Positions 1 to 45,023 of a stretch of DNA of 45,023 nucleotides are shown here, piece after piece. The stretch is from Clostridia bacterium. GTDB lineage: Bacteria > Bacillota > Clostridia > Oscillospirales > Acutalibacteraceae. The position numbers and the translations under genes are program-made. The stretch lies in NCBI GenBank assembly GCA_017452785.1, contig JAFTLT010000002.1, positions 1-45,023 of the forward strand, given 5' to 3'. The notes beneath the pieces are model-generated. The model saw only the letters and a program-made list of their open reading frames with translations, searched no databases and had not been told where the DNA came from. Within the stretch, counting starts at the first letter, position 1. Each line of letters begins with the position of its first letter.

Positions 1-5
1 GAATG

Positions 6-15
6 TCCTCCTTTT
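6..15 (-). promoter_or_regulatory. ribosome binding site of a gene beginning left of the window
   Basis: Read on the minus strand, the first bases give AAAAGGAGGA followed by five bases to the window edge. This is a strong Shine-Dalgarno sequence pointing out of the window, so a leftward gene probably starts within a few bases of the edge. A TACAAT -10-like hexamer lies at about 50-56 on the same strand, but I see no convincing -35. Confidence 0.5.
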
Positions 16-103
16 GATTTATTTGATGCAGTTGGTAGCCGCATCTTTATTGTATCAAAAGGAGTTTTATTTTTATATGCAACGCTAAAGCTTTTTTTGA
101 ACT

Positions 104-125
104 CCCCGGCACAGCCGGGGGTTTT
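104..125 (+). terminator. GC-rich hairpin followed by T run
   Basis: CCCCGGC (104-110) pairs with GCCGGGG (114-120) around a 3-nt loop and is followed by TTTT at 122-125, so it is polar for plus-strand transcription. No plus-strand gene precedes it inside the window. It may insulate against antisense transcription between the ubiquitin gene and the leftward gene at the edge. Confidence 0.5.
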
Positions 126-140
126 CGTTAACAAAAAGAA

Positions 141-172
141 AATCTCTCATGTGACACAGCACACGAGAGATT
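141..172 (-). terminator. terminator of the ubiquitin gene
   Basis: AATCTCTC (141-148) pairs with GAGAGATT (165-172). On the minus strand the stem is followed by a T-rich tract (TTCTTTTTG), and a TTTTTT run on the other side makes it potentially bidirectional. It lies 21 bp beyond the ubiquitin stop codon and makes that gene monocistronic. Confidence 0.75.
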
Positions 173-192
173 TTTTCACCTCAATACTATTT

Positions 193-618
193 TCAGCAAG
201 CACAGCACTTAACTTCGCTCTGTGTGGCAAGCGAGGCAATTAAGCAAACGAGCTTTATAAGCCATGAAAACACATTGTCAACGTGACAAATGCAATCACA
301 GGTTTCTTCTGCATCTGCCTTTTGAAGAACTAAATGAAGTATGCTTTCCTTCTGAATATTATAATCAGAAAGTGTTTTTCCTTCTTCGAGCTGCTTGCCG
401 GCAAAAATCAGGCGTTGATTATCAGGAGCAATACCCTCTTTTTCCTGAATTTTTGCTTTTATGGCATCAATAGAATCATTAGGTTCAACTTCAAGAGTAA
501 TAGTCTTACCCTCAAGATTCTTTACAAATATCTGCATAGCAGAAGCAGACATTGCAAACATTCCTATGGCAATAACAAGAACAAGCAACAGACTGATTAT
601 TTTTTTGAACTTTTTCAT
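193..618 (-). CDS. secreted ubiquitin with cysteine-rich C-terminal tail
   Basis: The 141-aa product has three parts. Residues 1-27 form a classical signal peptide (KKFKK, hydrophobic core, cleavage after Ala-Ser-Ala). Residues 28-98 are a ubiquitin fold, identical to human ubiquitin at 58 of 71 aligned positions. Residues 99-141 are a tail beginning QKADAEET, with CDCICH at 107-112, a hydrophobic stretch at about 116-131 and CCAC at the very end. Cleavage would leave ubiquitin Met1 as the mature N-terminus. K6, K11, K27, K29, K33, K48 and K63 and the L8/I44/H68/V70 patch are all kept. The C-terminal LRLRGG needed for E1 activation is absent. The start was placed at Met14 of the longer frame because AAAGGAGGAGATATT precedes that ATG. 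It has its own promoter and terminator, and codon use matches the neighbours. Bacterial secreted ubiquitin is known from Bacteroides fragilis (BfUbb). The role here is unknown; mimicry of or interference with host ubiquitin is an inference. Confidence 0.93.
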
Positions 619-647
619 AATATCTCCTCCTTTGATTTGGTAATTAA

Positions 648-677
648 ATTTTATCATATGCGATAAGAAAATGTCAA
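648..677 (-). promoter_or_regulatory. SigA-type promoter of the ubiquitin gene
   Basis: The -35 TTGACA (672-677) is a perfect consensus, with an 18-bp spacer and -10 TAAAAT (648-653). It lies about 30 bp upstream of the start codon, just before the ribosome binding site. Confidence 0.75.
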
Positions 678-753
678 TGACTTCTTATCTTATTAAAATT
701 CCTCTCACTGCAATTTTCTGCCGTGAAAAAAGAATCAAAACCGCATTGCTACT

Positions 754-2349
754 TTATCTTTCGTCTTCCAACACAGCATGAGCACACTTAATTCCGTCAA
801 CACCTGCTGAAACAATTCCGCCTGCATAGCCTGCACCCTCACCGCAGGGATAAAGGCCTCTGACATTGGTCTGATAAACCTCGTCTCTTATTATTCTCAC
901 AGGTGATGAGCTTCTTGTTTCAGGTGCTGTTAAAACTGCATCGGGCAGTGCGAAGCCTTTAAGCTTTTTATCCATCTGCACTATTGCATCAGCCATTGTG
1001 TCCGTTACTTTTTTAGGCAGCACTGCTCTTATATCAGAGGGCGTGACACCTGTGGGGCAGCTCGGTCTGACAAATGAAATCTTGGTTGACTTCTCACCCC
1101 TGAGAAAATCTCCCACAAGCTGACAGGGTGCTGAGTAGTCACCGCCACCGAGAATAAATGCTTTTTTCTCCATTTCTCTTTGCAAATCAAAACCTGAAAG
1201 CACATGGTCTGTCGGAAAATCTTCGGGATAAACATTGACAAGCAAAGCCGAGTTGGAGTTTTCTCCGTCTCTTGCCCATTCACTCATGCCGTTGACAACA
1301 ACTCCGCCTTTTTCGCTCGTTGCCGCCACAACAGTGCCACCGGGGCACATACAGAAGGTATAAGCTCCTCTTTCGTGTTCACCGTGACATGCAAGCTTAT
1401 AGTCAGCAGCACCAAGTGCCTTGTGGCCTGCAAAGTCACCGTACTGTGCCCTGTCAATGAGCTCTCTCGGATGCTCAATTCTTGCACCCACTGAAAAAGG
1501 CTTCTGCATCATTTTGACACCCTTGGTGTAAACCATTCTCACTGTATCTCTTGCAGAATGTCCTATAGCTAAAATAACCGTGTCAGTTTCCATATCGTAG
1601 TGCTTGCCTTTTTCTTCATAAGAGATACCCTGAACAAAGCCGTTATATACTATAAGGTCTGTGAGTTTTGCCTCAAACTTGACTGTGCCGCCAAGGGATA
1701 TTATTTCCTCACGCATACTTTTGACAACAGCAGCCAGCTTATCAGTGCCGATATGAGGCTTGCCCGAATAGAGGATTTCCTCCGGTGCACCGTGGGAAGC
1801 AAACTCAAGAAAAACCTTTCTGCAAAGAGGGCTCTTTATGCCTGTTGTGAGCTTGCCATCTGAGAATGTGCCTGCACCGCCCTCACCAAACTGCACATTT
1901 GAGGTTTCGTCAAGAATTTTATTAACAAAGAAGTTATTTACATCCTTGGTTCTCTCGTCAACATCTCTGCCACGCTCTAAAACCAAAGGCTTAAGACCTG
2001 CCCTTGCAAGAGTGAGTGCTGCAAATATACCTGCAGGGCCAAAGCCTACAACTACGGGAGTATATTTTGATGTTCGCTTATTTTCGGGCATTTCATAGCT
2101 GAAAGGCTTAACATAGATAACTTTATTTGAGTTGCAGCGTTTGATTATCTTATCTTCATCGCCAAAAACCTCAACATCCACGCTGTAAACGAAAAACACA
2201 TCTTCTTTTTTTCTGCTGTCAACACTCTGACGGGCAATTGTTATTGATTTTATCTGCTCGTCATCTATGCGCAATATCTTTTTGCAAGCCTTAAACAGGT
2301 CTTCTTTAGTGCCGTCAAGGCTTTGCTTGACTTCATTTATTCTTATCAT
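754..2349 (-). CDS. NAD(P)/FAD-dependent oxidoreductase (COG2509 type)
   Basis: A 531-aa flavoprotein of the uncharacterised FAD-dependent dehydrogenase family (COG2509). An N-terminal region of about 95 residues precedes the dinucleotide-binding loop GFGPAG at about 102-107, followed by the FAD-ribose Glu in VLERG. The C-terminus carries the second FAD signature (YPCGEGAGYAGG). The central QFGEGGAGTFSDGKL stretch is characteristic of the family. The substrate is unknown. It overlaps the upstream flavoprotein gene by 17 bp, so the two are co-transcribed and probably translationally coupled. Family assignment is firm; biochemical role is open. Confidence 0.9.
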   Translation of the reverse strand: MIRINEVKQSLDGTKEDLFKACKKILRIDDEQIKSITIARQSVDSRKKEDVFFVYSVDVEVFGDEDKIIKRCNSNKVIYVKPFSYEMPENKRTSKYTPVVVGFGPAGIFAALTLARAGLKPLVLERGRDVDERTKDVNNFFVNKILDETSNVQFGEGGAGTFSDGKLTTGIKSPLCRKVFLEFASHGAPEEILYSGKPHIGTDKLAAVVKSMREEIISLGGTVKFEAKLTDLIVYNGFVQGISYEEKGKHYDMETDTVILAIGHSARDTVRMVYTKGVKMMQKPFSVGARIEHPRELIDRAQYGDFAGHKALGAADYKLACHGEHERGAYTFCMCPGGTVVAATSEKGGVVVNGMSEWARDGENSNSALLVNVYPEDFPTDHVLSGFDLQREMEKKAFILGGGDYSAPCQLVGDFLRGEKSTKISFVRPSCPTGVTPSDIRAVLPKKVTDTMADAIVQMDKKLKGFALPDAVLTAPETRSSSPVRIIRDEVYQTNVRGLYPCGEGAGYAGGIVSAGVDGIKCAHAVLEDER

Positions 2350-3547
2350 TATTTATCTGCCTTCCTACTGCAATACCGCTTGCAAATGCCCATAAAAGAT
2401 TATATCCGCCACAAGGGCCGTCAACATCTAAAAGCTCACCGCAAGCATATAAGTTTTTATATTTCAGTGACTGCAAAGTTACACTGTCAAACTCCCTGAG
2501 AGATGCACCGCCTGAAACAACCTGAGCATCATCAAAGGGTCTCAGACCGAAAACTGTGAAACTGAATTTTTTTGCAAGAGAAGCTATGCTCTTTATCTCT
2601 TTATCGCTGAGCTGACCAACAGCTTTTGTTATTGGTACTCCTGCGCTTTTTACCACAGCTTCACCTAACTTCTTTGGCATAAAGCCTGTGAGAAGATTTT
2701 CACATTTCAAGTCTTTATTGTGAAGAGTAATCTTTTTTATGCTGTCACACAGCTCATTAAAGCTCATATCGGGAACAAAATCACAGCAAATTTCCGGCAG
2801 TGACTTGCCGTGCCTCATATGTCTTGCAATCAGCGATGAAAGCTGCATAACGGCAATTCCCGATAGTCCGTAATCGGTAAAAAGAAGCTCACCGTTTTCC
2901 GTTGCCGTTTTTTCACCGTCAATATAGAGGCTCAGCTCCGTCTTATGTCTTATGCCCTTGAGCTGTCGGGTATAAGTGTTATCTTTTACTGTCAGCTTAG
3001 TCAGTGCAGGCATCAGTTTTGTTACAGTGTGACCAAGGTCTTTTAAAAGCTCATATCCGCCAAAGTTTTTTGCTCCTGCCTTTCCTCCGCAGCAAAGTGC
3101 AACCCTGTCATAAGCCTTGCCGTCACTCAAAAGGAATTTGCCTGACTTATATTTTATGCTTGTTATCTCAGCACTGCAAAGAGTTTCAACACCCAGTCGT
3201 TCACATTCAAATCTCAGCACATCGAGAACAGATGTAGCCTGATTGCTTAGAGGATAAACTCTGCCCTCCTCGTCCTGACGGCTGTAAAGTCCCAGTTCCT
3301 CAAAAAAGCGGCGGACAAAAGCCGCATCATATTTCTCAAGAACCCCGCGTACAAAAGAAGGCGCAGAATAATCGTCAGCCGTGGCATAGCAGTTAAGCAT
3401 ATTGCATCTGCCGTTGCCTGTGGCAAGGAGCTTTTTGCCGACTCTGTCTTTGGATTCATAAACAGTAACTTCGCAGTGTGCTCCCTTTGCCGCTTCAATT
3501 GCACAGCAAAGACCTGAAGCGCCGCCACCTATGACTGCAACTCTCAT
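2333..3547 (-). CDS. BaiN/HI0933-family flavoprotein
   Basis: A 404-aa NAD(P)/FAD-dependent oxidoreductase of the HI0933/YhiN/BaiN family (COG2081). Visible are the N-terminal Rossmann loop GGGASG (7-12), GNGRCN (44-49), and the C-terminal ACGELLDVDGPCGGYNLLWA flavin motif. BaiN of Clostridium scindens has been described as a flavoprotein reductase in bile-acid 7-dehydroxylation, but most family members have no known substrate and the other bai genes are absent here, so that function should not be transferred. It is the first gene of a two-gene operon with the COG2509 flavoprotein. GGGAGG lies 8 bp before the ATG. Confidence 0.9.
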   Translation of the reverse strand: MRVAVIGGGASGLCCAIEAAKGAHCEVTVYESKDRVGKKLLATGNGRCNMLNCYATADDYSAPSFVRGVLEKYDAAFVRRFFEELGLYSRQDEEGRVYPLSNQATSVLDVLRFECERLGVETLCSAEITSIKYKSGKFLLSDGKAYDRVALCCGGKAGAKNFGGYELLKDLGHTVTKLMPALTKLTVKDNTYTRQLKGIRHKTELSLYIDGEKTATENGELLFTDYGLSGIAVMQLSSLIARHMRHGKSLPEICCDFVPDMSFNELCDSIKKITLHNKDLKCENLLTGFMPKKLGEAVVKSAGVPITKAVGQLSDKEIKSIASLAKKFSFTVFGLRPFDDAQVVSGGASLREFDSVTLQSLKYKNLYACGELLDVDGPCGGYNLLWAFASGIAVGRQINNDKNK

Positions 3548-3579
3548 CTTTTCGCCTCCCTTATTTTCGCATGCATTTT

Positions 3580-3608
3580 ATTTTATCATAATATATAAAA
3601 TATCTCAA
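3580..3608 (-). promoter_or_regulatory. promoter of the two-flavoprotein operon
   Basis: TTGAGA (3603-3608), a 17-bp spacer and TAAAAT (3580-3585), about 33 bp upstream of the start codon. Confidence 0.65.
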
Positions 3609-3625
3609 CCGTTGAGCATAAAAAA

Positions 3626-3654
3626 ATTGCCCTCAGTTTTGGCTGAGAGCAATA
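3626..3654 (-). terminator. terminator after the secreted protein gene
   Basis: ATTGCCCTCAG pairs with CTGAGAGCAAT (one mismatch) around a TTTTGG loop. On the minus strand it is followed by TTTTTT and sits directly after the stop codon of the 548-aa secreted protein. Confidence 0.75.
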
Positions 3655-3662
3655 ATTTTCAC

Positions 3663-5309
3663 TTAGATTCTTTCAAAGGGGTCTTTTTCACCAAGAATAA
3701 TTCTTACAAAATTGTCGATAGCATCAACAATCTTTTTGAAAAGGTTAGCAATTGAAACCTTGATTGAATTCATAAAGTCATTTTCAATCTGACCCATGTT
3801 TGTGTTGGTTACATCGTTGAGCATATCCTTAAGGAAGCTCTTCATTGTCAGCTCACCCATAACAAAATTATCATAGAAGCTCTTGATAGTTGTCATTTCG
3901 TCTGCAGTGAGAGTGTCACCTGCTGCTTTATTAAAGTTTATCCAAATGTTTTCAAGCACGATTTCATTCTCAGTGCGTCTGAAAATTTCACTGTTGCTGA
4001 TAACACCGTCTTTATTGATGTCGATTTCTTCGTCAGGTGCTTTATACATGCGGTTAATATCAAGATAGCAAAGCACCATAAGGAAAAGCTCATCGTGGTC
4101 AACTGCACTTGCAAACTTTGTTGCAGGCAGAGTGCCAAATGCAAGATTATCATATAATGCACTGCCGTTTATTTTATTCATAACACTGTCAACTGAGTCT
4201 GAAATGAAGTTGAATGCACCTGTTACTGTTGAAAGCTCTTCTTCAGTATACTGGTCACCGACCTGAGCATATCTGACTGAGAAAAGTGCTCTGAAGGCAT
4301 CTTTATATGTGTTTGAATATTCCTTTGCAAATGCCCATACTACATTGAGAATGTATGTAAGAGGTGAAGAGAAGAACTCTGAGAACATATCTGTGAGAAG
4401 TCTTCTGCCCACATAGTAGCCCTCAGTCTTTTCACCGGTGAGAAGTGTGTCTGTGTTAACACCAAAAGCAGCCATAAGAGGTATAAAGTTCATGCCTGAC
4501 TGTCTGCACCAGTTGCTGTCAATAATGCTGCCGAGACCTGAAAGCTCAACAATCTTGCCAAAGAAGGTGTAAGCATCCATGCTTACATTATCGTCGATAG
4601 GTCTGTAGCCATCGGGAAGAAGGATGAAGTGAGGGTTAATAAGTGTGCCGATAAAGTTTGTGATAGCAACGATGTTCTCATTTGTATAGAATCTGCCGCC
4701 ACCCCAATAATTGCTGATAACTCTCTTGAGATAGAGGTTTGTGTTGGCTCTTACCAGAGAAATTTCACCCTTACCAAGCAGGAAGAAGTAGTTATAATGG
4801 TTTACCTTCTGACCGACTGTAACCTTAACCTCTGAGATTTTTTCAAACAGAGCAACATCGGCTGCCTTGCCTTCATATTCAACTCTGTTGCCAAGCAGAA
4901 CCTCAGCGCACTCGTCATACATCTCTTTAAACTTGCAGGGAAGATTGCCGTGGTCATCAGTGAAAACAAGAGGCACCTTGAAGTTTGACCATGCAAAGGG
5001 TTCTCTGACTTCACCGTAAAGCTCTTCCATGCTCACGCCGAACATAAGGTCACTCTTATTTTCTTCAATGAAGCTGTCAAAATCAGTGATATTACCTGTT
5101 TTAGCAACTTCATCAACACTTGAATAACCTATCTTATTAATGCTGTCAGCAAACTCTGTGTTGATTTCATTGATGATGGGGTCTATTACCTTTGCAACAC
5201 ATTCGGGACGTGTGTCATAATAATCATCATCTTCTTCAGCAAAGCTCATAACACCAAAGCATGAAAATGCAAGTGAAAGAGCAAGTAACAAACTTAAAAG
5301 CTTTTTCAT
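3663..5309 (-). CDS. secreted protein of unknown function with an EF-hand-like loop
   Basis: A 548-aa product that I do not recognise. It starts with a signal peptide (KK, leucine-rich core, cleavage near SFA|EEDDDYYD). The mature part is acidic and mostly helical-looking, with no membrane segment. At residues 430-441 there is a 12-residue loop with Asp, Asn, Asp-Gly, Ile and Glu at EF-hand positions 1, 3, 5-6, 8 and 12, resembling half of a dockerin or a single EF-hand; calcium binding is an inference. The last 35 or so residues (IANLFKKIVDAIDNFVRIIL) could form an amphipathic helix. It is monocistronic with its own promoter and terminator, and AAAGGAG lies 11 bp before the ATG. Alternatives include a surface adhesin or lipid-binding protein; nothing decides between them. 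Confidence 0.75.
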   Translation of the reverse strand: MKKLLSLLLALSLAFSCFGVMSFAEEDDDYYDTRPECVAKVIDPIINEINTEFADSINKIGYSSVDEVAKTGNITDFDSFIEENKSDLMFGVSMEELYGEVREPFAWSNFKVPLVFTDDHGNLPCKFKEMYDECAEVLLGNRVEYEGKAADVALFEKISEVKVTVGQKVNHYNYFFLLGKGEISLVRANTNLYLKRVISNYWGGGRFYTNENIVAITNFIGTLINPHFILLPDGYRPIDDNVSMDAYTFFGKIVELSGLGSIIDSNWCRQSGMNFIPLMAAFGVNTDTLLTGEKTEGYYVGRRLLTDMFSEFFSSPLTYILNVVWAFAKEYSNTYKDAFRALFSVRYAQVGDQYTEEELSTVTGAFNFISDSVDSVMNKINGSALYDNLAFGTLPATKFASAVDHDELFLMVLCYLDINRMYKAPDEEIDINKDGVISNSEIFRRTENEIVLENIWINFNKAAGDTLTADEMTTIKSFYDNFVMGELTMKSFLKDMLNDVTNTNMGQIENDFMNSIKVSIANLFKKIVDAIDNFVRIILGEKDPFERI

Positions 5310-5360
5310 TTTGATAAGTACTCCTTTTACAAAGTATAGTTTGCCAATTTTTACTTATAT

Positions 5361-5389
5361 AGTTTACCACTAAAAGATAATTAAGTCAA
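5361..5389 (-). promoter_or_regulatory. promoter of the 548-aa secreted protein gene
   Basis: TTGACT (5384-5389), a 17-bp spacer and TAAACT (5361-5366), upstream of the ribosome binding site. Confidence 0.6.
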
Positions 5390-5491
5390 TAAAAAACGAA
5401 GCAAGTTTACAACTTTTTTTGATGTGTTTCGCTTTGTTTTCACATTTTCGGTCTGCTAAGGGGCAACCTTAAAAGAGCAATAAAAAAATAA

Positions 5492-5520
5492 TTGACGAAA
5501 CAAGTCAGATATGATAAAAT
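5492..5520 (+). promoter_or_regulatory. promoter of the APC permease gene
   Basis: TTGACG (5492-5497), a 17-bp spacer and TAAAAT (5515-5520). The longest open frame would start inside this -35 box, which argues for the downstream ATG at 5549. Confidence 0.75.
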
Positions 5521-5548
5521 AATTCCATTAAAATACAGGAGGAAATAT

Positions 5549-6949
5549 ATGTCAAATCAACTCAGCAAAAAATATGGTCTGACTACGGCAATCTGCACTG
5601 TTGTCGGCACTGTAATCGGCTCAGGTGTTTTCTTTAAAGCAGAAAAAATTCTAACAGAAACAGGCGGTAATCTCCCTATAGGCATCCTTGCATGGATTCT
5701 CGGCGGTCTTATTATGGTTTCCTGCGCTTATGCCTTCGCAATTCTTGCCACAAGGCATGAAAAGGTCAGCGGAATTGTTGACTTCGCAGAAGCTCTTTTA
5801 GGTGAAAAATATGCATACTTCATGGGTTGGTTTCTTGCTATTTTTTACTATCCCACACTCACATCAGTGCTCGCATGGGTCAGCTCTCGCTATATATGCG
5901 TTCTCATCGGTTGGGATATTACGGGACCTCAGTGTATGACAATTTCAGGTGTGCTTCTTATAAGCGTTTTTGTGCTTAACACTCTTGCACCGAGACTTGC
6001 AGGTAAATTTCAGGTTTCAGCAACCTTCATCAAGCTCATTCCCCTTTTCCTTATGGCAATTGTGGGCACAATCAAAGGTCTTTCAAACGGCATGCTGATT
6101 GAAAACTTCACAACAGTGGTCAACCCTGATGTGCCTGTTTCAAGTGGTCTTTTCAAGGCTGTTGTTGCCACTGCATTTGCCTATGAGGGCTGGATTACGG
6201 CAACATCAATCAACGCTGAGCTTAAGGATGCAAAAAAGAATCTTCCCAAGGCTCTTGTTATGGGTACCCTCATTATTGTTGCAGTTTATATCACATATTA
6301 TATCGGTCTTGCAGGCGGCATTGAAAATGCTGTTATTATGCAGGGCGGTGAGCAGGGTGCAAAAATTGCATTCTCATCTGTTTTCTCAAATTTTGCAGGA
6401 ACACTGCTGTTTGTCTTTGTTGTTGTTTCATGCCTCGGCACTCTCAATGGCCTGACACTCGGCTGCTCAAGAGGCTTCCATGCTGTTGCAGCACGTAACG
6501 CAGGTCCCAAGCCTGAGGTTTTAAAGGAGGTTGACCCTGCAACAGGTATGCCCTCAAACTCAGCATTGCTCGGTCTTATGGTCAGCTCACTGTGGCTTCT
6601 CTTCTTCTACGGTTCACAGCTGGACACACCTTGGTTCGGTTTCTTCTCATTCGATTCGTCAGAGCTTCCCATTATCACAACTTATGCTATGTATATTCCA
6701 ATTTTTGTCAGCATGATGTTTAAAGAAAAGGGTCTTGGTGTTGTCAAGGGTAAGATTGCTCCTATTCTTGCTATTTTAGGTTCAATCTTTATGATTATTG
6801 CAGCCGCCTTTGCCCACGGAGTATATCCCTATCAGGCAGCTAAAGCAAACGGTGAATTTTCACTGCCTGTTTTATTCTATCTTATCACCTATGCCCTTAT
6901 AATGATTTCAGGTGCCTTCTTTATGAGAAAGAAGAAAAGCAAAAAATAA
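5549..6949 (+). CDS. APC-superfamily amino acid permease
   Basis: A 466-aa integral membrane protein with about twelve hydrophobic segments. It begins with the APC hallmark of helix 1 (VVGTVIGSGVFFKAEKIL, the unwound Gly-Ser-Gly region that binds the amino acid) and has the conserved FAYEGW in helix 6. It ends with a lysine-rich cytosolic tail (RKKKSKK). It resembles the L-type/SteT-YfnA group of amino acid exchangers; the substrate cannot be read from sequence. The start is ATG 5549, 7 bp after AGGAGG; an upstream in-frame extension of 19 codons is rejected because it runs through the promoter. It is transcribed alone and divergently from the secreted protein gene. Confidence 0.9.
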   Translation: MSNQLSKKYGLTTAICTVVGTVIGSGVFFKAEKILTETGGNLPIGILAWILGGLIMVSCAYAFAILATRHEKVSGIVDFAEALLGEKYAYFMGWFLAIFYYPTLTSVLAWVSSRYICVLIGWDITGPQCMTISGVLLISVFVLNTLAPRLAGKFQVSATFIKLIPLFLMAIVGTIKGLSNGMLIENFTTVVNPDVPVSSGLFKAVVATAFAYEGWITATSINAELKDAKKNLPKALVMGTLIIVAVYITYYIGLAGGIENAVIMQGGEQGAKIAFSSVFSNFAGTLLFVFVVVSCLGTLNGLTLGCSRGFHAVAARNAGPKPEVLKEVDPATGMPSNSALLGLMVSSLWLLFFYGSQLDTPWFGFFSFDSSELPIITTYAMYIPIFVSMMFKEKGLGVVKGKIAPILAILGSIFMIIAAAFAHGVYPYQAAKANGEFSLPVLFYLITYALIMISGAFFMRKKKSKK

Positions 6950-6966
6950 GCCTTATGATTAATAAA

Positions 6967-7007
6967 AACCGGTGCCGTAATTTACACTGCGGTACCGGTT
7001 AATTTTT
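6967..7007. terminator. bidirectional terminator between permease and mazF
   Basis: AACCGGTGCCG (6967-6977) pairs with CGGTACCGGTT (6990-7000) with one mismatch. There is an A-rich tract to the left and TTTTT to the right, so it can serve both convergent genes. Confidence 0.8.
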
Positions 7008-7013
7008 GCGATG

Positions 7014-7376
7014 TTATGTACCACCGCCGTCAGGTGAAAGTCCGAAGCTCACAGAAAGAGCTTTATCTATTTTATACATCTCAGTCTTATCCAGTATGCC
7101 CATTTTTTCACGAAGACGCTTTTTATCAAGTGTTCTTACCTGCTCAAGCAGCACAACGGAATCCTTTGCAAGGCCGCAGTCATGGGCATTGACCTTAATG
7201 TGTGTTGGCAGGTTTGTCTTAAAGCGCTGACTTGTAATTGCGGCAGCTATAACCGTGGGGCTGAATTTATTGCCCACATCATTCTGCACTATAAGCACAG
7301 GTCTTATGCCTCCTTGCTCAGAGCCCACAACAGGGCTAAGGTCAGCGTAATATATTTCACCGCGTTTAACTGACAT
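7014..7376 (-). CDS. mazF: MazF/PemK-family endoribonuclease toxin
   Basis: A 120-aa protein with the PemK/MazF fold: N-terminal VKRGEIYYADLSPVVGSEQGG and the RPVLIVQND strand. Arg25 and Thr48, the residues implicated in catalysis in the B. subtilis enzyme (EndoA/NdoA), are both present. It would cleave mRNA at short single-stranded sites. B. subtilis mazF follows its antitoxin gene mazE (ndoAI) and alr; here the upstream neighbour is a lipoprotein gene separated by a terminator and 141 bp, with no room for an antitoxin. GGAGG lies 7 bp before the ATG. Function as an RNase is well supported; how it is neutralised is unclear. Confidence 0.92.
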   Translation of the reverse strand: MSVKRGEIYYADLSPVVGSEQGGIRPVLIVQNDVGNKFSPTVIAAAITSQRFKTNLPTHIKVNAHDCGLAKDSVVLLEQVRTLDKKRLREKMGILDKTEMYKIDKALSVSFGLSPDGGGT

Positions 7377-7481
7377 ATTACTTCCTCCACAAATTTATCT
7401 TGCAAAATTAGTTTAACCTCCATTGAGTGTTTTTAAACAAGTGGAGTAATATTATTTTATGTATTAGTCTTATAAAAAGTT

Positions 7482-7512
7482 ACGCACATTGATTTTTACT
7501 TTCAATGTGCGT
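7482..7512 (-). terminator. terminator of the nnr-lipoprotein operon
   Basis: ACGCACATTGA and TCAATGTGCGT form a perfect 11-bp stem directly after the lipoprotein stop. On the minus strand it is followed by AACTTTTTATA. It separates the operon from mazF. Confidence 0.8.
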
Positions 7513-7517
7513 CTTTA

Positions 7518-7991
7518 TCATTCAAATTTATAGTGATAGTTTTCTGTTTCTATAGAGATAATTTTCTTTTCTTCGCAGTCTATTTTCACACGGTACTCTT
7601 TGCCTGAGTGCTGAAGGATAATTTCATCTTCACCACTTAAAGAGATGCTTATATCACTCTTCGCAAAATTTTCAAGCAAAGCGAAAAGATTATATACGGG
7701 GCTTTCTTCCGGCTTCTGCGCAGAAAAGGAAACATCCCCTGCCCCGATGCTGACACCGCTTTTTGCCGATTTGAATTCGAGACCCTCTATATTATCAGGT
7801 TCTTTTATTTTCAGGCTCATATCCTCAGGTGAATTATATGTAAGCTCACCTTTGATTATTGTTCCTGCACTTTGGAAAATAACATCAGCTGTGAATTGCC
7901 GTGGCTGATAGGGCACCTTCACTCCGTTGCAGGCGCAAAGGCAAAACATCAGACCGATTATCGGCAAAGCACATAATAAACGGCGAAGCAT
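7518..7991 (-). CDS. small lipoprotein of unknown function
   Basis: A 157-aa precursor. A short basic N-terminus (MLRR), a hydrophobic core and a lipobox ending in Cys21 (LCAC) indicate lipidation and anchoring to the outer face of the membrane. The mature part is beta-rich (VIFQSAGTIIKGELTYNSP, EDEIILQHSGKEYRVKID) and recalls LolA-like or germination-type lipoprotein folds, but I cannot assign a family. It lies 17 bp after the NAD(P)HX repair gene, in one operon with it. Confidence 0.75.
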   Translation of the reverse strand: MLRRLLCALPIIGLMFCLCACNGVKVPYQPRQFTADVIFQSAGTIIKGELTYNSPEDMSLKIKEPDNIEGLEFKSAKSGVSIGAGDVSFSAQKPEESPVYNLFALLENFAKSDISISLSGEDEIILQHSGKEYRVKIDCEEKKIISIETENYHYKFE

Positions 7992-8008
7992 AAAACTACT
8001 CCCTTTGA

Positions 8009-9556
8009 TTATTTTTCAAAGGCTCTCATGGAATATGCCAGCTCATTTGCCACATCACTCGGAAGCATACCCGACTTTGACATTTTTTCTGAAACTCCCT
8101 CGGCGGTGTAGCCGTGAATATAAACCGCTGCCGTAGCTGCGTTCAACGGCAAGAAACCCTGAGCAAGCAAGCCGCCCATAAGACCTGACAACACATCACC
8201 GCTGCCGCCTTTGGCAAGACCTGAATTGCCTGAAGCGTTGACATATGCCTTTTTTGAGTGAGGCTGTGCAACCACTGTGTTTGCGCCTTTGAGCACAAGA
8301 TAAACCTTATTCTGAGCAGCAAAGTCTCTTGCGGTGCCGACTCTGTCACTTTCAATAAGCTCCACCTGCTTAAGGCAAAGACGGGACATCTCTTTAGGAT
8401 GAGGAGTGAGTATCACATCACATGAAGCACTTCTCAATATACTTATGTCCTGAGCTATAATATTTATGCCATCCGCATCAACCAAAACGGGAACTTTTGA
8501 GTTTTCAAGCACTGCCTTAAGCACAGCTTTTGTGTCCTCATTCACGCCCATGCCGCAGCCGATTACCACGGCAGTGTACTTATGAAGTGACGCTAAAATT
8601 TTATCTGCAGCAGCTGTCGAGAGAGTACCCTCGCTATTTTCAGGCAGCGGCATCATAAGAGCTTCTGTCAGTTTATTTGCAACGGGCATATATGCACTTT
8701 CAGGGAAAGCCATTGTGACAAGACCTGCACCGCTGCGAAGAGCCGCCATGCCTGCAAGCACGGGAGCACCCACCATGCACTTGCTGCCGCAGATGCAAAG
8801 CAGATGACCGAAGGTCCCTTTATGAGAAACGCTTGAACGTTCCTTGAAAAGATTGCTGACCTCCACTCTGTTATGGGTGAAAAGAGAATCGCTGACCAGC
8901 TTATAGCTTTCTTCAGGTATTCCGATGTTTGCAATTATAATATCACCGCAGCACTCAGATGCAGGGTGCATTATGTGGGCAGGCTTGAGTGAAGAAATAG
9001 CAATTGTATAATCAGCCCTGAAGCAGCCCGGATCATTGAAGCCGCTATCGCAATAAACACCGCTGGGCACATCAATTGCAAATTTGAGACCTTTCGCATT
9101 AGACATTTCTTCAAAGAGATATCTCAACTCTGCACTAACATTGCCATAAAAGCTGAAGCCGAAAACAGCATCCACAATCACATCAGCGTTTCTGATGGTC
9201 TGCACTGTTTTTGTTCTGTCGGCATCATACCACACAGTGGGGATTGCCATATCTATTATGAGCTTATACATATAGGTCGCTTCCTGGCTTACCGGGTACC
9301 CTGCCGCCATAATTACGCAGACATTGTAACCGTTTTCACTGAGCTTTCTTGCAACCACAAAGCCGTCGCCGCCGTTATTGCCCTTACCGCAGACAATGGC
9401 AACATTTCTCTTAAGGCTCTTTTCTTTTTCAATTTCATTTCTGATGTTTCTTGCACAAGCTGCACCTGCATTTTCCATCATACGCTGATATGAAAGACCG
9501 TATTTTGCAGTGTACTGTTCCACCTGTTTCATTTCATCGGAGCTTAAAAGTCTCAT
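8009..9556 (-). CDS. nnr: bifunctional NAD(P)HX epimerase/dehydratase
   Basis: A 515-aa fusion of the two NAD(P)H-hydrate repair activities. The N-terminal YjeF_N domain (about 1-215) carries CGKGNNGGDGF at 57-67 and would interconvert the R and S epimers of damaged hydrated NAD(P)H. The C-terminal ribokinase-like domain (about 230-515) carries GGSGDVLSG with the catalytic Asp at 454 and would dehydrate S-NAD(P)HX using ADP (or ATP). Cytosolic metabolite repair. Length and domain order match the usual fused form. It is the first gene of the operon that ends with the lipoprotein. In many Firmicutes this gene sits near acpS, alr and mazEF; here only mazF remains close by. Confidence 0.95.
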   Translation of the reverse strand: MRLLSSDEMKQVEQYTAKYGLSYQRMMENAGAACARNIRNEIEKEKSLKRNVAIVCGKGNNGGDGFVVARKLSENGYNVCVIMAAGYPVSQEATYMYKLIIDMAIPTVWYDADRTKTVQTIRNADVIVDAVFGFSFYGNVSAELRYLFEEMSNAKGLKFAIDVPSGVYCDSGFNDPGCFRADYTIAISSLKPAHIMHPASECCGDIIIANIGIPEESYKLVSDSLFTHNRVEVSNLFKERSSVSHKGTFGHLLCICGSKCMVGAPVLAGMAALRSGAGLVTMAFPESAYMPVANKLTEALMMPLPENSEGTLSTAAADKILASLHKYTAVVIGCGMGVNEDTKAVLKAVLENSKVPVLVDADGINIIAQDISILRSASCDVILTPHPKEMSRLCLKQVELIESDRVGTARDFAAQNKVYLVLKGANTVVAQPHSKKAYVNASGNSGLAKGGSGDVLSGLMGGLLAQGFLPLNAATAAVYIHGYTAEGVSEKMSKSGMLPSDVANELAYSMRAFEK

Positions 9557-9591
9557 AATAAATTACCACCTTTTAGCAAAATTACAGATAT

Positions 9592-9619
9592 ATTGTATCA
9601 TATTATGCCCGAATTGCAA
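9592..9619 (-). promoter_or_regulatory. promoter of the nnr operon
   Basis: TTGCAA (9614-9619), a 16-bp spacer and TACAAT (9592-9597). The -35 hexamer is itself palindromic and recurs as AAATTGCAAT at about 9632-9641. Confidence 0.5.
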
Positions 9620-9745
9620 ATAGTAGAAATAAACAAATTGCAATTATTTCTCCTATGTTCCGCATAAAAAGCAGAAAAAACGCAGATTTTCACCTTTTTT
9701 ACACCATAATGTAACAAAATCTTTATAAAAAAATTTATTTTCCCA

Positions 9746-9774
9746 TTGTTTTCTTATCAAAAATGATATATAAT
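9746..9774 (+). promoter_or_regulatory. promoter of ireB
   Basis: TTGTTT (9746-9751), a 17-bp spacer and a perfect TATAAT (9769-9774). Confidence 0.7.
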
Positions 9775-9819
9775 AGACTTTGTATTTAGATAAAATTACT
9801 TGTATTGGAGGGTCGCTAT

Positions 9820-10065
9820 ATGATCGATGAAACAATCAGATTTAAAATTCAGAAAGGCTCACCCGAAGAGATGCGTGAAATTCTCAGTCAGGTTTATGCC
9901 GCATTAAAAGAAAAGGGTTACAATCCCATTAACCAGATAGTCGGTTATATTCTCTCAGAGGACCCGACTTACATCACCACACACAACAATGCACGCAGTC
10001 TTATCAGAAAGGTAGACAGAGATGAGCTTTTACAGGAGCTTGTGAAAAACTATCTTCAGGACTGA
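9820..10065 (+). CDS. ireB: IreB family regulatory protein
   Basis: An 81-aa protein of the UPF0297/IreB family, recognised by [27 protein letters not shown]. In Enterococcus faecalis IreB is phosphorylated by the PASTA kinase IreK and modulates cephalosporin tolerance and cell-wall metabolism. The N-terminus reads MIDETIRF: Thr5 lines up with the second reported phosphorylated threonine, while the first appears to be missing. The ATG at 9820 was chosen because GGAGGG lies 7 bp before it; the longer TTG-initiated frame would contain the ribosome binding site. An unknown 97-aa gene follows after 19 bp. The usual companion ruvX is not here. Confidence 0.92.
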
Positions 10066-10084
10066 GTAAAAACGGAGGTACACA

Positions 10085-10378
10085 ATGGCAGCAAAAAAGA
10101 AAAATGAATTTCTCACATACAAAGACAAACCCCTCGTTCGCAAAGGCAACACAATTTACTACGGCAATATGAGCGATAAGTTTGTTGTTATGTTCCAGAT
10201 TCTCTCAACAAAAGATGTTGGCGGTCTTCAGGTAGCAGACAGAGTTTCAGTTCAGCTCATTAACACAGATCCCAATGTTCGTCCCCATGACAGAATTGCT
10301 CAGAAGACCGAAAAGAAGGGTCTTTACTCAGCAATGGATATCGGCAAGATCTGGCTTGAAAGAGCTCTTGCTCAATAA
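10085..10378 (+). CDS. conserved-looking small protein of unknown function
   Basis: A 97-aa soluble basic protein with no signal peptide or membrane segment. It starts with a lysine-rich stretch (MAAKKKNEF), followed by a predicted beta-rich core (NTIYYGNMSDKFVVMFQIL, ADRVSVQLINTD). CGGAGG lies 7 bp before the ATG. It is co-transcribed with ireB, 19 bp downstream, so a role in the same cell-envelope signalling context is possible but unproven. I do not recognise the family. Confidence 0.8.
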   Translation: MAAKKKNEFLTYKDKPLVRKGNTIYYGNMSDKFVVMFQILSTKDVGGLQVADRVSVQLINTDPNVRPHDRIAQKTEKKGLYSAMDIGKIWLERALAQ

Positions 10379-10440
10379 AAGAAAAAAGCTGACGGCTGTT
10401 GTCTTATGGCAGCAGCCGTTTAAGTTAACAAAAATTATAT

Positions 10441-10516
10441 CCGCCCGTGGCGCAACGGATAACGCAGCAGATTCCGATTCTGAAGATTGGGGGTTCGAGT
10501 CCCTTCGGGCGGGCCA
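10441..10516 (+). tRNA. tRNA-Arg (anticodon CCG)
   Basis: 76 nt including an encoded CCA. The acceptor stem is CCGCCCG (10441-10447) with CGGGCGG, discriminator G. The D arm is GCG/CGC, the anticodon stem CAGA/TCTG with anticodon CCG at 10474-10476, and the T arm loop is TTCGAGT closed by a stem with two G-U pairs. It reads CGG codons. A terminator with a GCAA tetraloop follows immediately. Confidence 0.95.
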
Positions 10517-10517
10517 G

Positions 10518-10546
10518 AAAAAAGCACTTCGCAAGAAGTGCTTTTT
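10518..10546 (+). terminator. terminator of tRNA-Arg
   Basis: AAAAAGCACTTC and GAAGTGCTTTTT form a perfect stem closed by a GCAA (GNRA) tetraloop, starting one base after the tRNA CCA. An almost identical copy lies at 10765-10794. Confidence 0.9.
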
Positions 10547-10556
10547 CAGTTTTATT

Positions 10557-10718
10557 CGCCTTCGGCGAGTTATATTGCTTCGCAGTGATATTGTGCTTTG
10601 CACAGTGTTATTCGCTTCGCGAGTTATCTGCGAATAAAATATCACTGAAACCGCAGGTTTCAATATCACTTTCACGATAGTGAAAATATAACTCTGACCG
10701 CAAGGTCAGAATATCACT
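10557..10718. repeat. mini-hairpin array A (AGTGATATT / AATATCACT linkers)
   Basis: A chain of small palindromes joined by a near-constant 9-nt linker. The left half has hairpins CGCC-TTC-GGCG, TGC-TTC-GCA, TGTGC-TTT-GCACA and CGC-TTC-GCG, separated by AGTTATATT (10568), AGTGATATT (10584) and AGTGTTATT (10604). After a centre at about 10622-10637 the linker flips to its reverse complement: AATATCACT (10638, 10662, 10710) and AATATAACT (10685). These alternate with GAAACC-GCA-GGTTTC, TTTCAC-GATA-GTGAAA and CTGACC-GCAA-GGTCAG. Stem sequences differ from unit to unit; linkers are conserved. No open frame of note. The array sits between two copies of the tRNA terminator. Confidence 0.85.
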
Positions 10719-10764
10719 TAAAACTAATAAAATTGAATGTTGCTATTTTGAGCTGTAAACACAG

Positions 10765-10794
10765 AAAAAAGCACTTCGCAAGAAGTGCTTTTTT
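10765..10794 (+). terminator. second copy of the tRNA terminator hairpin
   Basis: The 32-nt sequence at 10762-10793 matches 10515-10546 (same stem, same GCAA loop), but no gene directly precedes it. It bounds array A on its right side. Confidence 0.8.
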
Positions 10795-10808
10795 CAACGA
10801 AGCGTGCC

Positions 10809-10966
10809 TGACGGCACGTGAAGGAGTGAAGCAGCCTTCGGCTATGAAGCACACCCTGACGGGTGCATGAAATATAAGGGTACGCTTTGCTTCATATTGA
10901 ACTTTAGTTCAATGCTTCACGTTTGCAAAGCAAACGCATCATGCGAGCAACAGCGAGTGCTTCACT
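10809..10966. repeat. mini-hairpin array B (TGAAGCA / TGCTTCA linkers)
   Basis: Same plan as array A with another linker. Hairpins in order: CGTGCC-TGAC-GGCACG, GCC-TTCG-GC, CACCC-TGAC-GGGTG, ATTGAAC-TTTA-GTTCAAT and GTTTGC-AAA-GCAAAC. Linkers read TGAAGCA or close variants in the left half and TGCTTCA(T/C) in the right half, so the array again flips orientation in its middle (about 10865-10895). A further palindrome GGCAAGC-AA-GCTTGCC follows at 10990-11005, and then an inverted pair AGATAATAGA/TCTATTATCT at about 11015-11075. I see no gene between 10517 and 11223. Confidence 0.75.
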
Positions 10967-11174
10967 GCGTATATCCCCTCACCAGAAGCGGCAAGCAAGC
11001 TTGCCTAAGATAAGAGATAATAGATATAGAGCATTTCGGTTCCGATTCTGTTCTATTCGTTATTATCTATTATCTTTTATTTATTATCTGGAAGAAAAAA
11101 TATTCAAAATTATCTGCAGTCAAATTAATCAGTTCAGTTCCGAACAACAATTAGACAAACTAAACATACCAAGT

Positions 11175-11203
11175 TTGCTTTTGCTTTAGAACTATGATAT
11201 AAT
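11175..11203 (+). promoter_or_regulatory. promoter of the methyltransferase fusion gene
   Basis: TTGCTT (11175-11180), a 17-bp spacer and TATAAT (11198-11203), 20 bp before the start codon. Confidence 0.7.
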
Positions 11204-11223
11204 CAACCAGAGGCGGTGATATT

Positions 11224-12330
11224 ATGTCCTTGCAGACGATAGAAATTAATTCCGTTAAAATCACTTTTGACAAAAACAAAACAAAAGCATATCGCACAAG
11301 CTACAATAAACCATGTAACTGTCAGGATTGCAGAAATTATTATAAACACATCCAAAACAATAGTGAACTCGTCGAGTTCTTAAGCGGTTTCGGCATTGAT
11401 TACAATTACACAGAAGAGGTTTTTTCTTGGGATTTAGAAAATGAAAATCATTCATTAGTTCATCATGAAGGTTATTATGGTGTATTTGGCAGAATTGAAG
11501 GCGAAGATTTTAATTTTGAAAAATTCGGTGTAAAAATCACTTTTGCCAAAGGTGCCTCTGTTCCGTGTGATAGGTCAGGTGAATATTTCTGGATATATAT
11601 CGAGGGGTATTTTCCTTTTATTCTCGAAGAAGAAAGAGAATTATCAATTACTTTTTCAAAAAAGACAAAAAAGTTGAGTTTTGTTGAGAAAATCAAATCT
11701 AAATTTCGATTATTTCCCGGAGGAACCACCATGACCGACCCCATAACCCACTATGACAAACTCATAGACGAAAACAACGACCCCTTCAGCGAACCGAAAA
11801 TAATGCAGGACTACATGAACAAATGGGACGGAGATATTTTTATAGAGGCTCTGTCTGCCGATAAAAGCAAAAACGCCCTCGAAATCGGCATGGGTACAGG
11901 CAGACTCACAGGCCGCATTGCTCCCCTTTTCGGCAAGGTAACAGGCATTGAACTCTCACCAAAAACCATAGAGAGAGCGAAAGAAAACCTTTCAGCCCAC
12001 AACAATATTTCTTATATTCTCGGCGACTTTATGGCTTATGATTTCAATAAAAAATTTGATGTGATTTATTCGAGTCTGACATTTATGCATATTGAGGATA
12101 AAGAAGCTGCAATATCGAAAATTTCTTCTCTGCTCAATTGTGGCGGAAGGCTCGTGCTGTCAATCGACAAAAACCAAAGTGATGTTATTGATTACGGCAC
12201 CCGCAAGGTTAAGATATATCCTGACAATCCCTACTTGATAGCCAAATATATACTAAAACACGGTATGGATGTGCATGAAATTAAAGAAACGGAGTTTGCT
12301 TATATAATTATCTCAAACGGAAGGCACTGA
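11224..12330 (+). CDS. two-domain protein: unknown N-terminal domain fused to SAM-dependent methyltransferase
   Basis: 368 aa. Residues 1-165 form a soluble domain with a CNCQDCRNYY cysteine cluster near residue 33, SLVHHEGYYGVFGRIEGE and a CDRSGEYFWIYIEGYFP strand pair. I recall this as a stand-alone uncharacterised Firmicutes family. Residues 170-368 are a class I methyltransferase with SAM-binding ALEIGMGTGRLTGRIAPL and the acidic loop GIELS. The two parts meet at Phe-Pro-Gly-Gly-Thr-Thr-Met170, encoded by GGAGGAACCACC-ATG (ATG at 11731): a textbook ribosome binding site in frame. The first part is markedly AT-richer than the second. Either a recent fusion of two adjacent genes or one gene with an internal start. 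Substrate unknown. Confidence 0.85.
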   Translation: MSLQTIEINSVKITFDKNKTKAYRTSYNKPCNCQDCRNYYKHIQNNSELVEFLSGFGIDYNYTEEVFSWDLENENHSLVHHEGYYGVFGRIEGEDFNFEKFGVKITFAKGASVPCDRSGEYFWIYIEGYFPFILEEERELSITFSKKTKKLSFVEKIKSKFRLFPGGTTMTDPITHYDKLIDENNDPFSEPKIMQDYMNKWDGDIFIEALSADKSKNALEIGMGTGRLTGRIAPLFGKVTGIELSPKTIERAKENLSAHNNISYILGDFMAYDFNKKFDVIYSSLTFMHIEDKEAAISKISSLLNCGGRLVLSIDKNQSDVIDYGTRKVKIYPDNPYLIAKYILKHGMDVHEIKETEFAYIIISNGRH

Positions 12331-12376
12331 CCCTTTCGTTTATTTTTTTATAATAAATTTATTTTCTGTTTCATTT

Positions 12377-12405
12377 TTGTAACAATAATTCAACACTTAT
12401 ATATT
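12377..12405 (+). promoter_or_regulatory. promoter of the E2-like acyltransferase gene
   Basis: TTGTAA (12377-12382), a 17-bp spacer and TATATT (12400-12405). Confidence 0.5.
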
Positions 12406-12444
12406 ATACTGTTTAATTATAAACAAATTAAAAGGGAATGTGTT

Positions 12445-13413
12445 ATGAATTTTAAAGAATATATCAAATCGGCAACAATAAGACCCGAAGAGGGCGACAC
12501 AGTAGAATATATGAGCATAAGAGACAAGATGATGAGCAATGTTCTTGTCAACTCGCAAAAGGAAATTCCCGGTGTCGGCTGTACCTACGAGGCAGATGTA
12601 ACAAAACTTTTAGAAGAATTTGCAAAACTCAAAACAAATTGCGGATATGAGCTTACTCTCAACTCTCTTATGATAAAAATTCTCGTTGAAGGTCTTAAGG
12701 CTGCACCGAGACTTAACGCTCATTTTCAGTATAATCACCGTGCAACATCAGGTCACCTTATTATCAAAAAGCATATTGATGTTTCAATGGCAGTTTGCCT
12801 TGAAACCGGTAAAACCTTTCAGGTAAAGGTGATACATCTTGAGGATAAGACCTTAAAGGAAACAGCTTTTCTTGCCGAGGATGCAAAAAGAAGACTTCAT
12901 AACACACGTCTTGGCAAAATGATGTTTGAAGTTTCAAGACAACGAATGGTGGGACTTCTTGCCCAAGGTAAAGTAATTTCACCTCTTTGTCAGATTTTCA
13001 GCGCCTGCTTTGGCAAAGGCAAAATAGTAGATCTTTCAAAGTCACTTAAATCAGATTTCCGCAAGCTCACCAAAAAAGACACTCCAAAAAATTATGACGG
13101 ACTGCGAATGAAAGAGCTAAACGAGGGCACCGTTTGCTTCACAAACTGGGGGACGCTTTATGATAACCTGAATGTTAACATTACATATATTCCTCCGCTC
13201 TATCCTCAGGTGTTCCTTTTCGGCACCGGCAGAGTCAAAGAAACACAGCATGTTTATGAAGATGAAAACGGCAATTTGCACCTTGGTACCAAGAAAGTTT
13301 TGCCTTTAACTCTGGTCTTTGACCATAAAATAGGCGGAGCTGCTGACATTGTTCCTTTTATAAAAAAGCTGGATGAAATATTTGGAAATCCCGAAATAAT
13401 TCACACATGGTAA
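12445..13413 (+). CDS. stand-alone 2-oxoacid dehydrogenase E2-type acyltransferase domain
   Basis: 322 aa with the chloramphenicol-acetyltransferase/E2 catalytic fold only. There is no lipoyl domain, no peripheral-subunit-binding domain and no E1/E3 genes nearby. The C-terminal stretch LPLTLVFDHKIGGAADIVPFI corresponds to the catalytic DHRxxDG motif. His294 is kept but the usual Asp after it is replaced by Gly. Because the swinging lipoyl arm is absent, it is unlikely to act in pyruvate dehydrogenase; a CoA-dependent acyltransferase on another acceptor, or a non-catalytic role, is possible. It has its own promoter and terminator, and AAAAGGGAATG places the ribosome binding site close to ATG 12445. 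Confidence 0.85.
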   Translation: MNFKEYIKSATIRPEEGDTVEYMSIRDKMMSNVLVNSQKEIPGVGCTYEADVTKLLEEFAKLKTNCGYELTLNSLMIKILVEGLKAAPRLNAHFQYNHRATSGHLIIKKHIDVSMAVCLETGKTFQVKVIHLEDKTLKETAFLAEDAKRRLHNTRLGKMMFEVSRQRMVGLLAQGKVISPLCQIFSACFGKGKIVDLSKSLKSDFRKLTKKDTPKNYDGLRMKELNEGTVCFTNWGTLYDNLNVNITYIPPLYPQVFLFGTGRVKETQHVYEDENGNLHLGTKKVLPLTLVFDHKIGGAADIVPFIKKLDEIFGNPEIIHTW

Positions 13414-13424
13414 AAGTATAAGAG

Positions 13425-13453
13425 AAGACAGGCAAAAGAGCTTGTCTTTTTTT
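13425..13453 (+). terminator. terminator of the E2-like gene
   Basis: AAGACAGGC and GCTTGTCTT pair with one mismatch and are followed by TTTTTT. Confidence 0.75.
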
Positions 13454-13459
13454 ATGTTA

Positions 13460-13511
13460 CAGCCGCTTTTTATAGTATAGCTGCTTTTTTTATATTATAA
13501 CTGCTTTAAAC
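13460..13511 (+). repeat. three imperfect tandem repeats
   Basis: Three head-to-tail units of about 18-22 bp with the core AGC(C/T)GCTTTTT-ATA (the last one AACTGCTTTAAA), ending just before the nagA -35 box. Possibly only low-complexity AT sequence; an operator role is speculative. Confidence 0.4.
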
Positions 13512-13513
13512 TA

Positions 13514-13542
13514 TTGCATTTTCGGTGAACATTTGGTAAAAT
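13514..13542 (+). promoter_or_regulatory. promoter of nagA-ROK operon
   Basis: TTGCAT (13514-13519), a 17-bp spacer and TAAAAT (13537-13542). Confidence 0.65.
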
Positions 13543-13575
13543 TGTTTATTATACGAATTATCAGGAAGTGATAAA

Positions 13576-14718
13576 ATGAAAGCTATTATTGGCGGCAAAA
13601 TTATACTCAAAGACAGAATTGTTGAAGACTCAGCACTGCTCTTTTCTGATGTGATTGAAGGCATTGTCCCCCTCGGCAATGTACCTGAAAGCGCTGAAAT
13701 AATCGACGCAGACGGTGGCTATGTTGCACCGGGTCTTATTGATATGCACATTCACGGCTATCTCGGCAAGGATGTCTGCGACGGCGAAGAAGAAAGTATC
13801 CGCACTATTTCAAAAGGACTTCTCGCTAACGGTGTTACAGGCTATCTACCCACCACAATGACAGTTGATATGGCTGTTATCCGCAAGGCCCTTGAGGTCT
13901 GCCGCAGTCTCAAAGAAGAAAGTAAGGATTGGGGCGGCAGCATTATCTTGGGCTGCCACGCTGAGGGACCCTTTATCAGCGAAAGCAAAAAAGGCGCTCA
14001 GGATGAAAAATACATACTCAAGCCCGATGCAAGATTTGTCAAGGAATATGCAGACATTATAAAGACTATAACTCTTGCTCCTGAAACTGACGAAAATGAT
14101 TTCTCCGCTATTCGTGAGATAACAAGAGACACTGATGTTGTTATTTCAATGGGTCACACATCAGCTGACTATAAAACAGCAATGGCAAGTGTTAATGCAG
14201 GTGTAAAGCATGTTACTCATCTTTTCAATGCTATGACTCCCCTTCAGCACAGAGCCCCCGGAGTTGTTACTGCGGCTATGAACAGCGATGTGAGCTGCGA
14301 GCTTATTGTTGACACCTTCCATGTTGATGCAAGTCTTTATGATATGCTTTGGAAGCTCAAGGGCAGAAAACTCTGCTTTATCACTGACTGCTTACCTGCA
14401 GGCGGACTTCCCGAAGGTGAATATACTCTCGGCGGTGCAAAGATTATATACCGTGGCATCGTCTGCCGCCTTGAAGACGGCACTGTTGCTGGCAGTGTGC
14501 TTCACCTTAACAAGGGTGTATGGAATGTCTACACAAATTCCCACATTCCCCTTTATGAGTGTGTGAACTGCGCTTCGCTTAACCCTGCCACCACTCTTGG
14601 CCTTGATAAAACAAAAGGTTCACTTGAAACAGGAAAAGACGCAGATATTATCATAACGGACTGCGAGTTCAATGTAGAGAAAACAATAATCGGAGGTAAA
14701 ATTAAATATGAAGCTTAA
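13576..14718 (+). CDS. nagA: N-acetylglucosamine-6-phosphate deacetylase
   Basis: A 380-aa amidohydrolase-superfamily enzyme, the usual length for NagA. It carries DMHIHG (His58 and His60), CHAEGPF, MGHTSADY, THLFNAM and the catalytic-Asp segment FITDCLPAGG. It deacetylates GlcNAc-6-P to GlcN-6-P and acetate, feeding amino-sugar catabolism and cell-wall recycling in the cytosol. Its stop overlaps the next gene (a ROK kinase) by 11 bp, so the two are coupled. AGGAAGTGATAAA precedes ATG 13576. nagB is not in the window. Confidence 0.95.
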   Translation: MKAIIGGKIILKDRIVEDSALLFSDVIEGIVPLGNVPESAEIIDADGGYVAPGLIDMHIHGYLGKDVCDGEEESIRTISKGLLANGVTGYLPTTMTVDMAVIRKALEVCRSLKEESKDWGGSIILGCHAEGPFISESKKGAQDEKYILKPDARFVKEYADIIKTITLAPETDENDFSAIREITRDTDVVISMGHTSADYKTAMASVNAGVKHVTHLFNAMTPLQHRAPGVVTAAMNSDVSCELIVDTFHVDASLYDMLWKLKGRKLCFITDCLPAGGLPEGEYTLGGAKIIYRGIVCRLEDGTVAGSVLHLNKGVWNVYTNSHIPLYECVNCASLNPATTLGLDKTKGSLETGKDADIIITDCEFNVEKTIIGGKIKYEA

Positions 14719-16084
14719 AGTTAACGCAAAACTCGACCCCAAATTTCAGCCCCTTTCAGTTGTTTGCCGTGAGATGCGTAATGCAACTAAGGAAAACGGT
14801 CAGGACATAGTTATTGCTATTGAGAGAAATAAGGGCTACACCACCACATATAAAACAAGAATTTTTCCCGACGGCACAGGCCATGATGAAGACAACTTTA
14901 AGTTCGTCGAGCGTATAGCAAAGTCACTTCTCTGGGTTGCAGGCGGTTACAAGGTTATCGTTGCAGGCAGTGAAATAGTAGGCGCAAAAATCAAAGAAGC
15001 CTTCTCCTACGGCGGTCTTCGTGATTTTGATGTCAAGTTCATGGAAAGAGTCTACGAGGAAAAGTTTTCTGTTGAGGTACGTGCTTTAGAGGATGCCCCT
15101 GAGGATAAGTCCTCTGCCGCCCCTATCGGCAGACATCTTGACGGCTGCCGCATCGGCTTTGATGCAGGCGGAAGCGACCGCAAGGTCAGTGCAGTTATCG
15201 ACGGCGAGAGCGTATATTCAGAGGAAGTTGTATGGTTCCCCAAGATAAACTCCGACCCTGATTATCATTACGAGGGTATTCTCAATGCAATGAAGACTGC
15301 AGCTTCAAAGATGCCCAGAGTTGACGCAATCGGTGTTTCCTCAGCAGGTGTTTATATCGATAACCGCATTATGGTTGCTTCACTTTTCCTCAAGGTCAGT
15401 GACGAGGATTTTGATAAAAAGGTTAAGAATATGTATCTTGATGTTGCAAAGGAAATCGGTGAAGATATTCCCATTGAGGTTGCAAATGACGGTGACGTAA
15501 CAGCTCTTGCAGGAGCTATGGATTTAAACGATAACTCGGTGCTTGGTGTTGCTATGGGTACCAGCGAAGCAGGCGGCTATGTTGACCCTGACGGCAACAT
15601 CACAGGCTGGCTTAATGAGCTTGCTTTCGTGCCCGTTGACTTTAACGAAGATGCTATGGTTGATGAGTGGTCAGGCGACTACGGCTGCGGTGTCAAATAT
15701 TTCTCACAGGACGGCGTAATCAAGCTTGCACCTTTTGCAGGAATTGAGCTCGACGAAAACCTCTCCCCTGCCGAAAAGCTTAAGGTCGTTCAGGGCCTTA
15801 TGGCAAAGGGTGACGAAAACGCTGCCGCTATTTATGACACTATCGGCGCATATTTCGGCTATGCCATTGCTTATTATGCTGAATTCTATGACATAAAGCA
15901 TGTGCTTATTATGGGCAGAGTTACCTCAGGCGAAGGCGGAGTTATTCTCCTTGAGCGTACTCAGGAGGTTCTCGATAAGGAGTTCCCTGAGCTTGCAAAG
16001 AAAATTCAGCTTCACATTCCTGACGAAAACTCAAGAAGAGTTGGTCAGTCAGTTGCAGCTGCAAGTCTGCCGAAGATTAAATAA
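14708..16084 (+). CDS. ROK-family protein, probable amino-sugar kinase
   Basis: 458 aa, longer than the usual 300-aa ROK kinase because of an extra N-terminal region of about 145 residues. The ROK part starts at GFDAGGSDRK (150-159, the ATP phosphate loop) and continues with IGVSSAGVYID, VANDGDVTALAGAM and GVAMGTSEAGGYVD. The Cys-rich ROK zinc motif is not evident. Overlap with nagA suggests it phosphorylates GlcNAc, providing the substrate for NagA; that substrate is inferred from context only. The first methionine was kept because GGAGG lies 9 bp upstream, inside the end of nagA. Confidence 0.82.
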   Translation: MKLKVNAKLDPKFQPLSVVCREMRNATKENGQDIVIAIERNKGYTTTYKTRIFPDGTGHDEDNFKFVERIAKSLLWVAGGYKVIVAGSEIVGAKIKEAFSYGGLRDFDVKFMERVYEEKFSVEVRALEDAPEDKSSAAPIGRHLDGCRIGFDAGGSDRKVSAVIDGESVYSEEVVWFPKINSDPDYHYEGILNAMKTAASKMPRVDAIGVSSAGVYIDNRIMVASLFLKVSDEDFDKKVKNMYLDVAKEIGEDIPIEVANDGDVTALAGAMDLNDNSVLGVAMGTSEAGGYVDPDGNITGWLNELAFVPVDFNEDAMVDEWSGDYGCGVKYFSQDGVIKLAPFAGIELDENLSPAEKLKVVQGLMAKGDENAAAIYDTIGAYFGYAIAYYAEFYDIKHVLIMGRVTSGEGGVILLERTQEVLDKEFPELAKKIQLHIPDENSRRVGQSVAAASLPKIK

Positions 16085-16097
16085 TATCATAAAAATT

Positions 16098-16123
16098 AAA
16101 GGGCGGCGTGTGCCGTCCTTTTG
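16098..16123 (+). terminator. terminator of the nagA-ROK operon
   Basis: AAAGGGCGGC and GCCGTCCTTT form a stem around GTGT, followed by TT. The flank CATAAAAATTAAAGGGCGG is repeated almost exactly at 17099-17117 after the next gene. Confidence 0.75.
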
Positions 16124-16179
16124 GTTATAATTGCCATATTTTGCCACAGAAAATTATGATAGTCATATATTGCGAAAAA

Positions 16180-16207
16180 TGTCACATTATGTTAGAATGT
16201 GTATAAT
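16180..16207 (+). promoter_or_regulatory. possible promoter of the one-TM protein gene
   Basis: A perfect TATAAT at 16202-16207 with TGTCAC (16180-16185) at a 16-bp spacing. The -35 is weak. Confidence 0.45.
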
Positions 16208-16230
16208 AACTAATTAAAAGGAGTTATATT

Positions 16231-17097
16231 ATGAGAACACTAACAATCAAAAGAAACAAAGCCTTTGCAGGTTGGGCTACAAAATCAAAGGTCTATGTAG
16301 AAGATTATATGAACAACGATATAATTATAAATGGCGTACCTTGCCGCAAAATCGGCACTCTCAAAAACGGAGAAGAAAAATCCTTTGAAATTGAGCCTGT
16401 AGCAACAAGAGTATATATAATAGGTGATAAATTAAGTAGAAATATGTGTAACGATTTCTGTAAAATCCCTGCAGGTGAAGAGGATGTTGTTCTCACCGGT
16501 GAGCATAAATATAATCCTTTTAACGGAAATGCTTTCCGATTTGACGGTGTAACTGACGAGGAGGTTTTGGCAAACAGAAAAAAGACAAATAAAAAAGCTG
16601 CTCTGTTTTTTGCATTCCTTGTTGTTGTTGGTTTTTGCATCGGATTTGCCCTTACATTCTTCGGTGATATAGACGACATTTACCCCGAAGCCTTCACCTA
16701 CGGCAATATGTCAATAACACTGACCAATGAATTTTCAGAAAGAAATGTAGACGGTTTTTCAGCTTGCTATGAGTCCTATTCTTCTATTATTCTTATCAAC
16801 AAAGATGATAAGGAATTCTTTGAAGATTTTGATTCATATACCTTGGAAGAATACGGTAATGACATAATAGAAAACAGTGAATATGATGTAGAGTTACAGA
16901 AGGAAAACGGTCTTACATATTTCGAATATGTATATAATGATGAGGAAAGCGGTGACGTATATTCCTATTTTGTCCCCGTTTATAAATCAGACGATGCTTT
17001 CTGGCTTTTCCAATTCTCATCTTTTGAAGAAGACTATGAAACCTACCGTGAGCAATTCGTTGAGTGGGCAAAGACAGTTGAGTTTGCGCAAGAGTAA
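16231..17097 (+). CDS. single-pass membrane protein of unknown function
   Basis: 288 aa. An N-terminal cytosolic domain (about 1-115; beta-rich, with INGVPCRKIGTLKNGEEKSF and a VFLTG-like strand) is followed by one membrane helix at about 122-146 (KKAALFFAFLVVVGFCIGF). The acidic, aromatic-rich domain beyond it (150-288) is probably extracellular. No family is certain; related proteins with the same N-terminus occur, as I recall, in other Clostridia. AAAAGGAG lies 9 bp before the ATG. It is a single-gene unit bounded by two nearly identical terminators. Confidence 0.75.
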   Translation: MRTLTIKRNKAFAGWATKSKVYVEDYMNNDIIINGVPCRKIGTLKNGEEKSFEIEPVATRVYIIGDKLSRNMCNDFCKIPAGEEDVVLTGEHKYNPFNGNAFRFDGVTDEEVLANRKKTNKKAALFFAFLVVVGFCIGFALTFFGDIDDIYPEAFTYGNMSITLTNEFSERNVDGFSACYESYSSIILINKDDKEFFEDFDSYTLEEYGNDIIENSEYDVELQKENGLTYFEYVYNDEESGDVYSYFVPVYKSDDAFWLFQFSSFEEDYETYREQFVEWAKTVEFAQE

Positions 17098-17108
17098 GCA
17101 TAAAAATT

Positions 17109-17137
17109 AAAGGGCGGTGAGAACCGTCCTTTTTTTG
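17109..17137. terminator. terminator between the convergent genes
   Basis: AAAGGGCGGT and ACCGTCCTTT around GAGA, followed by TTTTTTT. On the minus strand the tail is TTTAATTTTTA, so it can also stop the convergent methyltransferase gene. Confidence 0.85.
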
Positions 17138-17153
17138 TGAGGTTAAATCAATT

Positions 17154-17879
17154 CTATTCTTTTCTTAATATTAAATGATGAAAGAAAGCTATACCTCTGA
17201 ACTCATCACTCTCTGATACAGAAAGCTCTATATCTAACATTGTTTCAAGCCAATCTTTTTGATATTTGATTTTATTATCCTGTAAACCGTAAAAAGTACA
17301 AATACCATAGAGCTTAGCAATTTTAAAATCCTCGACTTCAAGCTCTTCATCTTCATAAACTTTAATCTCACCAAAGTTCCTTGAAATGTTTTTGCCACCA
17401 TTTAATAGAGTTTTTACTGCATTGATATCATAGTCGAAAACTGCTTTTTGCATTATTCTGCCGGCTTTGTTATGTTTAACCACTGAAATAAATCCATCTT
17501 TTTTTAGTACACGAGCAAACTCTTTTAGAATTATGGCTCTATCCTCTACATACTCAAAAACATTATGACATATTATACAGTCAAAGTTCTCATCACTAAA
17601 TTGCTTCAAAGTTTCAATGCTTCCTACTATCTGTTCAAAAGACTGATTTTTCTTACCGCCTATTTCTATCATATCATTTGACAGCTCAACTGCAGTAACA
17701 TCATTATTTTTTGACAAATATTCAGCTGTAATGCCAAAACCGCTACCAAAATCCAATATCTTTTTACCTGTCAATTCGGGCAACTGTCTCCATGCACACA
17801 AATAAAACAGCCTCCCCCAAGGCTCGTTGACATAATCAAAATAAGAATACAACTTTTTGTTTTTCAGCTTATCAAACAT
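17154..17879 (-). CDS. class I SAM-dependent methyltransferase
   Basis: A 241-aa cytosolic protein with the SAM-binding glycine loop KKILDFGSGFGITAEYL (about 38-54), the acidic residue of motif II in TAVELSNDM, and motif IV-like FDCIICHNVFEYV. It belongs to the Methyltransf_11/UbiE-like small-molecule group; the substrate is unknown. Monocistronic, with promoter at 17909-17937. GGGGTGATAAA precedes the ATG. Confidence 0.88.
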   Translation of the reverse strand: MFDKLKNKKLYSYFDYVNEPWGRLFYLCAWRQLPELTGKKILDFGSGFGITAEYLSKNNDVTAVELSNDMIEIGGKKNQSFEQIVGSIETLKQFSDENFDCIICHNVFEYVEDRAIILKEFARVLKKDGFISVVKHNKAGRIMQKAVFDYDINAVKTLLNGGKNISRNFGEIKVYEDEELEVEDFKIAKLYGICTFYGLQDNKIKYQKDWLETMLDIELSVSESDEFRGIAFFHHLILRKE

Positions 17880-17908
17880 ATTTTATCACCCCATTCACTT
17901 GTTTAAAT

Positions 17909-17937
17909 ATTATATATTAATAACTTTCTAAATTCAA
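17909..17937 (-). promoter_or_regulatory. promoter of the methyltransferase gene
   Basis: TTGAAT (17932-17937), a 17-bp spacer and TATAAT (17909-17914). Confidence 0.7.
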
Positions 17938-17978
17938 TCGTTTATACACATTCTTAAGAATCTTTCTCGCTCGCCGCA

Positions 17979-18080
17979 GGGCATTCTTTTTGCTATCGCC
18001 CAAAAAGAATCAAAAATGCGATGTCATTCTGCGTTCTGCACTCTGCATTCTGCACTTCTTTGTCGCTCTGCGACAAAGAA
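17979..18080. repeat. cluster of dispersed intergenic repeats
   Basis: Three elements in a row. (i) An inverted repeat ATTCTTTTTG (17983-17992)/CAAAAAGAAT (18001-18010) preceded by GGGC, the same design as the element at 44974-45017. (ii) A 23-nt CTGC-rich repeat at 18026-18048 that recurs in opposite orientation at 27009-27031 with one mismatch. (iii) A perfect 11-bp palindrome TTCTTTGTCGC-TCT-GCGACAAAGAA at 18056-18080. Confidence 0.75.
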
Positions 18081-18081
18081 A

Positions 18082-18111
18082 AAAGCCACCGCACTTTCAT
18101 GCAGTAGCTTT
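18082..18111 (-). terminator. terminator of rplU-prp-rpmA
   Basis: A 12-bp stem (with two G-U pairs as RNA) between TGCAGTAGCTTT and AAAGCCACCGCA, followed on the minus strand by TTTTTT. Confidence 0.85.
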
Positions 18112-18121
18112 AAATGTACAA

Positions 18122-18406
18122 TTACTGTTCGATTGCGTAAACGCTAACCTTTTTGCGATCCTTGCCCATACGCTCAAACTTAACCTTACCGTCGATAAGA
18201 GCGAAAAGTGAATCGTCTGAACCTCTGCCAACGTTGTTACCCGGATGGATGTGAGTACCACGCTGCTTTACGAGGATGTTGCCTGCAAGAACGAACTGAC
18301 CGTCTGCACGCTTAACACCAAGTCTCTTTGATTCAGAGTCACGACCGTTACGGGTTGAACCCATACCTTTTTTGTGAGCAAATAACTGGATATTTATCTT
18401 AAGCAT
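18122..18406 (-). CDS. rpmA: 50S ribosomal protein L27 with cleavable N-terminal extension
   Basis: 94 aa. The N-terminus is extended by nine residues (MLKINIQLF) before the mature AHKKG sequence that reaches into the peptidyl-transferase centre. This is the Firmicutes form that must be trimmed by the Prp protease, whose gene is the next one upstream. Body motifs [17 protein letters not shown] and [14 protein letters not shown] are standard. The last gene of the rplU-prp-rpmA operon. Confidence 0.97.
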
Positions 18407-18428
18407 TTGTTACACCTCCGTATTATTC

Positions 18429-18743
18429 TTAAACAGTTTCTGTTTTGCAGGAAATATATTCACTGTAATCCCCTGCGAGTGATTCAAGGTGAAGTCTTAA
18501 ACCTCTGAGATGATTTTCACTCTCTTCAAATTTATCCTTGAGAATAAAACTGAAATAGGCTTCTCTCAGATCAATGTCAGCCTTGGCACCGACTATTTCG
18601 GTCAAAGTGTTGGCTGTCAGGTACGCTGCCGAGGAAACGCTTGCACAAACAATATCGTAACCCTCTTCATCATATCCGCTGTGCTCTTTTATAAGAAAGC
18701 CTCTGAGCTTTTCATCTTTTTCGTAAAAAACTACCTTCGTCAT
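18429..18743 (-). CDS. prp: ribosomal-processing cysteine protease Prp
   Basis: 104 aa, the normal size. The catalytic pair is visible as His21 (in KEHSGY) and Cys33 (in DIVCASVSSAA). It removes the N-terminal extension of L27 before or during 50S assembly. It is placed between rplU and rpmA, 3 bp after the L21 stop, the standard Firmicutes arrangement. Confidence 0.95.
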   Translation of the reverse strand: MTKVVFYEKDEKLRGFLIKEHSGYDEEGYDIVCASVSSAAYLTANTLTEIVGAKADIDLREAYFSFILKDKFEESENHLRGLRLHLESLAGDYSEYISCKTETV

Positions 18744-18746
18744 AAC

Positions 18747-19058
18747 TTAAGCGTTGATAGCTGAAATTTCAACCTTAGTGTAGGGCTGTCTGTGACCCAT
18801 CTTACGCTTAGCATTTTTCTTGGGCTTGTAGGTAAATACTACTACCTTCTTAGCCTTACCGTTTTTGATTGCCTTTGCTGTTACTGTTGCGCCGTCAACA
18901 TAGGGAGCACCAACCTTGATGCCGTCGTCTGCGCCAACTGCAATAACCTTATCAAAGGTAACTTCGGAGTCTGCTTCAACGTCAAGCTTTTCGATGTAGA
19001 GAGTGTCGCCTGCTTCTACCTTATACTGCTTGCCGCCTGTTTCGATAATTGCGTACAT
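18747..19058 (-). CDS. rplU: 50S ribosomal protein L21
   Basis: 103 aa, standard length. It starts [18 protein letters not shown] and ends with the basic [21 protein letters not shown] signature. First gene of the operon with prp and rpmA; preceded by a consensus promoter and a candidate L21 leader. Confidence 0.98.
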
Positions 19059-19079
19059 TTTTCTTTCCTTCCTTTATTA

Positions 19080-19147
19080 TGGACTCGCTGATTTGAGGCG
19101 GATATTTCTATCCTTATGGCATGACAAACCACGCCGCCTTTTACATG
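19080..19147 (-). promoter_or_regulatory. candidate ribosomal protein L21 leader
   Basis: The minus-strand transcript between the promoter and rplU contains GGCGGCGTGGTTTGTCATGCC, an ATAAGGATAGAAATATCCGCC hairpin region (GGATA/TATCC) and CAGCGAGTCC. I recognise this as resembling the conserved L21 leader motif of Firmicutes, thought to be an autoregulatory site. Borders are approximate. Confidence 0.65.
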
Positions 19148-19158
19148 CGGTATGAATG

Positions 19159-19187
19159 AGTATATCATAAGTAACTGAGTTTGTCAA
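19159..19187 (-). promoter_or_regulatory. promoter of the rplU operon
   Basis: Perfect TTGACA (19182-19187), a 17-bp spacer and TATACT (19159-19164). Confidence 0.85.
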
Positions 19188-19212
19188 TAATTAAATGCAA
19201 ACTTTTTTCAAA

Positions 19213-19240
19213 AAAGACTCCCACATAAGTGAGAGCCTTT
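19213..19240 (-). terminator. terminator of tuf / the str operon
   Basis: A 12-bp stem AAAGACTCCCAC (19213-19224)/GTGAGAGCCTTT (19229-19240), with G-U pairs in the RNA, followed on the minus strand by TTTTTT. Confidence 0.85.
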
Positions 19241-19256
19241 AAGTGATCTAATTGAA

Positions 19257-20459
19257 TTAGTCGTTGATAGCTGTAACAACGCCTGAACCAACTGTACGGC
19301 CACCTTCACGGATAGCGAAACGAAGACCTTCTTCGATAGCGATTTCTGTGATAAGTGTAACATCCATTTCAACGTTATCACCGGGCATGCACATTTCTGT
19401 GCCTTCGGGAAGTGAAATAGTACCTGTAACGTCAGTTGTTCTGAAGTAGAACTGAGGACGATAGTTGTTGAAGAAAGGTGTGTGACGGCCGCCTTCGTCC
19501 TTATTAAGAACGTAAACCTGACCACGGAACTTTGTGTGGGGGTGAATTGAGCCGGGCTTTGCAAGAACCTGTCCACGTTCGATTTCTGTTCTCTGGATAC
19601 CACGAAGAAGAGCACCGATGTTGTCACCAGCCTCAGCATAGTCAAGGATCTTTCTGAACATTTCGATACCTGTGCAAACAGTCTTTCTCTTTTCTTCTGT
19701 AAGACCAACGATTTCGAGTTCTTCACCAGTCTTGAGCTGACCTCTTTCAACTCTACCTGTAGCAACTGTACCACGACCTGTGATTGTGAATACGTCTTCA
19801 ACGGGCATAAGGAAGGGCATGTCAGCCTTTCTGTCGGGTGTGGGGATGTAGCTGTCAACTGCAGCCATGAGTTCCCAGATGGGAGCAAGCTCGGGAGCGT
19901 TTACGTCGTTGCCTGCATATTCGAGAGCCTTGAGAGCTGAACCCTTGATGATGGGTGTATCATCGCCGGGGAATTCATATTCATCAAGAGTCTCACGGAT
20001 TTCCATTTCAACGAGTTCGAGAAGCTCTTCATCGTCAACCTGGTCAACCTTGTTCATGAATACGATGATGTAGGGAACGCCAACCTGACGAGCAAGAAGA
20101 AGGTGTTCTTTTGTCTGAGCCATGGGGCCGTCTGTTGAAGCGATAACAAGGATAGCACCGTCCATCTGTGCAGCACCTGTGATCATGTTCTTGATGTAGT
20201 CGGCGTGGCCCGGGCAGTCAACGTGAGCGTAGTGACGGTTGTCTGTCTCGTACTCAACGTGTGAAGTATTGATTGTGATACCTCTTTCTCTTTCTTCGGG
20301 AGCCTTATCGATGTTTGCGTAATCGATGAAGTCTGCGCCACCCTTCATAGCGAGTGTCTTTGTGATAGCTGCTGTAAGGGTTGTCTTACCGTGGTCAACG
20401 TGGCCGATTGTACCAATGTTAACGTGGGGCTTGGTTCTTTCAAATTTTGCTTTTGCCAT
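19257..20459 (-). CDS. tuf: translation elongation factor Tu
   Basis: 400 aa, standard length. GTP-binding motifs are GHVDHGKT (19-26), the switch I RGITINT, DCPGH and NKVD, and the domain 2/3 sequences are canonical. It delivers aminoacyl-tRNA to the ribosome. Last gene of the str cluster, 112 bp after fusA, and probably also expressed from its own promoter at 20525-20553. AAGGAGGAG lies 6 bp before the ATG. Confidence 0.99.
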
Positions 20460-20501
20460 TGGAATCTCCTCCTTAATATTAGCAATTATTTTTATTTTGG
20501 G

Positions 20502-20516
20502 TGTAGCTGAGCTACA
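20502..20516. repeat. perfect 7-bp palindrome in the tuf leader
   Basis: TGTAGCT-G-AGCTACA, between the tuf -10 box and the ribosome binding site. It could be an operator or a small leader hairpin; no function is known to me. Confidence 0.45.
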
Positions 20517-20524
20517 TTATTTAT

Positions 20525-20553
20525 ATTCTACCAAGAATATACGAGAATTTCAA
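20525..20553 (-). promoter_or_regulatory. internal promoter for tuf
   Basis: TTGAAA (20548-20553), a 17-bp spacer and TAGAAT (20525-20530) in the fusA-tuf gap. Confidence 0.6.
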
Positions 20554-20571
20554 GACCTTTTTAAGAAAAAA

Positions 20572-22650
20572 TTAGTCTCTCTTGCCTCTTTCTGTAACAA
20601 TTGACTCTGCAATTGACTTGGGAACTTCTTTATAACCGTCGGGTTCCATTACATACTGACCACGACCCTGTGTCTTTGAACGAAGGTCTGTAGCGTAACC
20701 GAACATCTCAGCAAGAGGTACTCTTGCATTGATCTGCTTAACACCTGTACGGTCTTCAAAGCCCTGAATTTCGCCACGGCGTGAGTTAAGGTCGCCGATA
20801 ACGTCGCCCATGTAATCTTCGGGAGTAATAACTACTACCTTCATAATGGGTTCGAGAAGTACGGGGCTTGCTTTCTTAGCAGCATCTTTAAATGCCATTG
20901 AACCTGCAATCTTGAAGGCCATTTCTGATGAGTCAACCTCATGGTATGAACCATCATAAAGTGTAACCTTAACGTCTACCATGCTGTAGCCTGCGATAAC
21001 ACCTGACTGCATAGCGCCCTGGATACCTGCATCAACGGGTCCGATGTATTCCTTGGGAACAGCACCGCCGACGATGTTGTTAACAAACTCATATCCCTTG
21101 TCGGGGTTGGGCTCAATGTTGATCTTAACGTGACCGTACTGACCCTTACCACCTGACTGAAGAGCGTACTTTGTATCTGAAGAAGCAGTTGCACGGATAG
21201 TTTCTCTGTAAGCAACCTGAGGCTTACCTACGTTAGCTTCAACTTTGAATTCACGAAGAAGTCTGTCAACGATGATTTCAAGGTGAAGCTCACCCATACC
21301 TGCAATGATTGTCTGGCCTGTTTCTTCATCTGTGTAGCAACGGAATGTGGGGTCTTCTTCAGCAAGCTTCTGAAGGCCGATGCCCATCTTTTCCTGACCT
21401 GCCTTGGTTTTGGGCTCGATAGCAACACGGATAACGGGCTCAGGGAAGTTCATTGATTCAAGAATAATGGGATTCTTCTGATCGCAGAGTGTGTCACCTG
21501 TAGTTGTGTTCTTAAGACCAACTGTAGCAGCAATATCACCTGCATAAACAATATCAATGTCTTCTCTGTGGTTAGCGTGCATCTGAAGGATACGACCGAG
21601 TCTTTCTCTGTTATCCTTAACTGAGTTGTAAACAGTTGTACCTGCTTCAACTGTACCTGAGTACACACGGAAGAAGCAAAGCTTACCAACGAAGGGGTCG
21701 GTAGCAATCTTGAAAGCAAGAGCTGCAAAAGGCTCATCATCTGATGAATGTCTTACTTCCTCTTCTTCTGTATCAGGGTTAACACCCTTTATAGCTTCAA
21801 TGTCTGTGGGAGCCGGCATGTAGTCAACAATGTTGTCAAGCAGCGGCTGAACACCCTTGTTACGGTATGAAGTACCGCAGCAAACAGGAACCATATCGTT
21901 TGAAATAGTTGCCTTACGGATGATCTTCTTCATCTCAGCTACTGTAGGCTCTTCGCCTTCAAAATATTTTTCCATGAGCTCCTCATCCATTTCGCAAACT
22001 GCTTCGATGAGGTTCTGACGGTATTCTTCAGCGATGTCCTTCATGTCATCGGGAATTTCTTCCACTCTTACATCTTTACCCATATCGTCATAATAAACGA
22101 TAGCGTTGTTGTTTACAAGGTCAACAATACCTTTAAAATCGCTCTCTGAACCGATGGGGAGCTGCACGGGCACTGCATTGCAGTTGAAACGCTCCTTGAT
22201 CATCTTGAGAACGCGGAAGAAGTCTGCACCCATAATGTCCATCTTATTAACATAGATCATACGGGGAACTTTATACTCGTCAGCCTGACGCCAAACTGTT
22301 TCACTCTGAGGCTCAACGCCGCCCTTAGCGCAAAGAACAGTTACTGAACCGTCAAGTACGCGGAGTGAACGCTGAACTTCAACTGTAAAGTCAACGTGGC
22401 CCGGAGTGTCGATGATATTGATACGGTGCTCTTTCCAGAAGCATGTGGTAGCAGCTGAAGTAATTGTAATACCTCTTTCCTGCTCCTGAGCCATCCAGTC
22501 CATAGTTGCTGAACCGTCGTGGGTTTCACCAATCTTATGGTTAACGCCTGTGTAATAGAGAATTCTCTCTGAAGTTGTTGTCTTACCGGCGTCGATATGA
22601 GCCATAATACCAATGTTTCTTGTTTTTTCAAGAGATACCTTTCTGGCCAT
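20572..22650 (-). CDS. fusA: translation elongation factor G
   Basis: 692 aa, standard length. The G domain has AHIDAGKTT near residue 17-25, the switch region [17 protein letters not shown] and NKMD. C-terminal domains IV-V end with [20 protein letters not shown]. It catalyses ribosomal translocation and, with RRF, recycling. Third gene of rpsL-rpsG-fusA-tuf, 39 bp after rpsG; TAGGAGGATAAAATT precedes the ATG. Confidence 0.99.
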
Positions 22651-22689
22651 AATTTTATCCTCCTATAAGAATTTAAGCGAATAAGGTTA

Positions 22690-23160
22690 TTACCATCTGA
22701 AATGTGCGAAAGCCTTGTTAGCTTCTGCCATCTTATGGGTATCTTCACGCTTCTTGAATGCTGAACCTGTTTCGTTGGTAGCATCAATGATTTCGTTGGC
22801 AAGTCTTTCCTTCATTGTTCTTTCTGAACGCTGACGGCTGTAAAGAGTAATCCAACGAAGACCCAGTGTCTGTCTTCTTTCGGGACGAACATCCATGGGT
22901 ACCTGGTAAGTTGAACCACCTACACGGCGAGCCTTAACTTCGAGCAAGGGCATAACATTTTCCATTGCTGCTTCAAAAACCTCAAGGGGTTCCTTACCTG
23001 TTTTTTCTTTGATGATATCAAAAGCGTCGTAAACGATCTTCTGAGCGACACCCTTTTTACCATCGTACATAACACTGTTGATAAGACGTGTTACAAGCTT
23101 TGAATTGTAAAGCGGATCCGGCAAAACATCACGTTTTGCGATCTGGCCTCTTCTTGGCAC
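22690..23160 (-). CDS. rpsG: 30S ribosomal protein S7 (GTG start)
   Basis: 156 aa, the standard length when started at the GTG at 23158-23160 ([15 protein letters not shown]). GAAGGAGGG lies 6 bp upstream of that GTG. A reading frame 48 codons longer is open, but it runs across the spacer and has no ribosome binding site. The 212-bp gap to rpsL holds a hairpin that overlaps the rpsL stop (23353-23374) and a GACAGC/GCTGTC hairpin at about 23268-23283. In E. coli S7 represses translation at this interval; whether that holds here is not known. Confidence 0.97.
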
Positions 23161-23352
23161 TGCGCTTCCCTCCTTCATAATAATGATATCATAGGTACTC
23201 GAGTGACAAATTCCCGTCGGCACCAAATTGAGAGGCATACAATAATATATATACACTCTCACATTCGACAGCTGATGCTGTCTGCCTGCAAGAAGATTTG
23301 TCAATTCATAGTTTTTTCCGCCTGACTACGGAATTTTAAAAAAAGTGTTTTT

Positions 23353-23374
23353 AATTCAGAAATTTATCTGAATT
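23353..23374 (-). terminator. hairpin at the rpsL stop codon, possible attenuator
   Basis: AATTCAGA (23353-23360) pairs with TCTGAATT (23367-23374). On the minus strand the stem is followed by AAAAACACTTTTTTT, so the T run is 6 nt away. It could give partial termination between rpsL and rpsG. Confidence 0.45.
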
Positions 23375-23795
23375 ATTTCTTAGCTGCCTTAGGACGCTTA
23401 GCACCGTACTTTGAACGGGACTGCATTCTTCCGTTAACGCCCTGAGTATCAAGTGTACCGCGAACGATGTGGTAACGAACACCGGGAAGGTCCTTAACAC
23501 GGCCGCCTCTGATGAGAACAACGCTATGTTCCTGAAGGTTGTGACCTACGCCGGGAATGTAAGCTGAAACTTCAATTCCGTTTGTAAGACGAACTCTGGC
23601 AATCTTACGAAGAGCTGAGTTAGGCTTTTTCGGTGTAGCTGTCTTAACTGCTGTGCAAACGCCACGCTTCTGAGGTGAGTTATGGTCTGTCATTACATTC
23701 TTCTTTGAGTTGAGACCCTTGAGAAGAGCAGGTGCCTTCGGCTTCTTAACGAGTGTTTCTCTACCATTACGAACTAACTGGTTAAAGGTAGGCAA
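23373..23795 (-). CDS. rpsL: 30S ribosomal protein S12 (TTG start)
   Basis: 140 aa starting at TTG 23795 ([12 protein letters not shown], the normal S12 N-terminus). An in-frame ATG three codons earlier (23804) abuts the Shine-Dalgarno AAGGAG with no spacing, whereas the TTG sits 9 bp after it. The decoding-centre motif [11 protein letters not shown] is intact, with both lysines expected of streptomycin-sensitive S12; [13 protein letters not shown] and GVRYHIVRG follow. First gene of the str operon, behind a perfect consensus promoter. Confidence 0.96.
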
Positions 23796-23848
23796 TCGTA
23801 GCATCTCCTTTCTTTAAATATTGAATGCTTATAATCGCATGCCTAGAT

Positions 23849-23877
23849 ATTATAACTCAACTGCCCTGTTTTGTCAA
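23849..23877 (-). promoter_or_regulatory. consensus promoter of the str operon
   Basis: TTGACA (23872-23877), 17-bp spacer and TATAAT (23849-23854): a perfect SigA promoter, as expected for a ribosomal operon. Confidence 0.92.
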
Positions 23878-24007
23878 CATTTTTTTCGTTCGCAAGAAAA
23901 TTCGTATACTTGCTCATGTTAAACAAATATCATCTTGCTTTTTTGTTGATAATGCACATTTTAAGTGCTTGCTGACTAATGTAAGTGCAGCCTTATATAT
24001 GCTAAAA

Positions 24008-24031
24008 GCGAGGAAGCTTTACCCTCCTCGC
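24008..24031 (-). terminator. terminator of sigA
   Basis: GCGAGGA (24008-24014) pairs with TCCTCGC (24025-24031). On the minus strand TTTT follows the stem. Confidence 0.75.
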
Positions 24032-24045
24032 CCGAATATGATAGA

Positions 24046-25137
24046 TTATAAGTCCTTGAGATGCTTGCTTCTGCTGGGGTGACGAAGCTTTCTCAGAGCC
24101 TTTGCTTCAATCTGTCTGATACGCTCTCTTGTAACATTGAAAGCCTTACCAACCTCTTCAAGAGTCTGAGGAGTACCCTCACCGAGACCGAAACGAAGAC
24201 GAAGAACCTCTGCCTCTCTGGGAGTGAGAGTTTCGAGCACCTCATTGACCTTTGTTTTAAGGAAGGTCATTGCAGCAGCATCGGCAGGTGAGAGAGCATC
24301 TTCATCGGGGATGAAATCGCCAAGATGGCTGTCTTCCTCTTCACCGATGGGAGTTTCAAGTGAAACGGGCTCCTGTGAAATGCGAAGGATTTCACGCACC
24401 TTGTCAACACTCAGACCGAGCTCCTTGGCAATATCCTCAGGAGTAGGCTCTTTGCCGTCACGGTGCAGCAGCATATTGCTTGCCTTTTTAACCTTATTGA
24501 TAGTTTCAACCATATGCACAGGGATACGGATAGTTCTGCCCTGGTCTGCAATAGCTCTTGTGATTGACTGTCTTATCCACCATGTGGCATAGGTTGAAAA
24601 CTTGAAGCCCTTTGAGTGGTCAAACTTATCAACAGCCTTGATAAGACCTAAGTTACCCTCCTGAATAAGGTCAAGGAACATCATTCCTCTGCCCACATAT
24701 TTCTTCGCAATGCTTACAACAAGACGAAGGTTAGCCTTTGTAAGAATTTCCTTTGCTTCCTTGTCATTGTTTTCAATTCTTATGGCAAGTTCAATTTCCT
24801 CTTCAGGTGACAGCAGGGGTACTCTGCCGATATCCTTAAGATAAACCTTTACCGGGTCATCAATAACGCTTTTTGCATCGATATTAGCAACTGCCACACT
24901 GTCATAGTCCTTAGGCATATCAATATCAACAGTTATGTCATCAATTGCGTCACCGCTGAAATCGTCGATAATTTCAACGCCCTTGCTTTCAAGTTTGGAA
25001 TATATCTCATCCATTTTTTCCATATCAACGTCAGCCTCAACAATAACGGCATCAATTTCAGATGAATTGATCTTTCCGTTTGCAACGCCTCTGTCAATAA
25101 GAGCCTTTAAAAGTAGTTCCTTCTCGTGATTATCCAT
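24046..25137 (-). CDS. sigA: primary sigma factor SigA/RpoD
   Basis: 363 aa, the size typical of Firmicutes SigA. A short acidic region 1.1 is followed by region 1.2 ([18 protein letters not shown]), region 2 with the -10 recognition and melting segment [20 protein letters not shown], region 3, and region 4 ending in the helix-turn-helix [31 protein letters not shown]. The abundant TTGACA/TATAAT promoters in this window fit this factor. It lies 70 bp after dnaG, with its own promoter (25170-25198) as well as probable read-through. Confidence 0.98.
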
Positions 25138-25169
25138 AGTATTACTTCCTTGCCTTTCTGATTTGATTT

Positions 25170-25198
25170 ATTATAAGCTATTAACTTAATTTTAGCAA
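25170..25198 (-). promoter_or_regulatory. promoter of sigA
   Basis: TTGCTA (25193-25198), a 17-bp spacer and TATAAT (25170-25175) in the dnaG-sigA gap. Confidence 0.65.
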
Positions 25199-25207
25199 TA
25201 GTTTTTA

Positions 25208-26977
25208 TCAGTTATTTGTGCCTTTTTTATTGAAAAGGCTGAGAAAATCCTCATCACTGAGGTGCCCTGCAGCTGCCGCAGAGCCCTTTTGCTTGCTGCT
25301 TTTTATGACATCTATGCAGTCAGTGCAGGTCTTAAAGGTCGAAGACAGATTTTCGTTTTTCTTTGTTATTCTGACAAAGGTGCTCATCTGCTCAGGGGTA
25401 AGAGTCTGCGAAAAGAAGGTAAACTCAAGGCTCTCCCCTTCTTTTATGCGTTCACTCATTGCAGTGAAAATCGCCCGATTGTCGCTGACAGAAAAGTCCT
25501 CTGCACTTATTGCGCCGTCAAGTCGCCCCATGAAATCCGGATTATGATAAATACACGCTATAAATAATTCTTCCGCCTTTATTACTTTAATATTCGTGGA
25601 ATTTTGCAGAGCAGCCTTAGCGTTTTCACTCATAGAGGTCTGCTGTATATTTTTAAAGCGGTTTTTGTTTTCAATTCTTTGAGACCGTCTGCCAAACTGT
25701 TCAATTCTTGTGACGATTGACTTTTTGTCAACACTCAGCTCCTCTGCAAGGCGTGAAGAATAAATATCCTGAGCTATTTTATTTTTTGTCTTAGCAAGAA
25801 TTTCTGCTGCAGCATCAAGATATTTCATCTTGCCGTCACTGCTCATAAGGTCAAGATCTTTTCTTGCTCTGAGCAGCTCAAACTCAATGTCATTTGCAGC
25901 ACCGTCAATAAGGCTTCTCACTCTTTCAGGGCCGTATTTACGAAGTATCTCATCAGGGTCCTTGCCGCCGCTTAGGTGAACAACTCTCACCTTCATGCCG
26001 ATTGAGTTGAGCACACCCAGAGCTCTTGAGGTCGCCTTCTGACCTGCCTCGTCATTGTCATAGCACAGCAATATCTCATCTGCGTAGCGTGAGAGCAGGT
26101 GTGCCATCTCACCTGTAAATGCGGTACCCAGACAAGCAATAACATTTGTAAAGCCTGCCTGATGAAGGGTTATTGCATCCATATACCCCTCAACTAAAAT
26201 GAGACTCTTTTCGCCTGAGTTTTTGGCAAAGTTGAGGCCGAAAACACCGAGGCTCTTTTTATAAACGAGAGTGTCTGATGAGTTGATATATTTAGGCTTT
26301 GAGTCATCAAGTACTCTGCCGCCGAAAGCCACTACGTTACCCCGTACATCAATAATGGGCACCATGACTCTGTTTCTGAAAGCATCATAAAAGCGTACTC
26401 TGCCGTCTTTTTCACTTTTGTTGGCAAGGTTTGCTTCATAGAGCTCTTCCCATGAATAGCCCTTTTCTCTCATGTGCCTTAAGAGGGCATCCCACTTGTT
26501 TGGCGCAAAGCCAAGACCAAAGCGTGTAATGGTGCTTTTTTTCATACCTCTTGCCTTGAAATATTCAAGGCCCTCTTTGCCGTCTTCACTGAAAAGACAG
26601 CTGTTGAAAAAGCGTGCAGCCTCTTTGTTTATTTCATAGGTTCTTTTTCTTTTTTCTGCCATTGAATTGTCATAGCCTTCACTTGGCATAACCATTCCGG
26701 CTTTATCGGCAAGAAATCTCACTGCTTCACTGAAATCAAGATTTTCAGCCCGTCTTATAAAGCTGATAACCTCACCGCCTGCGCCGCAGCCAAAGCAGTA
26801 AAAGCTCTGGGAATCGGGATAAACAGTAAATGACGGTGTTTTTTCATTATGGAAAGGACAAAGACCCACAAGATTTTTTCCACGCCTTTTAAGAGGCACA
26901 TACATAGATATAGTCTGCTCAATATCACATCTCATTCTCAGCTCCATAAGGAACTCATCAGGAAATCTGCCTGCCAT
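25208..26977 (-). CDS. dnaG: DNA primase
   Basis: 589 aa. The N-terminal CHC2 zinc-binding domain (CPFHNEKTPSF ... CFGCGAGG) is followed by the catalytic TOPRIM core (ILVEGYMDAITL, CYDNDEAGQKA) and a C-terminal helicase-binding region. It makes RNA primers at the replication fork. The start was set at the ATG at 26975-26977 (MAGRFPDEFL), preceded by AAGGACGGTGATATT; ten upstream codons are open but lie over the repeat-derived leader. It forms the dnaG-sigA part of the classical macromolecular-synthesis operon; rpsU is not present. Confidence 0.97.
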   Translation of the reverse strand: MAGRFPDEFLMELRMRCDIEQTISMYVPLKRRGKNLVGLCPFHNEKTPSFTVYPDSQSFYCFGCGAGGEVISFIRRAENLDFSEAVRFLADKAGMVMPSEGYDNSMAEKRKRTYEINKEAARFFNSCLFSEDGKEGLEYFKARGMKKSTITRFGLGFAPNKWDALLRHMREKGYSWEELYEANLANKSEKDGRVRFYDAFRNRVMVPIIDVRGNVVAFGGRVLDDSKPKYINSSDTLVYKKSLGVFGLNFAKNSGEKSLILVEGYMDAITLHQAGFTNVIACLGTAFTGEMAHLLSRYADEILLCYDNDEAGQKATSRALGVLNSIGMKVRVVHLSGGKDPDEILRKYGPERVRSLIDGAANDIEFELLRARKDLDLMSSDGKMKYLDAAAEILAKTKNKIAQDIYSSRLAEELSVDKKSIVTRIEQFGRRSQRIENKNRFKNIQQTSMSENAKAALQNSTNIKVIKAEELFIACIYHNPDFMGRLDGAISAEDFSVSDNRAIFTAMSERIKEGESLEFTFFSQTLTPEQMSTFVRITKKNENLSSTFKTCTDCIDVIKSSKQKGSAAAAGHLSDEDFLSLFNKKGTNN

Positions 26978-27000
26978 AATATCACCGTCCTTCTTTTTAA

Positions 27001-27279
27001 AATGCAAAATGCAGAGTGCAGAATGCAGAATTGTAGGGAGCTTCGCTCCGATTATATCCGCTTAAAACTTCAATAGATTTTCTACTCACATCCCGCCAAA
27101 ACGGTGAGACGATGTTTTCACTGTTATAATCGAATATGCTTTCCGTTTTTGAGCATCATCTCTGCAGGTAAGACCTTCGTAGGGACCGGCGTCCTCGACG
27201 GTCCGTGAGAGATTAAACCGCATAAATGCAAAGTGCACAATTGCTCATTGCTAATTATTAAAACGCTCTGCGTTTTAAT
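27001..27279. repeat. mosaic of dispersed repeats between dgt and dnaG
   Basis: The 297-bp gap between the dgt stop and dnaG holds no gene. It contains the CTGC-type repeat (27009-27031), a GTAGGGAGCTTCGCTCC hairpin (27033-27049), an element CGTAGGGACCGGCGTCCTCGACGGTCCG at 27178-27206 (ACCG..CGGT symmetry), and an AT-rich stretch AATGCAAAGTGCACAATTGC at about 27226-27245. It ends with a palindrome at 27257-27279. It looks like successive insertions of short non-coding elements. Confidence 0.65.
27257..27279 (-). terminator. hairpin overlapping the dgt stop codon
   Basis: ATTAAAACGC-TCT-GCGTTTTAAT, a perfect 10-bp stem that includes the TAA stop of dgt (27275-27277). There is no long T run beyond the stem, so termination would be weak. 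Confidence 0.55.
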
Positions 27280-28273
27280 TCTCCCAGCCGTTAGGGATAA
27301 AATAATCACTGAAAACCTTAAGAGCATAGCCGTCTGTCATGCCTGCTATGTAGTCCACTGCCGCACGCTCTGCTCCGTCTTTCCATGCAATTGCAATATA
27401 TTCATTGGGGAGCTCGTCCGGATGGGTACTGAAAAATTCATATAATTTCTGTATCAGAGCAATTGCTTTGCTCTCTTCGCCCTTACACACGGGATTGGTA
27501 TAAACTCTTTCAAACATAAAATCGTGAAGTATATCAAAGGCGCTCTGCACATCGCTGTCAAGACAGACAGTGTCGGTAGTGTTATTGATAGCCGACATAA
27601 CGAGAGTGTTAATTCTCTGGCTTTTAGTCTGACCGAGATAACGCCTTGCCTCAATTGGGATATTGCCCTCACTTATTACTCCGCCTCTTATGGCATCGTC
27701 AATATCATGGTTGATATAAGCAATTTTATCGGCAAGCTTAACTATTCTGCCCTCAAGGGTGCAGGCTTCCTCGCCTCTGGTGTGGCAGACAATGCCGTTT
27801 CTCACTTCATAGGTCAGGTTAAGACCCTTGCCCTTATCCTCAAGCAGGTCAACTACTCTCAGACTCTGCTGATAATGCTTGAAGCCCTCAGGGAAAACCT
27901 CGTTGAGAGCACGCTCACCTGCATGTCCAAAGGGTGTATGACCGAGATCGTGGCCCAGAGCAATTGCCTCCGTCAGATTTTCATTAAGACCAAGACCCAT
28001 TGCAATAGTTCTTGCTATCTGTGACACCTCTAAGGTGTGGGTGAGTCTTGTTCTGTAATGGTCACTGTCAGGTGAAAGGAAAACCTGAGTTTTATGCTTG
28101 AGGCGTCTGAAGGCACTGCTGTGAATTATTCTGTCTCTGTCTCTCTGAAAGGCTGTTCTTACAGGGCATTCCGCCTCAGGAGTAAGTCTGCCTCTTGTGT
28201 TGCAGCAAAGAAAGCCGTATTCACTTATGATTTTTCTTTCATTCTCTAATGTACGCAGTCTTATTTCGGACAT
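27275..28273 (-). CDS. dgt: dGTP triphosphohydrolase (dGTPase, HD superfamily)
   Basis: 332 aa. The HD-domain metal ligands are visible in RLTHTLEVSQIA, LGHDLGHTPFGHAGE and the later Asp of KLADKIAYINHDIDDA. It hydrolyses dGTP (possibly other dNTPs) to the nucleoside and triphosphate, controlling nucleotide pools. The ATG at 28273 was chosen because GGGGGTGAACCT precedes it; eight more upstream codons are possible. It lies upstream of dnaG-sigA as in several Clostridia, but is separated from dnaG by a repeat-filled gap. Confidence 0.92.
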   Translation of the reverse strand: MSEIRLRTLENERKIISEYGFLCCNTRGRLTPEAECPVRTAFQRDRDRIIHSSAFRRLKHKTQVFLSPDSDHYRTRLTHTLEVSQIARTIAMGLGLNENLTEAIALGHDLGHTPFGHAGERALNEVFPEGFKHYQQSLRVVDLLEDKGKGLNLTYEVRNGIVCHTRGEEACTLEGRIVKLADKIAYINHDIDDAIRGGVISEGNIPIEARRYLGQTKSQRINTLVMSAINNTTDTVCLDSDVQSAFDILHDFMFERVYTNPVCKGEESKAIALIQKLYEFFSTHPDELPNEYIAIAWKDGAERAAVDYIAGMTDGYALKVFSDYFIPNGWEN

Positions 28274-28360
28274 AGGTTCACCCCCGGTTTTATTCACTTC
28301 TATATATTTATACGCAAAAAATTGCTTTTTCCCCCTAAAAAAATTAAAAAAGGAAAAAAA

Positions 28361-28987
28361 TTATATTTCGCAATATTTTTCGTCAATAACTTCACTGTGA
28401 AACTTGCCGCAGGAAACATCTATAAGTCTGCTTTCAAAATGCGGCACCTTTTCTTCGGGTATCCTGAATGTAACCTCAACATTATCTGTGAACTGTGTAT
28501 CCTCCACTATTCCGCCTTCCTCACAGATGAGGGGCACAAGTCTGCCGTAAAAATTATAGTCAGACTTTACTCTGACAATTTTGCAAAGGGACATTGTTAT
28601 AATGCCGCCTGCTGTCAGGGCAATTTTAGCTCCGTGAGAATAGGCTCTCACAAGTCCGCCGGCACCAAGCATTATGCCGCCGAAATATCTTGTTACAACA
28701 ACACAGCAGTCTGTTACATCCTCTTTTAAAAGCACATCAAGAGAGGGAATGCCTGCCGTACCCTGAGGCTCACCGTCATCACTGAAGCGTCTGACACCGC
28801 CCTCACGCAGCACATAAGCATAAACATTATGGGTGGCATCCCAATGCTTTGTCTTTATTTCAGATATAAAAGCAAGAGCTTCCTCCTGAGTTTTAACAGG
28901 CTTTACATATCCTATAAACCGTGACTTCTTTTCAATAAATTCGTCACTGCTTTCATTTTTAATTGTTCTGTAGCTTGGCAATGTCAC
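28361..28987 (-). CDS. yigZ: YigZ/IMPACT-family protein
   Basis: 208 aa. The N-terminal UPF0029/Impact domain shows KSRFIGYVKPV, HNVYAYVLR, RFSDDGEPQGTAGIP and VVTRYFGGIMLGAGGLVRAY. The C-terminal DUF1949-like ferredoxin-fold domain spans about 135-205. The bacterial role is not settled; a translation- or nucleic-acid-related function is assumed from the eukaryotic IMPACT/Yih1 proteins. GAGGAGGTGTGAC precedes the ATG. Confidence 0.93.
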   Translation of the reverse strand: MTLPSYRTIKNESSDEFIEKKSRFIGYVKPVKTQEEALAFISEIKTKHWDATHNVYAYVLREGGVRRFSDDGEPQGTAGIPSLDVLLKEDVTDCCVVVTRYFGGIMLGAGGLVRAYSHGAKIALTAGGIITMSLCKIVRVKSDYNFYGRLVPLICEEGGIVEDTQFTDNVEVTFRIPEEKVPHFESRLIDVSCGKFHSEVIDEKYCEI

Positions 28988-29006
28988 ACCTCCTCAAATG
29001 AAAATA

Positions 29007-29036
29007 AGACGGCACGCTTGTTGTACCGTCTACTTT
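29007..29036. terminator. terminator between rpmE and yigZ
   Basis: AGACGGCAC (29007-29015) pairs with GTACCGTCT (29023-29031), one mismatch, followed by TTATTTT on the minus strand. It ends the rpmE transcript just before the yigZ ribosome binding site. Confidence 0.7.
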
Positions 29037-29046
29037 TTTGGGAAAC

Positions 29047-29256
29047 TTATTTGTTCTTAGCAAGATTGAAACGCTTGTTGAATCTGTCAACACGTCCGCC
29101 TGTATCAACGAGCTTCTGCTTACCTGTAAAGAAGGGATGGCAGTTTGAGCAAATATCTACACGCATATCTTTCTTTGTTGAGCCTGTTTCGATAACAGCG
29201 CCGCAAGCACATCTTACCTGTGTCTGTTCATACTTAGGATGAATATCCTTCTGCAT
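29047..29256 (-). CDS. rpmE: 50S ribosomal protein L31 (zinc-binding type)
   Basis: 69 aa starting [19 protein letters not shown]. Cys16, Cys18, Cys36 and Cys39 form the zinc site, so this is the C+ form and not the zinc-independent paralogue. The start was placed at ATG 29256 because GAGGTGAAATCA precedes it and the length is then standard; an upstream 18-codon extension overlaps the leader. Confidence 0.97.
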
Positions 29257-29300
29257 TGATTTCACCTCATTTCGGTTCTTTACATTATTTAACGGATAGT

Positions 29301-29329
29301 ATTGTATCACACACTAAATCAAAAATCAA
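29301..29329 (-). promoter_or_regulatory. promoter of rpmE
   Basis: TTGATT (29324-29329), a 17-bp spacer and TACAAT (29301-29306). Confidence 0.7.
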
Positions 29330-29367
29330 CATTTTTTTGAAATTTCTTCAATTTATTTTTTCAGTGA

Positions 29368-32300
29368 TTATTTTACGGCTATTTCTCTGCCTAAATTAAA
29401 GGAATAAAGCAGGGTTTCTTTAACCTCATAGCCGGTGCACATTGACAGAGCCTTTTTATATAAAAGCACCTGAGAGGCATATTTATCTATAAACTCCTGC
29501 TCAGTTTTAAGCGAGTCGGTCTTATAATCCACAACAACCAGCTTGCCGTCTTCGAGGAAGGCACAGTCTGCAATGCCCTGAATCATCATCATTTCATCGG
29601 TATATTCGCTGAGCTCACTGTATATCTCACTTATAGACACCTCAATGGTAAACTTCTTTTCACGCATAACCTTGTCACTCGCAAGAATTCTTGACAGAAG
29701 GTCGCTTTTAAAGAAGGTCTCTGCTGCTCTGACATTTATGGCTTTAGCCTGAGCCTCGGTGAGTATACCCTTATCATAAAGTCGGTTTATTTCACCCTCA
29801 ACACTTTCCTTTGCCTTTTCATAATCGGCAAACTGTATAAATGTATGAGTTGCAATACCTCTTGCTGCACCCGTCAGACCGCCTTCACTGAGGAAATCAG
29901 GTGCAGATGAAGCAAAATAGTCTCTGTCAATGAAATCCTTATCAGCCTCAGAGGCAGCACGCTTTGTCATAACACCGCTGAGTGCCTCATATTTATATCT
30001 GAATTCCGAACGTTCTTTGATAAGACTCAGCAGCTCGCTGTTTACCTTTCCCTTTGTTTTTTCCTGAGTTTCATCATAATCTCCGCCTGCGAACTCTGTC
30101 ATCACAACTTTCAGAGGAACACTGCAGTCAATGACTATATCGTCACTTATTCCTGCCGCCTGACGAAGCTTTTTGCCGTCAGGGTGACGAAGAAAAGCAG
30201 ACAGCAGCCATTCGCCGTAGCCGTTTGCAGCAGACACTGCATAGGCAGAAAATCTGTCACTGACAGCGGGTATCTTTGATGCGTACTTTCTGAGTATATT
30301 GTCTATGTTATCCTTGGCATAAACCATAATGAGCTTTTCTTTTGCTCTGGTCATTGCAACATAAAGCACTCTCATTTCTTCGCTGATATTATCTTTGCGA
30401 AGTGACAGCTTTATTGCCTTGTGGCAAAGTGTGGGGTACTGCTCAAAGGTGTCAACATCACGCCTGACTATGCCGAGGCCGTACTTCTGGCTGATAATAA
30501 GGTTATCTATTTCGTCCCTACGGTTAAATTCTGTGGCACAGGATGCAATAAAGCAGACAGGGAACTCCAGACCCTTTGACTTATGAATTGTCATAACCTT
30601 AACGGAGTTGCTGTCACTGACAGCGCCGACCGAGCCTGAAATATCTCTCTGTTTTGAGCTGAGTCTGTCAATAAAGCCGATAAAACCTGAAACTCCGCTG
30701 TAGCCAAGGTTCTCATAAGTAACTGCATAATCGCAAAGAAGCATCAGGTTTGCCTTTTTGGTGCCTGACGGGTCAACTGCATCAAATATAGCAGGTAGCG
30801 CAGTGGAGTTATATATTTCGCTTAGCAGCTCATTGGCAGGAAGGCAGACACCTATGTTGCGCCACTGACTTATTGTGTCAAGGAAGTGAGCTGTTTTGCT
30901 GTCACCTTCATTTTTCAGTATGCAGGTATAAAGGCTGTCATGCTTACCAAGAAGCCTTATTTTTGCCACATCGTCAGGTGTAAAGCCGAAAACAGGTGAC
31001 ATCATTACACTCAGCAGCGGTATATCCTGCTTCGGGTTATCGATAACTCTGAGAATGTTTATAACAAGGCTGATTTCGCTCGACTGCAGAAACTTACCCG
31101 GTACCTCAGTGAAGCAGGGTATGCCCTCACTTCTGAAAACATCGGCATATTCAAGACCCTTGCCGCCGCCTGTTGCACGAAGAAGCACTGCGAAATCCTT
31201 ATACTGCACAGTTCTTTCCATGTCACCGTCTTTAACAGTGTAGCCCTCAGCCATCATCTTTTTGATATGCTTTGCAATATGTCTTGCCTGAGCTTCGTTG
31301 CTCACATTGCCGAAGAAAGTGTCGGCATCTTTTGTTTCTATGAGGTGAAGCTCTGCGTCTGCCTGAGCTTTTTCGCTGTAGGCGGCACTTGCCACTAACT
31401 TTTCTTCGTCAGTGTAATCAATGTCACCGCACTGAGCGCTCATTATCTGCGAAAAAACAAAGTTGATTATATCCGTTACTCCCCTGCGGCTTCTGAAATT
31501 ATTGCCCAATATGATTTTGGCAGGGTAGCTGTTTTTTTCTCTATCATAGGCTTCATAGTTGTTTTTAAGTGAAATGAAAATATCGGGATTTGCCTGCCTG
31601 AAACGGTAGATGCTCTGCTTGACATCACCGACACGGAAAAGGTTATTATCCGATATAGCCGAAAAAAGCATATCCTGAGCCGCATTGGTGTCCTGATATT
31701 CGTCAATGAGAATTTCGCAGAAGTTCCCCCTGAGGCTTTCTGCCAAGGGTGTGCTTTTCCACGAGTCACCGTCCTCAACGGCAAGAAGTGAAATAGCCAT
31801 ATGAGTAATATCGCTGAAATCGGCTGTTTTCTTTTCCTTTTTAATCAGGTCGAAGTTTTTACGGTAGAGCTTGACAGCACCCACAAGAGCCCTGACCATA
31901 GGCAGGAAAAACTCCATATCGCTCTTATATTCTTCTTCACTGCAGCACATGATTTCCGCAAGCTTTTTCAGCTCTCTTTTAACGGTGTCACGGTTTTCCT
32001 TAAGAGCCTTGACAGCAAAATCCTCACTCATTTCTTTGGGTACTCTGCCGAGTCTTTCACCCTTGAAGGCATATACCGCTCTTCTTATTTCATCCCAGCT
32101 GCACTGCCTTTTTATGGCATCAATTATATATTCTATCTGAGCTCTGTCTGAAGAAAGAGCACTCAGGTATGCTTTTTGCAGTGCCTCACAGTCAGCCACC
32201 GTCAGCAGCATATTGTTTATAAGGTCTTTTAAATAATCGAGAACCCGTTCTGCATGGCTGAGAATAATTTTTCCGTAAACGCTGTTTTTTACTTCACTGT

Positions 32301-32907
32301 CTGACACAAAGCTCTCACTGAGACAGTCAAGCCACTTTTCAGGGAAAGGAAAGGACATGGATGCCGTATAGAGCTTTTCAATCATATCGCAAAGGTTGCT
32401 GTCGTCTCTGCCGCTGAAAAGCAGCTCTGTCAGTTTTTTGAAATCACCCTCTGAGTCACCGCCGTAAAGCTGCTCCATAGTTATATCCATTGCCTCTTTT
32501 GCAAGCAGGGCAATTTCGCCCTCATCACCTATTTTAAAGTCAGGTGAAACAGACAGATGCTGAAAGTTTTCTTTAACAAGGTCAAGACAGAAGCTGTCTA
32601 TGGTGCAGATTTTTGCCGATGGCAGAAGCATCTGCTGATTAATAAGATTTTTATTTGTCGGGTCCTTTCTTATAAGCGAAGTCAGTGCCCCGCTTATTCG
32701 CTCACGCATTTCACTTGCAGCAGCTCTTGTAAAGGTAACAATAAGTAATCTGTCAGCACCAACAGGGTTTTCGCTGTCTGTCAGGCGACCTATAACACGC
32801 TGAGTAAGAACTGCTGTTTTGCCTGAGCCTGCTGCCGCCGAAACAAGCACACTGCCGTCAAGGGCATTTATTGCATCATTCTGCTGTGGTGTCCACTTTC
32901 TCGACAC
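29368..32907 (-). CDS. addA: AddAB helicase-nuclease, subunit AddA (GTG start)
   Basis: 1179 aa. UvrD/Rep-type helicase with Walker A AAAGSGKT (24-31), the DEYQDTN box and late helicase motifs VMTIHKSKGLEFPVCF and VAMTRAKEKL. The C-terminal RecB-family nuclease has the catalytic DYKTD at about 1127-1131. With AddB it resects double-strand breaks and loads RecA after Chi. The GTG at 32907 is taken as start because GGGAGG sits 8 bp upstream; the first in-frame GTG (32916) lies inside that ribosome binding site. Overlaps addB by 32 bp. Confidence 0.97.
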   Translation of the reverse strand: MSRKWTPQQNDAINALDGSVLVSAAAGSGKTAVLTQRVIGRLTDSENPVGADRLLIVTFTRAAASEMRERISGALTSLIRKDPTNKNLINQQMLLPSAKICTIDSFCLDLVKENFQHLSVSPDFKIGDEGEIALLAKEAMDITMEQLYGGDSEGDFKKLTELLFSGRDDSNLCDMIEKLYTASMSFPFPEKWLDCLSESFVSDSEVKNSVYGKIILSHAERVLDYLKDLINNMLLTVADCEALQKAYLSALSSDRAQIEYIIDAIKRQCSWDEIRRAVYAFKGERLGRVPKEMSEDFAVKALKENRDTVKRELKKLAEIMCCSEEEYKSDMEFFLPMVRALVGAVKLYRKNFDLIKKEKKTADFSDITHMAISLLAVEDGDSWKSTPLAESLRGNFCEILIDEYQDTNAAQDMLFSAISDNNLFRVGDVKQSIYRFRQANPDIFISLKNNYEAYDREKNSYPAKIILGNNFRSRRGVTDIINFVFSQIMSAQCGDIDYTDEEKLVASAAYSEKAQADAELHLIETKDADTFFGNVSNEAQARHIAKHIKKMMAEGYTVKDGDMERTVQYKDFAVLLRATGGGKGLEYADVFRSEGIPCFTEVPGKFLQSSEISLVINILRVIDNPKQDIPLLSVMMSPVFGFTPDDVAKIRLLGKHDSLYTCILKNEGDSKTAHFLDTISQWRNIGVCLPANELLSEIYNSTALPAIFDAVDPSGTKKANLMLLCDYAVTYENLGYSGVSGFIGFIDRLSSKQRDISGSVGAVSDSNSVKVMTIHKSKGLEFPVCFIASCATEFNRRDEIDNLIISQKYGLGIVRRDVDTFEQYPTLCHKAIKLSLRKDNISEEMRVLYVAMTRAKEKLIMVYAKDNIDNILRKYASKIPAVSDRFSAYAVSAANGYGEWLLSAFLRHPDGKKLRQAAGISDDIVIDCSVPLKVVMTEFAGGDYDETQEKTKGKVNSELLSLIKERSEFRYKYEALSGVMTKRAASEADKDFIDRDYFASSAPDFLSEGGLTGAARGIATHTFIQFADYEKAKESVEGEINRLYDKGILTEAQAKAINVRAAETFFKSDLLSRILASDKVMREKKFTIEVSISEIYSELSEYTDEMMMIQGIADCAFLEDGKLVVVDYKTDSLKTEQEFIDKYASQVLLYKKALSMCTGYEVKETLLYSFNLGREIAVK

Positions 32908-35900
32908 TGTCTTCACCTCCCATTAATTGTCTTATACAGTCATCGTGACTCATCTTTTGGGCATAGCGCACTGTAGGCTTATCCTTAAGGCAGACATCCT
33001 TATAGTCGCACCAGGCACAGGTTTCACCGTGACCGGGACCGTAAATCGGTCTCGCAGGAACTATTCCGTCATGCAGGCTGTTGCCCATATCCTCAATTAT
33101 GCCGTCCATCATTTCCCCAAGCCTTTCGAGCTGCTTAAGGGTTATGAAATTGCCTTTGACGGCACCGGTTTTGCTGTCAAATTTCACGGGAATAAAAATC
33201 GACCTTTTGCTTTTATCCATAGCCGAGGCACTGTCACCGTCAAGCACAAGCATACCACTCATTTTGCCCGTCATCATACGCTTTTTCTCTCTTATTTCCT
33301 CACTGTCATCTCTTTCCACATTGCAGGCAGAGAGCCTTGCAGGAAAATATAATATGCCTGAGGGGGTAATGCTTTCATAAAATTCAGTGCCGCCACGCCA
33401 TATGCTCACAAGATAAAGAAGCATCTGCATATTTATGCCGTAAAACACATCGCTTAAATTAAACTCCTTTATGCCTGTTTTATAGTCAACTATCCTTATA
33501 TATCGCTTGCCGTCAAGGTCCATTTTATCCACACGGTCAATTTTGCCTATAAGCTCCACACTGCCCTGTTTAAGCGGTACCTTAAAGGGCTTGACCTGCT
33601 CATCTCTGCCTATGGTCAGCTCAAAATCGCAAGGCTCAAAGTCACTGTCACCGAATTCGGCAATGAGCCTGTCAAAAAGGTGCCTTAATATCTTATACAT
33701 TCTGCCGTAAAGATAGTTGAAGCGAAGGCTCATATTTTCACTTTCAGCCATATAAAGGCGCATATACTGCCCTAAATGGTGTCTGATTTCACTGTCAATT
33801 TCTTCTGCTGTCATATTAAGGAAATCCTTGCCCTTATGGTCTTTCAGCAGCATTTCCAGCACATAATGCACCACATTGCCGCCCATGGCAGCATCTAACT
33901 TTGCCTTAGGTCTTGTTTTTGCTTTCACACCGTATCGGCAGAAGTACATAAAAGGACATTTTGAATAGACCTCAAGCTGAGAGGCAGAAAAATACATCCT
34001 TTCACCAAAGAGTTTTTTTGATACCTCTTTATCCTTGAATGCGAAATCTTCTTCGGCTGTTGCCCTCATAACGGCAGCCAGTCTGTCTTTATATGCTTCG
34101 TTTTCACTGAAATAAGCACGAAGGCTCTCAAAGCCGTCACCGCCGTTTCGCCACAGCTTTGCCATAAGCTCAAAGGCAGACTGCTCACTTTCAATAAGGT
34201 CTGTAAGCTCCTGAGTGAGAACATTAATCTTTTTGCACTCAGGGAAAAGCTCTCTGACAGACTGCACACATTCACTTTCTGTCAGCTTCTGAGAAACACC
34301 CGAAGAGGTGCTGTAAGAAAGGCAGACACGCTCTGTGGCACCCGATAATGCACTGTAGCAGACAAATCTTTCACTAAGAGTCAGCTCTTTTATATCCTCA
34401 CCTATTTCGAGGTCAGCTTCAAGCAGCTTTTTCTTTTCAAATGAGGAAAACAAGCTGTCGCTCTTTTGTTCAAGTGGAAAAACACCGCTGTTCATACCCA
34501 CGGCAAACAGAGCCTTGACAGACTTAGTGAGTATTCTGTCGGCACTGCAGACACAGACCTCATCATAGCCGTCAGGGAGCTTACCTAAGGACTTGCCCGA
34601 TATAACAAGCTCAAAAAGCTCTGCAAAACGCTTTGGTGTAACATTTCTCACCGAAATTGCCTCAGCCATTTCCGATAAGGTCAGCATGAGAATATCCCAC
34701 ACCTGCTCCTGCTCTGCAGCAAGGTCACTGAAGCCTTTTTCCTGCAAAGAAAGTGCATAGGCCTTAAGAGCCTCATCCACCGCATTTTCTCTTAAATAAA
34801 GATAGATAAGCTCTGCCGCTTTTTTACCCGATACATCGGTGAATTTTTCTCTTAACGAAACCAGAGGCTCTGTAATTTTCTTTCTTGTTCCGTTTATTTT
34901 TTCGAGCCTTGCCTTCTCTTTTTCTCCGAAATAATCAGAGAAGCCCTCAGGGTTGCCCGTAAAGTCGCTGAGCCATTTTTTACCCGTTATATCCCAAGTG
35001 AAAGCATAGTTTTCAATTTCTGATATTTCCTCCTGCTCAAGGGTACAAAGCCCCGTCTTAATGAGCCTGAAAATATAATCGGAATTAAAGCCCTCACTCA
35101 TAATCATTAAAAGATTTCTGACATAGCAGATAAGGGGCTGATTTTTAACGGGCTGGCGTCTGTCTTCAAAAAGAGGAAGACCGTATTTTTTAAGGGAAGC
35201 CTTCATTCCCTTTTCATATTTTTCATCGCTTCTGAAAACCACTGCAATATCTCTGCAGCGATATTTTCCCTCTCTTATAAGAGCCTTGATGCACCTTGCC
35301 ACCGCATCACATTCGCTTTCGGCAGTGTCGGCCTCAATTATGCTCACCTTATCGGTGGGCTTATCATAAACCTCAAAGTCGGTTTTATAAAGGTTCCTTT
35401 CAAGGTGCAGCATTTCCTCTGAAAAGCAGTCAGCTTCTCTCTCACAGGTGATAACCTGACCCGTACCCACACCCTGATTGCCCGCAATGAGCCTCAGCTT
35501 TCTTGCAGTCTTGTTTATATAAGCAAAGGCACTCAGGTCATTTATGCTGTTTAAATCTTCACAGCACAGTGTTATATAGACATTCTTTGCCTTTCTCAGC
35601 ATCAGCTCAATGAGCTTATATTCAGGGTGAGTGAAGCTCTTAAAGCCGTCTATAACAATAGTTTTGCCCTCAAAAAATGAGGTAGGGGCAAGAATTTCAT
35701 ATACCTTCTCAAGCATATCACCGTCGTCAAAATGGCTCTGTGACAGCACTGCCTCATAGGTACGGTAAATAAGAGCAGTTTCCGTCAACTTGCTTTTGAG
35801 CACTCTGTCAGTGATTTTTTCTGCACTTTCCTCAAGCATATCCGCTGTGATGCCGCTGTTTTTCATTTTGTCAATTTCACTAAGCAGCTTTGTCACAAGT

Positions 35901-36241
35901 GCAATTTCGTTTTTCTGCTTTGCAAAAACCGTCAGCTTATCCTTAAGTGCTTCAACGGCATTTGACATAAATATCTCACGCATGCCGCCTGCAGCAATGC
36001 TCTTTTTAATTCCGCCGTAGGTGCTCACGGCAACGTGGCAAAGTCTCGAAAAAGACAGCACCTCTATTTCACAAGCTGTCTTCGGCCCTAAGAGTGAAAG
36101 CAAGCCCTTATCCGTGTCAAAGGTGAACTGCTTGGGCACAATAATCATTGCACCCTCACCTTTTTGGGCGCACTCACCCAGCACCTTATGGGCTGTTTTT
36201 GTCTTGCCGCTGTTTTTCACACCGATAATAAAATTAAGCAT
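32876..36241 (-). CDS. addB: AddAB helicase-nuclease, subunit AddB
   Basis: 1121 aa. The N-terminal Walker A is GVKNSGKT (7-14). The C-terminal nuclease domain has RIVDYKTG, and the iron-sulphur cluster cysteines are seen in SKCPFMYFCRYG and CAWCDYKDVC near the C-terminus. AddB carries one nuclease strand activity and Chi recognition. First gene of the addBA operon; AGGAGG lies 5 bp before the ATG, and a promoter is present. Confidence 0.96.
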   Translation of the reverse strand: MLNFIIGVKNSGKTKTAHKVLGECAQKGEGAMIIVPKQFTFDTDKGLLSLLGPKTACEIEVLSFSRLCHVAVSTYGGIKKSIAAGGMREIFMSNAVEALKDKLTVFAKQKNEIALVTKLLSEIDKMKNSGITADMLEESAEKITDRVLKSKLTETALIYRTYEAVLSQSHFDDGDMLEKVYEILAPTSFFEGKTIVIDGFKSFTHPEYKLIELMLRKAKNVYITLCCEDLNSINDLSAFAYINKTARKLRLIAGNQGVGTGQVITCEREADCFSEEMLHLERNLYKTDFEVYDKPTDKVSIIEADTAESECDAVARCIKALIREGKYRCRDIAVVFRSDEKYEKGMKASLKKYGLPLFEDRRQPVKNQPLICYVRNLLMIMSEGFNSDYIFRLIKTGLCTLEQEEISEIENYAFTWDITGKKWLSDFTGNPEGFSDYFGEKEKARLEKINGTRKKITEPLVSLREKFTDVSGKKAAELIYLYLRENAVDEALKAYALSLQEKGFSDLAAEQEQVWDILMLTLSEMAEAISVRNVTPKRFAELFELVISGKSLGKLPDGYDEVCVCSADRILTKSVKALFAVGMNSGVFPLEQKSDSLFSSFEKKKLLEADLEIGEDIKELTLSERFVCYSALSGATERVCLSYSTSSGVSQKLTESECVQSVRELFPECKKINVLTQELTDLIESEQSAFELMAKLWRNGGDGFESLRAYFSENEAYKDRLAAVMRATAEEDFAFKDKEVSKKLFGERMYFSASQLEVYSKCPFMYFCRYGVKAKTRPKAKLDAAMGGNVVHYVLEMLLKDHKGKDFLNMTAEEIDSEIRHHLGQYMRLYMAESENMSLRFNYLYGRMYKILRHLFDRLIAEFGDSDFEPCDFELTIGRDEQVKPFKVPLKQGSVELIGKIDRVDKMDLDGKRYIRIVDYKTGIKEFNLSDVFYGINMQMLLYLVSIWRGGTEFYESITPSGILYFPARLSACNVERDDSEEIREKKRMMTGKMSGMLVLDGDSASAMDKSKRSIFIPVKFDSKTGAVKGNFITLKQLERLGEMMDGIIEDMGNSLHDGIVPARPIYGPGHGETCAWCDYKDVCLKDKPTVRYAQKMSHDDCIRQLMGGEDSVEKVDTTAE

Positions 36242-36271
36242 AGCCGCCTCCTGTAATGATTATCTGCCGTT

Positions 36272-36300
36272 ATTATAACTGACTTTCAGCATTTTTTCAA
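36272..36300 (-). promoter_or_regulatory. promoter of addBA
   Basis: TTGAAA (36295-36300), 17-bp spacer and TATAAT (36272-36277). Its -35 lies 9 bp from the -35 of the divergent phosphatase promoter, so the two may share regulation. Confidence 0.75.
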
Positions 36301-36309
36301 TTATAATGA

Positions 36310-36338
36310 TTGAATTTCCTTTATATTTAATATATAAT
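36310..36338 (+). promoter_or_regulatory. promoter of the phosphatase-ymdB-recG-luxS gene run
   Basis: TTGAAT (36310-36315), a 17-bp spacer and TATAAT (36333-36338). Confidence 0.7.
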
Positions 36339-36388
36339 ATAAAGTTGACAGACAATATTGGTACTTTGCAAGGAGGTTTTTTATAAAA

Positions 36389-37096
36389 ATGAAAACTTAC
36401 CGTATACATTTAATCCGTCACGGATTTACAAAAGATAACCTTGAGGGTGTTTATTGCGGCATCACAGACACTCCCCTTTGTCAGGAGGGTAAGGAGCAGC
36501 TTATAAAAATGAATGAGGAATGCACCTATCCCGGTGCACAGTTTGTTTTTTCTTCACCCCTTAAAAGATGCCTTGAAACAGCTGAAATAATATATCCTGC
36601 ACTCAAGCCCGTAGTTATTGAAGGTCTCACTGAATATAACTTCGGCGAATTTGAGGGCAAAACGGCAGAGGAGCTGCAGAAAAAGCAGCCTAACTTTGAG
36701 CCGTGGCTCAAGGGTGAGCCCGGTGTCAGACCTCCCTTTGGTGAGAGCAATGAGGACTTTGTCAAAAGAGTATGCAGCACCTTCAGCAAAATAGTTGACG
36801 GCGTTATCAAAACAGGCACAGAGGATCTTGTTATCGTCACTCACGGCGGTGTTATTTCCACCATACTCTCAAACTTCGGTCTGCCCGAAGCCTCAGTGAG
36901 CGATTGGCTCACACCTCCCGGCTGTGGCTACACTCTCAGAGTCAGCCATTTTCTCTGGATGCAGGGACAAAAGATTGAGGTTATCAAGGAAATTCCCGAA
37001 ATAATGGGCGAAGATGCCTCAGGCAATTACTATGACGGCTGGGACTATTACCCTGACGATGACGATTTTGATGTCAGCGAATATTTATACGATTAA
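36389..37096 (+). CDS. histidine phosphatase family protein
   Basis: 235 aa with the phosphoglycerate-mutase-like fold. The catalytic RHG is at 10-12 (His11), the second arginine region is SSPLKRCLETA, the acidic EYNFGEFEG follows, and the second catalytic His is in THGG. It could act as CobC-type alpha-ribazole phosphatase, phosphoserine phosphatase or a broad phosphatase; no cobalamin genes are nearby, so none is favoured. An unusual acidic tail (PDDDDFDVSEYLYD) follows the fold. Strong AAGGAGG before the ATG. First gene of a closely spaced plus-strand run. Confidence 0.88.
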   Translation: MKTYRIHLIRHGFTKDNLEGVYCGITDTPLCQEGKEQLIKMNEECTYPGAQFVFSSPLKRCLETAEIIYPALKPVVIEGLTEYNFGEFEGKTAEELQKKQPNFEPWLKGEPGVRPPFGESNEDFVKRVCSTFSKIVDGVIKTGTEDLVIVTHGGVISTILSNFGLPEASVSDWLTPPGCGYTLRVSHFLWMQGQKIEVIKEIPEIMGEDASGNYYDGWDYYPDDDDFDVSEYLYD

Positions 37097-37113
37097 CAGA
37101 AAAGAGAAATGAA

Positions 37114-37887
37114 ATGAACATACTTGTTTTAGGCGACGTTGTCAGCGATTCAGGCTGTGAATTTATAAGAAAAAAGCTGCCTGCATTCAAAAAGCTCAAG
37201 GCAATTGACTTCACTGTTGCAAACGGTGAAAACTCATCGGCAGGCAACGGCATTACACCTTTTTCCGCTGAGCACCTTTTCACAAGCGGAGTTGACTTTA
37301 TAACCACGGGCAACCATGTTTACAGACGAAAGGAAATATTCGATTTCCTCGATGACAACGAAAACATCATAAGACCCTATAACTACAATGCCTCAAATCC
37401 CGGCAGGGGGTACGCAGTAGTAGACACAGGCTTTTATAAAATAGGCATAATTAACCTTATGGGCACTATGTTTATGGAAGCTCTTGAAAATCCCTTCACT
37501 GCTGCCGACAGAGCAATAAAGGAGTTAGAAAAGGAAACTGACATCATCCTTGTTGATTTCCACGCTGAGGCAACCTCAGAAAAGCAGGCACTTGCCTATT
37601 ATCTCGACGGCAGAGTCAGTGCATTTTTCGGCACTCACACTCATGTGCTGACAAATGATGACAGAGTGCTCAGCGGCGGCACAGGCTATATAAGTGACGC
37701 AGGCATGTGCGGTGTCATTGACAGTGTGCTCGGCGTTGAAAAGGAAATTGTCATAAACAAATTCAGAAACAATATGCCTGTCCGCTTTGACCACGCAAGG
37801 GGCAAATGTATGATTAACGGCTGTATTTTTACAATAGACGAAAAAACCGGCAAATGCACCAATACAGAAGCGGTGCGGTTTGAATAG
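37114..37887 (+). CDS. ymdB: YmdB-type metallophosphoesterase (2',3'-cyclic nucleotide phosphodiesterase)
   Basis: 257 aa, the usual TIGR00282 length. Metal-binding motifs are LGDVV, NGENSSAGNGI, TTGNHVY, DFHAEATSEK and GTHTHVLTND. In B. subtilis YmdB hydrolyses 2',3'-cyclic nucleotides and affects biofilm and nanotube decisions. A dimetal cytosolic enzyme. It lies 17 bp after the phosphatase gene. Confidence 0.93.
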   Translation: MNILVLGDVVSDSGCEFIRKKLPAFKKLKAIDFTVANGENSSAGNGITPFSAEHLFTSGVDFITTGNHVYRRKEIFDFLDDNENIIRPYNYNASNPGRGYAVVDTGFYKIGIINLMGTMFMEALENPFTAADRAIKELEKETDIILVDFHAEATSEKQALAYYLDGRVSAFFGTHTHVLTNDDRVLSGGTGYISDAGMCGVIDSVLGVEKEIVINKFRNNMPVRFDHARGKCMINGCIFTIDEKTGKCTNTEAVRFE

Positions 37888-37898
37888 GAGACAGATAT

Positions 37899-39431
37899 AT
37901 GAAAAAGCTTATATGTCTATTAATTTGTCTTTCACTTCTGGTGGGCATTTTTTCTTCCTGCGGTGACAATGACGATATTACGGACCCTGCCGATGTGGCG
38001 AGTGAAGAGACCACTACGACTCAGGCTCTGCCTGAAAGAAAAATCGTTCTGGGCTACTATAAGGGCAAATCACTTAACCCTTTTAAAACAGACAGCCCCA
38101 CTAATAAAAGCCTTATGACACTTGTTTACGATTCACTCTTTCTTCCCGGTGAAAATTACACCGCAGAGCCCCTTATTGCCATATCCTTCACAAACAATGA
38201 AAAGATGCTCACGGTTACTCTTGACAGTGAAGCTATGTTTTCAGACGGCAGCTATATAACGCCCCATGATGTTGTCTATTCCTTCAACAGTGCAAAAGAC
38301 AGTGTTCACTACAGCAGCAGACTGCAGAATTTTTCCTCTGCTTCGGCAGGCGTTGACAGCGTGACCTTCACTCTTGTTACACCCGATATTTTTGCCGAAA
38401 ACTGCCTTACCTTCCCCATTGTCAAAGAGGGCACTGCAGATAATGCCATTCCTACAGGCAGCGGCAGATACACCATGGTGAAAAAGAAGGGTAGCTATAC
38501 CCTCATTGCAAACGAAAACAGTGTCAGACAAGAGGAGATGTCCACTGCCTCAGTTTCACTCGTACCCATAACCTCAGATAAGGGTGAGCTCTATCTTTTG
38601 CAGACAGGTGACCTGACTTATTTCTTTGACGATTTAAGTGACGGCGAATACACAAAGATAAGAGCAAACACAGTGAGAGTTTCACTTAACAATATGGTTT
38701 ATCTCGGAATTAACTGTAAAACCAAGGCACTGAAAAACAAAGACGTAAAAGAGGCTATTTGCTACATTCTCGGCAAAAGCTCACTTTGCGATTCTGCTTA
38801 CAGCGGCATTGCCACGGCAAGCGATATTCCCTTTAACCCCTCATGGCAGGCTGTTTCTGCCATAAAGGCAAGCACATATGAAACAAGCCCTTTAAAGGCT
38901 GAGGAGCTTTTAGAGAGTGCAGGCTATAAATACGAATACAGCACCAATAAATATCGCTCAAAGGGCTTCGAGTTTCTGACCCTTCGACTTATAGTCAACA
39001 GTGAAAGTGCACCAAAGCTGAAGTGCGCCGAGGCTATAACAAAATCCTTAAGGGCAATAGGTGTTGACATAAGACTGCAAAAGCTCACCTATGAAGAGTA
39101 TATCTCAGCTCTGCAAAAGGGCGAATATGACCTTTATATAGGTGAAGTAAAGCTCACACCCGATATGAGCCTGACGCCCTTTTTCAGCGAAAAAGGCAGT
39201 GTAAATTACGGCATTGACACATCCTCAGCTACAGCTAAGGCATATTACGATTTCCTTGGCGGCAAAATAGATATTTCCACCTTCATTCAGGTTTTCTCAC
39301 TTGAAAAACCCTTTATTCCTCTGCTTTTCAGAGAGGGCATTGCTTATTACTCAAGAGAGCTGACCTATGAAGACACCATAAACGAATATGAACCCTTCCG
39401 CAATATTTATTCATGGAGTGTAATAAATTGA
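37899..39431 (+). CDS. oligopeptide-type ABC transporter substrate-binding lipoprotein
   Basis: 510 aa, SBP_bac_5 family. A signal sequence with a lipobox ending FSSC (Cys near residue 24) anchors it to the membrane. A Ser/Thr/Asp-rich linker precedes the two-lobed binding domain, which includes SDGSYITPHDVVYSF, the family signature for loading peptides or related ligands. No permease or ATPase genes adjoin it, so it must share a transporter elsewhere or act as a sensor. Its stop overlaps the recG start as TTGA. AGGAGACAGATAT precedes the ATG. Confidence 0.88.
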   Translation: MKKLICLLICLSLLVGIFSSCGDNDDITDPADVASEETTTTQALPERKIVLGYYKGKSLNPFKTDSPTNKSLMTLVYDSLFLPGENYTAEPLIAISFTNNEKMLTVTLDSEAMFSDGSYITPHDVVYSFNSAKDSVHYSSRLQNFSSASAGVDSVTFTLVTPDIFAENCLTFPIVKEGTADNAIPTGSGRYTMVKKKGSYTLIANENSVRQEEMSTASVSLVPITSDKGELYLLQTGDLTYFFDDLSDGEYTKIRANTVRVSLNNMVYLGINCKTKALKNKDVKEAICYILGKSSLCDSAYSGIATASDIPFNPSWQAVSAIKASTYETSPLKAEELLESAGYKYEYSTNKYRSKGFEFLTLRLIVNSESAPKLKCAEAITKSLRAIGVDIRLQKLTYEEYISALQKGEYDLYIGEVKLTPDMSLTPFFSEKGSVNYGIDTSSATAKAYYDFLGGKIDISTFIQVFSLEKPFIPLLFREGIAYYSRELTYEDTINEYEPFRNIYSWSVIN

Positions 39432-41473
39432 AAAACTACCCGGTACCTCTGAAATATATAAAAGGCGTTGGCGAAAAAAGAGAGCAGCTGCTTAAAAAGC
39501 TGGGCATCAGCTCTCTTTATGATCTCGTTCATTTTTATCCGAGAACCTACCTTGATTTTTCTTCTCTGACTGATATTGTTTCTATTGTACCGGGCACAGT
39601 CTGTGCCTTCAGTGCAGTTGTGGGCTACGACCCTATCGAGCATAAAATCAGAAAAGGTATGACTCTTTATAAAACAATTGCCACTGACGGCATTGCAGGG
39701 GTACATATAACTATTTTTAACAGTAAATATCTTGCTGACAGCTTAAAGCAGGGTCAGGAATATATTTTTTACGGCAAGGTCACAGCCCAGAACGGCTCAC
39801 TTGAAATGGCAAACCCCATAATTGAAGCTGCCGACAGCGAATGCGGCATGAGAGCTGTCTATCCTTTAACGGCAGGCCTTACCTCAAAGATACTCTCAAA
39901 AATCATAGGCAACGCACTTACGGCTTATTTTGAAGAAAATGCACCTGTAGCCGTGCCCGACAGTGTTCGTTCACGCTATAATCTTGCTCACGAGCAGTTT
40001 GCCCTCAGAACCGTTCACTCACCAAAAAATCAGGGCGACCTTGCAGTGGCAAAAAGAAGCCTTATTTTTGAAGAACTTCTCACCTTGCAGGTGGGAATGA
40101 GACGCCTTAAAAACCACACACGTGGCAAAGCGAGCCTTACTATAGCAGAGGATTTCAGCGGTGAATTTATATCCTCACTCCCCTTCACACTGACAAATGC
40201 TCAGTCAAGAGTTATTGCCGAGTGCATACGGGATATGCAGGGTGAAAGGCCTATGAACAGACTCGTTCAGGGTGACGTCGGCAGCGGCAAAACCGTTGTT
40301 GCCGCCGCACTGATTTACACTGCCGCTAAAAACGGAATGCAGAGCGCACTTATGGCTCCCACGGAAATTCTTGCCCGTCAGCACTACGAAACCCTTAAAA
40401 AGCTATGTCAGGGCTCAGGGATAAGCATAGAGCTTCTCACAGGCTCACTGACACCAAAAGCAAAAAAAGAAGTCAAGGAGCGTCTCTCAAGCGGCGCCTC
40501 ACACCTTGCCGTGGGCACCCACGCCCTTTTGACAGAGGATACACAGTTTAACAATCTGGGGCTTATTGTCACTGACGAGCAGCACCGCTTCGGTGTCAAT
40601 CAGCGTGGTACCTTATCCTCTAAAGGCAATAACCCTCACACCCTTGTTATGAGTGCAACTCCTATCCCACGCACTCTTTCGCTTATCATTTACGGCGACC
40701 TTGACATCAGCATAATTGACGAGCTGCCAAAGGGCAGACAAAAAATTTCCACATATGCTGTTGACACATCCTACAGAAAAAGAATTTACGCCTTTATAAA
40801 AAAGCATCTTGATATGGGGCTTCAGGCTTATATAGTCTGTCCCGCTGTTGAGGAAGGCGAAAACGGTCTTGCTTCCGCTACAGAGTACGCCGAAGAACTG
40901 AGCAAAAAAGAGTTTAGCAGCTATAAGGTGGGTCTGCTTCACGGCAAAATGAAAGCAAAAGAAAAAGACGAGGTTATGTCCCGCTTTTCCTCAGGCGAAA
41001 TTCAGCTTCTTGTTTCAACAACTGTTGTTGAGGTTGGTGTTGACGTGCCTAACGCTGCAGTTATGGTTATCGAAAATGCCGAGAGCTTCGGTCTGTCACA
41101 GCTTCACCAGCTCAGGGGCAGAGTGGGCAGAGGCACTGTGAAATCCTATTGCGTACTCATAAGTGACAATATGAGTGAAGGTGTCAGAAGCAGGCTTGAC
41201 ATTATGTGCAAAACCAATGACGGCTTTGCCATTGCCGATAAAGACCTTGAGCTCAGAGGTCCCGGTGACTTTTTCGGTGAGCGTCAGCACGGTCTGCCTG
41301 AGCTTAACATTGCCTCACTGACAGAAAATATGGATATAGTGCGTGAAACGGCTGAGGCATCCGAGGCAATACTTAAGGATGACCCTCTGTTAAAAAAGCA
41401 GGAAAATCTCGGTCTTCGCTTAGCGGTGAGAAGACTCTTTTATGATAAAAATAAGCATATCAGCTTTAACTGA
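39428..41473 (+). CDS. recG: ATP-dependent DNA helicase RecG (TTG start)
   Basis: 681 aa. An N-terminal wedge (OB-fold) domain is followed by the SF2 core: Walker A GDVGSGKT, DEQHRFGV, the SATPIPRT motif and LRGRVGRG. It remodels stalled forks and Holliday junctions. The TTG at 39428 overlaps the preceding stop in the sequence TTGA and lies 9 bp after GGAG; the ATG at 39413 lacks any ribosome binding site. This implies translational coupling to the lipoprotein gene. Confidence 0.95.
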   Translation: MKNYPVPLKYIKGVGEKREQLLKKLGISSLYDLVHFYPRTYLDFSSLTDIVSIVPGTVCAFSAVVGYDPIEHKIRKGMTLYKTIATDGIAGVHITIFNSKYLADSLKQGQEYIFYGKVTAQNGSLEMANPIIEAADSECGMRAVYPLTAGLTSKILSKIIGNALTAYFEENAPVAVPDSVRSRYNLAHEQFALRTVHSPKNQGDLAVAKRSLIFEELLTLQVGMRRLKNHTRGKASLTIAEDFSGEFISSLPFTLTNAQSRVIAECIRDMQGERPMNRLVQGDVGSGKTVVAAALIYTAAKNGMQSALMAPTEILARQHYETLKKLCQGSGISIELLTGSLTPKAKKEVKERLSSGASHLAVGTHALLTEDTQFNNLGLIVTDEQHRFGVNQRGTLSSKGNNPHTLVMSATPIPRTLSLIIYGDLDISIIDELPKGRQKISTYAVDTSYRKRIYAFIKKHLDMGLQAYIVCPAVEEGENGLASATEYAEELSKKEFSSYKVGLLHGKMKAKEKDEVMSRFSSGEIQLLVSTTVVEVGVDVPNAAVMVIENAESFGLSQLHQLRGRVGRGTVKSYCVLISDNMSEGVRSRLDIMCKTNDGFAIADKDLELRGPGDFFGERQHGLPELNIASLTENMDIVRETAEASEAILKDDPLLKKQENLGLRLAVRRLFYDKNKHISFN

Positions 41474-41487
41474 GAAAGGATATTATT

Positions 41488-41952
41488 ATGGAAAAAATTG
41501 CAAGCTTCACAATCGACCACACCATTCTGCCAAAGGGTATGTATCTTTCAAGAGTGGATGCCAACACCGTAACCTATGATATAAGAACAAGACGCCCCAA
41601 TGTTGAAGAGGTTATGGAAAACGACGCAATTCACACCCTTGAGCACCTTTTTGCCACCTACGTCAGAAACTCCGATGTGTCAGATAAAATAGTCTATTTC
41701 GGCCCTATGGGCTGCAGAACCGGCTTTTATTTCATCACTCTTGACACACTCTCGAAGGCAGACACAATTACTCTCACACAAAATGCTCTCAGGTTCTGCG
41801 CCGACTTTACAGGCGAGGTACCCGGTGTATCAGCAGCAGAATGCGGCAATTACCGTGACCACAACCTTGAGCTTGCAAAGGCAGAGGCTGCCGCAATGTG
41901 CAAGGTACTGGAAAGTTGGGGCGAAGAAAACCTCATTTATCCCACAAAATAA
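41488..41952 (+). CDS. luxS: S-ribosylhomocysteine lyase
   Basis: 154 aa, standard length. The metal ligands His49 and His53 (HTLEH) and Cys119 (AAECGNY) and the catalytic Cys76 (GPMGCRTGFY) and Glu52 are present. It splits S-ribosylhomocysteine into homocysteine and DPD, the AI-2 precursor, in the activated methyl cycle. It lies 14 bp after recG. No pfs/mtnN gene is seen in the window. Confidence 0.97.
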   Translation: MEKIASFTIDHTILPKGMYLSRVDANTVTYDIRTRRPNVEEVMENDAIHTLEHLFATYVRNSDVSDKIVYFGPMGCRTGFYFITLDTLSKADTITLTQNALRFCADFTGEVPGVSAAECGNYRDHNLELAKAEAAAMCKVLESWGEENLIYPTK

Positions 41953-41978
41953 AAAAATACATATAAGGAGACCTCACA

Positions 41979-42989
41979 ATGCTTACAAAAATCATCTCAC
42001 TTATTACCGCTCTTATCACAGTTATGTCAGCTCTGGGTGCATCACTCAGTGCCAAGTTAGAATTTGACGGCATAAACCTTTACAGACAAAATGTTGCCGC
42101 AATTGAGGCTTATGAAAACGACCTTGACACGGCTATCCCTCAGACTGCCGTATATAACCTGATTACGGATCACTATAATTCAGGCGGCAAAAAGGAAAAG
42201 AAGGTTCTGCTTCTTGGCTATGACGGCGGCAGAGCTGATGCTCTTATGCTCGGCAAAGAAAACGGTGCAGTCAAATATCTTCTTTCAAAGGGTGCTGAGG
42301 CATATATAGGCTATTGCGGAGCAGTCAACTATCCCAAAATCAACCGTCAGGCAACCTCAACTGCTCCCGGTTGGTGCTCAATTCTCACAGGTCAGTGGGG
42401 CAATGTCACAGGTGTTACCGATAACGCAGTGCCCAAGAGTAACGACCATCTGACACTGCTGACAACTCTCGTTGAAGACGGCATTGCAGACTCAACCGAG
42501 TTTTACACCTCATGGGACGGACACTTCATGGACGAGGACTCAACATATATTTATGAAAAGCAGTACTGCGAAGACAATAAGCTCCCCGTCGGCTTTAACT
42601 ATTGCGATGATGACAACGAAACATATAAAAAGGCTCTTAAGGAGATAAAGAGCAAAAACTGCGCTGATTTTATCTTCCCCATTTTTGAGGCAACAGACCA
42701 CGCAGGTCACGACACAGGCTTCTCACTTTATAATGAGGATTACACCAACGGCTTTGAAGAGCAGGATATTCTTGCAAAGAAGCTGCTTAACGCAGTGAGA
42801 AAAAGAGCAAACTATAAAAATGAAGACTGGCTCATCATCATCACAAGTGACCACGGCGGCTTCAACACAGGCCACGGCTTCATCACTCTGCAGGAAAGAA
42901 TGACCTTCATTGTCACCAATAAGGCTTTCACCGAAAAGCAGATTGCAGACGGCGTAGGTGAAGGCTCAATACTTGATATTATCAGATAA
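41979..42989 (+). CDS. secreted alkaline-phosphatase-superfamily hydrolase
   Basis: 336 aa. The signal peptide ends near ALGASLSA. The catalytic fold is that of type I phosphodiesterase/nucleotide pyrophosphatase: metal Asp82 in GYDGGRAD, the probable nucleophile Thr128 in TSTAPGW, the second metal site ATDHAGHD, then TSDHGG and TGHGF. It is likely to hydrolyse phosphodiesters or phosphomonoesters outside the cell; the substrate is unknown. AAGGAGACCTCACA precedes the ATG, 26 bp after luxS. Confidence 0.88.
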   Translation: MLTKIISLITALITVMSALGASLSAKLEFDGINLYRQNVAAIEAYENDLDTAIPQTAVYNLITDHYNSGGKKEKKVLLLGYDGGRADALMLGKENGAVKYLLSKGAEAYIGYCGAVNYPKINRQATSTAPGWCSILTGQWGNVTGVTDNAVPKSNDHLTLLTTLVEDGIADSTEFYTSWDGHFMDEDSTYIYEKQYCEDNKLPVGFNYCDDDNETYKKALKEIKSKNCADFIFPIFEATDHAGHDTGFSLYNEDYTNGFEEQDILAKKLLNAVRKRANYKNEDWLIIITSDHGGFNTGHGFITLQERMTFIVTNKAFTEKQIADGVGEGSILDIIR

Positions 42990-42996
42990 CCACAGA

Positions 42997-43021
42997 AGCA
43001 CAGGAGCTTATCCTGTGCTTT
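42997..43021 (+). terminator. hairpin between the hydrolase and peptidase genes
   Basis: AAGCACAGGA and TCCTGTGCTT form a perfect 10-bp stem with a GCTTA loop. Only a short T stretch follows (TTTAAC), so it probably attenuates rather than stops transcription. Confidence 0.5.
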
Positions 43022-43047
43022 AACACCGAGAGAAAGGAGGAAAGGCT

Positions 43048-44748
43048 TTGGATAAAGATGTCTTCGGCGAATATCTGCCACTGAAAGTTGAATATAAAAA
43101 ATACGACGGACAGGATGCCGCCGAAATTATCATACCCACAGAAATAAACCTTTCCTTCACCCAAAAGCAGCAAAAGTCAAAGGGCTTTTCAGTGTCTTTG
43201 CTTTTCGAGCGTTTTCTCGATTTCAGCGAAGACCTTGGCGAATTTTATGTTTCACTTTTCAGTGCCGGTGCAAAAAAGCTCATCCCCCTTCTGATTTTAC
43301 CCTTTGCATATATTGCAGGAGCCTTCAAGACCTTATACGTGTCCCTTGGCAGATTAAAAGACAGAGAAATGAGAAAGCGCCTTAAATCCTCCTCTCATCT
43401 CAGGCAGGATATAAAGCATATTCGCCTTATGACTCTCAAGCAAGAGGATGAAAACAAGACAGCATATTTCTTCAAATCCTTAAAGAGCTATATTATAGCC
43501 TCTCTGCCTGAAGAAAAGCAGATAATCAAAGCCGTCTTCAGCTATGCTTTTCCTCTGACGGTGATTGCAGTGATGGCTCTGAGTCTTCTTGGCAGCAACA
43601 GAATTTTTGCTATAAGGGTTATGCACGGCGGCAAAACCGTGGGCTATGTTGAGAACCAGAGCGTATACAACGAAAGCAAGGATATAATTTATGATAAGCT
43701 GTCTGACGAAAAAGGCTACAGTGAGCTTTTTAAGGATATAACCTTTTCACTTGAAAGAGTTGATGTTTCTGACCTTAGCAGTGCCGACATGATGAGTGAA
43801 GCAATACTCGCCTGCTCATCTTACGGCTATAAAAGAGCCTGCGGCATCTATATTGACGGCACCTTTTTATGTGCTATCCCCAATGAAAGCGATGCACTGA
43901 GCGTTTTCAGTTCAGTGCTTGAGCCCTATGAAAAAAGGGCAGACTCAAGCACCACAGTGGGCTTCGTTGAGGAAATTGAATATATTCAGGGCTACTATCC
44001 CCAAGACAGTGACATGGTCTGGGACAGTGCCAAGCTCAAAGAGCACCTGAGCGAAGACGGCTCCCCTGTCAGGGTCAAGGTTATGAAAACAAGCACTAAG
44101 ACAGAAACCCTTAAATATGAAACGGTGAAGAAAAACACCTCATCTCTCTACAAGGGTACCAAAAAAACAACTCAGAAGGGCAAAAACGGCAAGGTTCAGG
44201 TCACTGAGCTGACCACATATATCGACTCTAAAAAGGCGTACACGGGCGTGGTCTCAGAGGTTGTTATCAAAGAGCCCGTCGATGAAGTAGTGCTCATCGG
44301 CACCAAGTCAAACTCCTCTGCCTCATCATATGCACCGTCAAAAAGCTTTATCTGGCCAACCAGAGGTGCTTATTCAATTTCGTCATATTACGGCTACAGA
44401 AGTGCAAGCATTTCAGGCTGGTCATATCACGGCGGTCTTGATATAGTTCTCGGCTACGGCAGCTCAGCAGGCATCCCTGTTGTTGCTTCTGCTTCAGGTA
44501 CCGTTGTCACTGCATACAGCGGCTGGCGAGGCTACGGACACACGGTTGTCATAGACCACGGCAACGGCATAAAAACACGCTATGCTCATATGTACCCCGG
44601 CTCAATTGCTGTCAGCGTCGGTCAGAAAGTTTATCAGGGTCAGCAGATTGGCAGAATAGGCTCAACGGGCAACTCAACGGGCCCACATCTTCATTTTGAG
44701 GTGCTTGTCAACGGATATAAGGTCAATCCCCTGCCATATATCAGGTAA
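43048..44748 (+). CDS. membrane-anchored G5/M23 peptidoglycan endopeptidase (TTG start)
   Basis: 566 aa. An N-terminal soluble segment is followed by hydrophobic helices at about 78-98 and 164-184, then an extracellular region with a G5-like domain (about 345-415) and an M23/LytM peptidase (about 445-560). Zinc ligands are His461, Asp465 and His549, with His547 catalytic (HGGLD, HLHFE). It would cleave peptidoglycan cross-bridges at the outer face of the membrane. The TTG at 43048 lies 7 bp after AAAGGAGG. The stop codon TAA is already part of the first linker of hairpin array C. Two helices instead of one, and the long cytosolic stretch between them, are unusual for the family. Confidence 0.9.
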   Translation: MDKDVFGEYLPLKVEYKKYDGQDAAEIIIPTEINLSFTQKQQKSKGFSVSLLFERFLDFSEDLGEFYVSLFSAGAKKLIPLLILPFAYIAGAFKTLYVSLGRLKDREMRKRLKSSSHLRQDIKHIRLMTLKQEDENKTAYFFKSLKSYIIASLPEEKQIIKAVFSYAFPLTVIAVMALSLLGSNRIFAIRVMHGGKTVGYVENQSVYNESKDIIYDKLSDEKGYSELFKDITFSLERVDVSDLSSADMMSEAILACSSYGYKRACGIYIDGTFLCAIPNESDALSVFSSVLEPYEKRADSSTTVGFVEEIEYIQGYYPQDSDMVWDSAKLKEHLSEDGSPVRVKVMKTSTKTETLKYETVKKNTSSLYKGTKKTTQKGKNGKVQVTELTTYIDSKKAYTGVVSEVVIKEPVDEVVLIGTKSNSSASSYAPSKSFIWPTRGAYSISSYYGYRSASISGWSYHGGLDIVLGYGSSAGIPVVASASGTVVTAYSGWRGYGHTVVIDHGNGIKTRYAHMYPGSIAVSVGQKVYQGQQIGRIGSTGNSTGPHLHFEVLVNGYKVNPLPYIR

Positions 44749-44828
44749 TTCATTCCATGACCGTAAGGTCAATTCATGCACACAGTGCAATTCATGGCGT
44801 AAGCCAATTCATGCCGAAGGCATTTCAT
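44747..44828. repeat. mini-hairpin array C (AATTCAT linkers)
   Basis: Five copies of a 7-nt linker, AATTCAT at 44747, 44771, 44789 and 44806 and ATTTCAT at 44822, alternate with four hairpins: GACC-GTAA-GGTC (44759-44770), GCAC-ACA-GTGC (44778-44788), GGC-GTAA-GCC (44796-44805) and GCC-GAA-GGC (44813-44821). The linkers are constant and the stems all different. Unlike arrays A and B, all linkers point the same way. The first linker overlaps the stop codon of the peptidase gene. Confidence 0.85.
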
Positions 44829-44847
44829 TAAGAAAAGAAAACCATTT

Positions 44848-44887
44848 CATCCGTCTTGACCGTAAAAGGAATAGGCGGATGTTTTTT
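44848..44887 (+). terminator. terminator of the peptidase gene
   Basis: CATCCGTC (44848-44855) pairs with GGCGGATG (44874-44881), followed by TTTTTT, 100 bp downstream of the stop and beyond array C. The array is therefore probably transcribed in the 3' untranslated region. Confidence 0.75.
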
Positions 44888-44973
44888 CATCCTCAACCCC
44901 ATTAATTCAGGAAGTCAGTGCAGCTTCGGTTTCCTTTTTGAGATGAAATAAGTTTCTACTGTCCTCGCCGGAC

Positions 44974-45017
44974 GGGCGTTACTTTTCACAGTTAAGCGAA
45001 AAGTAACCAAAGCGCCC
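44974..45017. repeat. long inverted-repeat element at the right edge
   Basis: GTTACTTTTC (44978-44987) is the exact reverse complement of GAAAAGTAAC (44998-45007). Outer arms GGGCG and CGCCC extend the stem with a CAAAG interruption on one side. The element at 17979-18010 has the same design with other bases. The segment 44888-44973 shows no gene. Confidence 0.7.
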
Positions 45018-45023
45018 TCTTTA

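Follow-up and report, generated by a model that had tools for sequence, protein, structure and literature searches.

A predicted exported, non-conjugatable ubiquitin with a cysteine-rich C-terminal tail in a Clostridia bacterium

The ubiquitin gene at the start of the stretch analysed here (hereafter the window; 45,023 nucleotides, a complete contig, C7, of a gut Clostridia bacterium's 2.44-Mb genome in 74 contigs that is 89.8% complete) encodes a protein that, judged by its sequence, is exported and non-conjugatable, and that is a variant of the BfUbb type of exported ubiquitin, a previously described kind. Its architecture, comprising a signal peptide, a ubiquitin domain and a linker with a Cys-rich tail, was well supported; its location, target and function are what we infer. 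The features of the locus were as follows.

193 to 618, minus strand: whole coding sequence, a translated open reading frame of 141 residues plus stop
538 to 618, minus strand: signal peptide, residues 1-27, ending SASA, read by eye, with a helix at residues 2-22 in the structure model
322 to 537, minus strand: ubiquitin domain, residues 28-99 (ubiquitin 1-72), matched by PF00240 at 2.2e-28 and modelled as a block with pLDDT of about 86-91
196 to 321, minus strand: linker and Cys-rich tail, residues 100-141, with CxCxCH at 107-112, a predicted helix at 118-131 and a final CxC
624 to 630, minus strand: ribosome-binding site GGAGGAG, 5 bases ahead of the ATG, read from the sequence
648 to 677, minus strand: promoter-like site, TTGACA, spacer of 18, TAAAAT (11/12), found by scan inside the stretch similar to L014, a close relative
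139 to 174, minus strand: terminator-like hairpin of 15 pairs, found by terminator scan

Ubiquitin was the only domain of the protein recognised by Pfam (PF00240, E-value 2.2e-28, 98.3 bits against a curated cut-off of 25.4), and the solved structures among the matches listed were ubiquitin chains. Over ubiquitin residues 1-71, 58 of 71 positions were identical to the human protein, the same count as in the preliminary description of this DNA, and the differences were T7N, T9E, S20N, T22S, E24D, N25A, V26I, D32E, P37A, Q40N, D52E, R54K, and T66I. The seven lysines (K6, K11, K27, K29, K33, K48, and K63) and the patch residues L8, I44, H68, and V70 were all unchanged in the alignment, as had been stated. 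At the end of the domain, R72Q, L73K, R74A, G75D, and G76A replace the human residues, such that positions 72-76 read QKADA and are followed by the tail in place of the free LRLRGG end used by E1, which bears out the earlier view that the protein could not donate its own C-terminus. Cleavage is predicted, by eye, between SASA and MQIFVK, placing ubiquitin Met1 first after the cut, again as described. The structure model, based on 27 aligned sequences (mean pLDDT 76.8, pTM 0.52), had a confident ubiquitin domain with the ubiquitin fold; the linker was poorly defined, and confidence in the helix at 118-131 was low to middling. A Foldseek search of the model in a viral library recovered largely ubiquitins.

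Two relatives encoded the same three-part protein, namely L014 from goat caecum and L015 from roe deer rectum, which were 87% and 76% identical, respectively, across all 141 residues. DNA similarity to L014 extended over approximately 131-676 of the window, from promoter to terminator, at 79%, and that to L015 over approximately 191-660 at 75%. When the translated window was compared with both loci, matches of more than 80 residues were found in the ubiquitin gene alone; the neighbouring open reading frames differed between the three, and no linked partner gene was common to their compared flanks. Neither a target nor a partner or immunity gene came to light. Contamination from a eukaryote or a chimeric end of the contig, raised by the position of the gene only 193 bases from the contig start, is extremely improbable and was rejected: the contig goes on with bacterial housekeeping genes, the signal peptide is bacterial, kin of the tail are present elsewhere in the same genome, and L014 and L015 share DNA with the window and carry the three parts beside other genes. 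The claim of a genuine bacterial gene was therefore sound. Among the other genes of the contig was a PemK/MazF-like gene at 7014-7376 (PF02452, 3.1e-35).

The expression signals and codon use claimed earlier fared less evenly. The strong ribosome-binding site, GGAGGAG, was confirmed 5 bases before the ATG. A promoter-like site and a terminator-like hairpin were present, similarity to L014 spanned both, and a hairpin of like sequence lay 3′ of the ubiquitin gene in L014, but the promoter scan of the window found 2 sites against a shuffle mean of 2.1, that is, no excess, and the terminator scan found 3 against 1.0. These calls therefore rest mainly on position and on DNA similarity to L014. Native-like codon use was only partly right, in that GC3 was 0.317 in the ubiquitin gene (0.25 in the ubiquitin part) versus 0.385-0.412 in five neighbouring genes, its codon use being more AT-rich than theirs.

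Comparison of the ubiquitin part gave dN/dS values of 0.047 against L014 and 0.042 against L015, with dS near saturation (1.2 and 1.8, respectively), which at the sequence level points to purifying selection. Within the genus, PF00240 was patchy, being present in the window's own genome and in 9 of 34 others (a tally of 10 of 60 genomes takes in the own genome), and of 390 other genomes sampled across the class, 4 exceeded the cut-off and 6 had a match at E ≤ 0.001. The nine genus carriers differed from one another: L004 and L005 had ubiquitin inside longer proteins, and L009, L011, and L012 had diverged ubiquitin domains in long proteins of the genus, one of them with LRR_5. Near-identical open reading frames that resemble, by eye, TetR-type regulators directly preceded the ubiquitin gene at L018 (7205-7951) and L019 (1721-2473). 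A search for UCH deubiquitinases gave no match in the own genome, and none in the control genomes either.

The 42 residues that follow ubiquitin position 72 form a linker and a Cys-rich tail with a hydrophobic stretch, and we read this tail, from sequence comparison, as a shortened and diverged form of one that occurs genus-wide. A profile of 14 tails from ubiquitin proteins and their neighbours (A1) gave 15 hits at E ≤ 10 in the own genome, seven of which were below 0.01: the ubiquitin gene itself, three open reading frames with ends of the CxDCGRPVH type, and three of 1529-2335 codons ending CGCxCH...CxCGxxHY. When three ubiquitin tails were aligned with four CGCxCH...CxCGxxHY tails of the own genome (A2), the residues C, C, C, H, I, C, and C were common to all rows. 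At E ≤ 0.01 this alignment had hits in each of 35 genomes of the genus, their number ranging from 1 to 23 (21 in the own genome); those in the three genomes from which the rows stem are there by construction. Of 33 loci fetched by A2, 27 fit CxCxCH...CxC, with five residues after the CxC in 25 of these, none in one (a ubiquitin protein), and ten in one. Beyond the genus, A2 at E ≤ 1e-6 found nothing in 244 other genomes of the class, and A5, a model of 22 canonical tails from which ubiquitin tails were left out, found nothing in 290 at E ≤ 1e-5; in both searches candidates were scored in part in many genomes and at strict cut-offs, such that looser relatives elsewhere are possible.

Scored with A5, the window tail received 20.6 bits, which none of 1000 shuffles reached (best 9.5), and tails of other ubiquitin proteins followed at 11.1 bits for L015 (0/1000 shuffles as high), 11.7 for L014 (1/1000), and 7.0 for L018 (2/1000). 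The tail of L016, a ubiquitin protein of the same group, went unrecognised (1.1 bits, 204/1000); thus, the ubiquitin tails are not all of the CxCxCH kind. The window tail shows the pattern of CxCxCH, hydrophobic stretch and terminal CxC. The local A5 match on it was confined to the CxCxCH half, the FFWKLF-like core and the GxxHY end of the canonical tail were absent in three ubiquitin tails, and an A5 search of the own genome at E ≤ 0.001 did not list the ubiquitin tail. Eight tail peptides searched against Pfam and NCBIfam gave nothing above the curated cut-offs, and five (Pfam) and six (NCBIfam) of the eight had no match at all, the window tail being among these. The relationship of the C-terminus to a genus-wide tail suggests a shared sorting or envelope role, beyond mere free secretion. 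Among tail carriers in the own genome, only L160 has its start in view, which is signal-peptide-like, and the others are presumed to be exported as well.

A second C-terminal type, CxDCGRPVH plus a hydrophobic stretch, closes several genus proteins (L100-L102, L002, and L003), among them some ubiquitin proteins, and is also found on open reading frames beside ubiquitin genes (L018, 8397-11818; L019, 2929-4503). In the window itself, an open reading frame at 3663-5309 has a signal-peptide-like start and no Pfam match, and its end resembles, by eye, the aromatic amphipathic ends of L107, L110, and L112.

The ancestry of the ubiquitin part was pursued in a tree of 84 domains and 72 columns, with human ubiquitin as the sole eukaryotic row, 12 of 81 inner branches with good support, and a bootstrap that had not fully settled. 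The group that took in the window domain (28 rows, 95/82) was made up almost wholly of Clostridia, together with two Bacteroidales and one Fibrobacter, and the titles of its rows point mostly to ruminant gut; human ubiquitin was among the remaining rows. L004 and L005, from the same genus as the window, sat in the other tree group. L014, the nearest whole protein, was not the closest row to the window, a detail that is unsafe with 72 columns. At L028 (7033-8171), two adjacent ubiquitin open reading frames had domains in the two different tree groups. Spread among gut bacteria is thus supported. The horizontal transfer from a eukaryote that had been proposed likely holds for the ultimate source, but the immediate source was probably another gut bacterium, because the nearest relatives in the tree are other gut bacteria.

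With respect to mobile elements, a phage collection gave no match to the window protein, and three plasmid records did, the best being Ruminococcus albus pRUMAL01. On that plasmid of R. albus 7, typed as mobilizable, the gene (L115, 4938-5678; NC_014824.1) is annotated 'ubiquitin family protein' and stands among hypothetical genes and a dockerin gene. Six contigs of a viral collection (L094-L099) encode relatives of the window protein.

Exported ubiquitin appears from these sequences to be no rarity but widespread in bacteria. We scanned genome contigs and kept the best 80 of 188 related places, which held 81 ubiquitin open reading frames; the sample is biased, since it was gathered through words taken from the window protein and ordered by similarity to that protein. 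Under a simple rule that calls for a hydrophobic stretch and for small residues at both -3 and -1 relative to Met1, 76 of the 81 in these best 80 of 188 places had a signal-peptide-like start ending at ubiquitin Met1, and these came from 10 phyla (Bacillota 34, Pseudomonadota 21, Bacteroidota 7, Verrucomicrobiota 6, Cyanobacteriota 2, Planctomycetota 2, and four others with one each). The five that failed were L068, which is still signal-peptide-like, and four possibly incomplete or contaminant sequences, L058, L077, L085, and L088. Many of the records are metagenome-assembled, and named strains with ubiquitin open reading frames included Saccharibacillus sacchari DSM 19268, Paracidovorax valerianellae DSM 16619, Vibrio hepatarius HF70, and Pseudovibrio denitrificans JCM 12308. 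Free-living bacteria share the layout of signal peptide and ubiquitin.

Domains were scanned in 76 of the 81 open reading frames, a set other than the 76 that passed the rule, omitting L031, L064, L077, L088, and the second open reading frame of L028. At E ≤ 0.001, the partners comprised the autotransporter beta-domain (21), SLH (5), outer-membrane barrel (5), T9SS tail (3), IPTL-CTERM (2), and LPXTG family (3, two of which, when viewed singly, fell under the NCBI curated cut-off), and PEP-CTERM was found in one of ten open reading frames scanned singly. Over 78 rows, the human residue was kept at L8 in 85%, at I44 in 91%, at H68 in 95%, and at V70 in 81%, against 5% at G76. Taken together, we put forward, with rather less than even confidence, that in at least 10 phyla a eukaryote-like ubiquitin serves as an extracellular display module, placed behind a signal peptide, stripped of its conjugation end with its recognition surface mostly kept, and joined to the surface system of each lineage, and that the counterpart of such systems in this Clostridia genus is a Cys/His tail not described so far, a candidate new C-terminal sorting or anchoring signal. 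The available excerpts of the literature held no account of exported ubiquitin across phyla, and none of the genus tail, a weak search in that the tail was sought as letter strings only.

Constraint on the I44 patch relative to other surface sites was assessed by permutation, with buried residues assigned from a list and with rows that share ancestry and were all found by similarity to the window protein. It was positive in one form of the test and not in three others. In the gut clade of 28 rows the human residue was kept at 0.929 in the patch versus 0.696 elsewhere on the surface (p 0.02), but the other 55 rows gave 0.870 versus 0.871 (p 0.53), all rows together p 0.10, and the gut clade counted as departures from its own consensus p 0.10.

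As to function, we tentatively favour a non-conjugatable ubiquitin that the cell displays or sheds and that acts as a binding ligand or decoy. Removal of the signal peptide would leave the native Met1 of ubiquitin as the first residue; the tail would hold the protein at the cell envelope or route it through a shared sorting pathway, such that ubiquitin is displayed on the cell or shed; and its I44 surface might bind, non-covalently, ubiquitin-recognising proteins of other gut organisms, for example, epithelium, protozoa or fungi. Without a GG end it would not enter the E1 cascade, and the gene would be an accessory unit moving between gut bacteria. Ubiquitin is probably the working part and no folding aid, since it is the only recognised domain. 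The earlier proposal of a host target, such as ubiquitin-binding proteins or deubiquitinases, did not stand in general form: the same layout occurs in free-living bacteria, for which no animal host could serve as target, and BfUbb acts on bacteria.

The main rival, which we consider possible if somewhat doubtful, is a BfUbb-like antibacterial role in which released or surface-held ubiquitin inhibits related bacteria through an essential protein. In the available text of PMC5705921, the signal peptide of BfUbb is placed as in the window protein and GG is lacking; BfUbb acts against strains of B. fragilis, apparently with no need of an immunity gene, which fits the missing linked partner here. 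The patchy presence in the genus (own genome plus 9/34) and the different neighbours in L014 and L015 also speak for this role; extracellular ubiquitin and an oyster form without GG are, moreover, reported to be antimicrobial in the accessible part of PMC10892293. The tail, however, points to retention or sorting, and spread over unrelated lifestyles is atypical of a weapon against close kin. Ubiquitin is very stable. That stability, and its position at the head of a longer surface protein in many relatives, would suit a fast-folding, protease-resistant N-terminal cap for exported proteins with no specific target, yet the window protein has almost nothing to cap, and strong selection acts on the ubiquitin part, with lysines and I44 patch mostly kept, so we judge this improbable. 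Least probable among functional readings, and in our view quite unlikely, is that ubiquitin is a carrier, with cleavage behind it freeing a Cys-rich hydrophobic peptide. A nematode secreted ubiquitin frees an active 12-residue extension in this manner (PMC5705921, as excerpted), and the window tail has a hydrophobic stretch and several Cys; nevertheless, the protein lacks the RGG site at which ubiquitin-processing enzymes cut, and tails of this kind close many large proteins in the genus, which makes a common tag the likelier role.

BfUbb stood nearly alone as an exported bacterial ubiquitin in the available portions of the literature considered. The relatives identified herein suggest that a non-conjugatable ubiquitin, exported as a surface module, recurs among bacteria, and they offer many natural fusions with which to test the role of extracellular ubiquitin for bacteria. 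The tail found throughout the genus, which has about 20 carriers in one genome, offers a concrete candidate for a C-terminal signal not yet described, and tail and wide spread together make the window ubiquitin one member of a broad class, no single oddity.

The closest precedent, as had been proposed, is BfUbb (ubb) of Bacteroides fragilis, which antagonises strains of its own species (PMC5705921); per its published description, as far as available, it shares with the window protein a signal peptide cut at ubiquitin Met1, the lack of a GG end, and a patchy gene for a eukaryote-like ubiquitin in a gut bacterium. By the same description, it differs in being 63% identical to human ubiquitin (58/71 in the window ubiquitin), in ending with a Cys that replaces GG (PMC3352274, PMC5705921) where the window protein has its 42-residue linker and Cys-rich tail, and in belonging to another phylum. 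Secreted ubiquitin of Globodera rostochiensis likewise comprises a signal sequence, ubiquitin and a short C-terminal extension, unlike the window protein in being a nematode effector in plants with an extension of 12 residues (PMC5705921, in its accessible text). The pRUMAL01 protein of R. albus has, like that of the window, ubiquitin near the N-terminus of an exported protein, with 72.7% identity over query residues 23-99; this and other exported ubiquitins with surface modules have other C-terminal parts, whereas the window protein has a short CxCxCH tail. Pup and other bacterial ubiquitin-like systems involve intracellular proteins with their own enzymes and a much lower similarity to ubiquitin.
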